From positions 1 through 57,228 of the forward strand of contig JBDLIA010000010.1 of assembly GCA_039715185.1 (NCBI GenBank): DNA of 57,228 nucleotides. The letters are read 5' to 3'. The notes below the pieces were generated by a model. The model ran no database searches. It saw nothing but the letters and a program-made list of their open reading frames with translations, and was not told where the DNA came from. This DNA comes from Gemmatimonadota bacterium. Lineage in GTDB: Bacteria; Gemmatimonadota; Gemmatimonadetes; Longimicrobiales; RSA9. Below, one piece after another: positions 1 through 57,228 of this stretch; the first letter of the stretch is position 1; each line of letters starts with the position of its first letter. The translations under genes and the position numbers were made by a program.

Positions 1-2139
1 CTACGGCTCGACGTACTCCGGGATCGGCGGCACCTGAGCGCGGATGTAGTGCTGTAGCGATTGGACCTCGCGCTCCGTCAAGCCGGAGAAGCGGGGCATG
101 CCGCGGCTCAATCTGGCGCCGCGTTGCACAACATCGCGAAACGTTTCGGCCGACAACACCGTGGCGGACGCCCTGAGGTCCGGCGCCACGCCGCCCGAGA
201 CCGCCGCGGGGCCGTGGCATAGCCAGCAGGTCCGGAAGTAGAGCTCCTCTCCCCCGGCGGCCAGGTCCGTGTCGACAACGAAGTCGGCGCTCGCCAGCGG
301 CTCCGGCATGCCGGGCGCGGGTTGGGCCGGCAGTTCCACGTCGCCGTCCAGCGCGAACGCGACCAGCCTGCGCCGCTGCGCCCGGTAGGCCCAGCCGTGC
401 TCGGCCGACAGCGATCCGAGCATCGCGGCGCCCGAGCCGCCCCAGCCGATCAGCAGCGCCACGTACTGGCGCCCTTCGACCGCGTAGGTGATCGGCGGCG
501 CCGAGATCCCCAGCCCCAGGTCGTGGCTCCACACGACCTCCCCGTCGTCGGCCCGGCGCGCCAGCAGGTGACCGTCCTGCTGACCCTGGAACACCAGGTT
601 CCCCGCCGTGGTCAGCGTCCCGGCGTTCCAGAAGCCCGGCGTCGGGGCCTCCCAGACGAGCCGCTGCGCCACCGGATCCCAGGCTTTGAGCGTGCTGGTG
701 CCCGCCCCGGCCGGAACGTCGGCGACCAGCGGATCCACCGCCGCGTCGAACTTCCAGTCGGGGCTCTCCCAGGTGTCCACGTCGATGGTCTCCTCGCCGA
801 AGCCGCCGACGAGATCGATCGCGGGGATGTAGACCAGCCCGGTGCCGGGGTTGTAGGACATCGCGTGCCAGCTGTGGGCGCCCAGGGCGCTCGGCTGGAT
901 CCCGACGGGGCCGTCCTCGTAGCGGACTCCCTCGGCCTCGATCGGCCTCCCGCTCTCCGGGTCGATCCCGGTGGCCCACGTGACCGTCGAGAACGGATCA
1001 GCCGAGATCAGCCGCCCGGTCTCCCGCTCGAGCACGTAGAAGAAGCCGTTCTTGGGCGCGTGCAGCGCGGCCTTGACCTCTTCACCGTCGATCGTGAGAT
1101 CGGCGAGGACGATGTCCATGTTGGAGTTGTAGTCCCAGGTCTCGCCGGGGGTGGTCTGGTAGTGCCAGCGGTACTCGCCCGTGGTGGCGTCCAGCGCAAC
1201 GACCGCGCAGAGAAACAGGTTGTCGCCGCCGCCCGGACTGCGAACGCGCTGGTTCCAGGGGGCGCCGTTGCCGGTGCCGAAGATCACCTGGTCGAACTCC
1301 GGGTCGTAGGTGATCGCGTGCCAGACGGTGCCGCCGCCGCCGAACTTCCACCACTCGCCGGTCCAGGTCTCGGCGGCCATGGCCATGGCGTCGTTCTCGA
1401 AGCCGTCGGCGGGATCGCCGGGCACCGTGTACCAGCGCCAGACGCGCTCGCCCGTGTCGGCGTCGTAGGCGTCCAGGTAGCCGCGGATGGCACCCATCTC
1501 GGTGCCGCCGTTGCCGATCAAAACGAGCCCGCGGAAGGCCTTGGGGGCGCCGGTGACGAAGAGGGGCAGCTCCGGGTCGAAGGTCTGCGTCGCCCAGATC
1601 ACCTCGCCGGTCTCGGCGTCGACGGCGATCAGGCGGCCGTCGACCGTCGCCACGTAGACCTTCCCCTCGTAGAACGCGACCCCGCGGCTGGCGTCCCACA
1701 TGACGCGCAGGCGGTCGCCCGCGTGCTCGATCACCTCAGGGTCGTACTCCCACAGCAGCTTACCGGTAGCGGCTTCCACCGCGCGCAGCACGTTGTAGCT
1801 GCCCTCGAAGTACATCACGCCGTCCACCACCAGCGGCGTGCCGTAGAGCGTACGGTCCTCCGGCAGGTCCACGTACCACGCGACTCCCAGGTCGCCCACG
1901 TTGGCGTCGCTGATCTGCGTGAGCGGGCTGAAGCGCTGTTCGTCGAAGGCCCGTCCGAACGCGAGCCAGTCGCCGCCCTGCTCGGTGGCGGCCAGCGCGG
2001 CGTCGTCGATGACCCGCTCGGGGGCGATCTCCGCGCACGCGGTGAGGGTCCCCAGCAGCGCGGTCAGGACGAGTTTCGCATCGAGTCGCGGCCGGGGGTG
2101 TTGAGAGAGAGCCCGCGGGGTGATCGCAGAAAGAGCCAT
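1..2139 (-). CDS. PQQ-dependent dehydrogenase with C-terminal cytochrome c domain (quinohaemoprotein, lipoprotein)
   Basis: Likely a periplasmic quinoprotein alcohol dehydrogenase: PQQ oxidises the substrate and passes electrons to a haem c. The beta-propeller shows repeated blade motifs (AVDAETGEVIW, AYDADTGERVW, ALDATTGEYRW), the GTGNGAPWN segment and a WDYN segment typical of the family. The C-terminal haem site is CWLCH at about residues 638-642, with Met681 in RGMPRF as probable sixth ligand. I start at the ATG at 2139 (712 aa) because GGAGG lies 8 nt upstream; this leaves a signal ending in the lipobox LTAC. The open frame extends to a GTG at 2220. The adjacent-cysteine pair of classical methanol/ethanol dehydrogenases is absent (MW in that region). 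Substrate is unknown. The stop codon is the first three bases of the window. Confidence 0.9.
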   Translation of the reverse strand: MALSAITPRALSQHPRPRLDAKLVLTALLGTLTACAEIAPERVIDDAALAATEQGGDWLAFGRAFDEQRFSPLTQISDANVGDLGVAWYVDLPEDRTLYGTPLVVDGVMYFEGSYNVLRAVEAATGKLLWEYDPEVIEHAGDRLRVMWDASRGVAFYEGKVYVATVDGRLIAVDAETGEVIWATQTFDPELPLFVTGAPKAFRGLVLIGNGGTEMGAIRGYLDAYDADTGERVWRWYTVPGDPADGFENDAMAMAAETWTGEWWKFGGGGTVWHAITYDPEFDQVIFGTGNGAPWNQRVRSPGGGDNLFLCAVVALDATTGEYRWHYQTTPGETWDYNSNMDIVLADLTIDGEEVKAALHAPKNGFFYVLERETGRLISADPFSTVTWATGIDPESGRPIEAEGVRYEDGPVGIQPSALGAHSWHAMSYNPGTGLVYIPAIDLVGGFGEETIDVDTWESPDWKFDAAVDPLVADVPAGAGTSTLKAWDPVAQRLVWEAPTPGFWNAGTLTTAGNLVFQGQQDGHLLARRADDGEVVWSHDLGLGISAPPITYAVEGRQYVALLIGWGGSGAAMLGSLSAEHGWAYRAQRRRLVAFALDGDVELPAQPAPGMPEPLASADFVVDTDLAAGGEELYFRTCWLCHGPAAVSGGVAPDLRASATVLSAETFRDVVQRGARLSRGMPRFSGLTEREVQSLQHYIRAQVPPIPEYVEP

Positions 2140-2369
2140 CCGTCGCGCCTCCACTCCAGATAGCGGCATCGGCGGCACCCCGCGCGAGGCGCGAGCTTGC
2201 GGGCCGTCGACGGCAACCACGCTGAAGTTCTTGGGAATCGAGCCGGGCAGGCCCCCTGAGTGGCGTCCGCCCGGGCTCGGAGTGATCGTGAAGATGAGGC
2301 GGTCTGGACGAGGGTGTCAAAAAGCCGAGTGGGCCGTCCAGCGACACGAAACGCTAAGGTCCCGAGGCC

Positions 2370-5255
2370 CTACGGCCCCGCACCCTCCTCGTCGGCTCGC
2401 CTGCCATCCCTGTCCAGCAGCGTCGGCGCCCCAAGATCCAAGCCGGCAAGCCGGTCCATCTGCGTGGCGCGGTCCCCGACGACCAGCCACATCATCCGCT
2501 CGGGGTCCACGTACCGGTCGGCCAGCGCCCGGATCCGGGCCGCGTCGATCTCCCGCACGATGTCCTCGCGGTCCAGGACGTAGTCGGCCTCGAAGCCGTA
2601 CAGGCTCATGTCCTCGAGAATGCCGAGCTTGTCCCCGAGGGTCTCGAACGCCATCGCGTTGGAGCGCAACAGAAAGCTCTTCGTGGCCTCCAGGTCCTCG
2701 CCGTCGAACGTCGGCCCGTAGGATTCCATCATGTCTCGAACCAGCTCCAGTGCCTCGTGCGTGGCGTTCGAGCGGATGGAGCTGAACACGCCGAAGGGGC
2801 CGGGCAGATCGGTGCCCCCGAACCCCGAGCCGATGCCGTACGTGTAGCCGCGCTGCTCGCGCAGGACCTGCGTCAGGTCGGAGGCGAAACCACCCCCGCC
2901 GAAGCGGAAGTTCATCACCGTCGCCGCGTAGTATTCAGGGTCGGTCTCCGGAGGACCGAGGTAACCGATGTTGACGACCGACTGGCTGGATCCCGGCACA
3001 TCGACGAAGTACACGCCGGGTGCCGCCGTCTGCGCGGGCTCGGCGGGCAGCGCGACGTCCACGGCTGCCCAGCGCTCGCCGATCCCCGCGAACGCCTGCG
3101 CTACCGCCGCTTGCTCGACCGCCCCGGCGACGTGCAGCGCCGCGACCGAGGGAGACAAGGCCCGTGCGTAGTAGGCGCGCAGGTCGTCCATGCTCAGCGC
3201 CTCGACGATCTCGGCGCTGCCCAGCGCGCTCTCGCCCAGGATGTGATCGCCGTACAGGAGCCGGTTGAACGCGTTGGCGGCGATGGCGGTGGGCTGCGCC
3301 TCGGCCTGGCGGATGCGGTTCAGCGTGCGCCGGCGGGCCAGCTCCAGCTCGTCCTCGTCCCAGCGCGGCTCGAGCAGGATCTCCTCCAGGAGGGAGATGG
3401 TTTCGTCGAAGTTGCGGGCCAGGGTGCTTCCGCTCAGACGGAAGGACTGCCGGCCGGCGGTTACGGTGATCGACGCACCCAGCTCCTCGATCGCCTGCTC
3501 GAGTTCCTCCGAGGTCCTGCGCGCGGTGCCCTCCGTCATGATTTCCGCCAGCAGGTTGGCCGCGCCCACCTGCTCCGGGTCGTCGGCCAGCAATCCGCCC
3601 TTGATGCGCAGCGTGAATTGCACGGTCGGGAGCTCGCGGTCGACGATGCCGAGCACGGGCAGCCCGTTGGCGAGCGTCGTGCGCCACACCTCGGGGGCCG
3701 TGAGGCTCGGCGTGGGACCGAACGGAGGCTCCTCGGAGCGATCGAACGACGAGGGCGTGCGCGCCTCGCCCCGGGTGACCGCGCCCACCTCGCCCGCGCC
3801 GGGGACGATCGGCTCCTCGACCACGCTGGCGCGATCGGAGCCCTCCAGCGCGAGGTCGACTCCGCCGCGAGGCACGAAGCTCGTCGCCACGAACGGCCGG
3901 TCCTTCAGGTAGGTCTCGTAGACCCGCTGCACGTCCACCGCGGTGACCGCCAGCGTGCGCTCCAGGTCTTCGGTCAAGTAGCCCGGCGAGTCCGCGAAGA
4001 TGTTGTACTGCGCGAGTTGGAAGGCCTTCCCCAGCGTGCTGGACAGGCCGTTGTAGAACGCGGTCTCCGAGCGCGCCTTGACGCGCCGCAGGTCGGCCGC
4101 GTCGACGCCCAGCGCCTCGAAGCGCGCGAATCCCCGTCGCACGGCCTCGTGCACTTCGTCCAGGTCGGTCCCCTGGAAGGACCGCACCCGCATGGCGAAC
4201 CGGCCGGCCTGCTCCGAGTTGCCGGAGAACGCGGACACGTCCGGCGCGACGCCCTGTCCCTCCAGCCCCTCGCCCTCTACGACCACCTTGTAGAGCGGCG
4301 ACTTGCGCGAGCCCGTGAGCAGCTCGGCGAGCACATCGAGCGCGTAGGAGTCCGGGTGGTACTGCTCCACCGTAGGCCAGGCCAGGGTCAGCTCCGGCAG
4401 GTTGGCGAAGTTGTCCTCGTGGAAGAGGCGCTTCTCCCCGTCGAGCGCCACGTCCGGCGCTTCGAAGGGCGGATTCTGCGGACCGGCGGCGATCTCGCCG
4501 AAGTACTTCTCCACCCACGCCTTGGTCTGCTCGACATCGATGTCGCCGGCGACGACGAGCGTGGCGTTGTTCGCACCGTACCAGCGGCGGTGGAAGTCCT
4601 TCACGTCCTCGAGGATCGCGGCGTCCAGATCCGCCAGCGAGCCGATCACCTGCCAGCGATACGGGTGCCCTTCGGGGTAGAGCGCCTCGTCGAGGACGAA
4701 GTTGGTGTGGCCGTACGGCCGATTGTCCACGCGCTGGCGCTTCTCGTTCTTCACCACCTGCCGCTCCTTGTCCACCACGGACTCGCTCACGGTGTTGATG
4801 AAGAACCCCAGCTTGTCCGCCTCGGCCCACAGCGCCTTCTCCAGCGCGTCGCTCGGCACCACCTCGAAGTAGTTCGTGCGATCGCGACTGGTCGACCCGT
4901 TCGCCGAGCTCCCCACCCGGTTCATGAGCCGGTCGAGCCCACCGGGACCGAGGTTCTCCGAATCCAGGAAGAACAGGTGCTCGAACATGTGGGCGAAGCC
5001 GGTCCGGCCCGGCACCTCACGGGCCGATCCGACGTGGAACGTCATCGCCACGGCCGCGACCGGATCAGACCGATCCACGTGGAGCACCACGTCGAGGCCG
5101 TTGTCGAGCTCGTATTTCTCGTAATCGACCGATAGCGCCGCGCCCTCGGCGACGGAGCCGTCTCCCGCGGCGTCCGCACAGCCCGCGAGCGCGAGCGCGG
5201 CCGTAGCCAGCGAAACGATTTGCAGGGCCAGGAATCCGGAAAATCGACGAGTCAT
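2370..5255 (-). CDS. M16 family zinc metallopeptidase, two fused domains, lipoprotein
   Basis: A 961-aa pitrilysin-type protease of the double-length kind (active half plus inactive half). A lipoprotein signal ends at Cys25 (LALAGC), so it should sit in the envelope. The inverted zinc motif HMFEH is at residues 89-93, and the third ligand is probably Glu171 in VVKNEKRQ, at the spacing expected for HXXEH-x(~76)-E. The second half (from about residue 520) repeats the fold but lacks HXXEH, as usual. A GAGG about 7 nt before the ATG supports the start. It probably degrades short peptides in the periplasm. It lies 230 bp upstream of the PQQ dehydrogenase on the same strand; co-transcription is possible but not shown. 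Confidence 0.93.
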   Translation of the reverse strand: MTRRFSGFLALQIVSLATAALALAGCADAAGDGSVAEGAALSVDYEKYELDNGLDVVLHVDRSDPVAAVAMTFHVGSAREVPGRTGFAHMFEHLFFLDSENLGPGGLDRLMNRVGSSANGSTSRDRTNYFEVVPSDALEKALWAEADKLGFFINTVSESVVDKERQVVKNEKRQRVDNRPYGHTNFVLDEALYPEGHPYRWQVIGSLADLDAAILEDVKDFHRRWYGANNATLVVAGDIDVEQTKAWVEKYFGEIAAGPQNPPFEAPDVALDGEKRLFHEDNFANLPELTLAWPTVEQYHPDSYALDVLAELLTGSRKSPLYKVVVEGEGLEGQGVAPDVSAFSGNSEQAGRFAMRVRSFQGTDLDEVHEAVRRGFARFEALGVDAADLRRVKARSETAFYNGLSSTLGKAFQLAQYNIFADSPGYLTEDLERTLAVTAVDVQRVYETYLKDRPFVATSFVPRGGVDLALEGSDRASVVEEPIVPGAGEVGAVTRGEARTPSSFDRSEEPPFGPTPSLTAPEVWRTTLANGLPVLGIVDRELPTVQFTLRIKGGLLADDPEQVGAANLLAEIMTEGTARRTSEELEQAIEELGASITVTAGRQSFRLSGSTLARNFDETISLLEEILLEPRWDEDELELARRRTLNRIRQAEAQPTAIAANAFNRLLYGDHILGESALGSAEIVEALSMDDLRAYYARALSPSVAALHVAGAVEQAAVAQAFAGIGERWAAVDVALPAEPAQTAAPGVYFVDVPGSSQSVVNIGYLGPPETDPEYYAATVMNFRFGGGGFASDLTQVLREQRGYTYGIGSGFGGTDLPGPFGVFSSIRSNATHEALELVRDMMESYGPTFDGEDLEATKSFLLRSNAMAFETLGDKLGILEDMSLYGFEADYVLDREDIVREIDAARIRALADRYVDPERMMWLVVGDRATQMDRLAGLDLGAPTLLDRDGRRADEEGAGP

Positions 5256-5410
5256 GCGTGGCCTCGGTGGGTCGGATCAGGGTTGAGTGGGCCCGCGGGC
5301 GGCCCTTTCTACGGCTAGGACGCGGATGGGGCGGCCGAGGTTGGCCGATGCGGCGTCCGGTCACGGGCGAAGGTCCCGGACTTCGGCCGAAAGGCCGGCG
5401 GGCTCTGCTG

Positions 5411-5467
5411 TATGCCCGGGGTGGGACTCGAACCCACAAGAGCCGAAGCCCAGCGGATTTTGAGTCC
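5411..5467. repeat. attL: 57-bp duplicate of the 3' half of tRNA-Leu
   Basis: These 57 bp are identical to 13353-13409. They cover the tRNA-Leu 3' end, T-arm, variable arm and anticodon loop on the minus strand; identity stops immediately after position 5467. No tRNA 5' half follows, so this copy cannot encode a tRNA. It is the displaced 3' end left when an integrase inserted an element into the tRNA gene and rebuilt the functional gene from its own copy. Confidence 0.93.
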
Positions 5468-5712
5468 TAGCACCGGGCACTTCGCGGTGGGTACGGATGT
5501 ACACTATTCCGCACGGTTGAGCGACAAACTGGCCCTTCTCTTCCCGGCCGATGTGACGCCCATACCGCTCAGTTTCTCTGGGTTACGGCACAATCGCGGC
5601 ACAGTCGGGGGGGTCTTCCGCCCCGGTTCCCCTTGCCGTGACGTAGCACACAAAGCGCGGGCCGCCGATACTAGTCCTCTCCTGCCGAAGTCGTTATACC
5701 GGACTTGCAGCC

Positions 5713-6255
5713 ATGGTTAAGCGAGTGGAAAAGCTGACGAGCGCCCTTAGGATTCTGTTGGGGCCGAAGGTCTCGAGCAAGGTCGTGATAGGGGCCGGCA
5801 TCCTGGGCGCTTTTGTTCGTTCAGACGCTGCCGCCGAATTGAGTGGGCTAAGCCCGGAAACGCTCTACGTCGGAGCTTGGGGCGGGGTGGCGGTCGTTTC
5901 GTTGGCGCTCGGCTCTCTAGTTGTCGATGCAACACTGGCAGCAAGGCACAGACTCGTCCGCGGGGGGCGGGCGTGGAGGCGGAATCGGAAGCGCAGCGAG
6001 ATGATACGCCATACAGTTGATGTGCTGAACCCAGTTCACGCCCGAGAAGTCAGGAGGGCGCTCCGTGGAGGCACGACCTTCATCACGAACACCGCCGCCG
6101 AACCATGGGCCACCTTTGTAAGACTAGGCGCGGTCTCTGCGGTGGCGGCCGTACCTGATAGCGGGCCACCTGGAGCAGCTCGTCAGTCTGTGTGCGTATT
6201 CTCTCGAAAGGCGCGCCGGGTTATCGAAACCTCGCATAGAATAGCCGAGGCGTGA
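5713..6255 (+). CDS. Putative superinfection-exclusion protein B (SieB)-like membrane protein
   Basis: 180 aa, with two predicted membrane segments at about residues 23-41 and 52-75, a basic stretch (residues 78-95), then a cytosolic segment of the form LNPVHAREVRRAL..TTFIT. This two-helix plus short soluble domain layout resembles SieB proteins of lambdoid prophages such as Rac, which abort growth of related incoming phages. It is the first gene inside attL, transcribed toward the phage genes, a position typical for prophage cargo that protects the host. The assignment rests on architecture and remembered motif spacing, not on an alignment. The start is the first ATG (5713); no strong ribosome-binding site is seen. 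Confidence 0.5.
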   Translation: MVKRVEKLTSALRILLGPKVSSKVVIGAGILGAFVRSDAAAELSGLSPETLYVGAWGGVAVVSLALGSLVVDATLAARHRLVRGGRAWRRNRKRSEMIRHTVDVLNPVHAREVRRALRGGTTFITNTAAEPWATFVRLGAVSAVAAVPDSGPPGAARQSVCVFSRKARRVIETSHRIAEA

Positions 6256-6352
6256 ACGCTGGCCGGCGGGGTGGGGCTCCCCCGCGCGCCATCCTATGTC
6301 CCAATGAGCGGTGTCGCCGCTGGGCGATGGAAGTCTTTCGGTCGATTCGCGC

Positions 6353-6619
6353 ATGGGGAGCAAGCAGACCTCGCGGCGTCCGTCCCCGGGACCATCCAAG
6401 GCTGACGCTGAGCGAGCGAGACGCGAATGGAGGGAGCGGGCCGAAGAGGGGGACGCGGACGCAGCCTACGTTAGTGTGCGCTACGTGAGCCTTAGGAATG
6501 CCAGGGTGCGCGCCCAGGGTCGGTCCGTGGCCAAAGCCGGTTACCTACAGGTCTATGTCGGGCACATCGGGGCGGCCGTGATCGGCATACCCGTCGAGGA
6601 CGCAGAGCCGTCCCAATAA
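6353..6619 (+). CDS. Hypothetical protein, 88 aa, inside the element
   Basis: I do not recognise it. It has a basic and proline-rich N-terminus, a charged helix (residues about 16-30), and a beta-rich C-terminal half (YVSVRYVSLRNARVRAQ, YLQVYVGHIGAAVIGIP). The frame also contains an ATG at 6311, but the ATG at 6353 removes a composition-poor leader. It ends 12 bp before the convergent tape-measure gene. It could be a small phage-derived regulator or a chance frame; codon use is like the neighbours. Confidence 0.4.
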   Translation: MGSKQTSRRPSPGPSKADAERARREWRERAEEGDADAAYVSVRYVSLRNARVRAQGRSVAKAGYLQVYVGHIGAAVIGIPVEDAEPSQ

Positions 6620-6631
6620 GGGGCCGACGCT

Positions 6632-9600
6632 TCAGGCCCCCAGCGTGAGCGACTTCGTGCCGCCGCGCGTCTTCAGTCGGCGCAGCTTCTCAACCACCCG
6701 GTCGGCTAGTTCCTCGCCGTCCTCGCCTGGCTGCTGGATGACCGTGATCTGGTCGATGAAGGTGTCGCCTTCGGTGATGATCGTGCCGCCGGAGGCGACC
6801 GCGTCCCGGAACGTGCCCGCGCCGTCGCCAACGTCGGTCGCGCGGAACCGCGCGAGGCTGACCTTGAACCCACTCGGCAGGTTCAGCAGCTCCTCGCCGA
6901 CCTTGCTGACGGCCTCGCTCGCGTCGGCCGCCGACTCGGCCAGCCGGTCGAGTTCGAGGATCGCGTTCAGGAACTCGTCCGCACTGAGGTCGCCGAGCTG
7001 GTCCAGGTCCAGCGCGCCCGCCTCGAATTGCGCGAACAGCTCGCGCAGCGCGTCCTCGAAGCCCTCCAGCCCCGCCGCGCTCGACAGGTCGAGCCCGGCG
7101 ATCGCGGCCTCGACGCTCGGGTTGTCGATCCCGAACTTCTCGAGCGCCTGCTGGATCGCCTCGGTCAGCGGGCCCGTGTCGTCGAGGTCGACGTTGCCCA
7201 GGAAGCCGGCCAGCTCGGCCTCCAATATCTCCAGCGGTTCCAGGTCGAATAGCTGGGCGCGCGCGTCACGCAAGCGGCCCTGACCATCAGGCGAGCGGAA
7301 GAAGTCGGCCAGGTCGATCTCGGCGAGCGCGCGGTCCAGCTCGCGCAGGAACTCGGCGCTCGTGCGGAACTCGATGTCCAGCGAGTCGGCCAGCGCCTCG
7401 ACCTCGCCCATCGAGATCCCGAAACGGTCGAGCGCGGTCTCGAATCGCCCGAAGGCGAAAAGCGCATCGAACGGCCCCTCGAGGCCAGCCTCGATCGCCT
7501 GGCCGATCTGATCGATCGTGCCGCCGGACAACCCGCGCAGTGCGCCCGAGACCTCATCGAGGTTGCGCTTCAGCCGTGCGAGCGAGTCGGCGGCCTGCTC
7601 GCGCGCCATGCGCTCGGCGCGCTCCTCTGGGCTTTCGCCGCCGAACAGCCCACCGATGGCGCCGGTGATCGCGTTCAACGCCGTCGAGGCCAGCGCCGTC
7701 GCGAACCCGGACGCCAGGTTCTCGGGGCTGAACGTGGCGCCCAACGTGTCGAGCACGCCGCCGCCGACGCTGGAGTTCGCGATCCGGTCGATGAACTGCT
7801 GGAACGGGCCGCCGACGCTCTCGGCCGTCGCCGCAGCCTCCTCGCCCATCGCCTTGACCTGCTTGGCGGTCAGCTTGATCGGCGTCGTGAGCTTGTCCAG
7901 GCCGAGCAGCTTGTCGAAATCGCCGAACGATTCGCGTGCCGGTTCGCGGCCGCTGCGGTCGCGTATGCCGCCGCCCTGCGCGGCTGGCGCGAACGCTATG
8001 CGCTGACGGCGCAGGAACTGCTGGCTGTCGGTGGGGCCGGTCGCGAGGTTGATGGCCGGCGCCTCGAAATCGCCGAGCGCGCCGAAGCTGTTGAACGTCG
8101 CTATCAGCGCGGCCAGCTCGGCGCGGACGAGCGCGATTTCCTCCTGCGCCTTCGTGAGCGTATCGCCGGTGGCGAACGCCGCCTCGAACTCAAGGCCGGA
8201 CAGCTCGCCGCGCAGCTCGCCCATCCGCTCGACGACGCGCGTGATGTTCTCGATGGTCGGGTCGAGGTCGCCGGCCTTGAACGGGAGCGGGACGCCGCCA
8301 CCACCACCGCCTCCGGCGGGCTCGTCGAGCAGCGCGAGCGCGGCCTTGACCGCGGCTATCTGGGCCCGCAGCGCGTCAAGGTCGGCGACCCGCTGCTCAC
8401 CGCCCGAGAAGTCGACGCCCGTGAACGTGGCGACCTGGAGCTTGGATTCGAGGTTCGCGAGGCCCGCCTCCAGCGCCTCCTTGTCGGCGCCGGCCAGGTC
8501 GTCGCCGGCCTCCTTGAACCGGGCGACCGCGAGGTTGAACTTGTTCGTTTCGGTGCTGGCACGCTTCAGGGCACTGGCGACAGTCAGGCCGAGCACCCCA
8601 ACCGCAGCAAGCCCGAGCGCCAGGGGCCCACCGACCGCGACGGCCGTCCCGAGCGCACCGAACGCCTTCGAGGTGCTGGTCAGTTGCTTGGCGAGCCCGA
8701 GAAACACGCCAGTTTCGAGGGCCTTCCCGGCGATCGTGAACAGCGGCCCCGCGCCAGCAGCAGCGCCCGCACCGGCGATGCCGAGTTTGACCATCGCCGG
8801 GCTGGCGTCGTCTACGCTGTCGAGCGCCGCCGTGACACGGTCCAGGCCGGCGGTGACGCCCGGCAGCAGGTTGTCACCGACGCGCACACGCGCCCGGAAC
8901 AGCGCGTCGGTGAAGTCCTCGAAGCTGGTTTCTGCGCGGCGCACGGCCTGCGGCAGGTCTTCGAGCGCCGTCAGGAGCCGGTCGAAGAACTCGTCGGTCG
9001 ACAGTTCAAGGGCCTGGATTTCCTGCGGACTGACGGTACCGAATGCGGCCTGAAGCGCCCGGCCGACGATGGGCGCGGTGTCGATGATGGCGCCAAGGTC
9101 GTTGCCGAGGACTCTGCCTTCGATGGTAATGTCGCGGATCTGGGCGACGACCCTATCCAGCGCACCCGAGTCGCCGCCGGTGGTCGCGATCGCGTTGCCG
9201 AAGGCGCGGAGCGTACGCGCCGATTCCGCAGCCGAAAAGCCGATTGCCTGGAGGCGAATGTCGCCTTCGATGGCGTCCCGGAAGCTGAGGTCGGGCAGCT
9301 CGGCGATGTCCTTCAGTTCTGCAAGTCGCCGGGCCGTGCCGCCGGCCGACGTGTCCACGGCGTCGAGCGAGCGGCGCAGCGTGTCCATGTCGACAGCGGC
9401 CTTCACGGACGCTGCGGCCGCGACGGTGATGGGCGCAGTGACGCCGAGGGTTAGCTTGCGGCCGGTGCGGCCAACCGCGTCCGCCACCAGGTCGACCTCG
9501 CCGGCGAACTCGGTGAACACGCGGCCAGCCTGCCGACCGAAATCGCGCGCGCCGTCGCGCAGCTCGCGGAAATTGCGCTGAAGGCGGGAGACGGAGCTCG

Positions 9601-9679
9601 TGACGGCGCGGATGCCCGCATCGAAGCGCTGCCGGTCCAGCCCGAGCTCGGCTGCGAGCGTTACGAACGTCTCAGCCAC
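6632..9679 (-). CDS. Phage tail tape-measure protein
   Basis: 1015 aa, the length and composition of a tape measure, which sets tail length and takes part in DNA ejection. The N-terminus has a short coiled segment (residues 15-50), then the conserved tape-measure N-terminal domain with features such as GRKLTLGVTAPI, followed by segments resembling SFEDFTDALFRARVRVGDNLLPG. Hydrophobic glycine/alanine-rich helices occupy about residues 300-370, followed by long Leu/Asp/Glu-rich helical repeats. The start is GTG at 9679, 3 nt after the terminase stop (TGA-TCT-GTG), with AGGGTG upstream as a possible ribosome-binding site. The frame is intact over 3 kb, which is notable in an otherwise reduced element. 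Confidence 0.88.
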   Translation of the reverse strand: MAETFVTLAAELGLDRQRFDAGIRAVTSSVSRLQRNFRELRDGARDFGRQAGRVFTEFAGEVDLVADAVGRTGRKLTLGVTAPITVAAAASVKAAVDMDTLRRSLDAVDTSAGGTARRLAELKDIAELPDLSFRDAIEGDIRLQAIGFSAAESARTLRAFGNAIATTGGDSGALDRVVAQIRDITIEGRVLGNDLGAIIDTAPIVGRALQAAFGTVSPQEIQALELSTDEFFDRLLTALEDLPQAVRRAETSFEDFTDALFRARVRVGDNLLPGVTAGLDRVTAALDSVDDASPAMVKLGIAGAGAAAGAGPLFTIAGKALETGVFLGLAKQLTSTSKAFGALGTAVAVGGPLALGLAAVGVLGLTVASALKRASTETNKFNLAVARFKEAGDDLAGADKEALEAGLANLESKLQVATFTGVDFSGGEQRVADLDALRAQIAAVKAALALLDEPAGGGGGGGVPLPFKAGDLDPTIENITRVVERMGELRGELSGLEFEAAFATGDTLTKAQEEIALVRAELAALIATFNSFGALGDFEAPAINLATGPTDSQQFLRRQRIAFAPAAQGGGIRDRSGREPARESFGDFDKLLGLDKLTTPIKLTAKQVKAMGEEAAATAESVGGPFQQFIDRIANSSVGGGVLDTLGATFSPENLASGFATALASTALNAITGAIGGLFGGESPEERAERMAREQAADSLARLKRNLDEVSGALRGLSGGTIDQIGQAIEAGLEGPFDALFAFGRFETALDRFGISMGEVEALADSLDIEFRTSAEFLRELDRALAEIDLADFFRSPDGQGRLRDARAQLFDLEPLEILEAELAGFLGNVDLDDTGPLTEAIQQALEKFGIDNPSVEAAIAGLDLSSAAGLEGFEDALRELFAQFEAGALDLDQLGDLSADEFLNAILELDRLAESAADASEAVSKVGEELLNLPSGFKVSLARFRATDVGDGAGTFRDAVASGGTIITEGDTFIDQITVIQQPGEDGEELADRVVEKLRRLKTRGGTKSLTLGA

Positions 9680-9682
9680 AGA

Positions 9683-11098
9683 TCACACCCTGTGCCGGAA
9701 GAACCGCAGCCGCCGGTCCACGCCGCCGATCGTGAAGTAGTAACCGAGCGCAGCCGCGTCCGCTCTGTCCGGCGAATGGCCGACTCGCTTCTTGGTCTCC
9801 GCCTTCTCCTCGAGCCGGATCTGGCCCGATGGGGTGTAGCCGTACCTGATCGCGCTCAGTTCGGCGATGAGCTGCGGGTCGTCGGGCAGGCTGACCTCGC
9901 CACGCTCTAGACCTTCGCGCAGCTTCCAAAAGATTTCGGCCCGCACGTTCGCGTGGACGTCGGGCCGGTCCTCCGCCCGTCGCCCGACGTTGATGCCCTT
10001 CGCCACGTGGTGACCGAGCTGGCGAAGCCGGTCGACCACGCCAGAGCCCAACCCGATTTCGTCGATCCCGACCTGTGCCGGCTGCCTGCGGTTGATCTCC
10101 GAGGCTACCCAGGAGGCGACCTCCATCGTGTCGAGCTTGCCGATGGTCGTGACGCCCAAGAGTTGCTGGCCGCACCAAACGGCCAGCGCGCTCTTGTCCT
10201 CGCCGAAGCGAGCGCAGTCGACGCCCAGAAACGTCTTCGGGTCCTCCTGCTCCAGGCGCCGACCGACTGCGGCCTCGAGGTCGGCGAGGCGGATCAGCGT
10301 ACCCTCGGCTTCGTCGGGGAATTCGCCGAGCACGCGCGCCTCGTAGAGCGGCGACGCCCTGCCCCATTCCTCGGCCCGCTCGGCCACCCACTCCGGTGAA
10401 ACCAGCGCCGAGTCCTCGGCCGAGACGTGAAACGTCCTCCAGATCCCGGAACCCTTCCTGAAGGCATCGTAAAACGGACCGGAGGGGCCGCCCGGCGTGG
10501 ACGCCATCACATACAGGCGATCGCCCTCGCGGTCCGTCTGTGTTCCATGCAGCGCTGCGATCACGTCGGCCGACAGCGCCTTGGCTTCGTCGGCCAGGAT
10601 GCAGAGGCTCTCGGCGTGCGCCCCCTCGACCAGCGCCGGGTCTGACGCCTGGACGCCCAGCGCGAACCACTCCCGCCCGTAGCCCGTCACCTCTACGCTC
10701 AAGGCGCGCACCGTCAGCGGAAGCGGGTCCGGTGCCCTCCGCACCCATTTCTTGACCTCGGGCAACAGGTACGCGCCGACTTGTCTCTCGAAAGAAGGCG
10801 CCAGCATCAGCGCCCGGGAGAACGGCCGCGTCAGGAGCCACCAGAGCAGTACCCAGGCAAGGATTGCCGTCTTCCCCACACCGTGACCGGACCGGAGCGC
10901 GACCCGCGAGTTTTCCGCGCACGCCTCGAGCATCTCGACTTGGTATGTCTCCGGCGACGCCCCAAGCTGCTCGCGGACGAAGTCGGCCGGCCGGTCCCGG
11001 TAGCCGCCGAAACGGTCGCCCAGGTCCTGCGGGACCTCCAGCGCCGCCAGGTCGTCGCGGAGAGCCCGGACGTAGCGGTCGAGAACGCGGAGACTCAC
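9683..11098 (-). CDS. Phage terminase large subunit (ATPase/nuclease)
   Basis: The motor that packages phage DNA and cuts the concatemer. The Walker A is SGHGVGKT (residues 70-77) and the Walker B is CILADEA (about 166-172); the C-terminal RNase H-like nuclease has acidic motifs GVDCARFGEDKS, IDEIG and DRADAAALG. I start at a GTG at 11098 (471 aa) rather than at 11233: that GTG overlaps the TAG stop of a 52-aa upstream gene (TAGTG), a clear coupling signal, and the upstream extension is arginine-rich shadow translation. All catalytic motifs are present. In ordinary phages a portal gene follows; here the tape measure follows at once. Confidence 0.92.
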   Translation of the reverse strand: MSLRVLDRYVRALRDDLAALEVPQDLGDRFGGYRDRPADFVREQLGASPETYQVEMLEACAENSRVALRSGHGVGKTAILAWVLLWWLLTRPFSRALMLAPSFERQVGAYLLPEVKKWVRRAPDPLPLTVRALSVEVTGYGREWFALGVQASDPALVEGAHAESLCILADEAKALSADVIAALHGTQTDREGDRLYVMASTPGGPSGPFYDAFRKGSGIWRTFHVSAEDSALVSPEWVAERAEEWGRASPLYEARVLGEFPDEAEGTLIRLADLEAAVGRRLEQEDPKTFLGVDCARFGEDKSALAVWCGQQLLGVTTIGKLDTMEVASWVASEINRRQPAQVGIDEIGLGSGVVDRLRQLGHHVAKGINVGRRAEDRPDVHANVRAEIFWKLREGLERGEVSLPDDPQLIAELSAIRYGYTPSGQIRLEEKAETKKRVGHSPDRADAAALGYYFTIGGVDRRLRFFRHRV

Positions 11099-11256
11099 TA
11101 GACCACACGGACGGAGGGCCTCGCGCCAATCTGATCCTTGAGCCGCTTGACCTCGCGGCGCAGGTCTTCGACGACTTCCGCGGTCATCGCGTCGGCCCAG
11201 ACCTTGAGCCACGCCTCGATGCTGCGCGTACACGCGTTGGCCTCCGCGGCCGACAT
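11098..11256 (-). CDS. 52-aa coiled-coil protein coupled to the terminase
   Basis: A short gene starting at ATG 11256 and ending in a TAG that overlaps the terminase GTG by one base. The product begins MSAAEANACTRSIEAWLKVW and ends KDQIGARPSVRVV, with a central amphipathic, heptad-like helix rich in Glu, Arg and Lys. It occupies the position of a terminase small subunit or a phage packaging accessory protein, but it is shorter than usual small subunits and has no evident DNA-binding helix-turn-helix, so the function is open. The overlap with a bona fide terminase and the clean helical product argue that it is real. Confidence 0.6.
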   Translation of the reverse strand: MSAAEANACTRSIEAWLKVWADAMTAEVVEDLRREVKRLKDQIGARPSVRVV

Positions 11257-11571
11257 CTGCCGCTGAGTCACCGCCCGAGCGACCGTCTCTCCGATCCAGC
11301 CTCGTTATGGTGCCCGTGTATCAATAGACCAACTCTACAAGATCGCCGAAGGGGTCGCGATCGAAGGCGAGGACATCCTTTTCCGGACGTCCTGGCGTGT
11401 GCGCGCAGCCACCGCCTCGGTCGCCCTGTGGGCGCACTGGGGTCAGATATGGACGGGCACCCCGAACTATGCCCTCCTCGACGGAGGTCTCTGGAACGGG
11501 CGGCAGGTCTGCGATTGGTGGTGGCGGGAATCGAAGCCGCAGACCACAGTAGTCGCAGGAGGGAGTTGAGC
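11257..11571. promoter_or_regulatory. Divergent intergenic region with inverted repeat (11506-11513 / 11538-11545)
   Basis: This 315-bp stretch separates the leftward packaging genes from the rightward integrase and must hold their promoters, though I see no convincing -35/-10 pair. GGTCTGCG at 11506-11513 is repeated inverted as CGCAGACC at 11538-11545, ending 26 nt before the integrase ATG; it may be an operator or an integrase arm site. Between the arms the minus strand reads like a tRNA or tmRNA T-arm (TTCGATTCCCGCCACCACCA). A strong ribosome-binding site AGGAGGGA (11557-11564) precedes the integrase. A plus-strand frame open from 11267 to 11569 has no start codon before GTG 11399. Confidence 0.5.
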
Positions 11572-12661
11572 ATGGCCAAGACAGGCACGGGCCGGATCTA
11601 CCAGCGCGGCGGCGTCTGGTGGATCGATTACGGCCACAACGGAAAGCGCTACCGCGAGTCGTCCGGCTCGACGCGCAAGTCGGACGCGACCGACCTGCTC
11701 AAGCGCCGCATGGGCGAAGCCGGCAAGGGCAAGCTGGTCGGCCCGAGCGAGAAGCGGGTTACGTTCGACGACCTGGCCGCCATTGTCGAGACGGACTACA
11801 AGGTCCAAGGGAACCGCTCGCTGGACCGGCTGCGGATCGCGCTGGGCCACCTCGGCCGCTTCTTCGGCGAGGACAAGGCGCTGACGATCACGCCGGACCG
11901 CGTGAAAGCCTACATCGCGAACCGCCAGGAGGAGGGCGCCTCGGCGTCCTCGATCCAGAAGGAGCTTGCCGCGCTCAAGCGGGCTTTCAAGCTCGCGGTC
12001 CTCGAGGGCGTGCTGAGTGCGCGCCCGGAGCTCCCGAGCATCCGGGTGCGGAACACCCGCAAGGGCTTCTTCAACCCGAAGGAGCTGGAGCGCCTGATCG
12101 CCGAGTTGCCGGAGCCGCTCAGGGCCCCGGTGCGCTTCGCTGCGTTGACGGGCTGGCGGAAGGCCGAGGTCCTGTCGCTGGAGTGGTCGTCGGTCGACTT
12201 CGAGGCGGGCGTGGTCCGGCTCGCGCCGGGTACGACGAAGAACGAGGAAGGCCGCGAGTTCCCCTTCTTCTGCCCTGCCCCCCCTCCAGGCGCTGCTCGA
12301 GGCGCAGCGGGCGCAGACGCGCGCCCTGGAGCGGGAGACGGGCGAGTTGATCCCCTGGGTGTTCCACCGGGGCGGGAAGCCGATCAGGGACATGTACGGC
12401 GGCTGGAACGGCGCGTGCGAACGGGCGGGCCTTGAGGGCTGGCTGTTCCACGATCTGCGCCGGACCGCGGTCCGCAACTTGGAGCGCGCCGGCGTGCCGC
12501 GCTCGGTCGCGATGAAGCTGACAGGCCACAAGACCGAGTCGGTCTACACGCGCTACGCGATCGTGGACGCCGGGGCGATGGAGGAAGGCGTGGCGAAGCT
12601 GGCCGCGATGCACGCCGGCCAGGGCGATGGAGCGAAGGTCGTGCCGATGAGGACCGGTTGA
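11572..12661 (+). pseudogene. int: Tyrosine recombinase (phage integrase), frameshifted
   Basis: Site-specific recombinase that would have integrated the element at tRNA-Leu. It starts at ATG 11572 after a strong Shine-Dalgarno. The first frame carries the N-terminal DNA-binding region, the SAM-like core-binding domain and the first catalytic Arg (TGWRKAEVLSLEW) and the beta-hairpin Lys (TTKNEEGREF). The reading frame then breaks near 12265-12284, where a run of seven C lies at 12278-12284. The plus-one frame continues with HDLRR, LTGHK and the nucleophile Tyr in VYTRY, ending at TGA 12661. All six catalytic positions survive if the frames are joined. One extra base in the C run would explain it; a real mutation or a sequencing error fit equally. 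Confidence 0.85.
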
Positions 12662-12717
12662 CGCGTTCACCGTCGACGGCAAGTGGAGCAGCTCGTAGAG
12701 GGGCTCAAGCGCAAACG

Positions 12718-13242
12718 ATGAAGGAAGATCCAACCTACGTCTTGCTGCGCTACGTCTTTTGGGCGTGGATCACTTGGATGATAACTGCCTTTGTTATCGG
12801 GGTCGCACTGGCGATCGCGTTTCCCGGACATCACAACGCCGTGGACACGATCTTCGATTACGGGCCTCCCAACATCCAGCAGGCCCTGAAGGCGTACGCT
12901 GTGTCCCTGCCCACGGCGGCGGTGTGCTCGGGCGTCATGGTCTGGTTTCGCTTCCCGCCGGTCAGGTGGTGGTTCGTTGCCGGAATCATCACGCTCACCG
13001 AAGGGGCTTTCTGGGTGGGTCTCCTACTGAGGGGAATCCGAGACGCTCCTTTCGCTTGGTTCACGGCTGGCCTAGCGCCCGGAATCCCCCTGGTGGTTTT
13101 TGCTGTCTCTTGGATGGCCCAGCGATCAACTCTGATCGCGACACCCGCTCCGCTCCGAAGCACGGAGACAGACCCGGAATTGAACGTTGTGGTGACGTTC
13201 ATACTGGTGCTGCTGTGGGTCGCGATCATCCTGCTGGCCTAA
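12718..13242 (+). CDS. Hypothetical four-helix membrane protein in the element
   Basis: 174 aa, from ATG 12718 (the frame stays open to 12658 but that overlaps the integrase end). Four or five hydrophobic segments: about residues 10-36 (YVFWAWITWMITAFVIG), 61-79, 83-106, 114-131 and a C-terminal one (VVTFILVLLWVAIILLA). No catalytic motif is evident and I do not recognise the family. It is the gene nearest attR, transcribed toward the tRNA. Such membrane proteins next to integrases are often prophage cargo with unknown exclusion or lysogenic roles, but nothing here proves that. Confidence 0.6.
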   Translation: MKEDPTYVLLRYVFWAWITWMITAFVIGVALAIAFPGHHNAVDTIFDYGPPNIQQALKAYAVSLPTAAVCSGVMVWFRFPPVRWWFVAGIITLTEGAFWVGLLLRGIRDAPFAWFTAGLAPGIPLVVFAVSWMAQRSTLIATPAPLRSTETDPELNVVVTFILVLLWVAIILLA

Positions 13243-13352
13243 CTGCGACAGGTCGAATCACACTCAAACGGCACAATTACGGCACAAAATGGAGACGGCG
13301 GCGGTCCTTTTGGGACTCGCCGCCGTTCTCGTATCTACTTACTCTGTAACAC

Positions 13353-13409
13353 TATGCCCGGGGTGGGACTCGAACCCACAAGAGCCGAAGCCCAGCGGAT
13401 TTTGAGTCC
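13353..13409. repeat. attR: 57-bp repeat inside tRNA-Leu
   Basis: Identical to 5411-5467. It begins two bases beyond the tRNA 3' end and runs through the anticodon loop into the anticodon stem. It marks the tRNA-proximal junction of the integrated element. The crossover must lie somewhere inside the 57 bp; by analogy with other tRNA integrases the anticodon or T-loop is likely. Confidence 0.93.
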
Positions 13410-13438
13410 GCCGCGTCTGCCAGTTCCGCCACCCGGGC
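13355..13438 (-). tRNA. tRNA-Leu (anticodon CAA)
   Basis: Minus-strand tRNA of 84 nt. The acceptor stem pairs GCCCGGG with CCCGGGC, the discriminator is A, and the anticodon arm GCGGA-CTCAAAA-TCCGC gives anticodon CAA (reads UUG). A long variable arm (GGGCTTCGGCTCT) and the T-arm with GGTTCGAGTCC follow, as expected of class II leucine tRNAs. CCA is not encoded. Its 3' half is the attR of the prophage-like element, so the functional gene was restored by the element's copy. Confidence 0.95.
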
Positions 13439-13478
13439 CAAAAAGGGGGCCGACCAAGCTAATCGGATCGGTCCGAGC

Positions 13479-14237
13479 CTACCAGCCCTGCTCGGAGGCG
13501 GGTGGACCGAGAATCTCAGACAGTACGATGGCGCGCCGCACGTCGCCCACGTCGCCCAGACCGAGGCGGGTAAGCGCCTGCACGGTGACCTTCTTGGGCG
13601 GCTTCTTGGCGATCTTGCGATGGAACTCGGCGTGCCTGGCCTCCGCGTCCATCTCGATGGTCTCGAGGGACTCTCCTTCGAGCGAAAGCACCAGCTCGTC
13701 GCCGGCCGGCTCCTCCCGCTCCCGGCCGAATCCTTCGCGCGGACGCGTCGGCTCCGGAATCCGCATGCGAGTCCCCTGCCGGGCCGGGCTCGGCGGCGGC
13801 GATCGCCTGGGCACGGGAACCGGCAGACGCTGGCCGGTCAGGATCTGCCACAACTCCTGGGGCGTTTGCGGCTGCGCCGGGGCCGGCGCAGCAGGCGAGG
13901 CCTCCCGCTCGTCACGCCCCGGATCGGCGTCCGCGGCCCGCGGGGACTCCTCCTCAGCCTCCCACCACGGCCGCTCTTCGGCCGTGGGCCCGGCCGCCAC
14001 GGGGTCGGTCGCCTCCCACCACGGGGTCTTACCGCCCGCCGGGGCCGCCTGCCCGGGTCGCTCAGCGGGCGTCTGCCTGGGAGGCGTCGGCCGCTGCGTC
14101 CGGCGGACCGGGGTCGGCTTGCGCTCGCCAGGAGGCAGGCGCTGGCCCGTGGGCCCCTTCTTCTTGCCGAACAGCCCGCTCAGAAACTGCCAGGCGATCA
14201 AGACGAGGATAACGACTACGAACGGATCGTCGAACAT
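13479..14237 (-). CDS. Hypothetical membrane-anchored, proline-rich protein downstream of floA
   Basis: 252 aa. An N-terminal membrane helix (VVVILVLIAWQFLSGLF, residues 7-23) is followed by a long Pro/Arg/Glu-rich low-complexity linker containing two copies of a short motif (TPWWEATD and RPWWEAEE). The C-terminal 65 residues are ordered and end with RRAIVLSEILGPP. No enzyme motif is visible. It begins 9 bp after floA and so is the third gene of the nfeD-floA operon. A role in the flotillin-containing membrane assembly is a guess from position. It ends about 40 bp before the tRNA-Leu 5' end. Confidence 0.75.
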   Translation of the reverse strand: MFDDPFVVVILVLIAWQFLSGLFGKKKGPTGQRLPPGERKPTPVRRTQRPTPPRQTPAERPGQAAPAGGKTPWWEATDPVAAGPTAEERPWWEAEEESPRAADADPGRDEREASPAAPAPAQPQTPQELWQILTGQRLPVPVPRRSPPPSPARQGTRMRIPEPTRPREGFGREREEPAGDELVLSLEGESLETIEMDAEARHAEFHRKIAKKPPKKVTVQALTRLGLGDVGDVRRAIVLSEILGPPASEQGW

Positions 14238-14246
14238 GCGCGACCC

Positions 14247-15236
14247 CTACAACTCTTCGTTCCGCTCCGCGGAGCTGTCTCCGCCCGCGATGGCCTCCCG
14301 CATGTCGGTGTCCGCGCCCACGTTGCGATAGCGCATGTAGTCCATGACGCCGAGGTTGCCCTCGCGGAACGCCTCAGACATCGCCAGCGGCACCTGCGCC
14401 TCCGCCTCGACCACGCGCGCGCGCATCTCGACCACGCGCGCCTTCATCTCCTGCTCCTCCGCCACCGCCATGGCGCGCCGCTCCTCGGCCTTGGCCTGCG
14501 CGATGCGCTTGTCGGCTTCGGCCTGATCGGTCTGGAGCTCCGCGCCGATGTTCTTGCCCACGTCCACGTCGGCGATGTCGATGGACAGAATCTCGTAGGC
14601 GGTGCCGGCGTCGAGGCCCTTGGCGAGCACCGTCTTGGAGATCCCGTCCGGATTCTCGAGCACCGCCTTGTGGGTGGCGCTGGAGCCGATCGTGCTGACG
14701 ATGCCCTCGCCCACGCGCGCGAGGATGGTTTCCTCGCCCGCGCCGCCGACGAGGCGGTTGATGTTGGCGCGGACGGTCACGCGCGCGAGTGCGATGAGCT
14801 GAATTCCGTCCTGGGCCATCGCGGCTACCTTCGGGGTCTGAATGACCTTGGGGTTGACGCTGACCTGCACCGCCTCGAGGACGTCGCGGCCGGCGAGATC
14901 GATCGCGGCGGCCTGCTGGAACGGCATCTCGATGTTGGCCTTGTCGGCGCTGATGAGCGCCCGCACGACGCGGTCCACGTGTCCGCCTGCCAGGTAGTGC
15001 GACTCGAGCTCGTTGACGTCCAGCGGGAGCTGCGCCTTGGTCGCCATGATCAGAGGCCGGACGATGGCGGCCGGGCTCACCTTCCGGAGCCTCATGCCGA
15101 TCAGGTTGCCCAGAGATACTCGAGCCCTGGCGGAAATGGCCTCGATCCAGAGGCGCACGGGTACGGCCCAACCAAGGACCAGCACCCCCACGAAGATGAG
15201 GAGAAACAGCGCCGGCGCTACGAAAATCGGATCCAT
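14247..15236 (-). CDS. floA: Flotillin-like protein FloA
   Basis: 329 aa, close to the usual FloA length. A hydrophobic N-terminal hairpin (residues about 3-27) anchors it in the membrane; then comes the SPFH core ([36 protein letters not shown]) and a charged coiled-coil rich in Ala/Glu ([21 protein letters not shown] cut short here). FloA organises functional membrane microdomains and affects membrane fluidity. It follows nfeD at 74 bp, the conserved NfeD-flotillin pairing. The ATG start at 15236 is the natural one. Confidence 0.95.
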
Positions 15237-15310
15237 TTGCCCGGTCCCGTCCGTGTGATAGTGGTGTTCGTGGGGCGGTCGTCAGTCGACGCCCTCTGTA
15301 AGCATCCTCG

Positions 15311-16675
15311 TCAGGGCGTCGGCAGTTCCCGCACCGCCTCCACCAGCGTCCGGTAGCCCTCGGCGCGCACGACCCGGACGGCCGTCCCTTCCTCTATCCA
15401 GCCGCTCTCCGCCACCACGTCCACGCGCTCGCCGTTGACCCTCGCCGAGCCGGACGGCCGCAGCGCGGTCAGCGCGACGCCCTCGACCCCGACCAGGTCT
15501 GAGCGCACCTCGGCAGATACGTAGCCGGCTTCCCGCGAGAGCTCGCCGCCGAGTATGACGCCCGAGCGTATCAGCCGGCGGTTGTTCGGCAGCGACCGGA
15601 TCAGCGCCCAGGTGGTGACCAGCATCAGCACCATGGCCGCGGACAGCACCAACCCGGCCTCGCTGTAATCGGCCGCGGTGGAGAACTGGCCCACCAGGCT
15701 CAGGTAGATGGAGGCGAGCAGCGCCAGGATCCCCGCGACCCCGAACACGCCGAAGCCGGGCACCACGAAGGCCTCAACTCCGAGCAGGATCAGCCCACCT
15801 CCCAGGAGCAGCACTTCCTCCATGCCCGCGAGCCCCACCAGGTAGTGGCTCCCGAAGAACAGCGCCAGCGAGCCGATGCCGGCCATGCCGGCCAGCCCGA
15901 AGGTGGGCGTCTTGATCTCAACGAGCAGGCCCAGGAAGCCGAGCGACAGCAGGAACGGAGCGACCACCGGGTGCGTGAAGAAGCGCACCAGGCCCTCCGC
16001 CCAGTTGACCTCGGTCTGGACGGTGCGCGCCTGCGCGGCCCCGATGTCGGCGAGCAGCGCGTCGTAGTCCTCCACCTGCTCGGCGAACCCCAGGTCGACC
16101 GCCTCCTCGGTGGTCAGCGTCAGCAGCTTCCCTTCCTCCACCACGCCTTCGATGCCGATGTCCTCGTCGACCATCGCCTCGGCGACCGCCGGGTCCAGGC
16201 CGCGCGCCTCGGCCAGCGCGCGCATCTCGCTGCGCATGGCGCTGACGATCTTCTCGGGGGCCTTCTGTCCGGTGCCTTCGACGGGCGTTGCGGCGCCGAT
16301 CACCGATCCGGGCCGCATGTAGATCCTGTCCGCGGCCAGCGAGATCAGCGCCCCGGCCGAGAACGCGCGGTGGTTCACGAAGGCGTACACCGGGATCTCG
16401 GAGTCAGAAACGGCGTTGGCGATCCGCTGAGCCGCGTCGATGCGGCCGCCCGGCGTCTCGATGTCCAGCACCGCCGCCACGGCGCCCTGTTCGGCGGCCT
16501 CCTCCAGGCTGCGCTCGACGAACGGCGCGAGCCCCAACTCTATCACGCCGTTGATGGGGATGCGGTACACGGCTTCCCCGCTCCGCTGCGCCGCGAGGGC
16601 CAGCGGGCCGAGCGCCACGAGGGCGAGCGCCGCGAGCACGCGGCGGGCGATCCGGCTATATGCAGGCGAATTCAT
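15311..16675 (-). CDS. nfeD: NfeD-type membrane-bound ClpP-class serine protease
   Basis: 454 aa. A signal peptide ends at about residue 29 (LALA-AQ). The ClpP-like domain (about 35-220) has ETPGGRIDAA and the catalytic serine in AFSAGALISLAADRIYM; the Lys of QKAPEKIVSAM is in the position of the catalytic base. Four membrane helices follow (about 240-380), and a C-terminal OB-fold NfeD domain (VGVEGVALTALRPSGSARVNG). Long NfeD proteins are linked to flotillins and cleave stomatin-like proteins in archaea. It is the first gene of the operon with floA. Confidence 0.93.
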   Translation of the reverse strand: MNSPAYSRIARRVLAALALVALGPLALAAQRSGEAVYRIPINGVIELGLAPFVERSLEEAAEQGAVAAVLDIETPGGRIDAAQRIANAVSDSEIPVYAFVNHRAFSAGALISLAADRIYMRPGSVIGAATPVEGTGQKAPEKIVSAMRSEMRALAEARGLDPAVAEAMVDEDIGIEGVVEEGKLLTLTTEEAVDLGFAEQVEDYDALLADIGAAQARTVQTEVNWAEGLVRFFTHPVVAPFLLSLGFLGLLVEIKTPTFGLAGMAGIGSLALFFGSHYLVGLAGMEEVLLLGGGLILLGVEAFVVPGFGVFGVAGILALLASIYLSLVGQFSTAADYSEAGLVLSAAMVLMLVTTWALIRSLPNNRRLIRSGVILGGELSREAGYVSAEVRSDLVGVEGVALTALRPSGSARVNGERVDVVAESGWIEEGTAVRVVRAEGYRTLVEAVRELPTP

Positions 16676-16806
16676 GGTCCAGTCCGTTCTCGGACGCGCG
16701 GAGCCGCGCGGCCTCCGCCGCGTCGTCCGCGCTCTGTCAATCTACGACCCAGGGGGTGACCCGCTTCACCGCCCTCCTCAACCCTACCCCGCCCGGCCCC
16801 GCCCGG

Positions 16807-17649
16807 TCATTGTCCGATGCCATCGAGCAACCGATCGGCGTAGTAGGCGTGCCGGATGGCGAGCACCGGGTCTCCCTCCCCCATCGCCTCGCGCGCCCCG
16901 GCGAGGAGCCGCCGCGCGCGCGCCAGCGCCACCGCCCGCCGATCCCTGGGATCCGGATTGAGCTCTATCCTGTCCGCCGTCTGGGCGGCGAGTCGCGCAG
17001 CCGTTTCGCGGATCAGTCGCACAGCGACGACAGGTGGGGTCGTCTCCCGCAACGCGTCCGCGGACCGCAGGGTGGCGCGCACGGCCATCACGGTGTCTCC
17101 CGCCGCGGCCGCCCCGCGCGCCAGCTCGAGACCCTCGGAGCCCTCCTGCAGGGTCCGCTTCAGGTCCGGCACGGCCCCCAGATCCACCGCCGGGCTGGCC
17201 ATGTCGATCCACGCCTGAAGGTCGGCGAACGCTTCCTCCAGGAACGCCGGATCCATGTCCACGGCGAGGACCGGCGCGGCCAGGCCGTACGCGCGCTCCC
17301 GGGCGGATCGGGCCAGGTCCTCCGGCATAGAGTCGGCGTCCAGCCACAGCGCCGACGCCCTCGCGAGGCGAGTCTCCTGTTCCTCGACGGTTCCGCTCCA
17401 AACGGTCGCCCGCGCGTGCGCACGAGGCGCGACCTCGGTGGGAACCTCCTCCCCCTCGGCCCCGGTCTCTCGCTCGGCGAGCGGCACGCGCCGCACCGCC
17501 ATGCGGTCCAGCGTGGGGAGAGCCTCGGATAACGCAAGCGCGGCCTGGGTTTCGGCCGCCACCAGCAGCTCGGATGGCTCGGCCGGACTGTCGCACGCCG
17601 CCATCAGGGCGGCGCCGGCCGTGAGCAGGATGACGCGTTGGACCGACAT
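16807..17649 (-). CDS. Hypothetical helical lipoprotein
   Basis: 280 aa from ATG 17649, chosen because it gives a lipoprotein signal with lipobox LMAAC (Cys20); the longer frame to 17727 adds an unlikely leader. The mature protein is Ala/Arg/Glu-rich and almost wholly helical, with no recognised motif. It could be a periplasmic TPR-like scaffold, but repeats are not clear. It is divergent from the TetR gene, sharing a 158-bp intergenic region with a palindrome, so it might be co-regulated. Confidence 0.72.
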   Translation of the reverse strand: MSVQRVILLTAGAALMAACDSPAEPSELLVAAETQAALALSEALPTLDRMAVRRVPLAERETGAEGEEVPTEVAPRAHARATVWSGTVEEQETRLARASALWLDADSMPEDLARSARERAYGLAAPVLAVDMDPAFLEEAFADLQAWIDMASPAVDLGAVPDLKRTLQEGSEGLELARGAAAAGDTVMAVRATLRSADALRETTPPVVAVRLIRETAARLAAQTADRIELNPDPRDRRAVALARARRLLAGAREAMGEGDPVLAIRHAYYADRLLDGIGQ

Positions 17650-17775
17650 TGCGGACCGACCGTTTTGCGGGTTCGGGGAGGTCGGAACACTTGTTTGAAA
17701 GTTATCCGCGCGGACCGTCGGCGACAACGCGCGGGACCGGCCGTGGCCGCCCAGGGTACGCTCTGCCCGAAACTC

Positions 17776-17787
17776 GAACGCTCGTTC
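17776..17787. promoter_or_regulatory. Perfect 12-bp palindrome, probable TetR operator
   Basis: GAACGCTCGTTC is a perfect inverted repeat 20 bp before the TetR ATG and between it and the divergent lipoprotein gene. TetR-family regulators of fatty acid degradation commonly bind short palindromes in their own promoter. No second copy was noticed at the other acyl-CoA gene starts, so the operator role is inferred from position and symmetry alone. Confidence 0.5.
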
Positions 17788-17807
17788 AACGGACCGATCC
17801 CCAGGGC

Positions 17808-18449
17808 ATGGACGACAGCCCCGCAGCGGGCGACGGCAAGCTCGCCCGCATCCTCGAGACAGCCGCGGCGGTATTCGCCGACAAGGGCTACCACCGGGCG
17901 AGCATGCGCGACATCAGTCGCGCGAGCGGCGTCAGCCTGTCCGGGCTGTACTATTACGTGGAGAGCAAGGAGGAGCTGCTCTTTCGGATCCAGGAGCGGT
18001 GCTTCACGTCGATCCTTGAGAGCCTGGACGGGAGGCTCGCGGACGAAGCCGATCCCGGCCGGCGGCTGCGCATCCTGATCGGCAATCACCTGGGCTTCTT
18101 CCTGGGGAACATGAAGGAGATGAAGGTGCTCTCCCACGAGGCCGAGGCGCTCGGCGGAGAGTACCGGCGGAGCGTGAACGGGCTCAAGCGCCGGTACGTG
18201 GAGCGCACGGCGGGCCTGGTGCGCGCGCTGCGCCCCGACCTGGACGAAGATCCACGTCTTGCCACGTTCGTGCTGTTCGGTATGATGAACTGGATATACA
18301 ACTGGTATCGGCCCGATCGGGACCCGCCGGCCGACGAGTTGGCGGCGCGCGTATACGGGCTGTTCGTCGCGGGGTACCCCGGCGACGTCGCGCAGGCGCA
18401 GGACGCCACCGCGGCCGGCGTGCCCCACCCATCGATCTGGAGAGAATAG
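17808..18449 (+). CDS. TetR/AcrR family transcriptional regulator
   Basis: 213 aa from ATG 17808. The N-terminal helix-turn-helix is complete (AAAVFADKGYHRASMRDIS then SGVSLSGLYYYVESKEELL, about residues 16-60). The ligand-binding part is TetR_C_33-like (MNWIYNWYRPD..PADELA), as in KstR2-type repressors that sense acyl-CoA. It sits 12 bp before the first crotonase gene, so it probably represses the beta-oxidation cassette until an acyl-CoA binds. The palindrome at 17776-17787 suggests autoregulation. The frame is open 159 bp further upstream but that part is shadow-like. Confidence 0.9.
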   Translation: MDDSPAAGDGKLARILETAAAVFADKGYHRASMRDISRASGVSLSGLYYYVESKEELLFRIQERCFTSILESLDGRLADEADPGRRLRILIGNHLGFFLGNMKEMKVLSHEAEALGGEYRRSVNGLKRRYVERTAGLVRALRPDLDEDPRLATFVLFGMMNWIYNWYRPDRDPPADELAARVYGLFVAGYPGDVAQAQDATAAGVPHPSIWRE

Positions 18450-18461
18450 GGAGACCCCTTC

Positions 18462-19283
18462 ATGGCGGAGGCCACTTTGGCGCAGGAACAGAAAATCCTC
18501 GTCGGCTACGAGGTTCGCGACGGCGTGGCGTTGATCACCCTGGATGATCCGCCCGCAAACACGTACACGCACGAGATGATGCGCCAGCTGGACGAGGCCA
18601 TCGTCAAGGCGCGCTTCGACGACGACGTGTGGGTGTTGGTGTTGACCGGAGCCGGCGAGAAGTTCTTCTCCGCCGGCGCCAACATCGGCATGCTGCAGGA
18701 GGTCACCTCGGGCTTCAAGTACTGCTTCTGCCTGCACGCCAACGAGACGCTCAACCGGCTCGAGCACACCCCCAAGCTGGTGATCGCGGCTCTGAACGGG
18801 CACACCGTGGGCGGGGGCCTGGAAATCGCCATGGCAGCCGACCTCCGGATCGCCCGTAAGGACGGGGGCAAGATGGGACTGCCCGAGGTGAACCTGGGCG
18901 TGCTGCCGGGCACCGGTGGAACCCAGCGGCTGGCGCGCATCATCGGCAAGTCGCGCGCGATCGAGGTGATGGCCACGGGCGAGCTCTTCGACTTCGAGAA
19001 GGCCGAGAGCTACGGGCTCGTGAACCAGATCTGGGAAGCCGAGTCCGGCGAGGAGTTCATGGGCAAGGTGCTCGAGTACGCCGCCAGGTTCGCGCCGCCC
19101 AACATGGCCGCCAAGGCCGTCGGCCACATCAAGCGCGCCGTGCAGAGCGGCGCCGAGGTGCCGTTCGAGTCCGGATTGGCGATCGAGCGCGAATTGCAGC
19201 AACTGCTCTTCCAGAGCGACGACGCCCGCGAGGGGTTGGCCGCCTACAGCGAGAAGCGCAAGCCCGAGTTCTCGGGCCGCTAG
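18462..19283 (+). CDS. Enoyl-CoA hydratase/isomerase (crotonase fold)
   Basis: 273 aa. Hydration of trans-2-enoyl-CoA is expected: oxyanion-hole segment SAGANIGMLQ, glycine-rich GGGLEIAMAADLRIA with the first catalytic Glu, and second Glu in LPEVNLGVLPGTGGTQRL. Both glutamates are present, so it should be a competent hydratase. AGGGAGACC precedes the ATG. It follows tetR in an apparent operon, but a strong hairpin at 19312-19346 separates it from the aldehyde dehydrogenase, so its expression may be partly uncoupled from the genes below. Confidence 0.93.
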   Translation: MAEATLAQEQKILVGYEVRDGVALITLDDPPANTYTHEMMRQLDEAIVKARFDDDVWVLVLTGAGEKFFSAGANIGMLQEVTSGFKYCFCLHANETLNRLEHTPKLVIAALNGHTVGGGLEIAMAADLRIARKDGGKMGLPEVNLGVLPGTGGTQRLARIIGKSRAIEVMATGELFDFEKAESYGLVNQIWEAESGEEFMGKVLEYAARFAPPNMAAKAVGHIKRAVQSGAEVPFESGLAIERELQQLLFQSDDAREGLAAYSEKRKPEFSGR

Positions 19284-19311
19284 CCTGGGCGCCATGCCCG
19301 ACGGGCAGGCC

Positions 19312-19346
19312 GCGCGGCCCGGGTCCCCGAGGGGTCCGGGCCGCGC
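19312..19346 (+). terminator. Strong GC hairpin between crotonase and aldehyde dehydrogenase genes
   Basis: GCGCGGCCCGG (19312-19322) pairs perfectly with CCGGGCCGCGC (19336-19346). The inner sequence adds two G-U and three G-C pairs, leaving a CGA loop. There is no U tract, so it may be an attenuator, an RNA stabiliser for the upstream message, or a Rho-independent terminator of the tail-less kind. A smaller hairpin TGCCC-GAC-GGGCA lies just before it (19294-19306). Confidence 0.6.
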
Positions 19347-19375
19347 CCGCTTCGCCACGAACCGCAAGGAAACAC

Positions 19376-20845
19376 ATGGCTGACGTGATTGCCGCCCCGC
19401 CCCGCTCGGCCGGCGGCGGGCAGTACATAGGGGGTGAGTGGGGCGACGCCTCCGGGCCCTCGTTCGACGTTCTGAACCCCGCGACGGGGGACAACGTCGA
19501 CCGCATCGCCGCGGCGTCGGCGGGGGACGTGGACGCCGCGGTCTCGGCCGCGCGCGAGGCGCTGGCGGGGCCGTGGGCTGCCATGGACGCGCTCGACCGC
19601 GGCACCCTGCTGTGGCGCATCGCGGACGCCATCGAGGCGCGCGCGGACGACCTGGCGGCGCTGGAGACGCTGGACAACGGCAAGCCGCTGCGCGAGGCGG
19701 CCATCGACATCCGCCTGGTCGTGGACGTGTTTCGCTACTTCGCCGGCTGGGCCGGCAAGCTGAGCGGCCAGACCATCCCGGTGCGCGGCAAGGCGCTGAA
19801 CTACACGACCCTGGAGCCGGTGGGAGTGGTGGCGGCGATCGTGCCCTGGAACTTCCCGCTGTCGATCGCCACGTGGAAGGTCGCCCCGGCGCTCGCGTGC
19901 GGAAACGCGGTGGTGCTAAAGCCGGCCGAGCAGACGCCGCTCACGGCGCTGGAGCTGGCCGCCATCGCCGCCGAGGCCGGACTGCCGGCGGGCGCGCTGA
20001 ACGTCGTCAACGGCCCGGGCGAAAGCACGGGAGCCGCGCTCGTCGCGCACCCCGGCGTGGACAAGATCGCCTTCACGGGATCTACCGAGGTGGGCCGGAT
20101 CATCATGCGCTCGGCCGCCGAGTCGCTCACCCAGGTGTCGCTGGAGTTGGGCGGCAAGTCGCCCAACATCGTCTTCGCCGACGCGGACCTGAAGGCCGCC
20201 TCGCGCGGCGCCTTCAACGGCATCTTCTACAACGCCGGACAGTGCTGCACCGCGGGCTCCCGCCTGATAGTCCACGCGTCGGCGAAGGACCAGCTCCTGG
20301 AGTTCCTGCGGGAGCGCGTGGGCGGGTTGGTCCCGGGCCCCACCTTCGACCCCGAGCGCCGCTACGGACCCGTCATATCCGCCGAGCAGCTCGAGCGCGT
20401 GGAGGGCTACGTCGAGCGGGGCCGCGCCGAGGGCGCCAACGTGGTGATCGGTGGAGGCAGATTCGACGAGGAGGCCGCCGGCGGCGGCTTCTGGATGCGA
20501 CCGACAGTCTTCGACGGCGTGCGCGCCGACCACGCGATCGCCCGCGAGGAGATCTTCGGGCCCGTCCTGGCGGTGCAGACGTTCGAGGACGACGAGGAGG
20601 CGATCGCGCTCGCCAACGACTCCGACTACGGCCTGGCGGGCGCGGTGTGGACGACCGACGTGAAGCGCGCGCACCGCGTCGCCGCGGCGCTCGAGGCGGG
20701 CACCATCTGGGTCAACACCTACCACCCGCTGGACGCCGCCTCGCCGTTTGGCGGCTTCAAGCAGTCGGGCTACGGCCGCGAGCTGGGGCAGTACGCGCTC
20801 GACCTTTACACGCGCGTCAAGAGCGTGTGGGTGGACCTCCATTGA
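19376..20845 (+). CDS. NAD(P)-dependent aldehyde dehydrogenase
   Basis: 489 aa, full length for the ALDH superfamily. The Rossmann part has PWNFPL (about residues 158-163) and FTGSTEVG; the catalytic Glu is in LELGGKSPN and the catalytic Cys in NAGQCC. The C-terminal signature EIFGPVLAVQTF is intact. It oxidises an aldehyde to the acid with NAD(P); the substrate cannot be read from sequence, but the beta-oxidation context suggests fatty or aromatic aldehydes. AAGGAA lies 6 nt before the ATG. The gene is 40 bp upstream of the thiolase. Confidence 0.94.
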   Translation: MADVIAAPPRSAGGGQYIGGEWGDASGPSFDVLNPATGDNVDRIAAASAGDVDAAVSAAREALAGPWAAMDALDRGTLLWRIADAIEARADDLAALETLDNGKPLREAAIDIRLVVDVFRYFAGWAGKLSGQTIPVRGKALNYTTLEPVGVVAAIVPWNFPLSIATWKVAPALACGNAVVLKPAEQTPLTALELAAIAAEAGLPAGALNVVNGPGESTGAALVAHPGVDKIAFTGSTEVGRIIMRSAAESLTQVSLELGGKSPNIVFADADLKAASRGAFNGIFYNAGQCCTAGSRLIVHASAKDQLLEFLRERVGGLVPGPTFDPERRYGPVISAEQLERVEGYVERGRAEGANVVIGGGRFDEEAAGGGFWMRPTVFDGVRADHAIAREEIFGPVLAVQTFEDDEEAIALANDSDYGLAGAVWTTDVKRAHRVAAALEAGTIWVNTYHPLDAASPFGGFKQSGYGRELGQYALDLYTRVKSVWVDLH

Positions 20846-20885
20846 GCGGAGCGCGCGAGGCGGGCGCCGGCGAGCGAGGTGCGTC

Positions 20886-22081
<1,196 letters not shown>

Positions 22082-22085
<4 letters not shown>

Positions 22086-22900
22086 GCGGGGAGCCCCCCG
22101 CGCCGTCCGCGGCGATCGTCACGACCGTCGAAGACAACGTCGGCTGGATCCGCATCGCCCGCCCGGAGCGGCTGAACGCTTTCGCGGACGACATGCGCGA
22201 TCGCCTGGAGGAGGCGCTCGCCGGGCTGGACGCCGACGCCCGCGTCCGCTGCGTGGTGATCACGGGCACCGGGCGCGCGTTCTCCACCGGCGGCGACGTC
22301 CACACCATGGCGCGCCTGCTCGAGGCCGACGACCGCGACGGGTTCGACCGGCTCGTGCGCGCGGGGGCGCGCGTCATCGAGCGACTGGACGCCATGCGCA
22401 CCCCGGTCATAGCGGCGCTGAACGGCGTCGCGGCCGGCGCGGGCGCGTGCCTCGCGCTGGCGTGCGACATGCGCTTGGCCGCCGAGAGCGCCGCCATCGG
22501 CTTCGGCTTCGCGCGCGTGGGGCTGCACCCGGACTGGGGCGGCACCTACTTCCTGCCGCGCCTGGTGGGGCCGGCGCTCGCCGCGGAGCTGGTCTACACG
22601 GGGGCGATGGTGAGCGCGGAGCGCGCCGAGCGCCTGGGGCTCGTGAACAGGGTGGTCGCGGCCGAGGACCTCGAGGCCGCTGCGCGCGCGCTCGCGGGGG
22701 AGATCGCCGCCCGGCCGGCGGACGTGATCGCGTCCGCCCGCGCCTCCCTGCGCGCCAGCCTCGCGCGTTCGCTCGAGGAAGCGCTGGAGGTGGAGCGCGC
22801 CGCCCAGGCCAGGGCGTTCGCGTCGCCCGACGCGCGCGAGGGCATGGCCGCCTTTCTGGAAAAGCGTGCGCCGAGCTTCAACCGGGAAGGCCAGCCGTGA
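22082..22900 (+). CDS. Crotonase-family enoyl-CoA isomerase (PaaG-like)
   Basis: 272 aa. The start is TTG at 22082, which overlaps the thiolase stop (TTGA); no ATG or GTG start fits before DDMRDRL. The active site differs from a hydratase: the first Glu is absent (GAGACLALACDM) and the second acidic residue is Asp in GLHPDWGGTYFLPRLVG. One catalytic Asp is the pattern of PaaG and of delta3-delta2-enoyl-CoA isomerases, so double-bond isomerisation is more likely than hydration. Exact substrate unknown. Confidence 0.88.
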
Positions 22901-23754
22901 TCCGGAGCGTGGCGGTCGTGGGCGCCGGCACCATGGGGCACGGCATCGCCCAGGTGTCGGCGCTGGCCGGCTTCGACACCACACTGGTGGACGTCTCCGA
23001 AGAGCTGGTCGACGACGGCCTCGCGCGGATACGCGCGAACCTGGACAAGGGCGTCGCGCGCGGGAAGGTGGACGCGGCGGCGCGCACCGCCGCGCTCGCG
23101 AACCTGTCCGGCTCCACCGACGCCGACGCCGCGGCGGCCGCAGCGGACGTGGTTGTGGAGGCCGTGCCGGAGCGCTTCGACTTGAAGAGCGGTCTGCTCG
23201 AACGGCTCGCCGCCGCGGCTCCGCCGACCGCGATCATCGCCACCAACACGTCCAGCCTCAGCGTCACCGACCTGCAGAGGCGGACCGGCGCACCCGGCCG
23301 CGTCGTGGGGCTGCACTTCTTCAACCCCGTGCACATCATGGCGCTCGTGGAGGTGGTGCGCGGGGCGGACACCGACGAGTCCGTCGTGGACGCGGCGGCC
23401 ACGTGGGCGCGCGCCCTGGGCAAGGAGCCCATCGTGGTGGTCGACGCGCCCGGCTTTGCGTCCTCGCGGCTGGGCATAGTGCTGGGTCTGGAGGCGATGC
23501 GCATGCTCGAGCAGGGGGTGGCCAGCGCGGCCGACATCGACAAGGCCATGGAGCTGGGGTACCGGCACCCCATGGGGCCGCTCAGGCTGACGGACCTGGT
23601 CGGGCTGGACGTGCGCCTGGACATCGCCCGCTACCTGCACGAGAGACTCGGCTCCGAGGCGTTTCGTCCGCCCGCCATCCTCGAGCGCATGGTGGCTGAC
23701 GGGCGCCTGGGCAAGAAATCCGGACAGGGGTTCTACGACTGGAGCGAGGCGTGA
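22897..23754 (+). CDS. 3-hydroxyacyl-CoA dehydrogenase (PaaH/FadB2-like)
   Basis: 285 aa, monofunctional. It oxidises 3-hydroxyacyl-CoA with NAD. The N-terminal Rossmann motif is VVGAGTMGHG, the NTSSLSVTDL and HFFNPVHIMALVEV segments carry the catalytic Ser/His/Asn, and the C-terminal dimer domain contains GYRHPMGPLRLTDLVGLD. The GTG start at 22897 overlaps the previous stop by four bases (GTGA). It sits between two crotonases and is translationally coupled to both. Confidence 0.94.
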   Translation: MIRSVAVVGAGTMGHGIAQVSALAGFDTTLVDVSEELVDDGLARIRANLDKGVARGKVDAAARTAALANLSGSTDADAAAAAADVVVEAVPERFDLKSGLLERLAAAAPPTAIIATNTSSLSVTDLQRRTGAPGRVVGLHFFNPVHIMALVEVVRGADTDESVVDAAATWARALGKEPIVVVDAPGFASSRLGIVLGLEAMRMLEQGVASAADIDKAMELGYRHPMGPLRLTDLVGLDVRLDIARYLHERLGSEAFRPPAILERMVADGRLGKKSGQGFYDWSEA

Positions 23755-24530
23755 GCTACGAGACACTGCTGGTGGACGTCGACGGCGCCGTCGCGACGAT
23801 CACGGTCAACCGCCCCGACAAGCGCAACGCGCTGAGCGCCCAGGTGCGCGCCGACCTCAAGGCCGCGTTCTCGCGCGTCGCCGAAGAGCCCGGCGTCCGC
23901 GTGGCGATCCTCACCGGCGCGGGAGAGAAGGCCTTCGTGGCGGGCGCCGACATCGCGGAATTCGCGCGGCGCACGCCGCTCGAGCAGCGGGCCGCCATGG
24001 ACGCGCCGCGGCTCTTCGACGTCGTGGCCCGGTGCGGTGTGCCCACCATCGCCATGATCAACGGATACGCGCTGGGCGGCGGCTGCGAGCTGGCGCTGGC
24101 CTGCGACATCCGCGTGGCCGCCCGCTCCGCCAAGCTCGGCCAGCCGGAGGTGCGGCTGGGCATCATCCCGGGCGGCGGCGGCACGCAGAGGCTGCCGCGG
24201 CTGGTGGGCGCCGGCACGGCGATGCGGCTGATCCTCAGCGGCGCCGTCATCGACGCCGAGGAAGCGCTCCGCGTGGGTCTGGTCGACCAGGTGTGCGACG
24301 ACGACGACCTGGAGACCACCACCCGCGCGCTCGCGGCGGAGATCGCGGCCCGCTCCCCGGTCGCGGTGCGCTTGGCGCGGGAGGCGATCCGGGCGTCCCT
24401 GGAAACGCCTCTGACCGCCGGGCTCGAGTTCGAGCGCGAGCTGTTTCTCACCGCGTTCTCGAGCGATGACCGCAAAGAGGGCGTCGCCGCGTTCCTGGAC
24501 AAGCGCGAGCCGGACTGGCCCGCGACCTAG
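23751..24530 (+). CDS. Enoyl-CoA hydratase (PaaF/FadB-like)
   Basis: 259 aa. It hydrates 2-enoyl-CoA. Both catalytic Glu are present: GGGCELALACDI and GQPEVRLGIIPGGGGTQRLP. The oxyanion hole is AFVAGADIAEF. The start is GTG at 23751 in a GTGA overlap with the dehydrogenase stop. With the thiolase, isomerase and dehydrogenase it completes a beta-oxidation spiral lacking only the acyl-CoA dehydrogenase, which lies at 29.7 kb. The gene is the last tightly overlapped one of this cassette. Confidence 0.94.
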   Translation: MSYETLLVDVDGAVATITVNRPDKRNALSAQVRADLKAAFSRVAEEPGVRVAILTGAGEKAFVAGADIAEFARRTPLEQRAAMDAPRLFDVVARCGVPTIAMINGYALGGGCELALACDIRVAARSAKLGQPEVRLGIIPGGGGTQRLPRLVGAGTAMRLILSGAVIDAEEALRVGLVDQVCDDDDLETTTRALAAEIAARSPVAVRLAREAIRASLETPLTAGLEFERELFLTAFSSDDRKEGVAAFLDKREPDWPAT

Positions 24531-24615
24531 GGCGACTCCGCGGCGCCCTGGCCTCGCGTGGGCGGGCGGACCAGTTTGGGGCCCCGGTTCCCACCCTCTT
24601 CCTGGAGGCGCTTCC

Positions 24616-24879
24616 TTGGGCGACGGCAATCTCTTCGGTGGCGGCGACGACGGCCCCAGGCGCGTGAACCCGTTCGGGGACGACGACGGCGACCAGGCGC
24701 TCGACCCGGCAGCCCGGCTCAGGGCGGCCGCGCGCAAGACCCGGCATCTCAAGTCCCAGGTCGGCGCCGACGGCCTGCCGGCCCCGGCGCTGCGCGCGCT
24801 CCTGGACGAGCTGTCGGTCTCCTTCGACGCGATGGCGCAGGGCCTGGAGCGCCTCGAGGAAGCGGGGCCCCAGGCGTGA
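24616..24879 (+). CDS. Small hypothetical acidic protein (87 aa)
   Basis: The start is TTG at 24616, 7 nt after GGAGG (24604-24608); the open frame from 24466 overlaps the previous gene and looks like shadow. The protein begins LGDGNLFGGGDDGPRRVN, has an acidic glycine-rich N-terminus and a C-terminal helix pair (ALRALLDELSVSFDAMAQGLERLEE). No family recognised. Its stop overlaps the next gene's GTG. A helical adaptor or regulator is conceivable but unsupported. Confidence 0.6.
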   Translation: MGDGNLFGGGDDGPRRVNPFGDDDGDQALDPAARLRAAARKTRHLKSQVGADGLPAPALRALLDELSVSFDAMAQGLERLEEAGPQA

Positions 24880-25067
24880 GGCACGCGCTGATCGGCGCCT
24901 TCTTCCTGGCGTACGCGGTCGGCGTGACTTTCCCGGGAGTCATTCCCTTCAACCGCGCTCTCCCGCTGGTCGGAGGGCTGCCCTTCGTGCTGGCGTGGTA
25001 CGCCGGCCTGGTGGCGCTGTCGGGCGTCGTGCTGCTGCTCTACCACGTGCTCCCCGGGCGCGAGTGA
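24876..25067 (+). CDS. DUF3311-type small membrane protein, symporter partner
   Basis: 63 aa with two membrane helices (ALIGAFFLAYAVGVTF and GGLPFVLAWYAGLVALSGVV) separated by a short loop containing PGVIPFNRALPL. This is the DUF3311 layout, small proteins encoded beside sodium:solute symporters. GTG at 24876 overlaps the previous stop (GTGA). It lies 37 bp before the SSS transporter and is probably its accessory subunit; that role is by analogy. Confidence 0.75.
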   Translation: MRHALIGAFFLAYAVGVTFPGVIPFNRALPLVGGLPFVLAWYAGLVALSGVVLLLYHVLPGRE

Positions 25068-25104
25068 GCGTACGGGATGCTGCGCGCCGGAGGGGGACGC
25101 GCTG

Positions 25105-26601
25105 ATGGAGCAGTGGCAGACCGTCACCCTGGTGGTGGCCGGATACCTGGCGGTCACCCTGGGGATCGGGCTCCTGGCCGGTCGCGGCGTCTCCAAGAGC
25201 GTGGCGGGCTACGTCGCGGCGGACCGCGGTTTCGGCCTGCTGGCCATGTATTTCGTCACGGGCGCGACGATCTTCAGCGCCTTCGCCTTCTTGGGCGGCC
25301 CGGGCTGGGCGTACTCCAGGGGAGCGGCCGCCTTCTACATCCTGGCGTACGGCGTGCTGGGCATCGTCCCCTGGTACTGGATCGGCCCGCGCGCGGCGCG
25401 GCTCGGCCGGCGCTTCGGCTTCGTCACGCAGGCGCAGCTGGTCGTGGGCCGGTTTCCCAGCCGCGGGCTGTCCGCCGGGCTGGCGGTGGTGTCCGTGCTG
25501 GCCTTCATCCCGTACCTCATGCTGCAGATGTCGGGCGCGGGCATCGTCTTCGAGGCGGTCACCGACGGTCACGTACCCTTCTGGGCCGGCGCCGCGGTGG
25601 CATACGGCGTCGTGCTCCTCTACGTCCTGCGCAGCGGCGTTGCCGCGATCGGCTGGACGAACGTCTTCCAGGGCGTGTTCATGCTGACCATCGCCTGGAC
25701 CCTCGGCGTGTACATTCCCGCGACGCTGTACGGCGGGATCGGGCCGATGTTCGAGCGCATCGCGGAGGCGCGCCCGGAGCTGCTCACGCTGCCGGGCCTC
25801 ACCGGCAGCGGCGATCCGTGGACGTGGGGCGGGTTCAGCTCGGCCATCCTGGCGTCCGCGATCGGCTTCCTGATGTGGCCGCACCTGTTCATGAAGTCCT
25901 TCACGGCCCGCAGCGATGAGACCATCCGGCGCACGGTCGTGCTCTTCCCCACGTTCCAGCTGTTCCTGATTCCGATCTTTCTGATCGGCTTCGCGGGGGT
26001 CCTCTTCCCCACCGCGCCGCCGTCGTCGGACTTCATCCTGCCGCACATGATCCTGGAGACCGGGCTGCCCGCGCTCGTGGTAGGGCTGTTCTGCGCCGGC
26101 GCGCTGTCGGCGTCCATGTCCACCGGCGACGCGCTGCTGCACGGCGCCGCGTCGATCGCCGTAGAGGACGGAATCCAGCCCTTCGCGCGCATGGAGGAGC
26201 GGCGCGCCCGCCTGTCCATGCAGGCGCTGGTGGTCGTGATCGGGGCGATCGCGTACCTGCTGGCGGTGGTGCTGCGCGTCAACCTGGTGCAGCTGCTGCT
26301 GGGGGCGTACGGCGTGGTGGATCAGCTCGCGCCGCCGGTCTACGCGGCGCTGCTGTGGCGCCGCGCCACGACCCCCGGCGTGCTCGCGGGCCTGGCCGGA
26401 GGCACCGCCACGACGTTGTTCTTCTTCTTCAACGGCCATTTGCGCCCCTGGGACATCCACGAGGGCTTGCTGGGGCTGGCGGTGAACGTGGCGCTTTTGA
26501 TAGCGGTCAGCCTGGCTACCGCGCCGCAGCGGGAGGCGCACGCCGGTGCGTTCGTGGAGGCGACGGAAGAAGGGCCGGCGGCGTCAACCTCCGGGCTCTG
26601 A
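25105..26601 (+). CDS. Sodium:solute symporter (SSS family)
   Basis: 498 aa with about 13 membrane helices. The typical SSS features are seen: FVTGATIFSAFAFLGGPGWAYSRG in helix 2 (the substrate region), MLQMSGAGI, and the sodium-site segment GALSASMSTGDALLHGAA in the middle. It imports an organic solute with Na+; substrate unknown, but acids such as pantothenate, proline or short carboxylates are common. It is coupled to DUF3311 and follows the acyl-CoA cassette, so uptake of a carboxylate fuel would fit. The 3' end overlaps the convergent gene by 18 bp. Confidence 0.93.
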   Translation: MEQWQTVTLVVAGYLAVTLGIGLLAGRGVSKSVAGYVAADRGFGLLAMYFVTGATIFSAFAFLGGPGWAYSRGAAAFYILAYGVLGIVPWYWIGPRAARLGRRFGFVTQAQLVVGRFPSRGLSAGLAVVSVLAFIPYLMLQMSGAGIVFEAVTDGHVPFWAGAAVAYGVVLLYVLRSGVAAIGWTNVFQGVFMLTIAWTLGVYIPATLYGGIGPMFERIAEARPELLTLPGLTGSGDPWTWGGFSSAILASAIGFLMWPHLFMKSFTARSDETIRRTVVLFPTFQLFLIPIFLIGFAGVLFPTAPPSSDFILPHMILETGLPALVVGLFCAGALSASMSTGDALLHGAASIAVEDGIQPFARMEERRARLSMQALVVVIGAIAYLLAVVLRVNLVQLLLGAYGVVDQLAPPVYAALLWRRATTPGVLAGLAGGTATTLFFFFNGHLRPWDIHEGLLGLAVNVALLIAVSLATAPQREAHAGAFVEATEEGPAASTSGL

Positions 26602-26991
26602 GTCCCCTTCCCGGTCGATCAGGTTCCGCGTGCGCCATTCGAGGCGTGTGAGCAGGACGCGCTGGGCCCGCAGGTCGTGACCCGCGTCGACCAGCAGGCG
26701 GACCAGGTCTCCGGCCCCCCACAGAACCACCATCAGCACGAAGGTCCGCGCCGTCTCGCCCAGCAGAAACGGCAACTCGGCGACTCCGTTCTCCCTGAGC
26801 CCGGCGACGAACTGCCCCAGCAGGGCGACCAAGAGGAAGATCGCGGCCGCCTTGGACACCGTCCCCACCCAGGCGAGCCCCGTGTAGGGCTCTATGTCCG
26901 CTTCACGGATCGAATCCAGAGCCGTGGTCCCGTGCTGCGGACCGGGTCCGCCGACCGGGTGCTCGTCGCGCGCGCTGCTGTCGTCGCTCAT
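26584..26991 (-). CDS. Hypothetical membrane protein (135 aa)
   Basis: From ATG 26991; the open frame extends to 27078 but the leader is shadow-like. It has a polar N-terminus, then two hydrophobic segments (SKAAAIFLLVALLGQFVAGL and TFVLMVVLWGAGDLVRLLVD), and a charged C-terminus with helical RRNLIDREG-type composition. No family recognised. It converges with the SSS gene and its promoter region contains the hairpin that terminates the ribosomal-protein operon. Confidence 0.7.
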   Translation of the reverse strand: MSDDSSARDEHPVGGPGPQHGTTALDSIREADIEPYTGLAWVGTVSKAAAIFLLVALLGQFVAGLRENGVAELPFLLGETARTFVLMVVLWGAGDLVRLLVDAGHDLRAQRVLLTRLEWRTRNLIDREGDSEPGG

Positions 26992-27025
26992 GGCCGCCAA
27001 CGCTCCCCGCTGGGGATATGAAGAA

Positions 27026-27055
27026 CGGCCCGGATCGATGGACGATTCCGGGCCG
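27026..27055 (-). terminator. Intrinsic terminator of the rplU-rpmA operon
   Basis: On the minus strand a stem CGGCCCGGA/TCCGGGCCG closes a 12-nt loop (27026-27055) and is followed by TTCTT. It lies 51 bp after the rpmA stop and is well placed to end that transcript. Confidence 0.72.
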
Positions 27056-27105
27056 CACACGGCATCTTCGCGGGCCACACGGCCGGCGCCGCGCCGGCTG
27101 GCCGG

Positions 27106-27366
27106 CTAGGCCTCCCGCGGGTAGACCGAGACCTGTTTGCGGGACCGATCCTTCCGCTCGAAGGTCACCACTCCGTCGATCAGCGCGAACAGCGTGTCGT
27201 CACGGCCGCGGCCGACGTTGCGCCCGGGGTGGAGCTTGGTGCCCCGCTGACGCACGAGAATGTTGCCCGCGCGCACGCTTTCCCCGCCGTACCGTTTGAC
27301 ACCCAGGTACTGCGGGTTGGAGTCCCTCCCGTTGCGGGTCGAGCCGACACCCTTCTTGTGTGCCAT
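27106..27366 (-). CDS. rpmA: Ribosomal protein bL27
   Basis: 86 aa, normal length. The N-terminus [17 protein letters not shown] contains the [11 protein letters not shown] motif that reaches the peptidyl-transferase centre, and the rest ([24 protein letters not shown]) is typical of bL27. Part of the 50S subunit. There is no extra N-terminal peptide that would need Prp cleavage. GAGGAGATG lies before the ATG. It follows rplU, separated by 54 bp, and precedes the operon terminator. Confidence 0.97.
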
Positions 27367-27420
27367 GTCCCATCTCCTCGGGCCGCGCTGCTCCGACCGC
27401 TCGCGGCCGGCGCGCGGCGC

Positions 27421-27735
27421 TCAGCCCAGATCGATCGTGTCGACGCGTATCTCGGTGAAGCCCTGCCGGTGCCCCTGCTTGCGGCGGTAGTTCTTGCGCC
27501 GCTTCCACTTGAAGACGATGATCTTCTCGCCCCTGCCGTGGGCGACGATCTCCGCCTGGACAGACGCTCCGTCGAGCAGGGGAGTGCCCACCACGATGTC
27601 CTCCTCACCGCCGCCGAGCAGCACCTCGTCTATCGAGATGGTAGCGCCCACTTCGGCCTGGATGGAGGGCACGCGGAGGGTGTCTCCGGGCTCCACTCGA
27701 AACTGTTTACCGCCGGTCCGGATAATCGCGTACAT
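27421..27735 (-). CDS. rplU: Ribosomal protein bL21
   Basis: 104 aa, normal length, beginning [20 protein letters not shown] and ending with [21 protein letters not shown], the bL21 signatures. It binds 23S rRNA in the large subunit. I start at ATG 27735 because upstream translation to 27858 is not L21-like. A well-formed promoter with exact TTGACA lies upstream. The gene is in the conserved RNase G-L21-L27 order. Confidence 0.97.
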
Positions 27736-27768
27736 TCGTGTGCCGTTCGGATCGGTTAAAGACCGGAA

Positions 27769-27797
27769 AAGATCGCCGCGAGCCTTCGACGTGTCAA
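27769..27797 (-). promoter_or_regulatory. Sigma-70-type promoter for rplU-rpmA
   Basis: On the minus strand TTGACA (27797-27792) is followed after 17 bp by GATCTT (27774-27769). The -35 is a perfect consensus, the -10 is imperfect. It lies between the RNase G stop and the rplU start and predicts a leader of about 25-30 nt. Confidence 0.55.
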
Positions 27798-27854
27798 GCG
27801 CAGCGGAGGCCTGCTTCGGACCGGTGCGCCGGGCGCGCCGCGGCGCCCTCCGGC

Positions 27855-29408
27855 TCACCGCTCGGCGTACCGCTTGGTCACGTCGGTGCCCGCCGAGCCC
27901 GCGAGCAGGCGGTACTCGTCCTGCCGCAGGAGGGGATCATCGCGCAGCATGAACTCCAGGCGATGAGCGCCCTGCAGCCGGCGCACGAAGTCGTGCTCCT
28001 CTTCCAGCGCGTACAGCGCCACCTCCGGGTGCACGCGCACGGTCATGCTCTTCTCCGCGCCACCCAGCGCGACCCTTTTCAGCGCGCGCTCCACACGTCG
28101 CAGTACGGTCTCCGGCGTGAACACGCGCCCGGCGCCGCCGCAGTGCGTGCACCTCTCGGTCATGGCCTGGTACAGCGACGGGCGTACCCGCTGCCGCGTC
28201 ATCTGCACGAGGCCCAGCTCGGAGATGTGGAACGCCTTGGTGCGGGCTCGGTCGCGGCCCAGCCAGGTGCGGAGCTCCTGCATCACCTGGTCCTGGTGAC
28301 CCTTGACCTCCATGTCGATGAAGTCCACGACGATGATGCCGCCCATGTCGCGCAGCCGAAGCTGTCGGGCCACCTCGCGCGCCGCGTCCAGGTTGGTCCG
28401 CAGGATGGTCTTGTCGGGATCGCGTTTGCCCGTGAAGCGGCCCGTGTTGACGTCGATCGACACGAGCGCCTCGGTGGGCTCGATGACCAGGTACCCGCCG
28501 GACTTGAGGTCGACGCGGCGTTCGAAAGCGACCTGGATCGCGTCCTCTATGCCGTGCCGGTCGAACAGCGGCTCGGGCTCGGCGTCGTACTGGACCCGAT
28601 CCAGCAGGCCCGGGTCCATGCCGTGGAGGTACTGCCTGATCTCCGAGTAGAGGTCGGCCTGGTCCACGACGATGCGGTCCACCTTGTCGCTGAACACGTC
28701 GCGGATCACGCCGCGCACGAGCTTCGCTTCCCGGTGCACGACGGCCGGCGCCTTGGAGGAGGTCGCCCGCTTCTCGATCTTCTTCCAGGCCGATATCAAG
28801 GTGTTCAGCTCGCGCTCGAAGGCGTCCCGCGTGAGCTCCTCCCCTACGGTCCGGATGATCACCCCGCCCGAGTCCTTGGGGAGGATCTCCTTGGCCAGCG
28901 CGCGCAGGCGCGACCTCTCCTCCCTGCCCTCGATCTTGCGGCTGACCCCCACGTGCGTGGAATACGGCATGTACACCACGAACCGCCCCGGCAGGGACAC
29001 CTGGCGCGTGACCCGCGGGCCCTTGGTGCTGATGGGTTCTTTGGTGACCTGAACGAGCGTGCTGTCGCCCTTGGCGATCAGATCCTGGATGGGGGGATAG
29101 CGCCGGGAGCGTCGTCGACCGCCGCCGCCGTCTCCATCGCCGTTGTCGTTGCCGTTGCCGTTCTCATCCTCATCGTCGTCGTCCAGCAGGACGTCGGACA
29201 CGTGGAGGAAGCCGGCTTTTTCGGTGCCGATTTCGACGAAGGCGGCCTGGATCCCCGGCAGTACCGCCTGCACGTGACCCAGATAGATGTCGCCGACGAT
29301 GCGCTCGGCGTCAGCGCGCTCCACGCGCACCTCGACCAGAACGTCGTCCTCGAGGATGGCGACACGCGTCTCCTGTGGTGTCGCCGAAATGAAGATTTCG
29401 CGTTTCAT
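27855..29408 (-). CDS. rng: Ribonuclease G (RNase E/G family)
   Basis: 517 aa. Endoribonuclease that trims 5S/16S rRNA and degrades mRNA. The N-terminal S1 domain (35-125) has RADAERIVGDIYLGHVQAVLPG. The catalytic acidic residues are in SIDVNTGRFTGKRD and VDFIDM; the zinc link is CTHCGG. Residues 76-103 are an unusual Asp/Asn/Gly-rich insertion inside the S1 domain, followed by RRRSRRY. Start is ATG 29408 (KREIFISATPQETRVAILE); the longer frame is shadow. It lies upstream of rplU and rpmA, as is common. Confidence 0.95.
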   Translation of the reverse strand: MKREIFISATPQETRVAILEDDVLVEVRVERADAERIVGDIYLGHVQAVLPGIQAAFVEIGTEKAGFLHVSDVLLDDDDEDENGNGNDNGDGDGGGGRRRSRRYPPIQDLIAKGDSTLVQVTKEPISTKGPRVTRQVSLPGRFVVYMPYSTHVGVSRKIEGREERSRLRALAKEILPKDSGGVIIRTVGEELTRDAFERELNTLISAWKKIEKRATSSKAPAVVHREAKLVRGVIRDVFSDKVDRIVVDQADLYSEIRQYLHGMDPGLLDRVQYDAEPEPLFDRHGIEDAIQVAFERRVDLKSGGYLVIEPTEALVSIDVNTGRFTGKRDPDKTILRTNLDAAREVARQLRLRDMGGIIVVDFIDMEVKGHQDQVMQELRTWLGRDRARTKAFHISELGLVQMTRQRVRPSLYQAMTERCTHCGGAGRVFTPETVLRRVERALKRVALGGAEKSMTVRVHPEVALYALEEEHDFVRRLQGAHRLEFMLRDDPLLRQDEYRLLAGSAGTDVTKRYAER

Positions 29409-29656
29409 GCCCGTCCGAATCCAAGGTGACTCGGAGGGAAAGGGCGAGAACGACACGCGCCCGTCGGTAGACGTGGACCGATGGTACGGCAAAGCTCGGC
29501 CTCGTTCCGACGAGGGGACCCGGCCGTGTACACCAGGCCAGAGTGCGTCGCGCGTCCGCGCGGCGATCTCCGGAGACGTGGGCGCGGTGGTCCGCCTGGC
29601 CCCACGTCCGTAGCGCTCGGGGCGTCGGCCTCCGCGGCCGAACGACCCCCTCGGAG

Positions 29657-30871
29657 CTACTCCTGCTCCTCCTGGAACAGGGACCGGGCGATCAGCATGC
29701 GCTGGATCTCGCTAGTTCCCTCTCCGATCTCGCAGACTTTCGCGTCTCGCATCATCCGCTCGACCGGGTACTCGTTCGTGTATCCGTATGCACCCATGAG
29801 CTGAACCGCGCGCGTCGTCGTGCGCATGGCCAGCTCGCTGGTGTACAGCTTCGCCATCGACGCCTGCTTGCCGTACGGCCGCCCGCGCTCCTTGAGCCAG
29901 GCGGCGTGGTAGATCAGGTGTCGACCCGCCTCTATTTCAGTCGCCATGTCGGCCAGGGAGAACTGCACGCCCTGAAAGTCCCTGATCGGCCGCTCGAACT
30001 GGTGCCGCTTCCCGCTGAAGCGAAGCGCCTCGTCGAACGCCCCCTGGGCCAGCCCGAGGGCCAGCGCGCCGATGCCGATGCGGCCCGAGTCCAGGGTCTT
30101 CATGAAGTTGACGAATCCCTCGCCCTCTCCACCGAGGAGGTTCTCGGCGGGAACGTCGACGTCGTCCAGCAACAGCTCGCGCGTGTCCGACGCGCGCCAC
30201 CCCATCTTGTCCTCTTTCTTGCCCGCCCGGACGCCCGCGGTGAAGGGCGCCAGCTCCTCGGCGTGGCCGACACCCACGCGCTCGGCCTCCTCCAGGTCGG
30301 TCGTCGGCTTGGTGACGATGAAGCTGGAGATTCCGCTTGTCCCCGAGTCCCGATCGGTCACCGCGGTGACCACGAAAACCTCGCCGACGCCGGCGTGCGT
30401 GATGAAGATCTTGCTGCCGGACAGGCGCCAGCCGCCGTTCTCGCGCACGCCCACCGTTCGAGAACCGCCCGAGTCCGACCCGGATCCGGGCTCGGTCAGG
30501 CCGAAGCCGGCCAGCACCCTGCCGCTCGCCAGGAGCGGCACGAAGCGTCGCTTCTGCTCCTCGGTGCCGAAGTTGACGATGGGCGACATGCCCAGGGTGG
30601 AGTGCGCGCTGATGGTGATGCCGTGGCTGGCGTCGGCGCGCGAGATCTCTTCGATGACAAGAATGTAGCTCAGATAGTCCAGCCCGATGCCGCCGTACTC
30701 CTCCGGCACGTTCACGCCGAAGTAACCCCGATCCGCCATCTTGCGGATGTTGTCCCACGGAAACCGACAGTGCACGTCGTACTCGGCGGCGATCGGCACG
30801 ATCTCGCTGTCCGCGAATTCACGCACGTCGGCGCGCAACCGCTGGTGCTTCTCGTCTAGGTACAGCTCCAT
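29657..30871 (-). CDS. Acyl-CoA dehydrogenase
   Basis: 404 aa. FAD-dependent alpha,beta-dehydrogenation of acyl-CoA with electrons passed to ETF. N-terminal helical domain (EKHQRLRADVREF), beta domain with GFGLTEPGSGSDSG and LSGSKIFITHAG, then the C-terminal helices with the catalytic base in CEIGEGTSEIQRMLIAR (Glu about 384). The RERPYGKQ-like and ERMMRDAK segments are typical of short/branched-chain enzymes such as isovaleryl- or butyryl-CoA dehydrogenase. It would supply the missing first step for the beta-oxidation genes in the window. Gene start is the ATG 30871. Confidence 0.95.
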   Translation of the reverse strand: MELYLDEKHQRLRADVREFADSEIVPIAAEYDVHCRFPWDNIRKMADRGYFGVNVPEEYGGIGLDYLSYILVIEEISRADASHGITISAHSTLGMSPIVNFGTEEQKRRFVPLLASGRVLAGFGLTEPGSGSDSGGSRTVGVRENGGWRLSGSKIFITHAGVGEVFVVTAVTDRDSGTSGISSFIVTKPTTDLEEAERVGVGHAEELAPFTAGVRAGKKEDKMGWRASDTRELLLDDVDVPAENLLGGEGEGFVNFMKTLDSGRIGIGALALGLAQGAFDEALRFSGKRHQFERPIRDFQGVQFSLADMATEIEAGRHLIYHAAWLKERGRPYGKQASMAKLYTSELAMRTTTRAVQLMGAYGYTNEYPVERMMRDAKVCEIGEGTSEIQRMLIARSLFQEEQE

Positions 30872-30968
30872 GGTCTATACCACGCGGCAGGGCGCCCGCG
30901 CGGCCCGCCGTTGGCTGGAGTCGGTGCTCGGTTCGTAGTCGGCCGCGAGGCCGATCAAGCCTGAAAAC

Positions 30969-32531
30969 CTATGAACGAACACCGCCCACGCAAAGAGGGC
31001 GTCCGCGGCGGGTGCGCGCGGGAGGGTCGGGACGCGGCCCGGCGGGCGCGCAGACGTCGCAGTCGGAGCACGGTCCGCGACCCGCCGGCTCGGCGAAGTG
31101 CGCCAGGATGAGCGCCCTCCTGCACGTCCGCGCTCGCGCGTACGCCCGCATGGCGGCGAGGCTCTCCCGCTCCCGCGCCAGCGCCTCGCGCCGTCGCGCC
31201 CGGCCCCGGCGAGACAGTCCGCCCGCCCCCTCGACGACCAGCGAGACGCCGCCCCGCGCATCGGGACGCCCCGCCGCCACGAGTCCCTCCTCTCGCAGGA
31301 CGCGGATGGCCGCCTCGAGCTGTTGCGGTCCCGACAGACCCCGAACCGCGCCCATGACCTCTACCGGCCGCAGCCGCAGCGACGAGGCGCCGTGGGGCGG
31401 CGCGCCCGTGACTGCGCGCGCGCGCAGGAAAGAGAGCACCGCTCTCACCAAGGCGGGCGGCGGATGGGACTGGCGGCCGAGCTGCACGTGCACGCGCTCG
31501 TCGCCTTTGGCGTACAGCAGCACGCACCGGGACGGCAGCCCGTCGCGCCCCGCCCTGCCCGCCTCCTGCACGTAGTCCTCCAGCGCCCCGGGCATGTCGT
31601 AGTGCACCACCGCGCGCACGTCGGGCCGATCGATGCCCATGCCGAACGCCGACGTGGCCACGACCACGCGCGCGTCCCCGCCCAGGAAGCGGCGTTGCAG
31701 GCGGGCGCGCTCGGCGTCGCTCACGCCGGCGTGGTAGGCCACCGCGTCGACGCCGCGTCCGCGCAGCAGATCGGCGAGCGCGTCGGTGGTCCGGCGGGTG
31801 GCCGCGTACACCAGCACCCGGCCGGCGCGCTCGCCTCGCACCAGGTTCAGCAAGCGCAGGTCCTTGGCGCGCCTTCCGCGCAGCCGCTCCACCTCCCAGC
31901 GCAGGTTCGGCCGGTCCACGCCGGTGGCGAAGGTAGCGGGGTCGATGAGGCCCAGCTCGGCGACGATCTCTGTGCGCACCGCCGGCGTCGCGGTCGCGGT
32001 GAGCGCGGTGCAGGGACAGCCCAGGCGCGCCCGCACCGCCCCCAGCCCGCGGTAGGCCGGCCTGAAGCTGCGGCCCCAGGAGACGATGCAGTGCGCCTCG
32101 TCCACGGCCAGGCGTGCCACCCGCGCCGCCGCGAGCGCCCGCGCGAAGGGACGCGACCCGAAGCGCTCGGGCGCCACGTAGAGGAGCTTCAGCGCGCCCG
32201 CCGCGAGCGCCGCGAGGGTTCGCTCTCGCTGCCCGTGCTCCAGCGCTCCGTGCAGCGCCGCGGCCTCCACCCCGAGGGCGCGCAGGCGGTCCACCTGGTC
32301 GGTCATCAGCGAGATCAGGGGACTCACGACGAGCGTCGTGCCGGGGGCGAGCAGGGCCGGGATCTGGAAGCACACGCTCTTGCCGGCGCCGGTCGGCATG
32401 AGCGCGAGCACGTCCCGCCCCGCCAGCGCTGCGCGCACGACGTCGCCCTGCACGCCGCGAAAGTCGTCGTGCCCGTAGCGCTCGCTCAGCACGCGGCGCG
32501 CGAGCGCGAGGGTCGGTGTCCCAGCCGTCAT
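30969..32531 (-). CDS. recQ: RecQ-family ATP-dependent DNA helicase
   Basis: 520 aa from ATG 32531; the longer frame to 32621 overlaps the start of another gene and is poor. 3'-5' DNA helicase. Walker A MPTGAGKSVCFQ (45-56), DEAH-type VDEAHCIVSWGRSFRPAY, motif V/VI with GIDRPDVR and QEAGRAGRDG. The zinc-binding cysteines are in CRRALILAHF..PCSDCDVC near the C-terminus. The HRDC domain is missing, so it is a short RecQ. It lies in the catabolic cluster without evident relation to it. Confidence 0.93.
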   Translation of the reverse strand: MTAGTPTLALARRVLSERYGHDDFRGVQGDVVRAALAGRDVLALMPTGAGKSVCFQIPALLAPGTTLVVSPLISLMTDQVDRLRALGVEAAALHGALEHGQRERTLAALAAGALKLLYVAPERFGSRPFARALAAARVARLAVDEAHCIVSWGRSFRPAYRGLGAVRARLGCPCTALTATATPAVRTEIVAELGLIDPATFATGVDRPNLRWEVERLRGRRAKDLRLLNLVRGERAGRVLVYAATRRTTDALADLLRGRGVDAVAYHAGVSDAERARLQRRFLGGDARVVVATSAFGMGIDRPDVRAVVHYDMPGALEDYVQEAGRAGRDGLPSRCVLLYAKGDERVHVQLGRQSHPPPALVRAVLSFLRARAVTGAPPHGASSLRLRPVEVMGAVRGLSGPQQLEAAIRVLREEGLVAAGRPDARGGVSLVVEGAGGLSRRGRARRREALARERESLAAMRAYARARTCRRALILAHFAEPAGRGPCSDCDVCAPAGPRPDPPARTRRGRPLCVGGVRS

Positions 32532-32580
32532 GCCTCCCGAGCTGGGTCCTACCGCGGGGCACCGCCATGGCGGCGGGGAC

Positions 32581-32808
32581 TCAGTCCGGCCCGGCCTCGC
32601 CGGGGGGTTGCCCGGGATCATCCGAGGCGCGGGAGCCGCGCGCCGGGAGGAAACGCAGCAGCAGGCCGATGCCGATGGCCAGGATGGCCAGGTAGACCAG
32701 GATCGTCTTACCGAAAAACATGCCCCCCACGCCGAGCGCCGCCGCCACGAAGAACAGCCCGATCTTCAGATCCAGGTGCGGATCCACCTCGCCGGTCCCC
32801 CTCTTCAC
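32581..32808 (-). CDS. Small membrane protein (75 aa) coupled to the crotonase
   Basis: GTG start at 32808 overlaps the stop of the upstream crotonase (GTGA), so it is translated from the same message. The protein has a polar start (KRGTGEVDPHLDLK), two adjacent hydrophobic helices (IGLFFVAAALGVGGMFF and TILVYLAILAIGIGLLLRF) and a Pro/Gly-rich tail. No family is recognised. Its function is unknown; too short to show motifs. Confidence 0.65.
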   Translation of the reverse strand: MKRGTGEVDPHLDLKIGLFFVAAALGVGGMFFGKTILVYLAILAIGIGLLLRFLPARGSRASDDPGQPPGEAGPD

Positions 32809-33584
32809 GGCCGCGGCTGCCTTTCCAGGAAGCGCCGCACTCCCGCGCGGGTCTCCTCGGAGAGACGGGCGAGCGCGTTGATCTCCGCGCCGCGCGCGAT
32901 CGATTCCTCGAAGGAGGCGCCGTCCATGCCGTACAGCAGCCGCTTGTTCAACTCGAGCGCGGAAGCCGGCCGTCTGGCGAGCTCGACCGCGAACTCCAGC
33001 GCCGAGTCCTGGAAGCCGTCGGCGGCGAAGACGCGGTTGGCGAGGCCTATCGCCACGGCCCGCTCGGAGGAGATGGGCTCCCCCGTGGCCACCAGCTCGA
33101 AGGCCCTTTTCTCGCCCACTGACCGCCGCAGAAGGGCCATCACCATGGCCGGCACGAAGCCGAGCCTCACCTCCGGATAGCCGAAGACCGCGTCGTCCGC
33201 CGCCACGACCAGATCGCACGCCGTGGCGAGGCCCGCTCCGCCCGCCAGCGCGTGGCCGTGCACCGCCGCGATGATCGGCTTGCGCAGGCGCCGCATGCGC
33301 ACCAGCAGCGCGCCGAGCTGCGCTGCGTCCTGCAGGTTCTCCAGGGGCCCCGCCGCGGACACGAGCTTTTCCATCTCCGACAGGTCCGCGCCGGCACAGA
33401 AGTCCGGCCCCTCTCCCCGCAGCAGGATCACGCGGATCCGGTCCGACCCCTCCGCGGCGCCGATCGCGCCGCCCAACTCGTGCACGGTGGCCGCGTCCAG
33501 GGCGTTGCGCTTGCGCGGGCGATCCAGCGAGATCAGCGCCACGCCCTCGTGCTCGTCGTACTTGAGCCGGGTCAGGTTCCTCAT
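32805..33584 (-). CDS. Enoyl-CoA hydratase family, methylglutaconyl-CoA hydratase (LiuC)-like
   Basis: 259 aa. The oxyanion-hole region is FCAGADLSEMEK; the glycine-rich segment AGGAGLATACDLVVAA lacks the usual first Glu, while the second Glu is in GYPEVRLGFVPAMVM. That combination and the GFVPAM signature are characteristic of LiuC-type 3-methylglutaconyl-CoA hydratases of leucine breakdown. The neighbours (AtuA-like proteins, carboxylase beta) agree. Its ATG overlaps the stop of the AtuA-tail gene (ATGA), and its stop overlaps the small membrane protein start. Confidence 0.85.
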   Translation of the reverse strand: MRNLTRLKYDEHEGVALISLDRPRKRNALDAATVHELGGAIGAAEGSDRIRVILLRGEGPDFCAGADLSEMEKLVSAAGPLENLQDAAQLGALLVRMRRLRKPIIAAVHGHALAGGAGLATACDLVVAADDAVFGYPEVRLGFVPAMVMALLRRSVGEKRAFELVATGEPISSERAVAIGLANRVFAADGFQDSALEFAVELARRPASALELNKRLLYGMDGASFEESIARGAEINALARLSEETRAGVRRFLERQPRP

Positions 33585-33937
33585 GACGCGCCTTCCTCCG
33601 GTAGTCCCGCCTCCACCACAGCGTCGGGGACCTCGATCTCCATGCGCAGCATCGCCGTAGAGAACGTCTTGCCCTGCGCGTCCGTCATCAAGGACACCGT
33701 GCCCCCGCCATCTAGGGCGCCGTGAAGCAGGAAGTTGAGCGCCCCCAGGTTCGGCAACTCGAAGCGCTCGACCTGGCCCACCATGTCACCAAAGTGTTGC
33801 TTCACACGAGAGGTGGTAAGTAGCTCTTGCAAAAGGGAATAATGAGTCTCGTCATAGGCGATCACCCCTACGTTGACGGTGTCTCCCTTGTCCCCCGATC
33901 GGGCGTGGGCCAATCGTCGCAACTGCATGGTCGTCAT
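33581..33937 (-). CDS. AtuA-like C-terminal domain protein
   Basis: 118 aa. It begins MTTMQLRRLAHARSGDKGDT and has VNVGVIAYDE; the LAHARSGDKGDT motif is the mark of the domain found at the C-terminus of AtuA (acyclic terpene utilisation) proteins. Here it is a separate gene, whose ATG overlaps the stop of the DUF1446 gene by one base (TGATG). The two products probably form one complex. Its catalytic role is unknown in the family. Confidence 0.85.
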   Translation of the reverse strand: MTTMQLRRLAHARSGDKGDTVNVGVIAYDETHYSLLQELLTTSRVKQHFGDMVGQVERFELPNLGALNFLLHGALDGGGTVSLMTDAQGKTFSTAMLRMEIEVPDAVVEAGLPEEGAS

Positions 33938-35313
33938 CAGGCCTCCGTCACGTCTACGCGCAACTGCGACTCGATCGCGTCGCGGTCGATCAGCGCCGGC
34001 CAGTAGGCGACGATCTGCTGCGGCCGCGGCCGCCCCCCGGCGAATCCCGTCACGGTCGGGGGTCCGCTCAGAATGAGCGGCGCGATCTCCCGGCCGAATT
34101 CCTCCACCGGACGACGCTGGCTGCTACGCACGGCCACCCTCAACTGGACCTCGGGAAGGTCTTCGGGGGGCGGGCCGGCGAGATGGCCGTGCGCCGAATT
34201 CCAACCCACGAACTCGGTTCGCACCGCGTCCAGCGCGATGCCCAGCCGGTCGAGTCGCTCCCGCAGCAAGCGGTCCGCCGCGCGCGCCTTGTCCACCGCG
34301 TCGGGCCATGCATACACGAGCGTGCCCGCCGCCTTCCAGCCCGCGTGATAGGATATCGACACCTTCAAGGTGGGCGTCGGCGGCGCGCCGCGCACGCCGC
34401 TGACGCGCACCCGGTCGGGGCCGGCGGCGGCGAGCTCGATGGTCGTGAAGTCGGCCACCGCGTCCGGCGTGATGTAGGAGCGCGGGTCGCCCATCTCGTA
34501 GAGGAGCTGCTCCTTGATCACCGCCGGCGAGATGATCCCTCCCGTGCCGGCGTGCTTGGTCACGACGAACGAGCCGTCGGCGGCCGCCTCGATGATGGGA
34601 TAGCCCACGTCGACCAGATCCGGCACCTCCCGCCAGCGCACCAGGCAGTTGCCCCCCGAAGCCTGCGCGCCGCATTCGTTGATGTGCCCGGCTACGATGC
34701 CGGACGCGATCTTGTCGTACTCGTCCGGGCTCCAGCCGAACGCGTGCATCATGGGCCCGTAGGTGAGCGCGGTGTCCGTGGAGCGGCCCGTGACGACAAC
34801 GTGCGCGTCCCGGCGCAACGCTTCGACGATGGGCGCGGCGCCGATGTAGGCGTTCGCCGCCTCGACCCGGTCCAGCACCGACGCCAGCGGCTCGCCTGTC
34901 TCCATGTTGGCGAGCTCGTGTCCCTGCTCGATCAGGTCCGGCAGCCGCTCCAGGATGTCGTCGCCCCTCACCGCGCCCACGCGAGCGCGCCCGCCGAGGC
35001 CCGCGGCGCGGGCCTGCTCGAGCACCGCGTCGCGGCACCCTTCGATGTTGACCCCACCCGCGTTGGCCACCACGCGAATGCCGCGCTCGACCAGGTCCGG
35101 GAAGATCTTTCCGGTGAGCGGCACGAAGTCCCGCGCGTAGCCCTGGCTGGGGTCCCGGCTGCGCTGCTTCTCCAGGATGGACATGGTCACCTCGGCCAGG
35201 TAATCCAGGACGAGGTAGTCGATGGGGCCCCTGCGCACCTGCTCTACGGGCGCATCGAGCCTGTCACCCCAGAACCCCTGCCCCGAGGCGATGCGGATGG
35301 ACGCTGGCGGCAT
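33937..35313 (-). CDS. AtuA-type protein, DUF1446 domain
   Basis: 458 aa from ATG 35313 (PPASIRIASGQGFWGDRLDA). DUF1446 signature parts are clear: GPIDYLVLDYLAEVTMSIL, VANAGGVNIEGCRDAV, VTGRSTDTALTYGP and KHAGTGGIISPAV. In Pseudomonas AtuA (about 590 aa) is needed for citronellol and leucine/isovalerate use, with unclear chemistry. Here it lacks the C-terminal domain, which is the next gene. Position beside LiuC-like and carboxylase genes supports a role in branched-chain or isoprenoid acyl-CoA catabolism. Confidence 0.88.
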   Translation of the reverse strand: MPPASIRIASGQGFWGDRLDAPVEQVRRGPIDYLVLDYLAEVTMSILEKQRSRDPSQGYARDFVPLTGKIFPDLVERGIRVVANAGGVNIEGCRDAVLEQARAAGLGGRARVGAVRGDDILERLPDLIEQGHELANMETGEPLASVLDRVEAANAYIGAAPIVEALRRDAHVVVTGRSTDTALTYGPMMHAFGWSPDEYDKIASGIVAGHINECGAQASGGNCLVRWREVPDLVDVGYPIIEAAADGSFVVTKHAGTGGIISPAVIKEQLLYEMGDPRSYITPDAVADFTTIELAAAGPDRVRVSGVRGAPPTPTLKVSISYHAGWKAAGTLVYAWPDAVDKARAADRLLRERLDRLGIALDAVRTEFVGWNSAHGHLAGPPPEDLPEVQLRVAVRSSQRRPVEEFGREIAPLILSGPPTVTGFAGGRPRPQQIVAYWPALIDRDAIESQLRVDVTEA

Positions 35314-35513
35314 CTGGCCGATCTGTTGATGGGGGCTCCGCTCCCTGCATGCCCGGAGCGAACGCGGCGCCCCGAAGATATGCGGCGCCCCGGCGCTCGA
35401 CAAACCATCCAGTCGGGGCCCGCGGGTGTTTGCATCGACCAGCACCGGCGCCCATGCTCATGGCTGGAGCGCGACGGCGCGCGACGCGACTTCCCCGGCA
35501 CGGAGAGAGCTCC

Positions 35514-35804
35514 ATGGCTGACGCGCACGGTGCCGAGACGATCAAGGGCTGGCTCGAGGACTTTGCGGCGCTGGTCCGCTCGGACGCCGACTACGGCGTC
35601 GGAGCGGGCGCGCACCCAGGGCGGGACTACGCCTACCTGGAGGTGCATCGCTCGCCGAACGATCACTCCATCCTGCTCTTCCGGGTCGAAGACCACGAGG
35701 ACGAGGATCGACCGATCGTGCAGGCCTACCGGCTGGACGGAACGGCGGAGGAAATCCGCGAGCGGGTGCGGGCGCTGACGCACCCGCGCGAAGCCTCGGC
35801 GTAA
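35514..35804 (+). CDS. Hypothetical small protein (96 aa)
   Basis: From ATG 35514, preceded by GGAGAGAG. The protein (MADAHGAETIKGWLEDFAAL start, DYAYLEVHRSPNDHSIL, VEDHEDEDRPIVQAY) is compact, with an alpha-beta look and no known motif. It is alone on the plus strand and faces the convergent carboxylase gene, with the palindrome at 35824-35846 between them. A small cytosolic protein of unknown function. Confidence 0.65.
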   Translation: MADAHGAETIKGWLEDFAALVRSDADYGVGAGAHPGRDYAYLEVHRSPNDHSILLFRVEDHEDEDRPIVQAYRLDGTAEEIRERVRALTHPREASA

Positions 35805-35823
35805 CGCCGGCTGGGGCGCCGGC

Positions 35824-35846
35824 TAGTGGACTGTAACAGTCCACTA
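35824..35846. repeat. Perfect 23-bp palindrome with TAGTG...CACTA ends
   Basis: TAGTGGACTG, three-base loop TAA, CAGTCCACTA, all ten pairs perfect. It lies between two converging genes and its right-hand end is the TAG stop (35846-35844) of the minus-strand carboxylase. It shares the CTAGTG outer bases with the elements at 38523 and 57081, but the inner sequence differs, so common origin is tentative. It could be a bidirectional terminator without a U tract. Confidence 0.7.
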
Positions 35847-37529
35847 ATCCTCCCGCGGGGCCGGCGGCGAGTCGGGAAGCCTCGCGCGTTCTGCCGTCAG
35901 CTCGCCCCAGGGCCCCAGGTGTGGTCCGCTGTTGTGGCCGGCCGCCCACAGCGCGAGCGCCAGCGCGGAGCGGGTTTCCTCGGGCGCCAAGACCGCATCC
36001 ACGAAGCCCCGTGCGCCCGCGTACCGCGCGTCCAACTGGCGGTCGTAGTCGGCGCGCACGGCGTCCATCCTGGACCGCAACTCCTCGTCGGGCTCGGCGC
36101 CGGCGGCGCGCAGCTCCTCCAGCCTGGCGCCGAACAGAGCCATGACCGCGCTCTCCCCTTCCATCACGCCCATCCGGCCCGTGGGCCAGGTCAGGATGAA
36201 GTCGGGGTCGAACCCCTGTCCTGCCATCGCGTAATAACCCGCCCCCGAGGCGTGGTTGATGGTCAGCACGATCTTGGGGACGGTGGCGGTGGCCATGGCT
36301 TCCACGAAGCGGGCGCCGGCCCGGATGATGCCCGCGTGCTCCGCGTCCGGACCGACCATGAACCCGCTCACGTCCTGCACGAACAGCAGCGGGTGCCGGT
36401 GCCGGCTGGCGGTGTCGATGAAGTAGGCCACCTTCTCGGCCGAATCCGCGTACACGATGCCGCCGAACTTGGGCGGGCCGCCGTGCGGATCCTTGAGCAT
36501 GCCGCGCGCGTTCGCTATCACGCCGACCGGCGTGCCGGCCAGGCGCGCCGTGCCGCAGATCATCTCCGGGGCGAAGTCCGCCTGGAACTCGTCGAACTCC
36601 CCCCCGTCCAGCAGGCACGCCAGCACCTCCCGGACGTCGTAGGGCTGCCGGTGATCGTCGGGCAGGAGCTGGTAGAGGTCGGCGGCCGCGCGCCCGGGGG
36701 CCGCGCTCGGGTCGGGAGGCGCGGGCCCGCCCTCGCCCGGGAGGTCCGCGATGATTCCGCGGATTTTCTCCAGGCACCTCTCGTCGTCGGCTACGCGGTA
36801 GTGCGCGACGCCGCTGAGCGCGGTGTGCGTCCACGCGCCGCCCAGCTCTTCGCTCCCCACCGACTGCCCGGTGGCCCCCTTCACCAGGTTGGGTCCACCC
36901 AGACCCATGAAGCTCGTGCCTTCCACCATCAGGATGACGTCGGACAGCGCGGGCAGGTACGCGCCGCCGGCTATGCACGGTCCCATGACGGCTGCGATCT
37001 GCGGCACGCGCAGATAGTGGCGCATGATGGAGTTGTAGTAGAACAGGCGGCTGGCGCCGTACTGGCCGGGGAACACCCCTCCCTGGTAGGGCAGGTTGAC
37101 GCCGGCTGAATCGACCAGGTACACGATGGGCACCCGGGATCGCATGGCGATCTCCTGAGCGCGCAGCATCTTGGTGATGGTCTCGGGCCACCACGACCCG
37201 GCCTTGACCGTCGCGTCGTTCGCGACGACCACCACCGGCCTGCCCTCCACCACGCCGACGCCCGTCACGACCCCGGCTCCGGGGGCGCCGCCCTCGTAGA
37301 GGTCATGCGCCACCAGGAGGCCTATCTCCAGGAAGGCGGTGTCCGGGTCCAGCAGCAGCGCGATGCGCTCGCGCGCGGTCAGCTTGCCCTGCTCGTGCTG
37401 CCGCTCGATGCGGGCGGGGCCGCCGCCCTGGCGGAGTCGGTCCTCCAGCTCGCGCAGCTCCGCCACGAGCCCGCGCAGGCGCCCCGACCCCTCCTCGGCC
37501 GGCTCGGCGACGGGTGCGCTAGGGGGCAT
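35844..37529 (-). CDS. Acyl-CoA carboxylase carboxyltransferase (beta) subunit
   Basis: 561 aa. Moves CO2 from carboxybiotin to an acyl-CoA. The two crotonase-like halves are seen: [70 protein letters not shown], then [20 protein letters not shown] and [32 protein letters not shown]. Resembles the methylcrotonyl-/geranyl-/propionyl-CoA carboxylase beta group; the substrate is not decided. No biotin carboxylase subunit is encoded in the window. It overlaps the mutase small-subunit gene by 11 bp and its stop codon lies in the palindrome. Confidence 0.93.
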
Positions 37530-37935
37530 CGCGCGCGTGCTCGTCGAACCAGTCGCGGATGTAGGCGATCGGCTCGGCCGTCGGCGTCCCCGGGCCGAAC
37601 ACGCGCCCGACCCCCAGGCGGTGCAACTCCTCGGCGTCCTCCTCGGGGATGATCCCCCCGCCGGTGAGCAGCACGTGGTCGACGCCCTCCTCGTCGAGCA
37701 GCTCCTTGACGCGTGGAAAGAGCGTCATGTGAGCGCCCGAGAGGATCGACAGGGCCACCACATCCACGTCTTCCTGAACCGCCGCGTTCACCACCATCTC
37801 GGGCGTCTGATGGAGCCCCGTGTAGATCACCTCGAAGCCCGCGTCGCGAAACGCGCTGGCGATGACCTTGGCGCCCCTGTCGTGGCCATCCAGACCGGGC
37901 TTGGCCACCAAAACTCGAATTTTGCGATCGCTCAT
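37519..37935 (-). CDS. icmB: Isobutyryl-CoA mutase small subunit (cobalamin-binding)
   Basis: 138 aa. The B12-binding fold shows DGHDRG (residues 16-21, with His18 the lower axial ligand), the SGAHMTLFP loop and LLTGGGIIP that cradle the nucleotide tail. This separate small subunit is the partner of the mutase large subunit at 40.8-42.5 kb. It could equally be named as the methylmalonyl-CoA mutase B12 subunit; the isobutyryl assignment comes from the large subunit. It starts at ATG 37935 and overlaps the carboxylase start by 11 bp. Confidence 0.85.
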
Positions 37936-38088
37936 GTCGGGCTCGCAGCAAGTGGATGCGAGCGGCACTCTAGCGCAACGCGGGCCGCAGGAGCAAGATA
38001 GAAAGGCACCCGAGGTCCCGGCCGTGGCCCGCCGACGGTCGCCCGACCCGCTTCGTCCCAGCGCCTGGCTCGGCACCCCCCGTTGCCC

Positions 38089-38526
38089 ATGACGTCGAAC
38101 AACTTCGAACTCCTCCTCGCCAGCATGACCGTGCTCGCCGTCTCCCTGATCCCCCTGCTGTCGGAAGTCAGGATGGGTTCGGAGACGATCGTATTGACGG
38201 CGATAATCGTAGCCCTGCTGCAAGGCCTCCTGCTCGCGGCGGCGCGCGCGCGCAGACGCAAGGACCGCGCGGCCGGCGTGCAGGAGGTAAGGAGGATGCT
38301 CCAGGACCAGGTGAAGGGCCAGTTGTCGCGCATCACCATGGCGGCCACCGCCGGCGACGACGCGACCACCGAGCAGAGTCGGCTACAGAGCGAAGTGCTC
38401 GGGGCCGTGGACAACCTCACCCTGCTGGTCGACGGGCTGTCCGAGGAGTCGCTGCGCACCTGGCGCAGTCGCTACGCGGCAGCCAACCGGCACCCCGTGG
38501 TCGCTGGGCGCCAAACCGAGGGCTAG
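38089..38526 (+). CDS. Hypothetical membrane protein with C-terminal coiled coil
   Basis: 145 aa from ATG 38089 (an in-frame TTG at 38083 is also possible). Two membrane helices ([16 protein letters not shown] and [19 protein letters not shown]) lead to a basic and then helical cytosolic part ([31 protein letters not shown]) resembling sensor-kinase linkers but with no His box. Stands alone between two minus-strand gene groups. Its TAG stop is the left end of the palindromic element at 38523. Confidence 0.65.
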
Positions 38527-38572
38527 TGTACCGTTGCAGAAGTCCCGTAGGCATTCGGCGCCGGCACACTAG
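38523..38572. repeat. 50-bp palindromic element (short form), provides stop codons of two convergent genes
   Basis: CTAGTGTACCG at the left pairs with CGGCACACTAG at the right (10 of 11). The left TAG (38524-38526) ends the plus-strand membrane-protein gene; the right TAG (38571-38569) ends the minus-strand methyltransferase. Positions 38543-38559 are the reverse complement of 57212-57228 in the long element, and the right 15 bp match the start of that element, so this copy looks like it arose by internal deletion. Confidence 0.8.
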
Positions 38573-39318
38573 ATCCGCCGGGCCCGGACGATGAGTCTAG
38601 GTGAGTCGTGGGCGAAGGCGCGGCCGTCCCAGTCGCCGAACAGGTCGAGCTGGGCGAAGCCCGCCGCCTCGATCAACCCCACCGCCTCCCCCGCGGTGTA
38701 GATGCGGAGCCTGTGCTCGGAGCGACCTTCGTCGCCCTCCGGCCCGCGCCACCGCCACCGCTCACGCGCCACTCCAGAGACGGGGTCGAACCTTCTGCGG
38801 ACCTGCACTTCGGTGCCGTCCGACGCGCGCCAGCGGTCGCGGGGGGCGAAGTGCCGCGCGATGTCGTCTCTGTGCGTCGTCTCCAGGATCAGCACGCCCC
38901 CGGGGCGGGTGACCCTGGCGAGTTCCTCCAGCGCGGCGAGTTCCTGCGCGTCGTCATCGAACAGCCCCACGCTCGTGAAGACGTCAACCACCGCGTCGAA
39001 GCTCGCCGAGCCGAAGGGCAACGCGCGCAGGTCGGCGCACGAGTAGCGGGCGGGCACGCCCAGCCTGCGGTTCGCGGCGACGGCGTGGCCCAGAAGCGGG
39101 CGGGACAGGTCGGCGCCGAAGGTCCGGTAGCCGCCGGCTTCGAGGAGCGCAGCGTGGCGGCCCCAGCCGCAGGGCGCGTCCAGCACGCTGGCACCGGCGG
39201 GAAGGCCCAGCAGCTCGCGCAGGGCGGACACCTCCTGGCGGGAGCGCTCCTCTCCGAAGAGGTCGCGGTGCAGCCTGAACCACGTCTCGTCGAAGTGGCG
39301 ACGCCACCAGCCGCTCAC
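38569..39318 (-). CDS. SAM-dependent methyltransferase (class I)
   Basis: 249 aa. Motif I is LDAPCGWGRHAALLEAG (about residues 44-60), motif II around FGADLSRPLLGHA, motif IV ADLRALPFGSASFDAV and post-motif DVFTSVGLFDDD. The methyl acceptor is unknown. The start is GTG at 39318 overlapping the CNNM stop by four bases (GTGA), and the long frame to 40215 is shadow. The stop is supplied by the palindromic element. Confidence 0.87.
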   Translation of the reverse strand: MSGWWRRHFDETWFRLHRDLFGEERSRQEVSALRELLGLPAGASVLDAPCGWGRHAALLEAGGYRTFGADLSRPLLGHAVAANRRLGVPARYSCADLRALPFGSASFDAVVDVFTSVGLFDDDAQELAALEELARVTRPGGVLILETTHRDDIARHFAPRDRWRASDGTEVQVRRRFDPVSGVARERWRWRGPEGDEGRSEHRLRIYTAGEAVGLIEAAGFAQLDLFGDWDGRAFAHDSPRLIVRARRI

Positions 39319-40670
39319 TCGGGCGTCGGGTCGGACTGGGCGGGAGGCAGCTCCAGGCGTACCCGTTCGATGCGCCGGCCGTCCATCGCCAGGACCGACA
39401 GGCGGCCCACCGGAGACTCTATCACGTCGCCCTGGCGGGCGATGCGGCCCAGGAGCCCCATGACGTATCCGCCCAGCGTAGTGTACTCGTCCTCGGGCAG
39501 GTCCAACTCCAGGCGATCGTTCACGTCCGCCAGCGACAGCGACGCCTCCAGGAAGACCTGCCCGTCGCGGCCGTGGACGATGTCGGGGCGCTCGCTGTCG
39601 AACTCGTCCTGGATCTCGCCGACGATTTCCTCGACCAGGTCCTCCATCGTCACGACGCCCGCGGTGCCGCCGAACTCGTCGACGACGATCGCCAGGTGCA
39701 CCCGCTCGAGTTGCATCTCGCGCAGCAGATCCTCCACCGACTTCGAGTCGGGCACGAAGTTGGGCGGCCTCATGATGGCATCGAGGTCGTGCGCGCCCTC
39801 GCGCTCGGCGCGCCAGACGTCGCGTGCGACGACGACGCCCACCACGTGATCCAGCGACTCCTCGTACACGGGCAGGCGCGAGTGGCCCTCCTCGATGATC
39901 AGCCGCGCGGCTTCCGCCACTCCCCCCTCGCGCGGCACGGCGACCACCTCCGTGCGCGGCGTCATGACCTCTTCCGCCGTCGTCTCCGACAGGTCGAACA
40001 CGCCGCGGATCATGTCGACGGGCTCCTCCCCCAGCCGACCGGCGGCGGCGCTTTGAATGGCCAGGATCTCTATCTCGTCCGGCTCGTGGACGTGGTGCAT
40101 CTCGGAGACGGGCCGCTGCCCCACCATGTGCAGCAGTCGGTTGGCCAGCCCGTTCAGAACGTAGATGAAGGGGGCGAGGATCCACGCGAAGGCCATCAAC
40201 GGAACGACGGTCCACATGCTCACCGTTTCCGGCTTGGCGATCGCCAGCGACTTGGGCGCCAGCTCGCCGAGAACGATGTGCAGGACCGTGATCACGGCGA
40301 ACGCGATGGCTCCCGCGACGGTGTGCGAGGCGAGCACGTCCCAGGGCCCGGCCAGGCCGCCGAACGCTTGGATCAGCACCGCCGCCACCGTGGACTCGGC
40401 CACGAAGCCGAGGCCGATGGAGGCCAGCGTGATGCCCAGTTGGGTCGCCGAGAGGTAGTGGTCCAGCCGCCTGAGCGCGCGGCGCGCGACGATCGCCAGG
40501 CGGTGCCCGTCTCGCGCCAGCGACTCGATCTTGGTGCGCCGGGCGCCCACCAGGCCGAACTCGGCAGCTACGAAGAAGCCGTTGGCGGCGACCAGCAGGA
40601 GCGCGAGCGCGATGCGCCAGGCCACCTGACCGACGGTCAGCGCTTCCAGGGCGGTCTCAGCGCCTTGCAC
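39315..40670 (-). CDS. CNNM/CorC-family transporter with CBS domains (HlyC/CorC)
   Basis: 451 aa. A DUF21/CNNM membrane domain (residues about 14-205) with NGFFVAAEFGLVGARRTKIE, four hydrophobic segments and the conserved TQLGITLASIGLGFVAE; then two CBS motifs (VMTPRTEVVAVPREGG, IMRPPNFVPDSKSVEDLL), and a C-terminal CorC_HlyC domain (LEADGIARQGDVIESPVGRLSVL-like, here shortened). Proteins of this type act in Mg2+ and Co2+ efflux or regulation. It is upstream of the methyltransferase and translationally coupled to it. Confidence 0.9.
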   Translation of the reverse strand: MQGAETALEALTVGQVAWRIALALLLVAANGFFVAAEFGLVGARRTKIESLARDGHRLAIVARRALRRLDHYLSATQLGITLASIGLGFVAESTVAAVLIQAFGGLAGPWDVLASHTVAGAIAFAVITVLHIVLGELAPKSLAIAKPETVSMWTVVPLMAFAWILAPFIYVLNGLANRLLHMVGQRPVSEMHHVHEPDEIEILAIQSAAAGRLGEEPVDMIRGVFDLSETTAEEVMTPRTEVVAVPREGGVAEAARLIIEEGHSRLPVYEESLDHVVGVVVARDVWRAEREGAHDLDAIMRPPNFVPDSKSVEDLLREMQLERVHLAIVVDEFGGTAGVVTMEDLVEEIVGEIQDEFDSERPDIVHGRDGQVFLEASLSLADVNDRLELDLPEDEYTTLGGYVMGLLGRIARQGDVIESPVGRLSVLAMDGRRIERVRLELPPAQSDPTPE

Positions 40671-40772
40671 GGCGGCCGGTCAGCGAGTTCTTCGTACGCC
40701 TTCGCGCGAACGGCGCGAGGGGGGAATGGGAACGTCCGGAGGGAGGCTCCTCCGTCCCCGCTGGAACATCGC

Positions 40773-42521
40773 TCAAAAGAATACGGGCTCCTTGAAGGCT
40801 CCGTATACCTGCTCCAGGGCGTGCCTGATCTCGTACAGGGTGCCGTGGGCGCGCACGCAGTCCAGCATCGGCTCGAGGACGTTGCCGCCCGCGCGAGCCG
40901 TATCCTGCAGCCGCTCCAACTGGGCGTCCAGAGCGGCCTGGTCACGCCCCTCGCGCAGGGCCCCCAGCCGCTCGGCCTGGCTGAGCGCGGCCTCCTCGCC
41001 GATGCGCAGGGTGTCGATGTGCAGTTCCTCGTTTCCGCCCATGAACTCGTTCACGCCCACGACCAGCCGCTCCCCTTCCTCGATCTCGCGCTGCTGGCGC
41101 CGGGCGCTGCGCGCGATTGCGCTCTGGAAGTAGCCACGCTCGATGCCCGCGACCACACCCCCAGTACCGTCGATCTCATCGAAGATCGTTTCCGCCTCGC
41201 GCTCCAGCCTGTCGGTGGTCGCCTCCACGTAGTACGAGCCCGCCAGCGGATCGATCGTGTTCGGGACGCCGGTCTCGTAGGCCAGGATCTGCTGGGTGCG
41301 CAGCGCGATGCGCGCCGACTTTTCGGTAGGCAGCGCCAGCGTCTCATCCAGCGAGTTGGTGTGTAGCGACTGGGTGCCGCCCAGCACCGCCGCGAGGGCC
41401 TGGTAGGCCACCCGTACGACGTTGTTCTCCGGCTGCTGCGCGACGAGGGACACGCCCGCCGTCTGCGCGTGCGTGCGCAGTCTCCAGGACTCCGGATTCT
41501 TCGCCCCGTACTGATCGCGCAGCCGGCGCGCCCAGATCCGCCGGGCCGCCCGGAACTTCGCGACCTCCTCGAAGAAGTCGTTGTGGACGTCGAAGAAGAA
41601 GCTGAGGCGAGGCGCGAAGGAATCGACGTCCAGGCCGCGCTCGACCCCACGCTCCACGTACTCGAAGCCGTTGCGCAGGGTGTAGGCCAACTCCTGCGCG
41701 GCGGTGGCGCCCGCCTCGCGGATGTGGTAGCCGCTGATGCTGATCGGGTTGTACTTGGGCGCGTTCTGGGCGCACCACTCGAACATGTCCACGATGAGCT
41801 TCAGCGCGGGCTCGGGCGGATACACCCACGCGTGCTGCGCCTGATACTCCTTCAGGATGTCGTTCTGGACCGTGCCGCGCAGCTCGTCCGCGGAGACGCC
41901 TTGGCGCTCGGCGGCGACCACGTAGAAGCAGAACAGGATGATCGCGGGGCCGTTGATCGTCATGGACACCGACACCTGGTCCAGCGGGATCCCGTCGAAC
42001 AGCGTCTCCATGTCCGCGACGCTGGATATCGCCACGCCGCACTTCCCCACCTCACCCAGCGACCGCGGGTGATCCGAGTCGTAGCCCATGAGGGTCGGGA
42101 AATCGAACGCCACGGAAAGCCCCGTCTGCCCATGATCCAGCAGATAGTGATAGCGCTCGTTGGTCTCCTCGCTGGTGCCGAAACCCGCGAACTGCCGCAT
42201 CGTCCAGAGCCGCGTCCGGTACATGGTCGCGTACGGCCCGCGGGTGAACGGGAAGACGCCCGGCAGCCCCAGGTCCGCGGAGTAGTCCGAGTCCGCCTGG
42301 TCGGCCGGCGTGTACAGCGGGGCGACCGCCGCCCCGGAGATGGTGGTGAACGGCTCGTCGCGCGCCGGCGTGGCCTCGAACGCGCTACGCCACTCGGCCA
42401 GCTCGGTCTCGAGACGCCGTAGCTCCGCGGCCTGCGCCTCGATCCGACGGGTCAGCCGCTCGGCCTCCTCCGCCGTGACCGCCTCGGTCCCCGCCGGCAC
42501 GTCGCGCTCCATGACTCCCAT
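40773..42521 (-). CDS. icmA: Isobutyryl-CoA mutase large subunit
   Basis: 582 aa coenzyme-B12 radical mutase TIM barrel. The conserved family segments are PYATMYRTRLWTMRQFAGFG, GLSVAFDFPTLMGYDSDHPR, RGTVQNDILKEYQAQHAW and YNPISISGYHIREAGA. Two substrate-specificity positions are decisive: the residue equal to Tyr89 of Propionibacterium methylmalonyl-CoA mutase is Phe (Phe111) and the one equal to Arg207 is Gln (Gln229). Phe/Gln is the pattern of isobutyryl-CoA mutase, which interconverts isobutyryl- and n-butyryl-CoA. Arg82, Thr85 and Arg87 equivalents are kept. The cobalamin domain is on a separate gene. A 5' GAGGAG supports the ATG at 42521. No activity is proven. Confidence 0.8.
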   Translation of the reverse strand: MGVMERDVPAGTEAVTAEEAERLTRRIEAQAAELRRLETELAEWRSAFEATPARDEPFTTISGAAVAPLYTPADQADSDYSADLGLPGVFPFTRGPYATMYRTRLWTMRQFAGFGTSEETNERYHYLLDHGQTGLSVAFDFPTLMGYDSDHPRSLGEVGKCGVAISSVADMETLFDGIPLDQVSVSMTINGPAIILFCFYVVAAERQGVSADELRGTVQNDILKEYQAQHAWVYPPEPALKLIVDMFEWCAQNAPKYNPISISGYHIREAGATAAQELAYTLRNGFEYVERGVERGLDVDSFAPRLSFFFDVHNDFFEEVAKFRAARRIWARRLRDQYGAKNPESWRLRTHAQTAGVSLVAQQPENNVVRVAYQALAAVLGGTQSLHTNSLDETLALPTEKSARIALRTQQILAYETGVPNTIDPLAGSYYVEATTDRLEREAETIFDEIDGTGGVVAGIERGYFQSAIARSARRQQREIEEGERLVVGVNEFMGGNEELHIDTLRIGEEAALSQAERLGALREGRDQAALDAQLERLQDTARAGGNVLEPMLDCVRAHGTLYEIRHALEQVYGAFKEPVFF

Positions 42522-42557
42522 TCCTACTCCTCGCTCAGCGTCCGCTCAACCTGGCCC

Positions 42558-43688
42558 CTACCCCCGCACGGCCGCCGCGATCCGGGCCGCGACCGCGGAC
42601 GGGGTCTCGTTCCCCGCCACCAGAGCGGGCATCGATTCCTCCAGCAGGCGCTCCCCTTGCCCGTCCCGCCAGGCCATGAAGCGGAGCTTCCGGTCCACCG
42701 TCTGGCGCACGCGCTCCTTGATTCGCTCGCGCCGCCTGCGCTCCAGCTCACCCGAGGCGGCGAGCCACTCGCGGTGCTTCTCGATGGTCGCGAGCACCTC
42801 GTCTACCCCTGTGCCGTCGCGCGCGACGGTCTGCAGGACCGGAGGGGTCCACTCCTCTTCGGCGGCCGGGGCCTCGGGGGCGTCGATCACGCCCGCCTCG
42901 CGGGCGCCCGTCGCGTCCGCCGCGGCACGTGCGCGCGCGCGATCGGACCAACGCCTGCGCACCTTGCCGAGGTCCACGCCGTGGTGCGCCGGCACCTGGC
43001 GCAGGGCCTGGCCCGCCCTGAGGTGCAGCATCAGCTCGACTTCCCTGGTGAGCTTCTCGGCGCCCGGGCGATCCGCCTTGTTGATCACGAACAAGTCCGC
43101 GATCTCCATGAGGCCCGCCTTCATCGCCTGGACCGAGTCGCCCGACTCGGGCACCAGGACGACCACCGTGGTGTCGGCGGCGGCGGCTATGTCGAGCTCG
43201 GACTGGCCGACCCCTACGGTCTCCACGATCACACGGTCGAAGCCGAAGGCGTCCATCACGTCGGCGACCTCCTTGGACGCCAGCGCGAGTCCGCCCAGCG
43301 AGCCGCGTGTGGCCATCGAGCGGATGAACACGCCCGGGCCCTGGGCGACGTCGTTCATGCGGATCCTGTCGCCCAGCAGCGCTCCCCCGGTGAAGGGCGA
43401 GGTGGGATCCACGGCGACGACCCCCACGGACTCGTCGCGGGCCAGCAGGCGCTCGATCAGCGCGGCCGTGAGCGTGGACTTGCCGCCGCCGGGGGGGCCC
43501 GTGACGCCCAGCCGGTGCGCACGCCCCAGATCGGCGTGAATGGCGTCCAGCAGCCCGTCGGCGCCCTCGCGTTCGTCCTCGACGATGGAGATGGCCCGGG
43601 CCAGCGCCGCGCGCCGGCCGGCGCGAAACGCCTCGATGAGCTTGTCCGGCCGGCCCCGCGGGGCCGGATCCGCGGGGGCAGACGGCAT
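42558..43688 (-). CDS. MeaB/ArgK-type G-protein chaperone for the B12 mutase
   Basis: 376 aa from ATG 43688. The GTPase has P-loop GPPGGGKST (64-72), switch regions DPTSPFTGGALLGDRIRM and ETVGVGQSE, and NKAD base recognition. Such proteins load and protect the adenosylcobalamin mutase. It lies 36 bp upstream of icmA, which agrees with serving isobutyryl-CoA mutase (MeaI role) rather than methylmalonyl-CoA mutase. Residues about 270-300 are an acidic insertion. The reading frame is open to 43745, but this extension is arginine-rich and not MeaB-like. Confidence 0.92.
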   Translation of the reverse strand: MPSAPADPAPRGRPDKLIEAFRAGRRAALARAISIVEDEREGADGLLDAIHADLGRAHRLGVTGPPGGGKSTLTAALIERLLARDESVGVVAVDPTSPFTGGALLGDRIRMNDVAQGPGVFIRSMATRGSLGGLALASKEVADVMDAFGFDRVIVETVGVGQSELDIAAAADTTVVVLVPESGDSVQAMKAGLMEIADLFVINKADRPGAEKLTREVELMLHLRAGQALRQVPAHHGVDLGKVRRRWSDRARARAAADATGAREAGVIDAPEAPAAEEEWTPPVLQTVARDGTGVDEVLATIEKHREWLAASGELERRRRERIKERVRQTVDRKLRFMAWRDGQGERLLEESMPALVAGNETPSAVAARIAAAVRG

Positions 43689-43748
43689 AACCGAAGATGC
43701 CCGGCCTCTACGAGGGCTGTCAAAGGCGACGGCGCCTCGCGGCACACG

Positions 43749-45329
43749 TCACGGCGCGGCCGGCTGCCGGAGCGCCGGGAACCCCGCGGGAGGTACGCGG
43801 TGCGCGGTGCCCCGCTCGTACGCGTAGGACAGCCGGAAGAGCAGCCCCTCGTCGTACGGGCGCGCCAGCAACTGCAGGCCGGCGGGCAAGCTCCCGTACG
43901 TGTAGCCCATGGGCACGGACACCGCCGGCGTGCCCGTGGCGGGCGCGATGAGCTGGCTGTTGTCGCCGCGGTACTCCTCGGTGGCGCGGTCCAGGTGCGC
44001 CGGCGGGTTGGTCCAGGTCGGGTAGGCGATGGCGTCCACGCGGGCCTCGTCCATCGCCGCGACGAGGTCCGCGAGGAAGGCCTGGCGGCCCGGGTGGTCC
44101 GCGTACGCGGGACAAGGCGGATCCTCGTCGGGCGGCGCGACGTCCAGCGGGCCCCCGGCGAAGAACTCGAGCGCGCGCAGCGAGCGCTCGTGGTAGCGGT
44201 CGTCCTCCATCACCTCCAGCACGTCGCGGATCGGGGCGTCGTCTCCGAGCGAAGCGAAGTACCGGCCGACGTCGTAGCGGAACGCGCGGCAGAAGAGCCC
44301 CTGGGCGCCGAGGTGCTGGTCCAGGGTGGGCACCTCGAACGGGTCCACCAATGCCGCGCCCAGCCGTTCCAGGTCCACGAGCGCCTGAGCGAAGACCCGC
44401 AGCACGGCGCTGTCCGCGTCCTCGGTATCGACCAGCGCGCGCAGCACCCCGATGCGGGCGCCGCGCAGGCCGTCGGCGTCCAGGAACGCGGTGTAGTCGT
44501 CCTCGCGGCGGCCGCGGCCCAGCTCGGTGTAGGGATCCGCCGGATCGTAGCCGGCGACCACGTTGAACACGCGCGCGGCGTCCTCGACGGTGCGCGCCAG
44601 GGGGCCCGCGATGTCCCGATCGAAGGCCAACGGAATCACGCCGTCCCGGCTGGTCAGGCCGATGGTGGAGCGGATGCCGAAGAGCGCCAGGTGCGAGGCC
44701 GGGCCGCGGATGGAGTTGCCCGTGTCGCTGCCCATTCCCACCACCCCGAAGCTCGCCGCTACCCCCGACGCCGTGCCGCCGCTGGACCCCGCCGGCACCC
44801 GGTCGGGCGCGTACGCGTTGGCCGTCGTCCCGTAGGAGGAGCTCACGGTCTCGCGCGGGCTGAACGCCCACTCCGCCATGTTGGTCTTGGCGATCACGAT
44901 GGCGTCGGCCTCGCGCAGGCGTCGGACCATGAACGCGTCGTCCGGGGGGACGCTGCCGCGCAGCGCGATCGAGCCGCCTGTGGTGGGCAGATCGTGCGTG
45001 TCGAAGTTGTCCTTGACCAGCACCGGGGCGCAGAAGAGCGGCCCCGCCTCCTCACCCGACGCCAGGCCCGCGTCCAACTCCGCGGCGCGCTCCAGGGCCG
45101 CCGGGTTCACGTCGGTGATGGCGTGGATCCCGCGCGCGACGTCGTACGCCTCGATGCGGTCCAGGTACGCCTGCGCGACCTCCACGCAGGTAGTCCCTCC
45201 GGCCCTCACCGCGCGCTGGATTTCCGCGATAGTGGTCTCCACGACGTCGAACGGGGCCGGCGGCGGGGCCGCCGAACAGGCGAGGAGAGAGGTGGCGGCG
45301 ATGCAAAGGGTAAGGCGGCGGCGGCGCAC
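43749..45329 (-). CDS. Amidase-signature-family hydrolase, lipoprotein
   Basis: 526 aa. The Ser-cisSer-Lys triad is in place: Lys in VLVKDNFDTHDLP, cis-Ser in GSDTGNSIRGPASH and nucleophile Ser in PAGSSGGTASGVAA. It hydrolyses an amide or aryl amide; substrate unknown. Start GTG 45329 is preceded by GGAGG (45334-45338); it leaves a signal ending in lipobox SLLAC. The longer frame up to 45485 crosses the terminator of the next operon. It is probably attached to the membrane and faces the periplasm. Distinct from glutamyl-tRNA amidotransferase GatA because of the export signal. Confidence 0.9.
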   Translation of the reverse strand: MRRRRLTLCIAATSLLACSAAPPPAPFDVVETTIAEIQRAVRAGGTTCVEVAQAYLDRIEAYDVARGIHAITDVNPAALERAAELDAGLASGEEAGPLFCAPVLVKDNFDTHDLPTTGGSIALRGSVPPDDAFMVRRLREADAIVIAKTNMAEWAFSPRETVSSSYGTTANAYAPDRVPAGSSGGTASGVAASFGVVGMGSDTGNSIRGPASHLALFGIRSTIGLTSRDGVIPLAFDRDIAGPLARTVEDAARVFNVVAGYDPADPYTELGRGRREDDYTAFLDADGLRGARIGVLRALVDTEDADSAVLRVFAQALVDLERLGAALVDPFEVPTLDQHLGAQGLFCRAFRYDVGRYFASLGDDAPIRDVLEVMEDDRYHERSLRALEFFAGGPLDVAPPDEDPPCPAYADHPGRQAFLADLVAAMDEARVDAIAYPTWTNPPAHLDRATEEYRGDNSQLIAPATGTPAVSVPMGYTYGSLPAGLQLLARPYDEGLLFRLSYAYERGTAHRVPPAGFPALRQPAAP

Positions 45330-45427
45330 GGGGCCTCCAAGACGGACGGAGCTCCTTGTCGACGAACGGCTCACAGTGACGCCCGGCCGCGCGTCGGACA
45401 ACGGGCGCTCGCCACACCACCGGGTTT

Positions 45428-45468
45428 GGCAAAGAAGAACCCCGGGAGGTCGCCGCCCCCCGGGGTTC
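45428..45468 (-). terminator. Intrinsic terminator after the SPFH lipoprotein gene
   Basis: On the minus strand GAACCCCGGG and CCCGGGGTTC (45468-45459 and 45446-45437) pair over 10 bp around a 12-nt loop, then comes TTCTTTGCC (45436-45428). It lies 39 bp after the SPFH gene stop and before the amidase start, so it should end the phoH-to-SPFH transcript. Confidence 0.8.
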
Positions 45469-45506
45469 GAAATCAGCCGCAGCATCGCAGCGCCGGGCTC
45501 CCGTCC

Positions 45507-46319
45507 CTAGCGCAGTCCGCCAACGATCGGGCTGACGTTGCCCTCCACGTCGATGATCGTGTTGTTCTCCCCGATCGCCGCCGCGTGCAGCGCCTTGATG
45601 CGTTCGTAGGCCAGGTAGGAGGGGCTCAACGACTCGGCGATGATGCGCTGCGCGTCGCGGATGCCCTCGGCCTCGGCCCGGCGCTGCTCCGCCTTGGCCT
45701 GCTCGATCTGGATCCTGTGGCGCTCTCGCTCGATCTCCTGCTCAGCCGCGAGCTTCTCCTCGATCGCCACCCGGATCTTCTCCGGCGGGTCGATATCGCG
45801 CACGAAGTAGTCGGTGAGGATGATCCCCTTGTCGACGATGCGCGCGCCGACCAATTCGCGGATGCGCTCGCCGACCGCGTCGCGGCCCTGGCTGAGGAGC
45901 TCCGTGGCGGTGAACCCGGCGACCGCGTCGCGCGCGGCGCTACGGTAGGCGTTGTAGACGTAGGAGTGCACGTCCCGCGGCCCACCCACGGTCAGGTACA
46001 AGCTCACCGCGGCCTCCGGCTCGATCCGGTATCGGAGCGCACCCTCGATGGCCACCTTGAGCTGATCGCTCGTGAGGATCTCGATCACCTCGGCACGCCC
46101 CTCGGCCGGGAACTGCACCTCACGCAGCGGATACTTGGTGAAGCTCGCGCCCCAGTTCCACGGCGCGATGTACGACTGAATGCCCTGACGGACGGCCTCT
46201 TCACTCACGTCGCCGCCGAAGCTCTTCTTCACCGCGATTTCGGTCTCGTCGACGATGGTGCACGCACCCGTGGCGAGGACGACGAAGGCTACGACCAGCG
46301 TCCGGATCACGCGCATCAT
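45507..46319 (-). CDS. Prohibitin/SPFH-domain lipoprotein
   Basis: 270 aa. A short signal with lipobox LATGAC (Cys20) anchors it. The SPFH/Band 7 core is seen in EIAVKKSFGGDV, YPLREVQFPA and ILTSDQLKVAIEGALRYRIEP, followed by the coiled-coil EQEIERERHRIQIEQAKAEQ and GIRDAQRIIAESL. It resembles HflC/HflK or stomatin but is shorter and exported as a lipoprotein. Two adjacent ATGs (46319, 46316) are possible starts. It is the last gene of the phoH-ubiB region, separated from the UbiB-like gene by 127 bp. Confidence 0.85.
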   Translation of the reverse strand: MMRVIRTLVVAFVVLATGACTIVDETEIAVKKSFGGDVSEEAVRQGIQSYIAPWNWGASFTKYPLREVQFPAEGRAEVIEILTSDQLKVAIEGALRYRIEPEAAVSLYLTVGGPRDVHSYVYNAYRSAARDAVAGFTATELLSQGRDAVGERIRELVGARIVDKGIILTDYFVRDIDPPEKIRVAIEEKLAAEQEIERERHRIQIEQAKAEQRRAEAEGIRDAQRIIAESLSPSYLAYERIKALHAAAIGENNTIIDVEGNVSPIVGGLR

Positions 46320-46446
46320 TACGCGCTCCTTTCCCTTGAATTCATGGCGTACGAGGCCGCTACCGACCTCGCTGACTGTACGCGGGGATTGGCGACAATC
46401 TTCACCCCGGCCGCCGCGCGGGGAAGGCCGTCGAGGCCAGGCTGGA

Positions 46447-48168
46447 CTAGCGGTCGCGCTGGATGGAGCGCGCGTGGCGCAGCGGGTTCTCCAGCAGGTG
46501 GACGGGGATGAAGAGGACGGTCACGAAGAACACCAGCGCCAGCAGTAGGCCCGCGGCCAGGACCCACGGATTGCGTAGCACGATGAACGTGATGGACGTT
46601 ATCAGCGAGATGGTCAGGGCGAAGATGCTGAGCAACACGCGGCGTACCTGCAACTGCAGGAAGCGCTCGCCCGAGCGCTGATCTCGGGGATGCATGCGCA
46701 CGCGAAACTCCTCCCGCTCGGCGCGTTTGAGCAGGTCCTGCACGGCCACCAGCGCGGAGCGCGCCTCGCCAGCGATGTTGCCCAGCACGCGGGCCGGTTC
46801 GCGCGCAGTCTCCCTGAGAATCTCGCCCTTCATGCGACGGATCACGCGCTTGATCGGCTCGATCCCGTTGAACGCAGGGTCGTAGCCGATACCGATCCCC
46901 TCCAGGAGCGCCGCCGCGCGGAACAGGTAGACGAGCTCCCTGGGCAGGATCAGCGGCCAGGTATAGAAGGTGTCGAGGATCTCCTGGACGGCCTCCTGCA
47001 CGCGCTTCTGACCGAGCTCCCGCGCCCGGTTCATGATGCCGAGCAGCTCGCTCGCCGCGTCGCGGATCTCGGCGCGGGCGATCTGCGGATCGATCATCCC
47101 CAGCTCGTACATGCCGCTGATCATCCCGTCGATGTCTTCGCGGGAGACCGCGAGGGACAGCTTCAGTATGCGCTCGCGGGTGGCCGCCCCGAGGTTGACC
47201 ACCATGCCCCAGTCCAGGAAGACCAGCGTCCCGTCCGCCTCGACTATGATGTTGCCGGGGTGCGGATCCGCGTGCAGGAAGCCCTCGACCAGGAGCATGC
47301 GCACGTACACCTCGGTCAGCGTCTCCATCAGGTCGCCGTGATCCAGCTCGCGGCTGGCGAAGCGCTTGTGCAGGCGGTCGATCTTGTCGCCGTCGATCCA
47401 CTCCATCACCAGCACGCGGCGCCGCGTGAAGGCGTCCAGCACGGCCGGCGCGCGCACGCCGGGCAGGTCCGCGAAATGCTTGTGGAAGGTGGCCATGTGG
47501 GCGGCTTCCTCGCGGAAATCCATCTCCTCGCGCACGCGCACGCTGAACTCCCTCACCACGGTCGTCAGGGCACGCACGTGGTGGTTGGGAAACATGATGT
47601 TCAGCAGGAAGAGCAGGCGGAACGAGATGTCCAGGTCCAGCGCGACCAGGTCTTCCACGCCGGGCCGCAGCACCTTGATCGCCACGTTCTCTTCCCCGAC
47701 GCGAGCCTTGTGGACCTGGCCCAGGCTCGCCGCCGCCACCGGCTCGCGCTCGAACGCGTCGAACAGCTCGCTCACCGGCTGGCCGAGCTCGGCCGCGACC
47801 ACGGCCTCGATGGCGTCGGGGCCGACGGCGGGGACGCGGTCCTGCAACTGGCCTATGATCGAGAGGTACGGCTCGGGCAGGATGTCGGCGCGCGCGCTGA
47901 ACACCTGCGCCAGCTTGATGAAGGTCGGGCCCAGGGCGGCGATGGCGTTCATCAAACGCGTGGCGCGCCGCTCGTGGGCGTCGCGGCTGCGCCGAGCCGG
48001 GGTGCCGAAGAGCAGCCAGCGCCGCTTGTCGCGCAGAAAGGCGAACACGAACGGCGTGAGGCGCCTCATGATCGTCCACGCCCGCGCGATCCGGCTCGCC
48101 CTGGGCGGAGTGGGTGGACGGTCGGGGGGGCTCGCGGTCTCCCGCTCAGCCGGCAGCGGCGCGTTCAC
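46447..48168 (-). CDS. UbiB/ABC1-family atypical kinase
   Basis: 573 aa. The kinase-like fold has the Ala-rich loop AAASLGQVHKARVG, the Lys of VAIKVLRPGV, the catalytic HADPHPGNI and the DFG-like FLDWGM. The family's KxGQ is KLAQ here. A C-terminal pair of membrane helices (LSIFALTISLITSITFI, AAGLLLALVFFVTVLFI) anchors it. UbiB proteins are thought to aid quinone synthesis or lipid handling. GTG at 48168 overlaps the mgtE stop (GTGA), so I use it rather than ATG 48069. Confidence 0.9.
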   Translation of the reverse strand: MNAPLPAERETASPPDRPPTPPRASRIARAWTIMRRLTPFVFAFLRDKRRWLLFGTPARRSRDAHERRATRLMNAIAALGPTFIKLAQVFSARADILPEPYLSIIGQLQDRVPAVGPDAIEAVVAAELGQPVSELFDAFEREPVAAASLGQVHKARVGEENVAIKVLRPGVEDLVALDLDISFRLLFLLNIMFPNHHVRALTTVVREFSVRVREEMDFREEAAHMATFHKHFADLPGVRAPAVLDAFTRRRVLVMEWIDGDKIDRLHKRFASRELDHGDLMETLTEVYVRMLLVEGFLHADPHPGNIIVEADGTLVFLDWGMVVNLGAATRERILKLSLAVSREDIDGMISGMYELGMIDPQIARAEIRDAASELLGIMNRARELGQKRVQEAVQEILDTFYTWPLILPRELVYLFRAAALLEGIGIGYDPAFNGIEPIKRVIRRMKGEILRETAREPARVLGNIAGEARSALVAVQDLLKRAEREEFRVRMHPRDQRSGERFLQLQVRRVLLSIFALTISLITSITFIVLRNPWVLAAGLLLALVFFVTVLFIPVHLLENPLRHARSIQRDR

Positions 48169-49577
48169 AGGAGCAGCAGCGCGCCGAGGCCGAGCAGCAG
48201 CACCACGCCGCACAGGTCGGTGAGCGCGGTGACGAAGACGGACGAAGCGACCGCGGGGTCGACGCCCAACCGCTCGAGCACGATCGGCACGAACGCGCCC
48301 GCGAAGGAAGCTACGATCAGGTTGCCCCACAGGGCGATCAGGATCACCGCGGCGAGCGCCGGGCTGCCCTGCCAGAGAAACACGATCACCGCCGTGATGG
48401 CGCCGAGCACCATGCCGTTCACGAGCCCCACCATCAACTCCTTGCCGGCCACCTTCCAGCGCCGCGACGCGGTTTCCTCGCCCAGCGCGATGCGGCGTAT
48501 GGTCACCGCCAGCGCCTGCGTTCCGGCGTTGCCTCCAAGGGCCATCACGATGGGCATGAGCGCGACCAGCACGGTGAACGCCACCACCACGCTGTCGAAC
48601 AGCCAGATCGCCACCGAGCTGAGTCCGATGGTCAGGATGTTCAGCGTAAGCCACGGCAAGCGGCTGCGCACCGCTTCCAGCCAGCCGCCGCGCACCTCCT
48701 CGTCCTCGCTGGCGCCGGCGAGTCGCAGGATGTCCTCGGTCTGCTCGGCTTCGATCACGTCGATCACGTCGTCGAACGTGATACGTCCCAGCAGGGCCCC
48801 GGCGGGGTCCACGACGGGCACGGCCGGCAAGTTGTAGCGGGCGATGATGCGGGCGACCTCCTCCTGATCCATCTCGGGAGGGACCGTGACGCGCGGCTCG
48901 TCCAGGACCTCCTCGATGCGCGAGTCGGGATCGGCGATCACCAGATCCTGGAGGCGGGCCGTGCCGACCAGCCGCTGCAGGAGATCCACCACGAAAACCG
49001 TGAAGAAGTCGTCCTCGAGCCCGCGCGCCTGCCTGCGGACCTCGACGAGCGCTTCGGCGGCCGTAGCGTGCACCGACACGGCGACCAACTCGGTGGTCAT
49101 GATGCCGCCGGCCGACTCCTCGTCGTGCTCGAGGAGACGGCTCAGCTCCACCGCCTCGCGCCGCGGCAGCAAGCCGAGCAGACGCGCCCGCTCCTGCGGG
49201 TCCAGCTCGCCCAGCAGGTCCGCCGCGTCGTCGTCGGGAAGCTCGCCCAGGAGCTCCACGCTGCGCCCGGGCTCCAGCGCGACCAGCAGATCCTCGGGTC
49301 GGCCCTCCGGGTGCATCTCGGCGAGGGTCTCCGAGCCCAGATCCGCGGGCACGACCTCCATCACGTGCAGCCGTTGCTCGTCGGTGAGCTCCTCGACCAC
49401 GTCCGCGACGTCGCTGGGGTGGAGCTCCTGCAAGGCCGCGATCAGCGTCGCGTCGTCCCCGCGCTCCAGCAACGACCGGACGTGCTCCAGGCGCTCGGCG
49501 TGGGCCGTCTCGCGCGGCTCCTGCTGGTCGGGTGCCGGCGGGCGTTCGCCGCCTACGGTCGTCCGGGGAGCCGTCAC
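48165..49577 (-). CDS. mgtE: Magnesium transporter MgtE
   Basis: 470 aa. The N-terminal superhelix with LHPSDVADVVEELTDEQR, two CBS domains (AGGIMTTELVAVSVHATAAE, ARYNLPAVPVVDPAGALLG), then five membrane helices with the pore signature ALGGNAGTQALAVT. It imports Mg2+ and the CBS part senses intracellular Mg2+. GTG at 49577 overlaps the ybeY stop (GTGA), and the frame up to 49715 is shadow. Part of the phoH-ybeY-mgtE-ubiB run. Confidence 0.93.
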   Translation of the reverse strand: MTAPRTTVGGERPPAPDQQEPRETAHAERLEHVRSLLERGDDATLIAALQELHPSDVADVVEELTDEQRLHVMEVVPADLGSETLAEMHPEGRPEDLLVALEPGRSVELLGELPDDDAADLLGELDPQERARLLGLLPRREAVELSRLLEHDEESAGGIMTTELVAVSVHATAAEALVEVRRQARGLEDDFFTVFVVDLLQRLVGTARLQDLVIADPDSRIEEVLDEPRVTVPPEMDQEEVARIIARYNLPAVPVVDPAGALLGRITFDDVIDVIEAEQTEDILRLAGASEDEEVRGGWLEAVRSRLPWLTLNILTIGLSSVAIWLFDSVVVAFTVLVALMPIVMALGGNAGTQALAVTIRRIALGEETASRRWKVAGKELMVGLVNGMVLGAITAVIVFLWQGSPALAAVILIALWGNLIVASFAGAFVPIVLERLGVDPAVASSVFVTALTDLCGVVLLLGLGALLLL

Positions 49578-50023
49578 GAGGTCAGGACCTCCCGCACGAT
49601 GGACTCCTGCTCGCTCCACATGGGGCTGGAGACGCGGTCGGGCCCGGGCGGGTGGTCCCGGCCGAGCGCGTGGAGGGTGCCGTGGACGGTGAGGCGCACG
49701 AGCTCCTCTTCCCAAGCGATGCCCTCTTCGGCGGCCACCCGCGCGGCGAACTCGTGGCCGACGTAGACATCGGCCTCCAGCTCTCCGGTGGGACCCGCGA
49801 GGCGGAACGACAGGCTGTCGGTCGGGTCGGAGTGGCCCAGGTGAGTCAGATTCAGTGCGGCGATGGCGTCGTCCCCGAGGAGCGTTACTGAGAGGAATCC
49901 CTCCTCGTGGCCAGCGGAGCGCAGCGCCCGCAGGGCCGCCCTGCGCATGAGCTCGAAGTGGGGCCGCGGGTCGAGGTTCGGCGCGGGGACGCCCCCGAGC
50001 TGCACCGACACCTCGAGCGCCAA
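49574..50023 (-). CDS. ybeY: Endoribonuclease YbeY (16S rRNA maturation)
   Basis: 149 aa, standard size. The metal motif HGTLHALGRDH supplies His114, His118 and His124. LLGDDAIAALNLTHLGHSDPTDSLSF is the usual middle motif. YbeY acts in 16S rRNA 3' processing and ribosome quality control. The start is ATG 50023, 6 bp after the HD phosphodiesterase gene ends, consistent with the conserved PhoH-(YqfF/PgpH)-YbeY order. Confidence 0.95.
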   Translation of the reverse strand: MALEVSVQLGGVPAPNLDPRPHFELMRRAALRALRSAGHEEGFLSVTLLGDDAIAALNLTHLGHSDPTDSLSFRLAGPTGELEADVYVGHEFAARVAAEEGIAWEEELVRLTVHGTLHALGRDHPPGPDRVSSPMWSEQESIVREVLTS

Positions 50024-50029
50024 CCGAGC

Positions 50030-52357
50030 CTACCCGCTCACGGGGGCGGACGCGCCGCCCTTCGCGCCCGCCGCGCTCGCGGCCTCCGAGTCCGGGCCGG
50101 ACGCGGCCTCGCCGTCGTCCTCCTCCCTGGCGGCCGCCCCGTCGGCGCGGACGCCGTTCGGGTAGTCGATGCGCTGGTGATGCATGTTGCTGAGCGCGGT
50201 CACGAGCACCTCGCGCACGGCGCGCAGATCCCCCAGCGTGAGCGGGGACTCGTCCAGTTGATGCTGGCTCATCTTGGCGTCCACGATCTGATCCACGACG
50301 CCCCGGATGCGCTCGGGCGTCGGGTCCGACAGCACGCGCGTGGCCGATTCCACCGAGTCGGCGAGCATGAGGATCGCGGTCTCGCGCGATTGCGGCGTGG
50401 GACCCGGATAGCGGAACACGCGCGGGTCGGGCTCGAGCCCGGGCTCGGACGCCTTCGCCTGATCGTAGAAGAAGCTGATCAGTTGCGTACCGTGGTGCTC
50501 CTTGATGAACGCCTTCACGGAATCCGGCAGCTTGCCCTCGCCTCCCAGTCGGATTCCCTCCAGCACGTGGTTGCGCACCATCGACGCGGAGGTGGCCGGC
50601 TTCAGCCTGTCGTGCGGGTTGCGTCCCGGCGGCTGGTTCTCGATGAAGTACTGCGGCTTGACCACCTTGCCCACGTCGTGGTAGTAGGCCCCGACCCGCG
50701 CCAGCAGTGGGTTGGCGTCGATCGCCCGCGCCGCGGTCTCCGCCAGGTGCGCCACGTTGACCGAATGCGCATACGTTCCCGGTGCTTCAAGGGCCAAACG
50801 CTTTAGTAGCGGTCGATTGAGATCGCTCAGTTCAAGTAGTGTCTGATCTGTCGTGATGCGCGTGTAACTTTCAAAAAGGGGCAGCAAGGCCATCGCCAGG
50901 ACGGCGCTGCCCGCGGCGTTCGCGGCGCCCCAGCCCACCGCATCCAGCACCGACGCGAGGGGCAATCCGCGCAGCATCGTCAGCACGATGCCGGCGACCG
51001 CATAGGCCGCGGCGATCACCGAGAAGAACACCCAGGTCTGCGAGCGACGCAGGACCACCCGAACCGTCATCGCCGCCGCGGCGCCCGCCAGCACCATGGT
51101 GAATAGCGGCGACACCCCCACGAAGGGCGCCTGCGTGGACAGCAGAATCGCCATGATCAGCGCGAAGCTGAGGGCCAGCCGGCCATCCCACAGCGCCGCG
51201 ATGATCAGCACCGGCAGCGCGATCGGCACCAGAATCATGGACCAGCCGGCCGACGCGACTATGGACGCCGCGGAGCCCAGAATCAGCGTCAGGAGCGCGA
51301 TCACCAGGACGTGACGCAGGTCCGTGTATACCGCCGTCCGGAAGAAGTACAGCAACACGCCGAACATCCCCAGCAGCAGCACGTCGAACAGGAAGCGACC
51401 CGTCTGGCGGGACCAGCTCCCGCTTCCCTCCAGCCGGTCCAGCTCGTCCAGGCGACCACGGTAGGCCGCGAGCTTGTCGACCACGGCCGCGTCGACCTGT
51501 TCGTGGGCCGCCACGATGCGCTCGCCGGCCAGGACCTGGTCCTTGGTGGTGGGGACCGCCGCCCGCAGGCGCTGCTGCTGGTTCTCCGTGGCGATGGCGT
51601 TGAAGCGGATGCTCGGCTGGAAGAACCGAACCGTGACCTCCCGGGCGAACGCCACCGCGGTGCCGTCGCCGCGGGCGCGCATGTATCGCGGAATGGCGTC
51701 GAAGAAGTCCGAGCCGGTGCGGACGGAGTCGGGCGGCACCAGGCGCTCATCGGCTCCGTCTCGCAGGAGGACGCGCGGCCTGTTGGCGCGGCTGCTGAGT
51801 TCCGCCGCGGCCGCGTAGCCGCGCGGCAAATCCTGACGGGCGGCGGTGTCTATGGCGCTCCGTACGCCGTCGCGGCGATTGCGCGCGACCAGCAGCGCCA
51901 CCACCTGGTCCGTCGCCGCGAACTGGTACGAGGACAGCAGCGCCGCCAGCGCACGGTCGCGGGCCGCGGGGTCGACCGCCGCATCGACGATCGAGTCCAC
52001 GGAGGAGAAGAAGCGGTCTACCCCCATGGTGAGCGAGTCCACCGACGAGGGGACCACGTCGAACACCGGGGTGGCCGACGCAGCGGCCTCCGCCTGGTCG
52101 GCGGCCAACTCCTGGCCCGACTTGGGGACGTCGAACGCGACCTCGGCGATGACGTCCTCGTCGGCGACCATGCCGCGCTCCAGGACCGGGAAGTCCGGAG
52201 CCGGGGCGACCGGGAAGAGGTTCTGGAAAAGAAGCGCCGTAAGCGCCAGCAGGGCGAGCCGGCCTCCGTGGTGCACCAGCCCCCACGGCCAGATCGACTC
52301 CTGTGGCTCGCTCATGGCCCTCCTGAGCAGGCGCCACCCGGCGCGGGCCTCAGTCAT
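50030..52357 (-). CDS. pgpH: 7TM-HD phosphohydrolase (PgpH family, cyclic-di-AMP phosphodiesterase)
   Basis: 775 aa from ATG 52357. N-terminal 7TMR-HDED extracellular region, seven membrane helices at about residues 320-530, then a C-terminal HD domain with HSVNVAHLAETAARAI, YYHDVGKVVKPQYFIENQ and KEHHGTQLISFFYDQ. Degrades cyclic-di-AMP in Listeria and others; the function here is inferred from family. The gene begins inside the end of phoH (8-bp overlap) and an internal ATG at 52315 is an alternative. It is followed by ybeY. Confidence 0.9.
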   Translation of the reverse strand: MTEARAGWRLLRRAMSEPQESIWPWGLVHHGGRLALLALTALLFQNLFPVAPAPDFPVLERGMVADEDVIAEVAFDVPKSGQELAADQAEAAASATPVFDVVPSSVDSLTMGVDRFFSSVDSIVDAAVDPAARDRALAALLSSYQFAATDQVVALLVARNRRDGVRSAIDTAARQDLPRGYAAAAELSSRANRPRVLLRDGADERLVPPDSVRTGSDFFDAIPRYMRARGDGTAVAFAREVTVRFFQPSIRFNAIATENQQQRLRAAVPTTKDQVLAGERIVAAHEQVDAAVVDKLAAYRGRLDELDRLEGSGSWSRQTGRFLFDVLLLGMFGVLLYFFRTAVYTDLRHVLVIALLTLILGSAASIVASAGWSMILVPIALPVLIIAALWDGRLALSFALIMAILLSTQAPFVGVSPLFTMVLAGAAAAMTVRVVLRRSQTWVFFSVIAAAYAVAGIVLTMLRGLPLASVLDAVGWGAANAAGSAVLAMALLPLFESYTRITTDQTLLELSDLNRPLLKRLALEAPGTYAHSVNVAHLAETAARAIDANPLLARVGAYYHDVGKVVKPQYFIENQPPGRNPHDRLKPATSASMVRNHVLEGIRLGGEGKLPDSVKAFIKEHHGTQLISFFYDQAKASEPGLEPDPRVFRYPGPTPQSRETAILMLADSVESATRVLSDPTPERIRGVVDQIVDAKMSQHQLDESPLTLGDLRAVREVLVTALSNMHHQRIDYPNGVRADGAAAREEDDGEAASGPDSEAASAAGAKGGASAPVSG

Positions 52358-53333
52358 CCTCGACCTCCGCGTCGTCGGCCGCGGCGTACGCGTCGATGAT
52401 GTCGCGCACCAGGCGGTGGCGCACGACATCGACGGCGTCCAGGTATACGAACTCGATGCCCTCGATGCCGGTAAGGATGCGCTCCACCTCCAGGAGACCC
52501 GATTCCTCCCGGCTCTGCAGGTCGATCTGCGTCGTGTCGCCCGTGATGACGGTGCGCGAGTTCACGCCCAGGCGAGTCAGAAACATCTTCATCTGCGCCT
52601 GGGTGGCGTTCTGGGCCTCGTCGAGGATGACGAACGCGTCCGCCAGCGTGCGCCCGCGCATGTACGCGAGTGGCGCGATCTCTATCGTGCGATCGTCGAT
52701 CGCCCGCCGCACGCGATCGGCGGGCAGCATGTCGTGCAGCGCGTCGTACAGGGGCCGGAGATACGGATCGACCTTTTCCTGCAGATCGCCCGGCAGGAAC
52801 CCGAGGCTTTCCCCGGCCTCCACCGCGGGACGCGCCAGCACGATGCGCCGCACCCGGTTCTTGAGCAGCGCGTCCACGGCCATCGCCACCGCCAAGTAGG
52901 TCTTGCCGGTACCGGCGGGGCCGATGGAGACGACGATGTCGTGGGCCTCGATGGCTTCCACGTACGTGCGCTGGCCGGGGGTGCGCGGCGAGATGATCTT
53001 GCGCGACCCCGGAAGCAGGATGCGGAGCTCCGACACGCGCTCGCCGAGCGCGAAGTCCTGCGCAGGGGCGGCGTCCACGGCTCGGTGGATATCCCCCACG
53101 TCGAACGGGATTCCCAGTCGGGCCTTGTCGACCAGTTTCTGCGCCGCCGGAGCCGCCGCCTCGACCTCGGGCAGCGCTCCGGACAGGATGAGATACTCGC
53201 CCCGCAGGACGACCCGGCAGCCGGTCAGCCGCGCGAGTTCCTGAAGGTGTTGGTCGTTGACCCCAGACAGGAGGAGGAAGTCCGCTCCCTCCGTCGGGAT
53301 CCTATGCTGTACCGTCGTTGCTTCCACGGCCAT
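52350..53333 (-). CDS. phoH: PhoH-like ATPase
   Basis: 327 aa. The ATPase core has Walker A GPAGTGKTYLAVAMAV (residues about 137-152), VEAGESLGFLPGDLQEKVDPY and Walker B FVILDEAQNA; C-terminal arginine finger segment LTRLGVNSRTVITGD. It is a PhoH-family RNA-linked ATPase without the KH-like extra domain being clearly seen. GAGAGGGG lies before the ATG. First gene of the PgpH-YbeY-MgtE-UbiB run. Confidence 0.95.
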   Translation of the reverse strand: MAVEATTVQHRIPTEGADFLLLSGVNDQHLQELARLTGCRVVLRGEYLILSGALPEVEAAAPAAQKLVDKARLGIPFDVGDIHRAVDAAPAQDFALGERVSELRILLPGSRKIISPRTPGQRTYVEAIEAHDIVVSIGPAGTGKTYLAVAMAVDALLKNRVRRIVLARPAVEAGESLGFLPGDLQEKVDPYLRPLYDALHDMLPADRVRRAIDDRTIEIAPLAYMRGRTLADAFVILDEAQNATQAQMKMFLTRLGVNSRTVITGDTTQIDLQSREESGLLEVERILTGIEGIEFVYLDAVDVVRHRLVRDIIDAYAAADDAEVEDD

Positions 53334-53385
53334 CCCCTCTCGGGTCCTGGCCCGCGCACGGGTTCCGCTCGGGCCAAGCCGCTTG

Positions 53386-55326
53386 TTACCCCTCCCCAGA
53401 AGGCGTGTTGCCGGTTACCGCAATGCCCAACTCGGCGAGGTCGTCTTCCGACACTACGGCGGGGGAGCCCTCGAGCAGCGCGCGCGCCGCGGCCGTCTTG
53501 GGGAACGCGATGACATCACGAATGCTCGTGAGCCCACACATGAGCATCACGAGACGGTCGAAGCCGAACGCGAACCCGCCGTGCGGCGGCGCCCCGTAGC
53601 GCAGCGCCTCCAGCAGGAAGCCGAAGCGCTCCTGAGCCTCCGCCGGCGCGATGCCAAGCACGCGCAGGATCGCCTCCTGCACCGCCGGATCGTGCACGCG
53701 GATGGACCCGCTCGCCAGCTCGTGGCCGTTGTACACCGCGTCGTATGCTCGCGACTTGGGGCCCGCCGCCATGAGGGCCTCGAGGGCCGCCGCGTCCGGC
53801 TGGCCCTCGTCGGGCAGGCACCGAGCCAGAGCGGCCAGGCCGGACGCAGCGGGCATGGTGAACGGATGGTGCTCCGCGTCCAGGCGGGACCCGTCGTCGC
53901 TCCACGAGAACAGCGGGAAGTCCGTCACCCACACCCAGCTGTGACCTGGCTCCCGCAGGTCGAGGAGATCCGCCAAGTGGCGACGCAGCGCGTCGAGCGC
54001 GCCCTCGATGCCCGCCTCGCCGGACGCTCCCGCGTCGCGGGTAAGCTGCCCGACCACGGCCACGAACAGGTCCCCATCCTTTACCCCGGACGCCGCCGCG
54101 AACGCCGACCCGATGTCCTCGTCGAGCGCCTTGGCGAACTGGCCGGAGAATCCGTTGGCGGTGCGTTTGACCCAGAGCGCCCCGGCCCCGCCGGCCGCCT
54201 GCGCCACCTCGGTCAGGCCATCCAAGTGCTTGCGGGAGAGAGCCGCGCCGCCCGGCACCGGCAATCCGCGAATGCGGCCGCCCTCGGCCAAGGCCGCCTG
54301 GAAGATGCGGAAGTCGGCCGAGGCCAGCGCGTCGGTCACGTCCACGATCTCGAGCGGGATGCGCAGGTCGGGCTTGTCGGTCCCGTATCGGTCCAGCGCC
54401 TCGTCGTAGGAGATGCGTGGGAACGGCGTGTCCAGGCGCTCACCCAGCACGTCGAGCCACAATTTCGCCAGCATCGCTTCACCCACGGCGAACACGTCGT
54501 CCTCGTCCACGAACGACATCTCGGCGTCGATCTGCGTGAACTCCAACTGGCGATCCGCGCGCAGAGCCTCATCGCGCAGGCAGCGCGCGATCTGGAAGTA
54601 GCGATCGCAGCCCCCCACCATGAGCAGCTGCTTGTAGAGCTGGGGCGACTGGGGGAGCGCGTAGAAAGACCCGGGGTGGACGCGGCTGGGGACCAGGAAG
54701 TCGCGCGCGCCTTCGGGGGTGGGTCGCCCCAGCAGAGGGGTCTCGATCTCCCAGAAGCCGGCCTCGGTCAGATAACGGCGGACCGACTGCAGGGCGTAGT
54801 GGCGAACGCGCAGGGCGCGCTGCATCTCGGCGCGGCGCAGGTCGAGGAAGCGGTGTCGAAGCCGCAGATCCTCGCCAGGCGGCTCGTCTTCGGGTCCTAT
54901 GGAAACCGGAACCGGAGGCGTGTCCGCGGGCGCGAGGACATCCAGCGCCTGCACGCGCACCTCGACCTCTCCCGTGGCCAGATCAGGATTCGCCAAGCCC
55001 TCGGGCCGCGGCTCCACCACCCCTTCCACGCCGATCACCACTTCCTGGCCCAGCGCCGAAGCGCGCTCCAGCACCGACGGCGGAGTCCAGGCGGGTCCGA
55101 AAGAGAGCTGAACGAGCCCCGATCGGTCTCTCAGGTCTATGAAGACCAACCCACCCAGGTCGCGGCGCCGGTGTACCCAGCCGGCGAGTCGCACCTGCGC
55201 GCTCACGTGCTTCGCGCGCAGATCCCCAGCGCGCTGGCTGCGCATGGAGGTGGCTCCGGATGCTATGGCGGCGGCGCTGCCACCGTTGCCCGCGCGCTGT
55301 CGAGAGGCCTCGGGGTCCGGACTCAC
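53386..55326 (-). CDS. aspS: Aspartyl-tRNA synthetase (bacterial type)
   Basis: 646 aa. Anticodon-binding OB domain (AGWVHRRRDLGGLVFIDLRDRSG), class II catalytic core with motif 2 FQIARCLRDEALRADRQLEFTQID and motif 3 GFAFGFDRLVMLM, and the bacterial GAD insertion (about 310-430). Motif 2 departs a little from the common FRDEDLRADRQPEF. GTG at 55326 overlaps the EIIA stop (GTGA), so I keep it although it adds a 27-residue low-complexity leader before MRSQRAGDL. Charges tRNA-Asp (and tRNA-Asn if the enzyme is non-discriminating, not decided here). Confidence 0.95.
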   Translation of the reverse strand: MSPDPEASRQRAGNGGSAAAIASGATSMRSQRAGDLRAKHVSAQVRLAGWVHRRRDLGGLVFIDLRDRSGLVQLSFGPAWTPPSVLERASALGQEVVIGVEGVVEPRPEGLANPDLATGEVEVRVQALDVLAPADTPPVPVSIGPEDEPPGEDLRLRHRFLDLRRAEMQRALRVRHYALQSVRRYLTEAGFWEIETPLLGRPTPEGARDFLVPSRVHPGSFYALPQSPQLYKQLLMVGGCDRYFQIARCLRDEALRADRQLEFTQIDAEMSFVDEDDVFAVGEAMLAKLWLDVLGERLDTPFPRISYDEALDRYGTDKPDLRIPLEIVDVTDALASADFRIFQAALAEGGRIRGLPVPGGAALSRKHLDGLTEVAQAAGGAGALWVKRTANGFSGQFAKALDEDIGSAFAAASGVKDGDLFVAVVGQLTRDAGASGEAGIEGALDALRRHLADLLDLREPGHSWVWVTDFPLFSWSDDGSRLDAEHHPFTMPAASGLAALARCLPDEGQPDAAALEALMAAGPKSRAYDAVYNGHELASGSIRVHDPAVQEAILRVLGIAPAEAQERFGFLLEALRYGAPPHGGFAFGFDRLVMLMCGLTSIRDVIAFPKTAAARALLEGSPAVVSEDDLAELGIAVTGNTPSGEG

Positions 55327-55781
55327 GCCCCCTCGAGGTCGCGCAGGGTCTCGAGAAACTCATCCGCGCTGCGCGCCGATGCGAGCCGGCGGCGCAGCTC
55401 GTCCTTGCGCAGCAACCGCGAGATCCGGCTCAGCACCTTGACGTGCGTACCCGCCACCTGCTCGGGCCCGACGAGAAGGAAGAAGAGGCTTACCGGGGCA
55501 CCGTCCAGCGCGTCGAAGTCGACGGGGTCCTCCGTGACACCCGCGGCCAGCCGCAGCTCCTTGAGCGCGCCGCACTTGCCGTGCGGAATCGCCACGCCGT
55601 TGCCGATTCCGGTCGATAGGACGGCCTCGCGGTCGCGCACCGCGCGCAGGACCGATTGGCGCCGATGCTCGTCGCTGTCGACCGCGACCAGATCGACGAG
55701 TTCGCGCAGGAGGCCTTCCTTGTCGGAGGCCTCCAGGGGGACCTTTATCCGGTCCGGGGTCAGCAGGTCGGAAAGCAGCAC
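55323..55781 (-). CDS. PTS EIIA (nitrogen/fructose-type) domain protein
   Basis: 152 aa from GTG 55781 (LLSDLLTPDRIKVPLEASDK). The phosphorylatable His is in GNGVAIPHGKC, and TGIGNGVAIPHG is the EIIA(Fru/Ntr) signature. No EI or HPr gene is in the window, so it may act as a regulatory EIIA (PtsN-like). An alternative start at ATG 55871 adds a basic leader. Its stop overlaps the aspS GTG, so the two are translationally coupled, an unusual partnership. Confidence 0.85.
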   Translation of the reverse strand: MLLSDLLTPDRIKVPLEASDKEGLLRELVDLVAVDSDEHRRQSVLRAVRDREAVLSTGIGNGVAIPHGKCGALKELRLAAGVTEDPVDFDALDGAPVSLFFLLVGPEQVAGTHVKVLSRISRLLRKDELRRRLASARSADEFLETLRDLEGA

Positions 55782-55983
55782 GGATGCGGTGCGCAGGTGA
55801 TCGAAGCGCCGACGACGCGCTGCGCGGCCGACGCAAGGACCGCTCAAGTTAGAGGCGCCGTCGAAAGCCATCAAGGAATTCGATACGCCCGTGGACCCTC
55901 CCCGGGCCAAGGGCGTATGCAGCGACGCGCTCCGCGAGGCCCGTGGCGGAGCGTTTGTTCGAGACACCTGGAGCTCTGAGTAC

Positions 55984-57084
55984 GTGCCCGACTCCGCCAC
56001 TCCGATCGACCTTCTTTCTCAGCCCGAGGCGGCTGCCCGCGATCTGCTGGCGGATCACTTCCGCGGCCGCGGGGCGCCGGACTTCCGGGCGCGTCAGGCA
56101 CACGGTTGGCTGTACGAGAGGGACGCCGCGGCGTTCGCCGAGATGACGGATCTGCCCGCGGCCGAGCGCGCGGCGCTCGCCGAAGCGTTCGCGTTCGACG
56201 CGCCGGCGCTCGAGCGCGCCGAACGATCACTCGATGGCACCGTCAAGCACCTTTGGCGCATGGCCGACGGCGAGTTGGTGGAATCGGTGCTGATACCCGC
56301 CGACCGCCGCCTGACGCTGTGCTTGTCTTCGCAGGCCGGCTGCGCGATGGCGTGCGTGTTCTGCGCGACCGGGTGGTCCGGCTATCGGCGCCAGCTCACG
56401 GCGGGCGAGATCGTGGGACAGTTTCGCGGGGCGCGGCGCTGGGCCTTGGAGCACGGCGCGGGTGGCATCTCCAACATCGTGTTCATGGGCATGGGGGAGC
56501 CCCTCATGAACCAGCGCGCCGTGTTCGCCGCGCTGGATCTGCTCAACGGCCCCTACGGCGTCGGCGCGCGCCGCATAACGGTGTCCACGGTGGGAGTGGT
56601 CCCCGGCATCCTCGCGCTCGCCGAGCGCCCCGAGCAGTTCCGCCTGGCGCTCTCGCTGCACGCGCCGCGGCCGGAGCTTCGGGGCCGCATCGTCCCGCTG
56701 GAGCGGAAGTACCCTCTACCCGTGTTGATGGATGCTCTGTTGCGCTTCAACGCCGCCGGTAAGCGTCGCATCACCTTCGAGTACGTCATGATCGATGGCG
56801 TGAACGACGCGCTGGAGTTGGTGGCGGATCTCGCCGCTCTGGCGGCCCAGGTGTCGGCGCACGTGAACCTGATCCCCTACAACCCCATCCCCGGCCCGGA
56901 CTGGCGGCCGACGCCGACGCGTCGTGTCCACGGATTCGCGGAGGCGCTGCGGAGGCGGGAGACCAACGTGACCGTGCGCGAGCCGCGCGGCCTGGATATC
57001 GCTGCGGCGTGCGGCCAGTTGAGGGCCGAGCACGAGCTCACCCCGCCCACCCCCTTCGTCAAGCTCCAGGCCGCCGACCGCTAG
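55984..57084 (+). CDS. rlmN: Dual-specificity 23S rRNA/tRNA methyltransferase RlmN
   Basis: 366 aa from GTG 55984 (the open frame to 55891 is non-homologous). Radical SAM enzyme that methylates A2503 of 23S rRNA and A37 of some tRNAs. The cluster-binding motif is CAMACVFC; the GSG-like MGMGEPLMN and STVGVVPGI segments and the methyl-carrier Cys near the C-terminus (AAACGQLRAEH) are present. N-terminal HhH-like accessory helices start at PEAAARDLLADHF. Its TAG stop is the left end of the palindromic element at 57081, and it is divergent from EIIA/aspS. Confidence 0.95.
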   Translation: MPDSATPIDLLSQPEAAARDLLADHFRGRGAPDFRARQAHGWLYERDAAAFAEMTDLPAAERAALAEAFAFDAPALERAERSLDGTVKHLWRMADGELVESVLIPADRRLTLCLSSQAGCAMACVFCATGWSGYRRQLTAGEIVGQFRGARRWALEHGAGGISNIVFMGMGEPLMNQRAVFAALDLLNGPYGVGARRITVSTVGVVPGILALAERPEQFRLALSLHAPRPELRGRIVPLERKYPLPVLMDALLRFNAAGKRRITFEYVMIDGVNDALELVADLAALAAQVSAHVNLIPYNPIPGPDWRPTPTRRVHGFAEALRRRETNVTVREPRGLDIAAACGQLRAEHELTPPTPFVKLQAADR

Positions 57085-57228
57085 TGTGCCGGCGCGGAAG
57101 TCCCGTGTGCACCGAGGCGCGTGATGCGGCCGCGGGGCAAGGCGGAACGACGCGCCGTAGCCGTAGCTACGGCAAGGAGTTCCAACGCAGCATCCGCGGG
57201 ATGCAGCGCGAGCCGAATGCCTACGGGA
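57081..57228. repeat. Long palindromic element with CTAGTG end (truncated by window end)
   Basis: Begins CTAGTGTGCCGGCGC immediately at the rlmN stop codon. The inner part has CCGTAGCTACGG (a 12-bp palindrome) inside a GGAAC/GTTCC pair, and GCATCC-GCG-GGATGC as a second hairpin. The last 17 bases of the window are the reverse complement of 38543-38559, so the right end should follow within about 20 bp, giving a total near 168 bp with roughly 30-bp imperfect terminal repeats. This looks like a MITE or a structured intergenic repeat; no transposase is seen. Confidence 0.75.

Follow-up and report, generated by a model that had tools for sequence, protein, structure and literature searches.

A compact tRNA-Leu-integrated element with terminase and tape measure genes in a Gemmatimonadota genome, probably a member of a capsid-less satellite lineage

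The window (the whole stretch of 57,228 nucleotides analysed here) is the complete contig C10 of a 3.66-Mb MAG of a Gemmatimonadota bacterium, which is assembled into 252 contigs. A small insert is found in the window at a tRNA-Leu(CAA) gene, with the following features:

5411..5467, + strand: attL, a 57-bp copy of the 3' part of tRNA-Leu(CAA), exact repeat
5713..6255, + strand: ORF of 180 aa, coding signal weak, codon usage different from that of the host genes, no family match
6632..9679, - strand: tape measure protein (TMP), 1015 aa, intact (PF20155 3e-14; several PHROG tape measure families)
9683..11098, - strand: terminase large subunit (TerL), intact (phrog_2 2e-32; aligned to 4ife)
11098..11271, - strand: remnant of a TerS-like gene, 57 aa, C-terminal helical part only (position upstream of TerL)
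11572..12661, + strand: tyrosine integrase, frameshifted (PF00589 halves and phrog_1 in two frames)
12718..13242, + strand: membrane-protein-like ORF of about 174 aa, no family match
13353..13409, + strand: attR, exact second copy of the 57 bp, within the intact tRNA gene
13355..13438, - strand: tRNA-Leu (anticodon CAA), intact, the integration site (ARAGORN, Rfam)

The two exact copies of the 57-bp direct repeat have a spacing of 7,942 bp, and a whole-genome search found the repeat in these two places only in the entire assembly. An exact match of 57 bp in 57 kb is far beyond chance. The right copy lies in the intact tRNA-Leu(CAA) gene, which is the sole tRNA of the window, and the left copy is a 3' fragment of the same tRNA. 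Duplication of a tRNA 3' segment as attL and attR is what a tyrosine integrase normally leaves behind on inserting into a tRNA gene. The repeat and the tRNA calls thus bear out the original prediction of a 7.9-kb element in tRNA-Leu with perfect 57-bp attL/attR.

The chromosomal context of the insertion site is marked by the gene order nfeD-floA-252 aa gene-tRNA-Leu (13479-16675 of the window), which is largely kept across the family. In seven family members the floA-tRNA-Leu(CAA) neighbourhood contains no element and no second tRNA copy in the 1.8-10.9 kb compared downstream, and none of the seven showed a full prophage at the site. The element-free locus that had been proposed as a check could therefore be found in relatives, but the exact empty junction was not seen, because the left neighbour of the element, an M16 peptidase gene, is not conserved at the locus and is not adjacent to floA and tRNA-Leu in the family members. 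The contig of one family member (G007, L237 8190-8275) stops 1 base past its copy of this tRNA-Leu(CAA). Breakage of the assembly at a duplicated att site would have this effect, and an element may be present there too.

TerL aligns over most of its length with a solved gene 2 terminase protein (structure 4ife), and its ATPase and nuclease motifs are intact with the invariant residues K121, E216, D339, D391, and D492 (ORF numbering from 11233). Its likely start is a GTG at 11098, with a 1-nt overlap with the stop of the upstream 57-aa ORF. The TMP gene starts with a GTG 3 nt past the TerL stop, and both genes are complete. The correlation of codon usage with host genes is 0.945 for TerL and only 0.727 for the TMP, which lends weak support to different histories of the two genes. 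The integrase changes frame once, at about 12250-12290. As this is a C/T-rich run and the genome is a MAG of 252 contigs, the frameshift is possibly an assembly or sequencing error.

Searches with Pfam and PHROG profiles gave no match to portal, capsid, tube, or lysis families in the remaining ORFs of the insert, and no replication gene or stl/alpA-type regulator was recognised by the same searches. A complete tailed prophage has portal, capsid, tail tube, and lysis genes within its att sites, and this set is not present in the 7.9 kb between the att copies here. The gene content is as originally described: the catalytic residues and family matches confirm an intact TerL and an intact 3-kb TMP gene, portal, capsid, tube, and lysis genes are not recognised, and the integrase is broken, with the PF00589 halves split between two frames.

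In seven other loci a gene lies immediately upstream of TerL, and the 57-aa ORF before the TerL of the window matches the helical C-terminus of that gene, which adjoins TerL in eight loci including the window. The N-terminal part could not be found upstream in the window by tblastn. It is the position of the gene that suggests a TerS-like identity; profile searches gave no match to a TerS family, and a structure search with a modest AlphaFold model gave no structural match.

Profile and protein searches for relatives of TerL covered samples of genomes from the phylum, class, and order, and found them in few genomes (14/395, 17/394, and 5/154). The order (154 genomes) held no further family members beyond those already found. 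Several of the relatives lie in compact units similar to that of the window. The G253 element is inserted in tRNA-Pro with 42-bp exact att copies 8.8 kb apart, and contains TerL, HTH genes, prim-pol, and an integrase. The G316 element is inserted in tRNA-Cys with 47-bp exact att copies 14 kb apart, and contains an integrase, TerL, a Hjc-like nuclease, the TerS-like gene, an excisionase, a DnaB/AAA ATPase, a TMP, a TIR gene, and an AbiZ-like gene. The last two (L032 5741-6622 and 17518-18717; PADLOC TIR-TM, 2e-49, and AbiZ-like/DUF6161, 8e-10) resemble the cargo in defence hotspots of other satellites.

In G187 the integrase adjoins tmRNA and is found with AlpA, a RepA-like ATPase, the TerS-like gene, and TerL. 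A 20/23 copy of the tmRNA 3' end lies 8.7 kb away with host-like genes beyond, making this a probable att site. G332 has an integrase, a RepA-like ATPase, the TerS-like gene, and TerL at tRNA-Ser, with host genes resuming about 7 kb on. G140 (tRNA-Ile) and G040 (tRNA-Pro, contig end; with an excisionase-like gene as in G316) have a similar look, but their limits are not fixed at both ends. Searches for the right att of G332 and for one att of G140 found neither. Most of the compact relatives carry replication genes, with RepA or prim-pol genes in G253, G316, G332, and G187. In place of the same att-bounded unit looked for in related genomes, similar capsid-less integrase and TerL units were found in other genera, two of them with exact att repeats, at other tRNA or tmRNA genes.

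Other relatives of TerL have different surroundings. In G058 and G215 the TerL is found in broken copies or contexts, and the loci of G040 and G282 stop at contig ends. The truncated TerL of G058 is fused in frame with a Ser/Thr protein kinase-like sequence near a contig end (L026 13734-15887), which is a rearrangement or a misassembly. G057, G267, and G285 are ordinary tailed prophages with a phrog_2-type terminase; their TerL is homologous to that of the window, but it is accompanied by a portal-like gene and other structural genes in long late operons.

In the TerL tree the window groups with G040, G058, G253, G215, and G282 in one clade (support 100/99), none of which was seen in a full prophage. 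G140, G187, and G316 form a second clade of TerLs outside full prophages (support 100/100). Among the sampled sequences, the window clade has two viral contigs (L146/L147) as its sister; these were rejected as satellites, as a portal-like ORF comes after their TerL. The G332 TerL groups with the full prophages, and the capsid-less elements therefore arose, or acquired TerL, more than once. The tree carries a long-branch warning, and its deep joins are unsure.

The TMP of the window has relatives in two other Gemmatimonadota genomes and in viral contigs, all in ordinary late-gene settings (prophages or viral contigs), and no relatives among GenBank phages. No TerL of the window's family was found near these relatives in the stretches compared, and the TMP and TerL are therefore probably of different sources. 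G316 is the second element with both TerL and a TMP, the latter in a different position. A TMP common to the window and G316 was rejected, as the two have no significant similarity. Unrelated TMPs in different positions in two TerL elements suggest repeated gain, which favours a function, although two cases are few.

We consider that the insert, integrated at tRNA-Leu, probably belongs to a lineage of PICI-like satellites in Gemmatimonadota that bear TerL but no capsid genes. It has the features by which we define this class here: a TerL of the Gemmatimonadota clade, a compact att-bounded unit, and no capsid. The original prediction had left a choice between a deletion remnant and a phage satellite. 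The TerL clade and the recurring capsid-less integrase and TerL units back the satellite side, but the present copy is eroded. With the integrase frameshifted, the TerS-like gene truncated, and no replication gene recognised, it is probably no longer mobile unaided, and the term satellite fits the lineage better than the present ability of the window copy.

The same signs of erosion are also expected of a decayed prophage, and the strongest alternative is a deletion remnant of an ordinary prophage, in which a single internal deletion took out all that lay between TerL and the TMP, the lysis and replication genes were lost separately, and the tidy junction came about by coincidence. The prophages of ordinary gene order in which the TMP relatives are found, and the degenerate settings of some TerL relatives, would also agree with this. 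However, TerL and the TMP gene are both complete at the junction and only 3 nt apart, the nearest TerLs are not in full prophages, the prophages with TMP relatives have no TerL of this family in the compared stretch, and the difference in codon correlation lends its weak support to separate histories. We therefore regard a remnant as rather unlikely, though it deserves serious weight. Also set against the satellite reading are the broken contexts of G058 and G215, the contig ends in G040 and G282, the missing att sites in G332 and G140, the assignment of the TerS-like gene by position, and the lack of a detected helper.

A helper prophage with a similar terminase or TMP had been proposed as something to look for elsewhere, and this search came out negative: with PF05065, PF04860, PF20155, and phrog_2, no helper prophage and no second phage locus were detected in the genome. 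PF05065 and PF04860 are weak tests here, since they also failed to match genomes in which TerL is part of a full-looking prophage, and a resident helper of another type is possible. A phrog_2 match at 52542-53210, outside the element, was rejected as a second phage locus, being weak and near chance.

Known satellites redirect packaging by TerS, adaptor proteins, or stolen cos/pac sites, or they bring a whole capsid. The closest resemblance is to the PICIs of Gram-negative type, which are likewise small integrated units with an integrase and att site, no capsid genes, and a terminase gene diverting packaging; AlpA (G187) or an excisionase (G316, G040) and a replication protein are further PICI-like traits of the relatives. 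PICIs carry at most TerS (PMC6092414), whereas the elements described here carry TerL, two of them also a TMP, and the window copy is without regulator and replication genes. Among the features that define PICIs, the window has the integrase and the specific att site, with the integrase domains in two frames, and lacks a recognised regulator (stl or alpA) and pri/rep module; as for the absence of structural genes, there is no portal or capsid family match in the insert, yet a tape measure gene is present.

The cf-PICIs, by the summary in PMC10690885, have TerL together with capsid, protease, portal, connectors, TerS, and HNH. TerL is shared with the window, but capsid, portal, protease, and connectors were not found in the ORFs of the insert. 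The Mulch and Flayer satellites of Streptomyces phages encode TerL, portal, and capsid and are without key replication genes (PMC10690885); again TerL is in common, while most of the elements here are the reverse, with no portal or capsid and with replication genes present. PICMIs are also very small satellites without capsid-remodelling genes, but they have no identifiable packaging genes (PMC10803314) and integrate next to fis, whereas the window has TerL and is integrated at tRNA-Leu. In other satellite families, terS, sid, and ppi are the characteristic genes named for the redirection of packaging (PMC10803314). Full-text literature searches, covering few subscription papers, did not turn up any satellite described as having TerL without a capsid, nor any paper on satellites in Gemmatimonadota. 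A group of capsid-less, TerL-bearing small phage parasites is apparently new to the literature.

If the satellite reading is right, an intact member would be excised by its own integrase and replicated with its own RepA or prim-pol. Its TerS-like/TerL pair might then package the satellite DNA in the procapsids of a helper phage that infects the cell; use of helper capsids by the lineage is what we infer from the gene content. In the window member and one other, a TMP from a different phage could be built into, or compete in, the helper tails, which is the least certain step. A satellite class with its own packaging motor (TerS-like and TerL) for the helper capsid, some members adding their own TMP for the helper tail, would replace virion assembly factors part by part, the reverse of the cf-PICIs, which bring the capsid and borrow the tail. 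We put this forward tentatively, as a possibility that is somewhat less likely to be right than wrong. The specificity of docking of a motor on a foreign portal is usually thought to be restrictive, and a TerL without portal or capsid throughout a lineage implies that a satellite motor can dock on such a portal. Carrying a tape measure gene as the sole tail gene would be a novel means of altering the helper tail.

The TerL and TMP might instead be decoys of a satellite or defence island, made during infection to poison the packaging motor and tail assembly of the helper and having no part in mobility. The TIR (TIR-TM, 2e-49) and AbiZ-like (8e-10) genes of the related G316 would fit such a role, and PICIs and P4-like satellites carry tail-assembly inhibition systems (PMC11364771). 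Nevertheless, the TerL retains every catalytic residue, which is needless for a pure decoy, and most of the relatives retain an integrase, an excisionase, and replication genes, in keeping with mobile elements, which makes decoys improbable. It is very improbable that the insert is in part an assembly artefact, with the 57-bp repeat having misjoined phage-derived and host fragments, since the repeat has only two copies in the assembly, and these reproduce a 3' tRNA segment exactly, are oriented as attL and attR should be, and flank an integrase, which is also the case in G253 and G316. This holds even though the MAG has 252 contigs, the M16 peptidase gene is not next to floA/tRNA-Leu in family members, and the contig of one relative stops 1 bp past this tRNA.

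Past the right att of the G316 element, three short copies (17-21 bp) of the tRNA-Cys 3' end follow each other in steps of about 230 bp (L032 18882-19625), hinting at repeated integration at this site.
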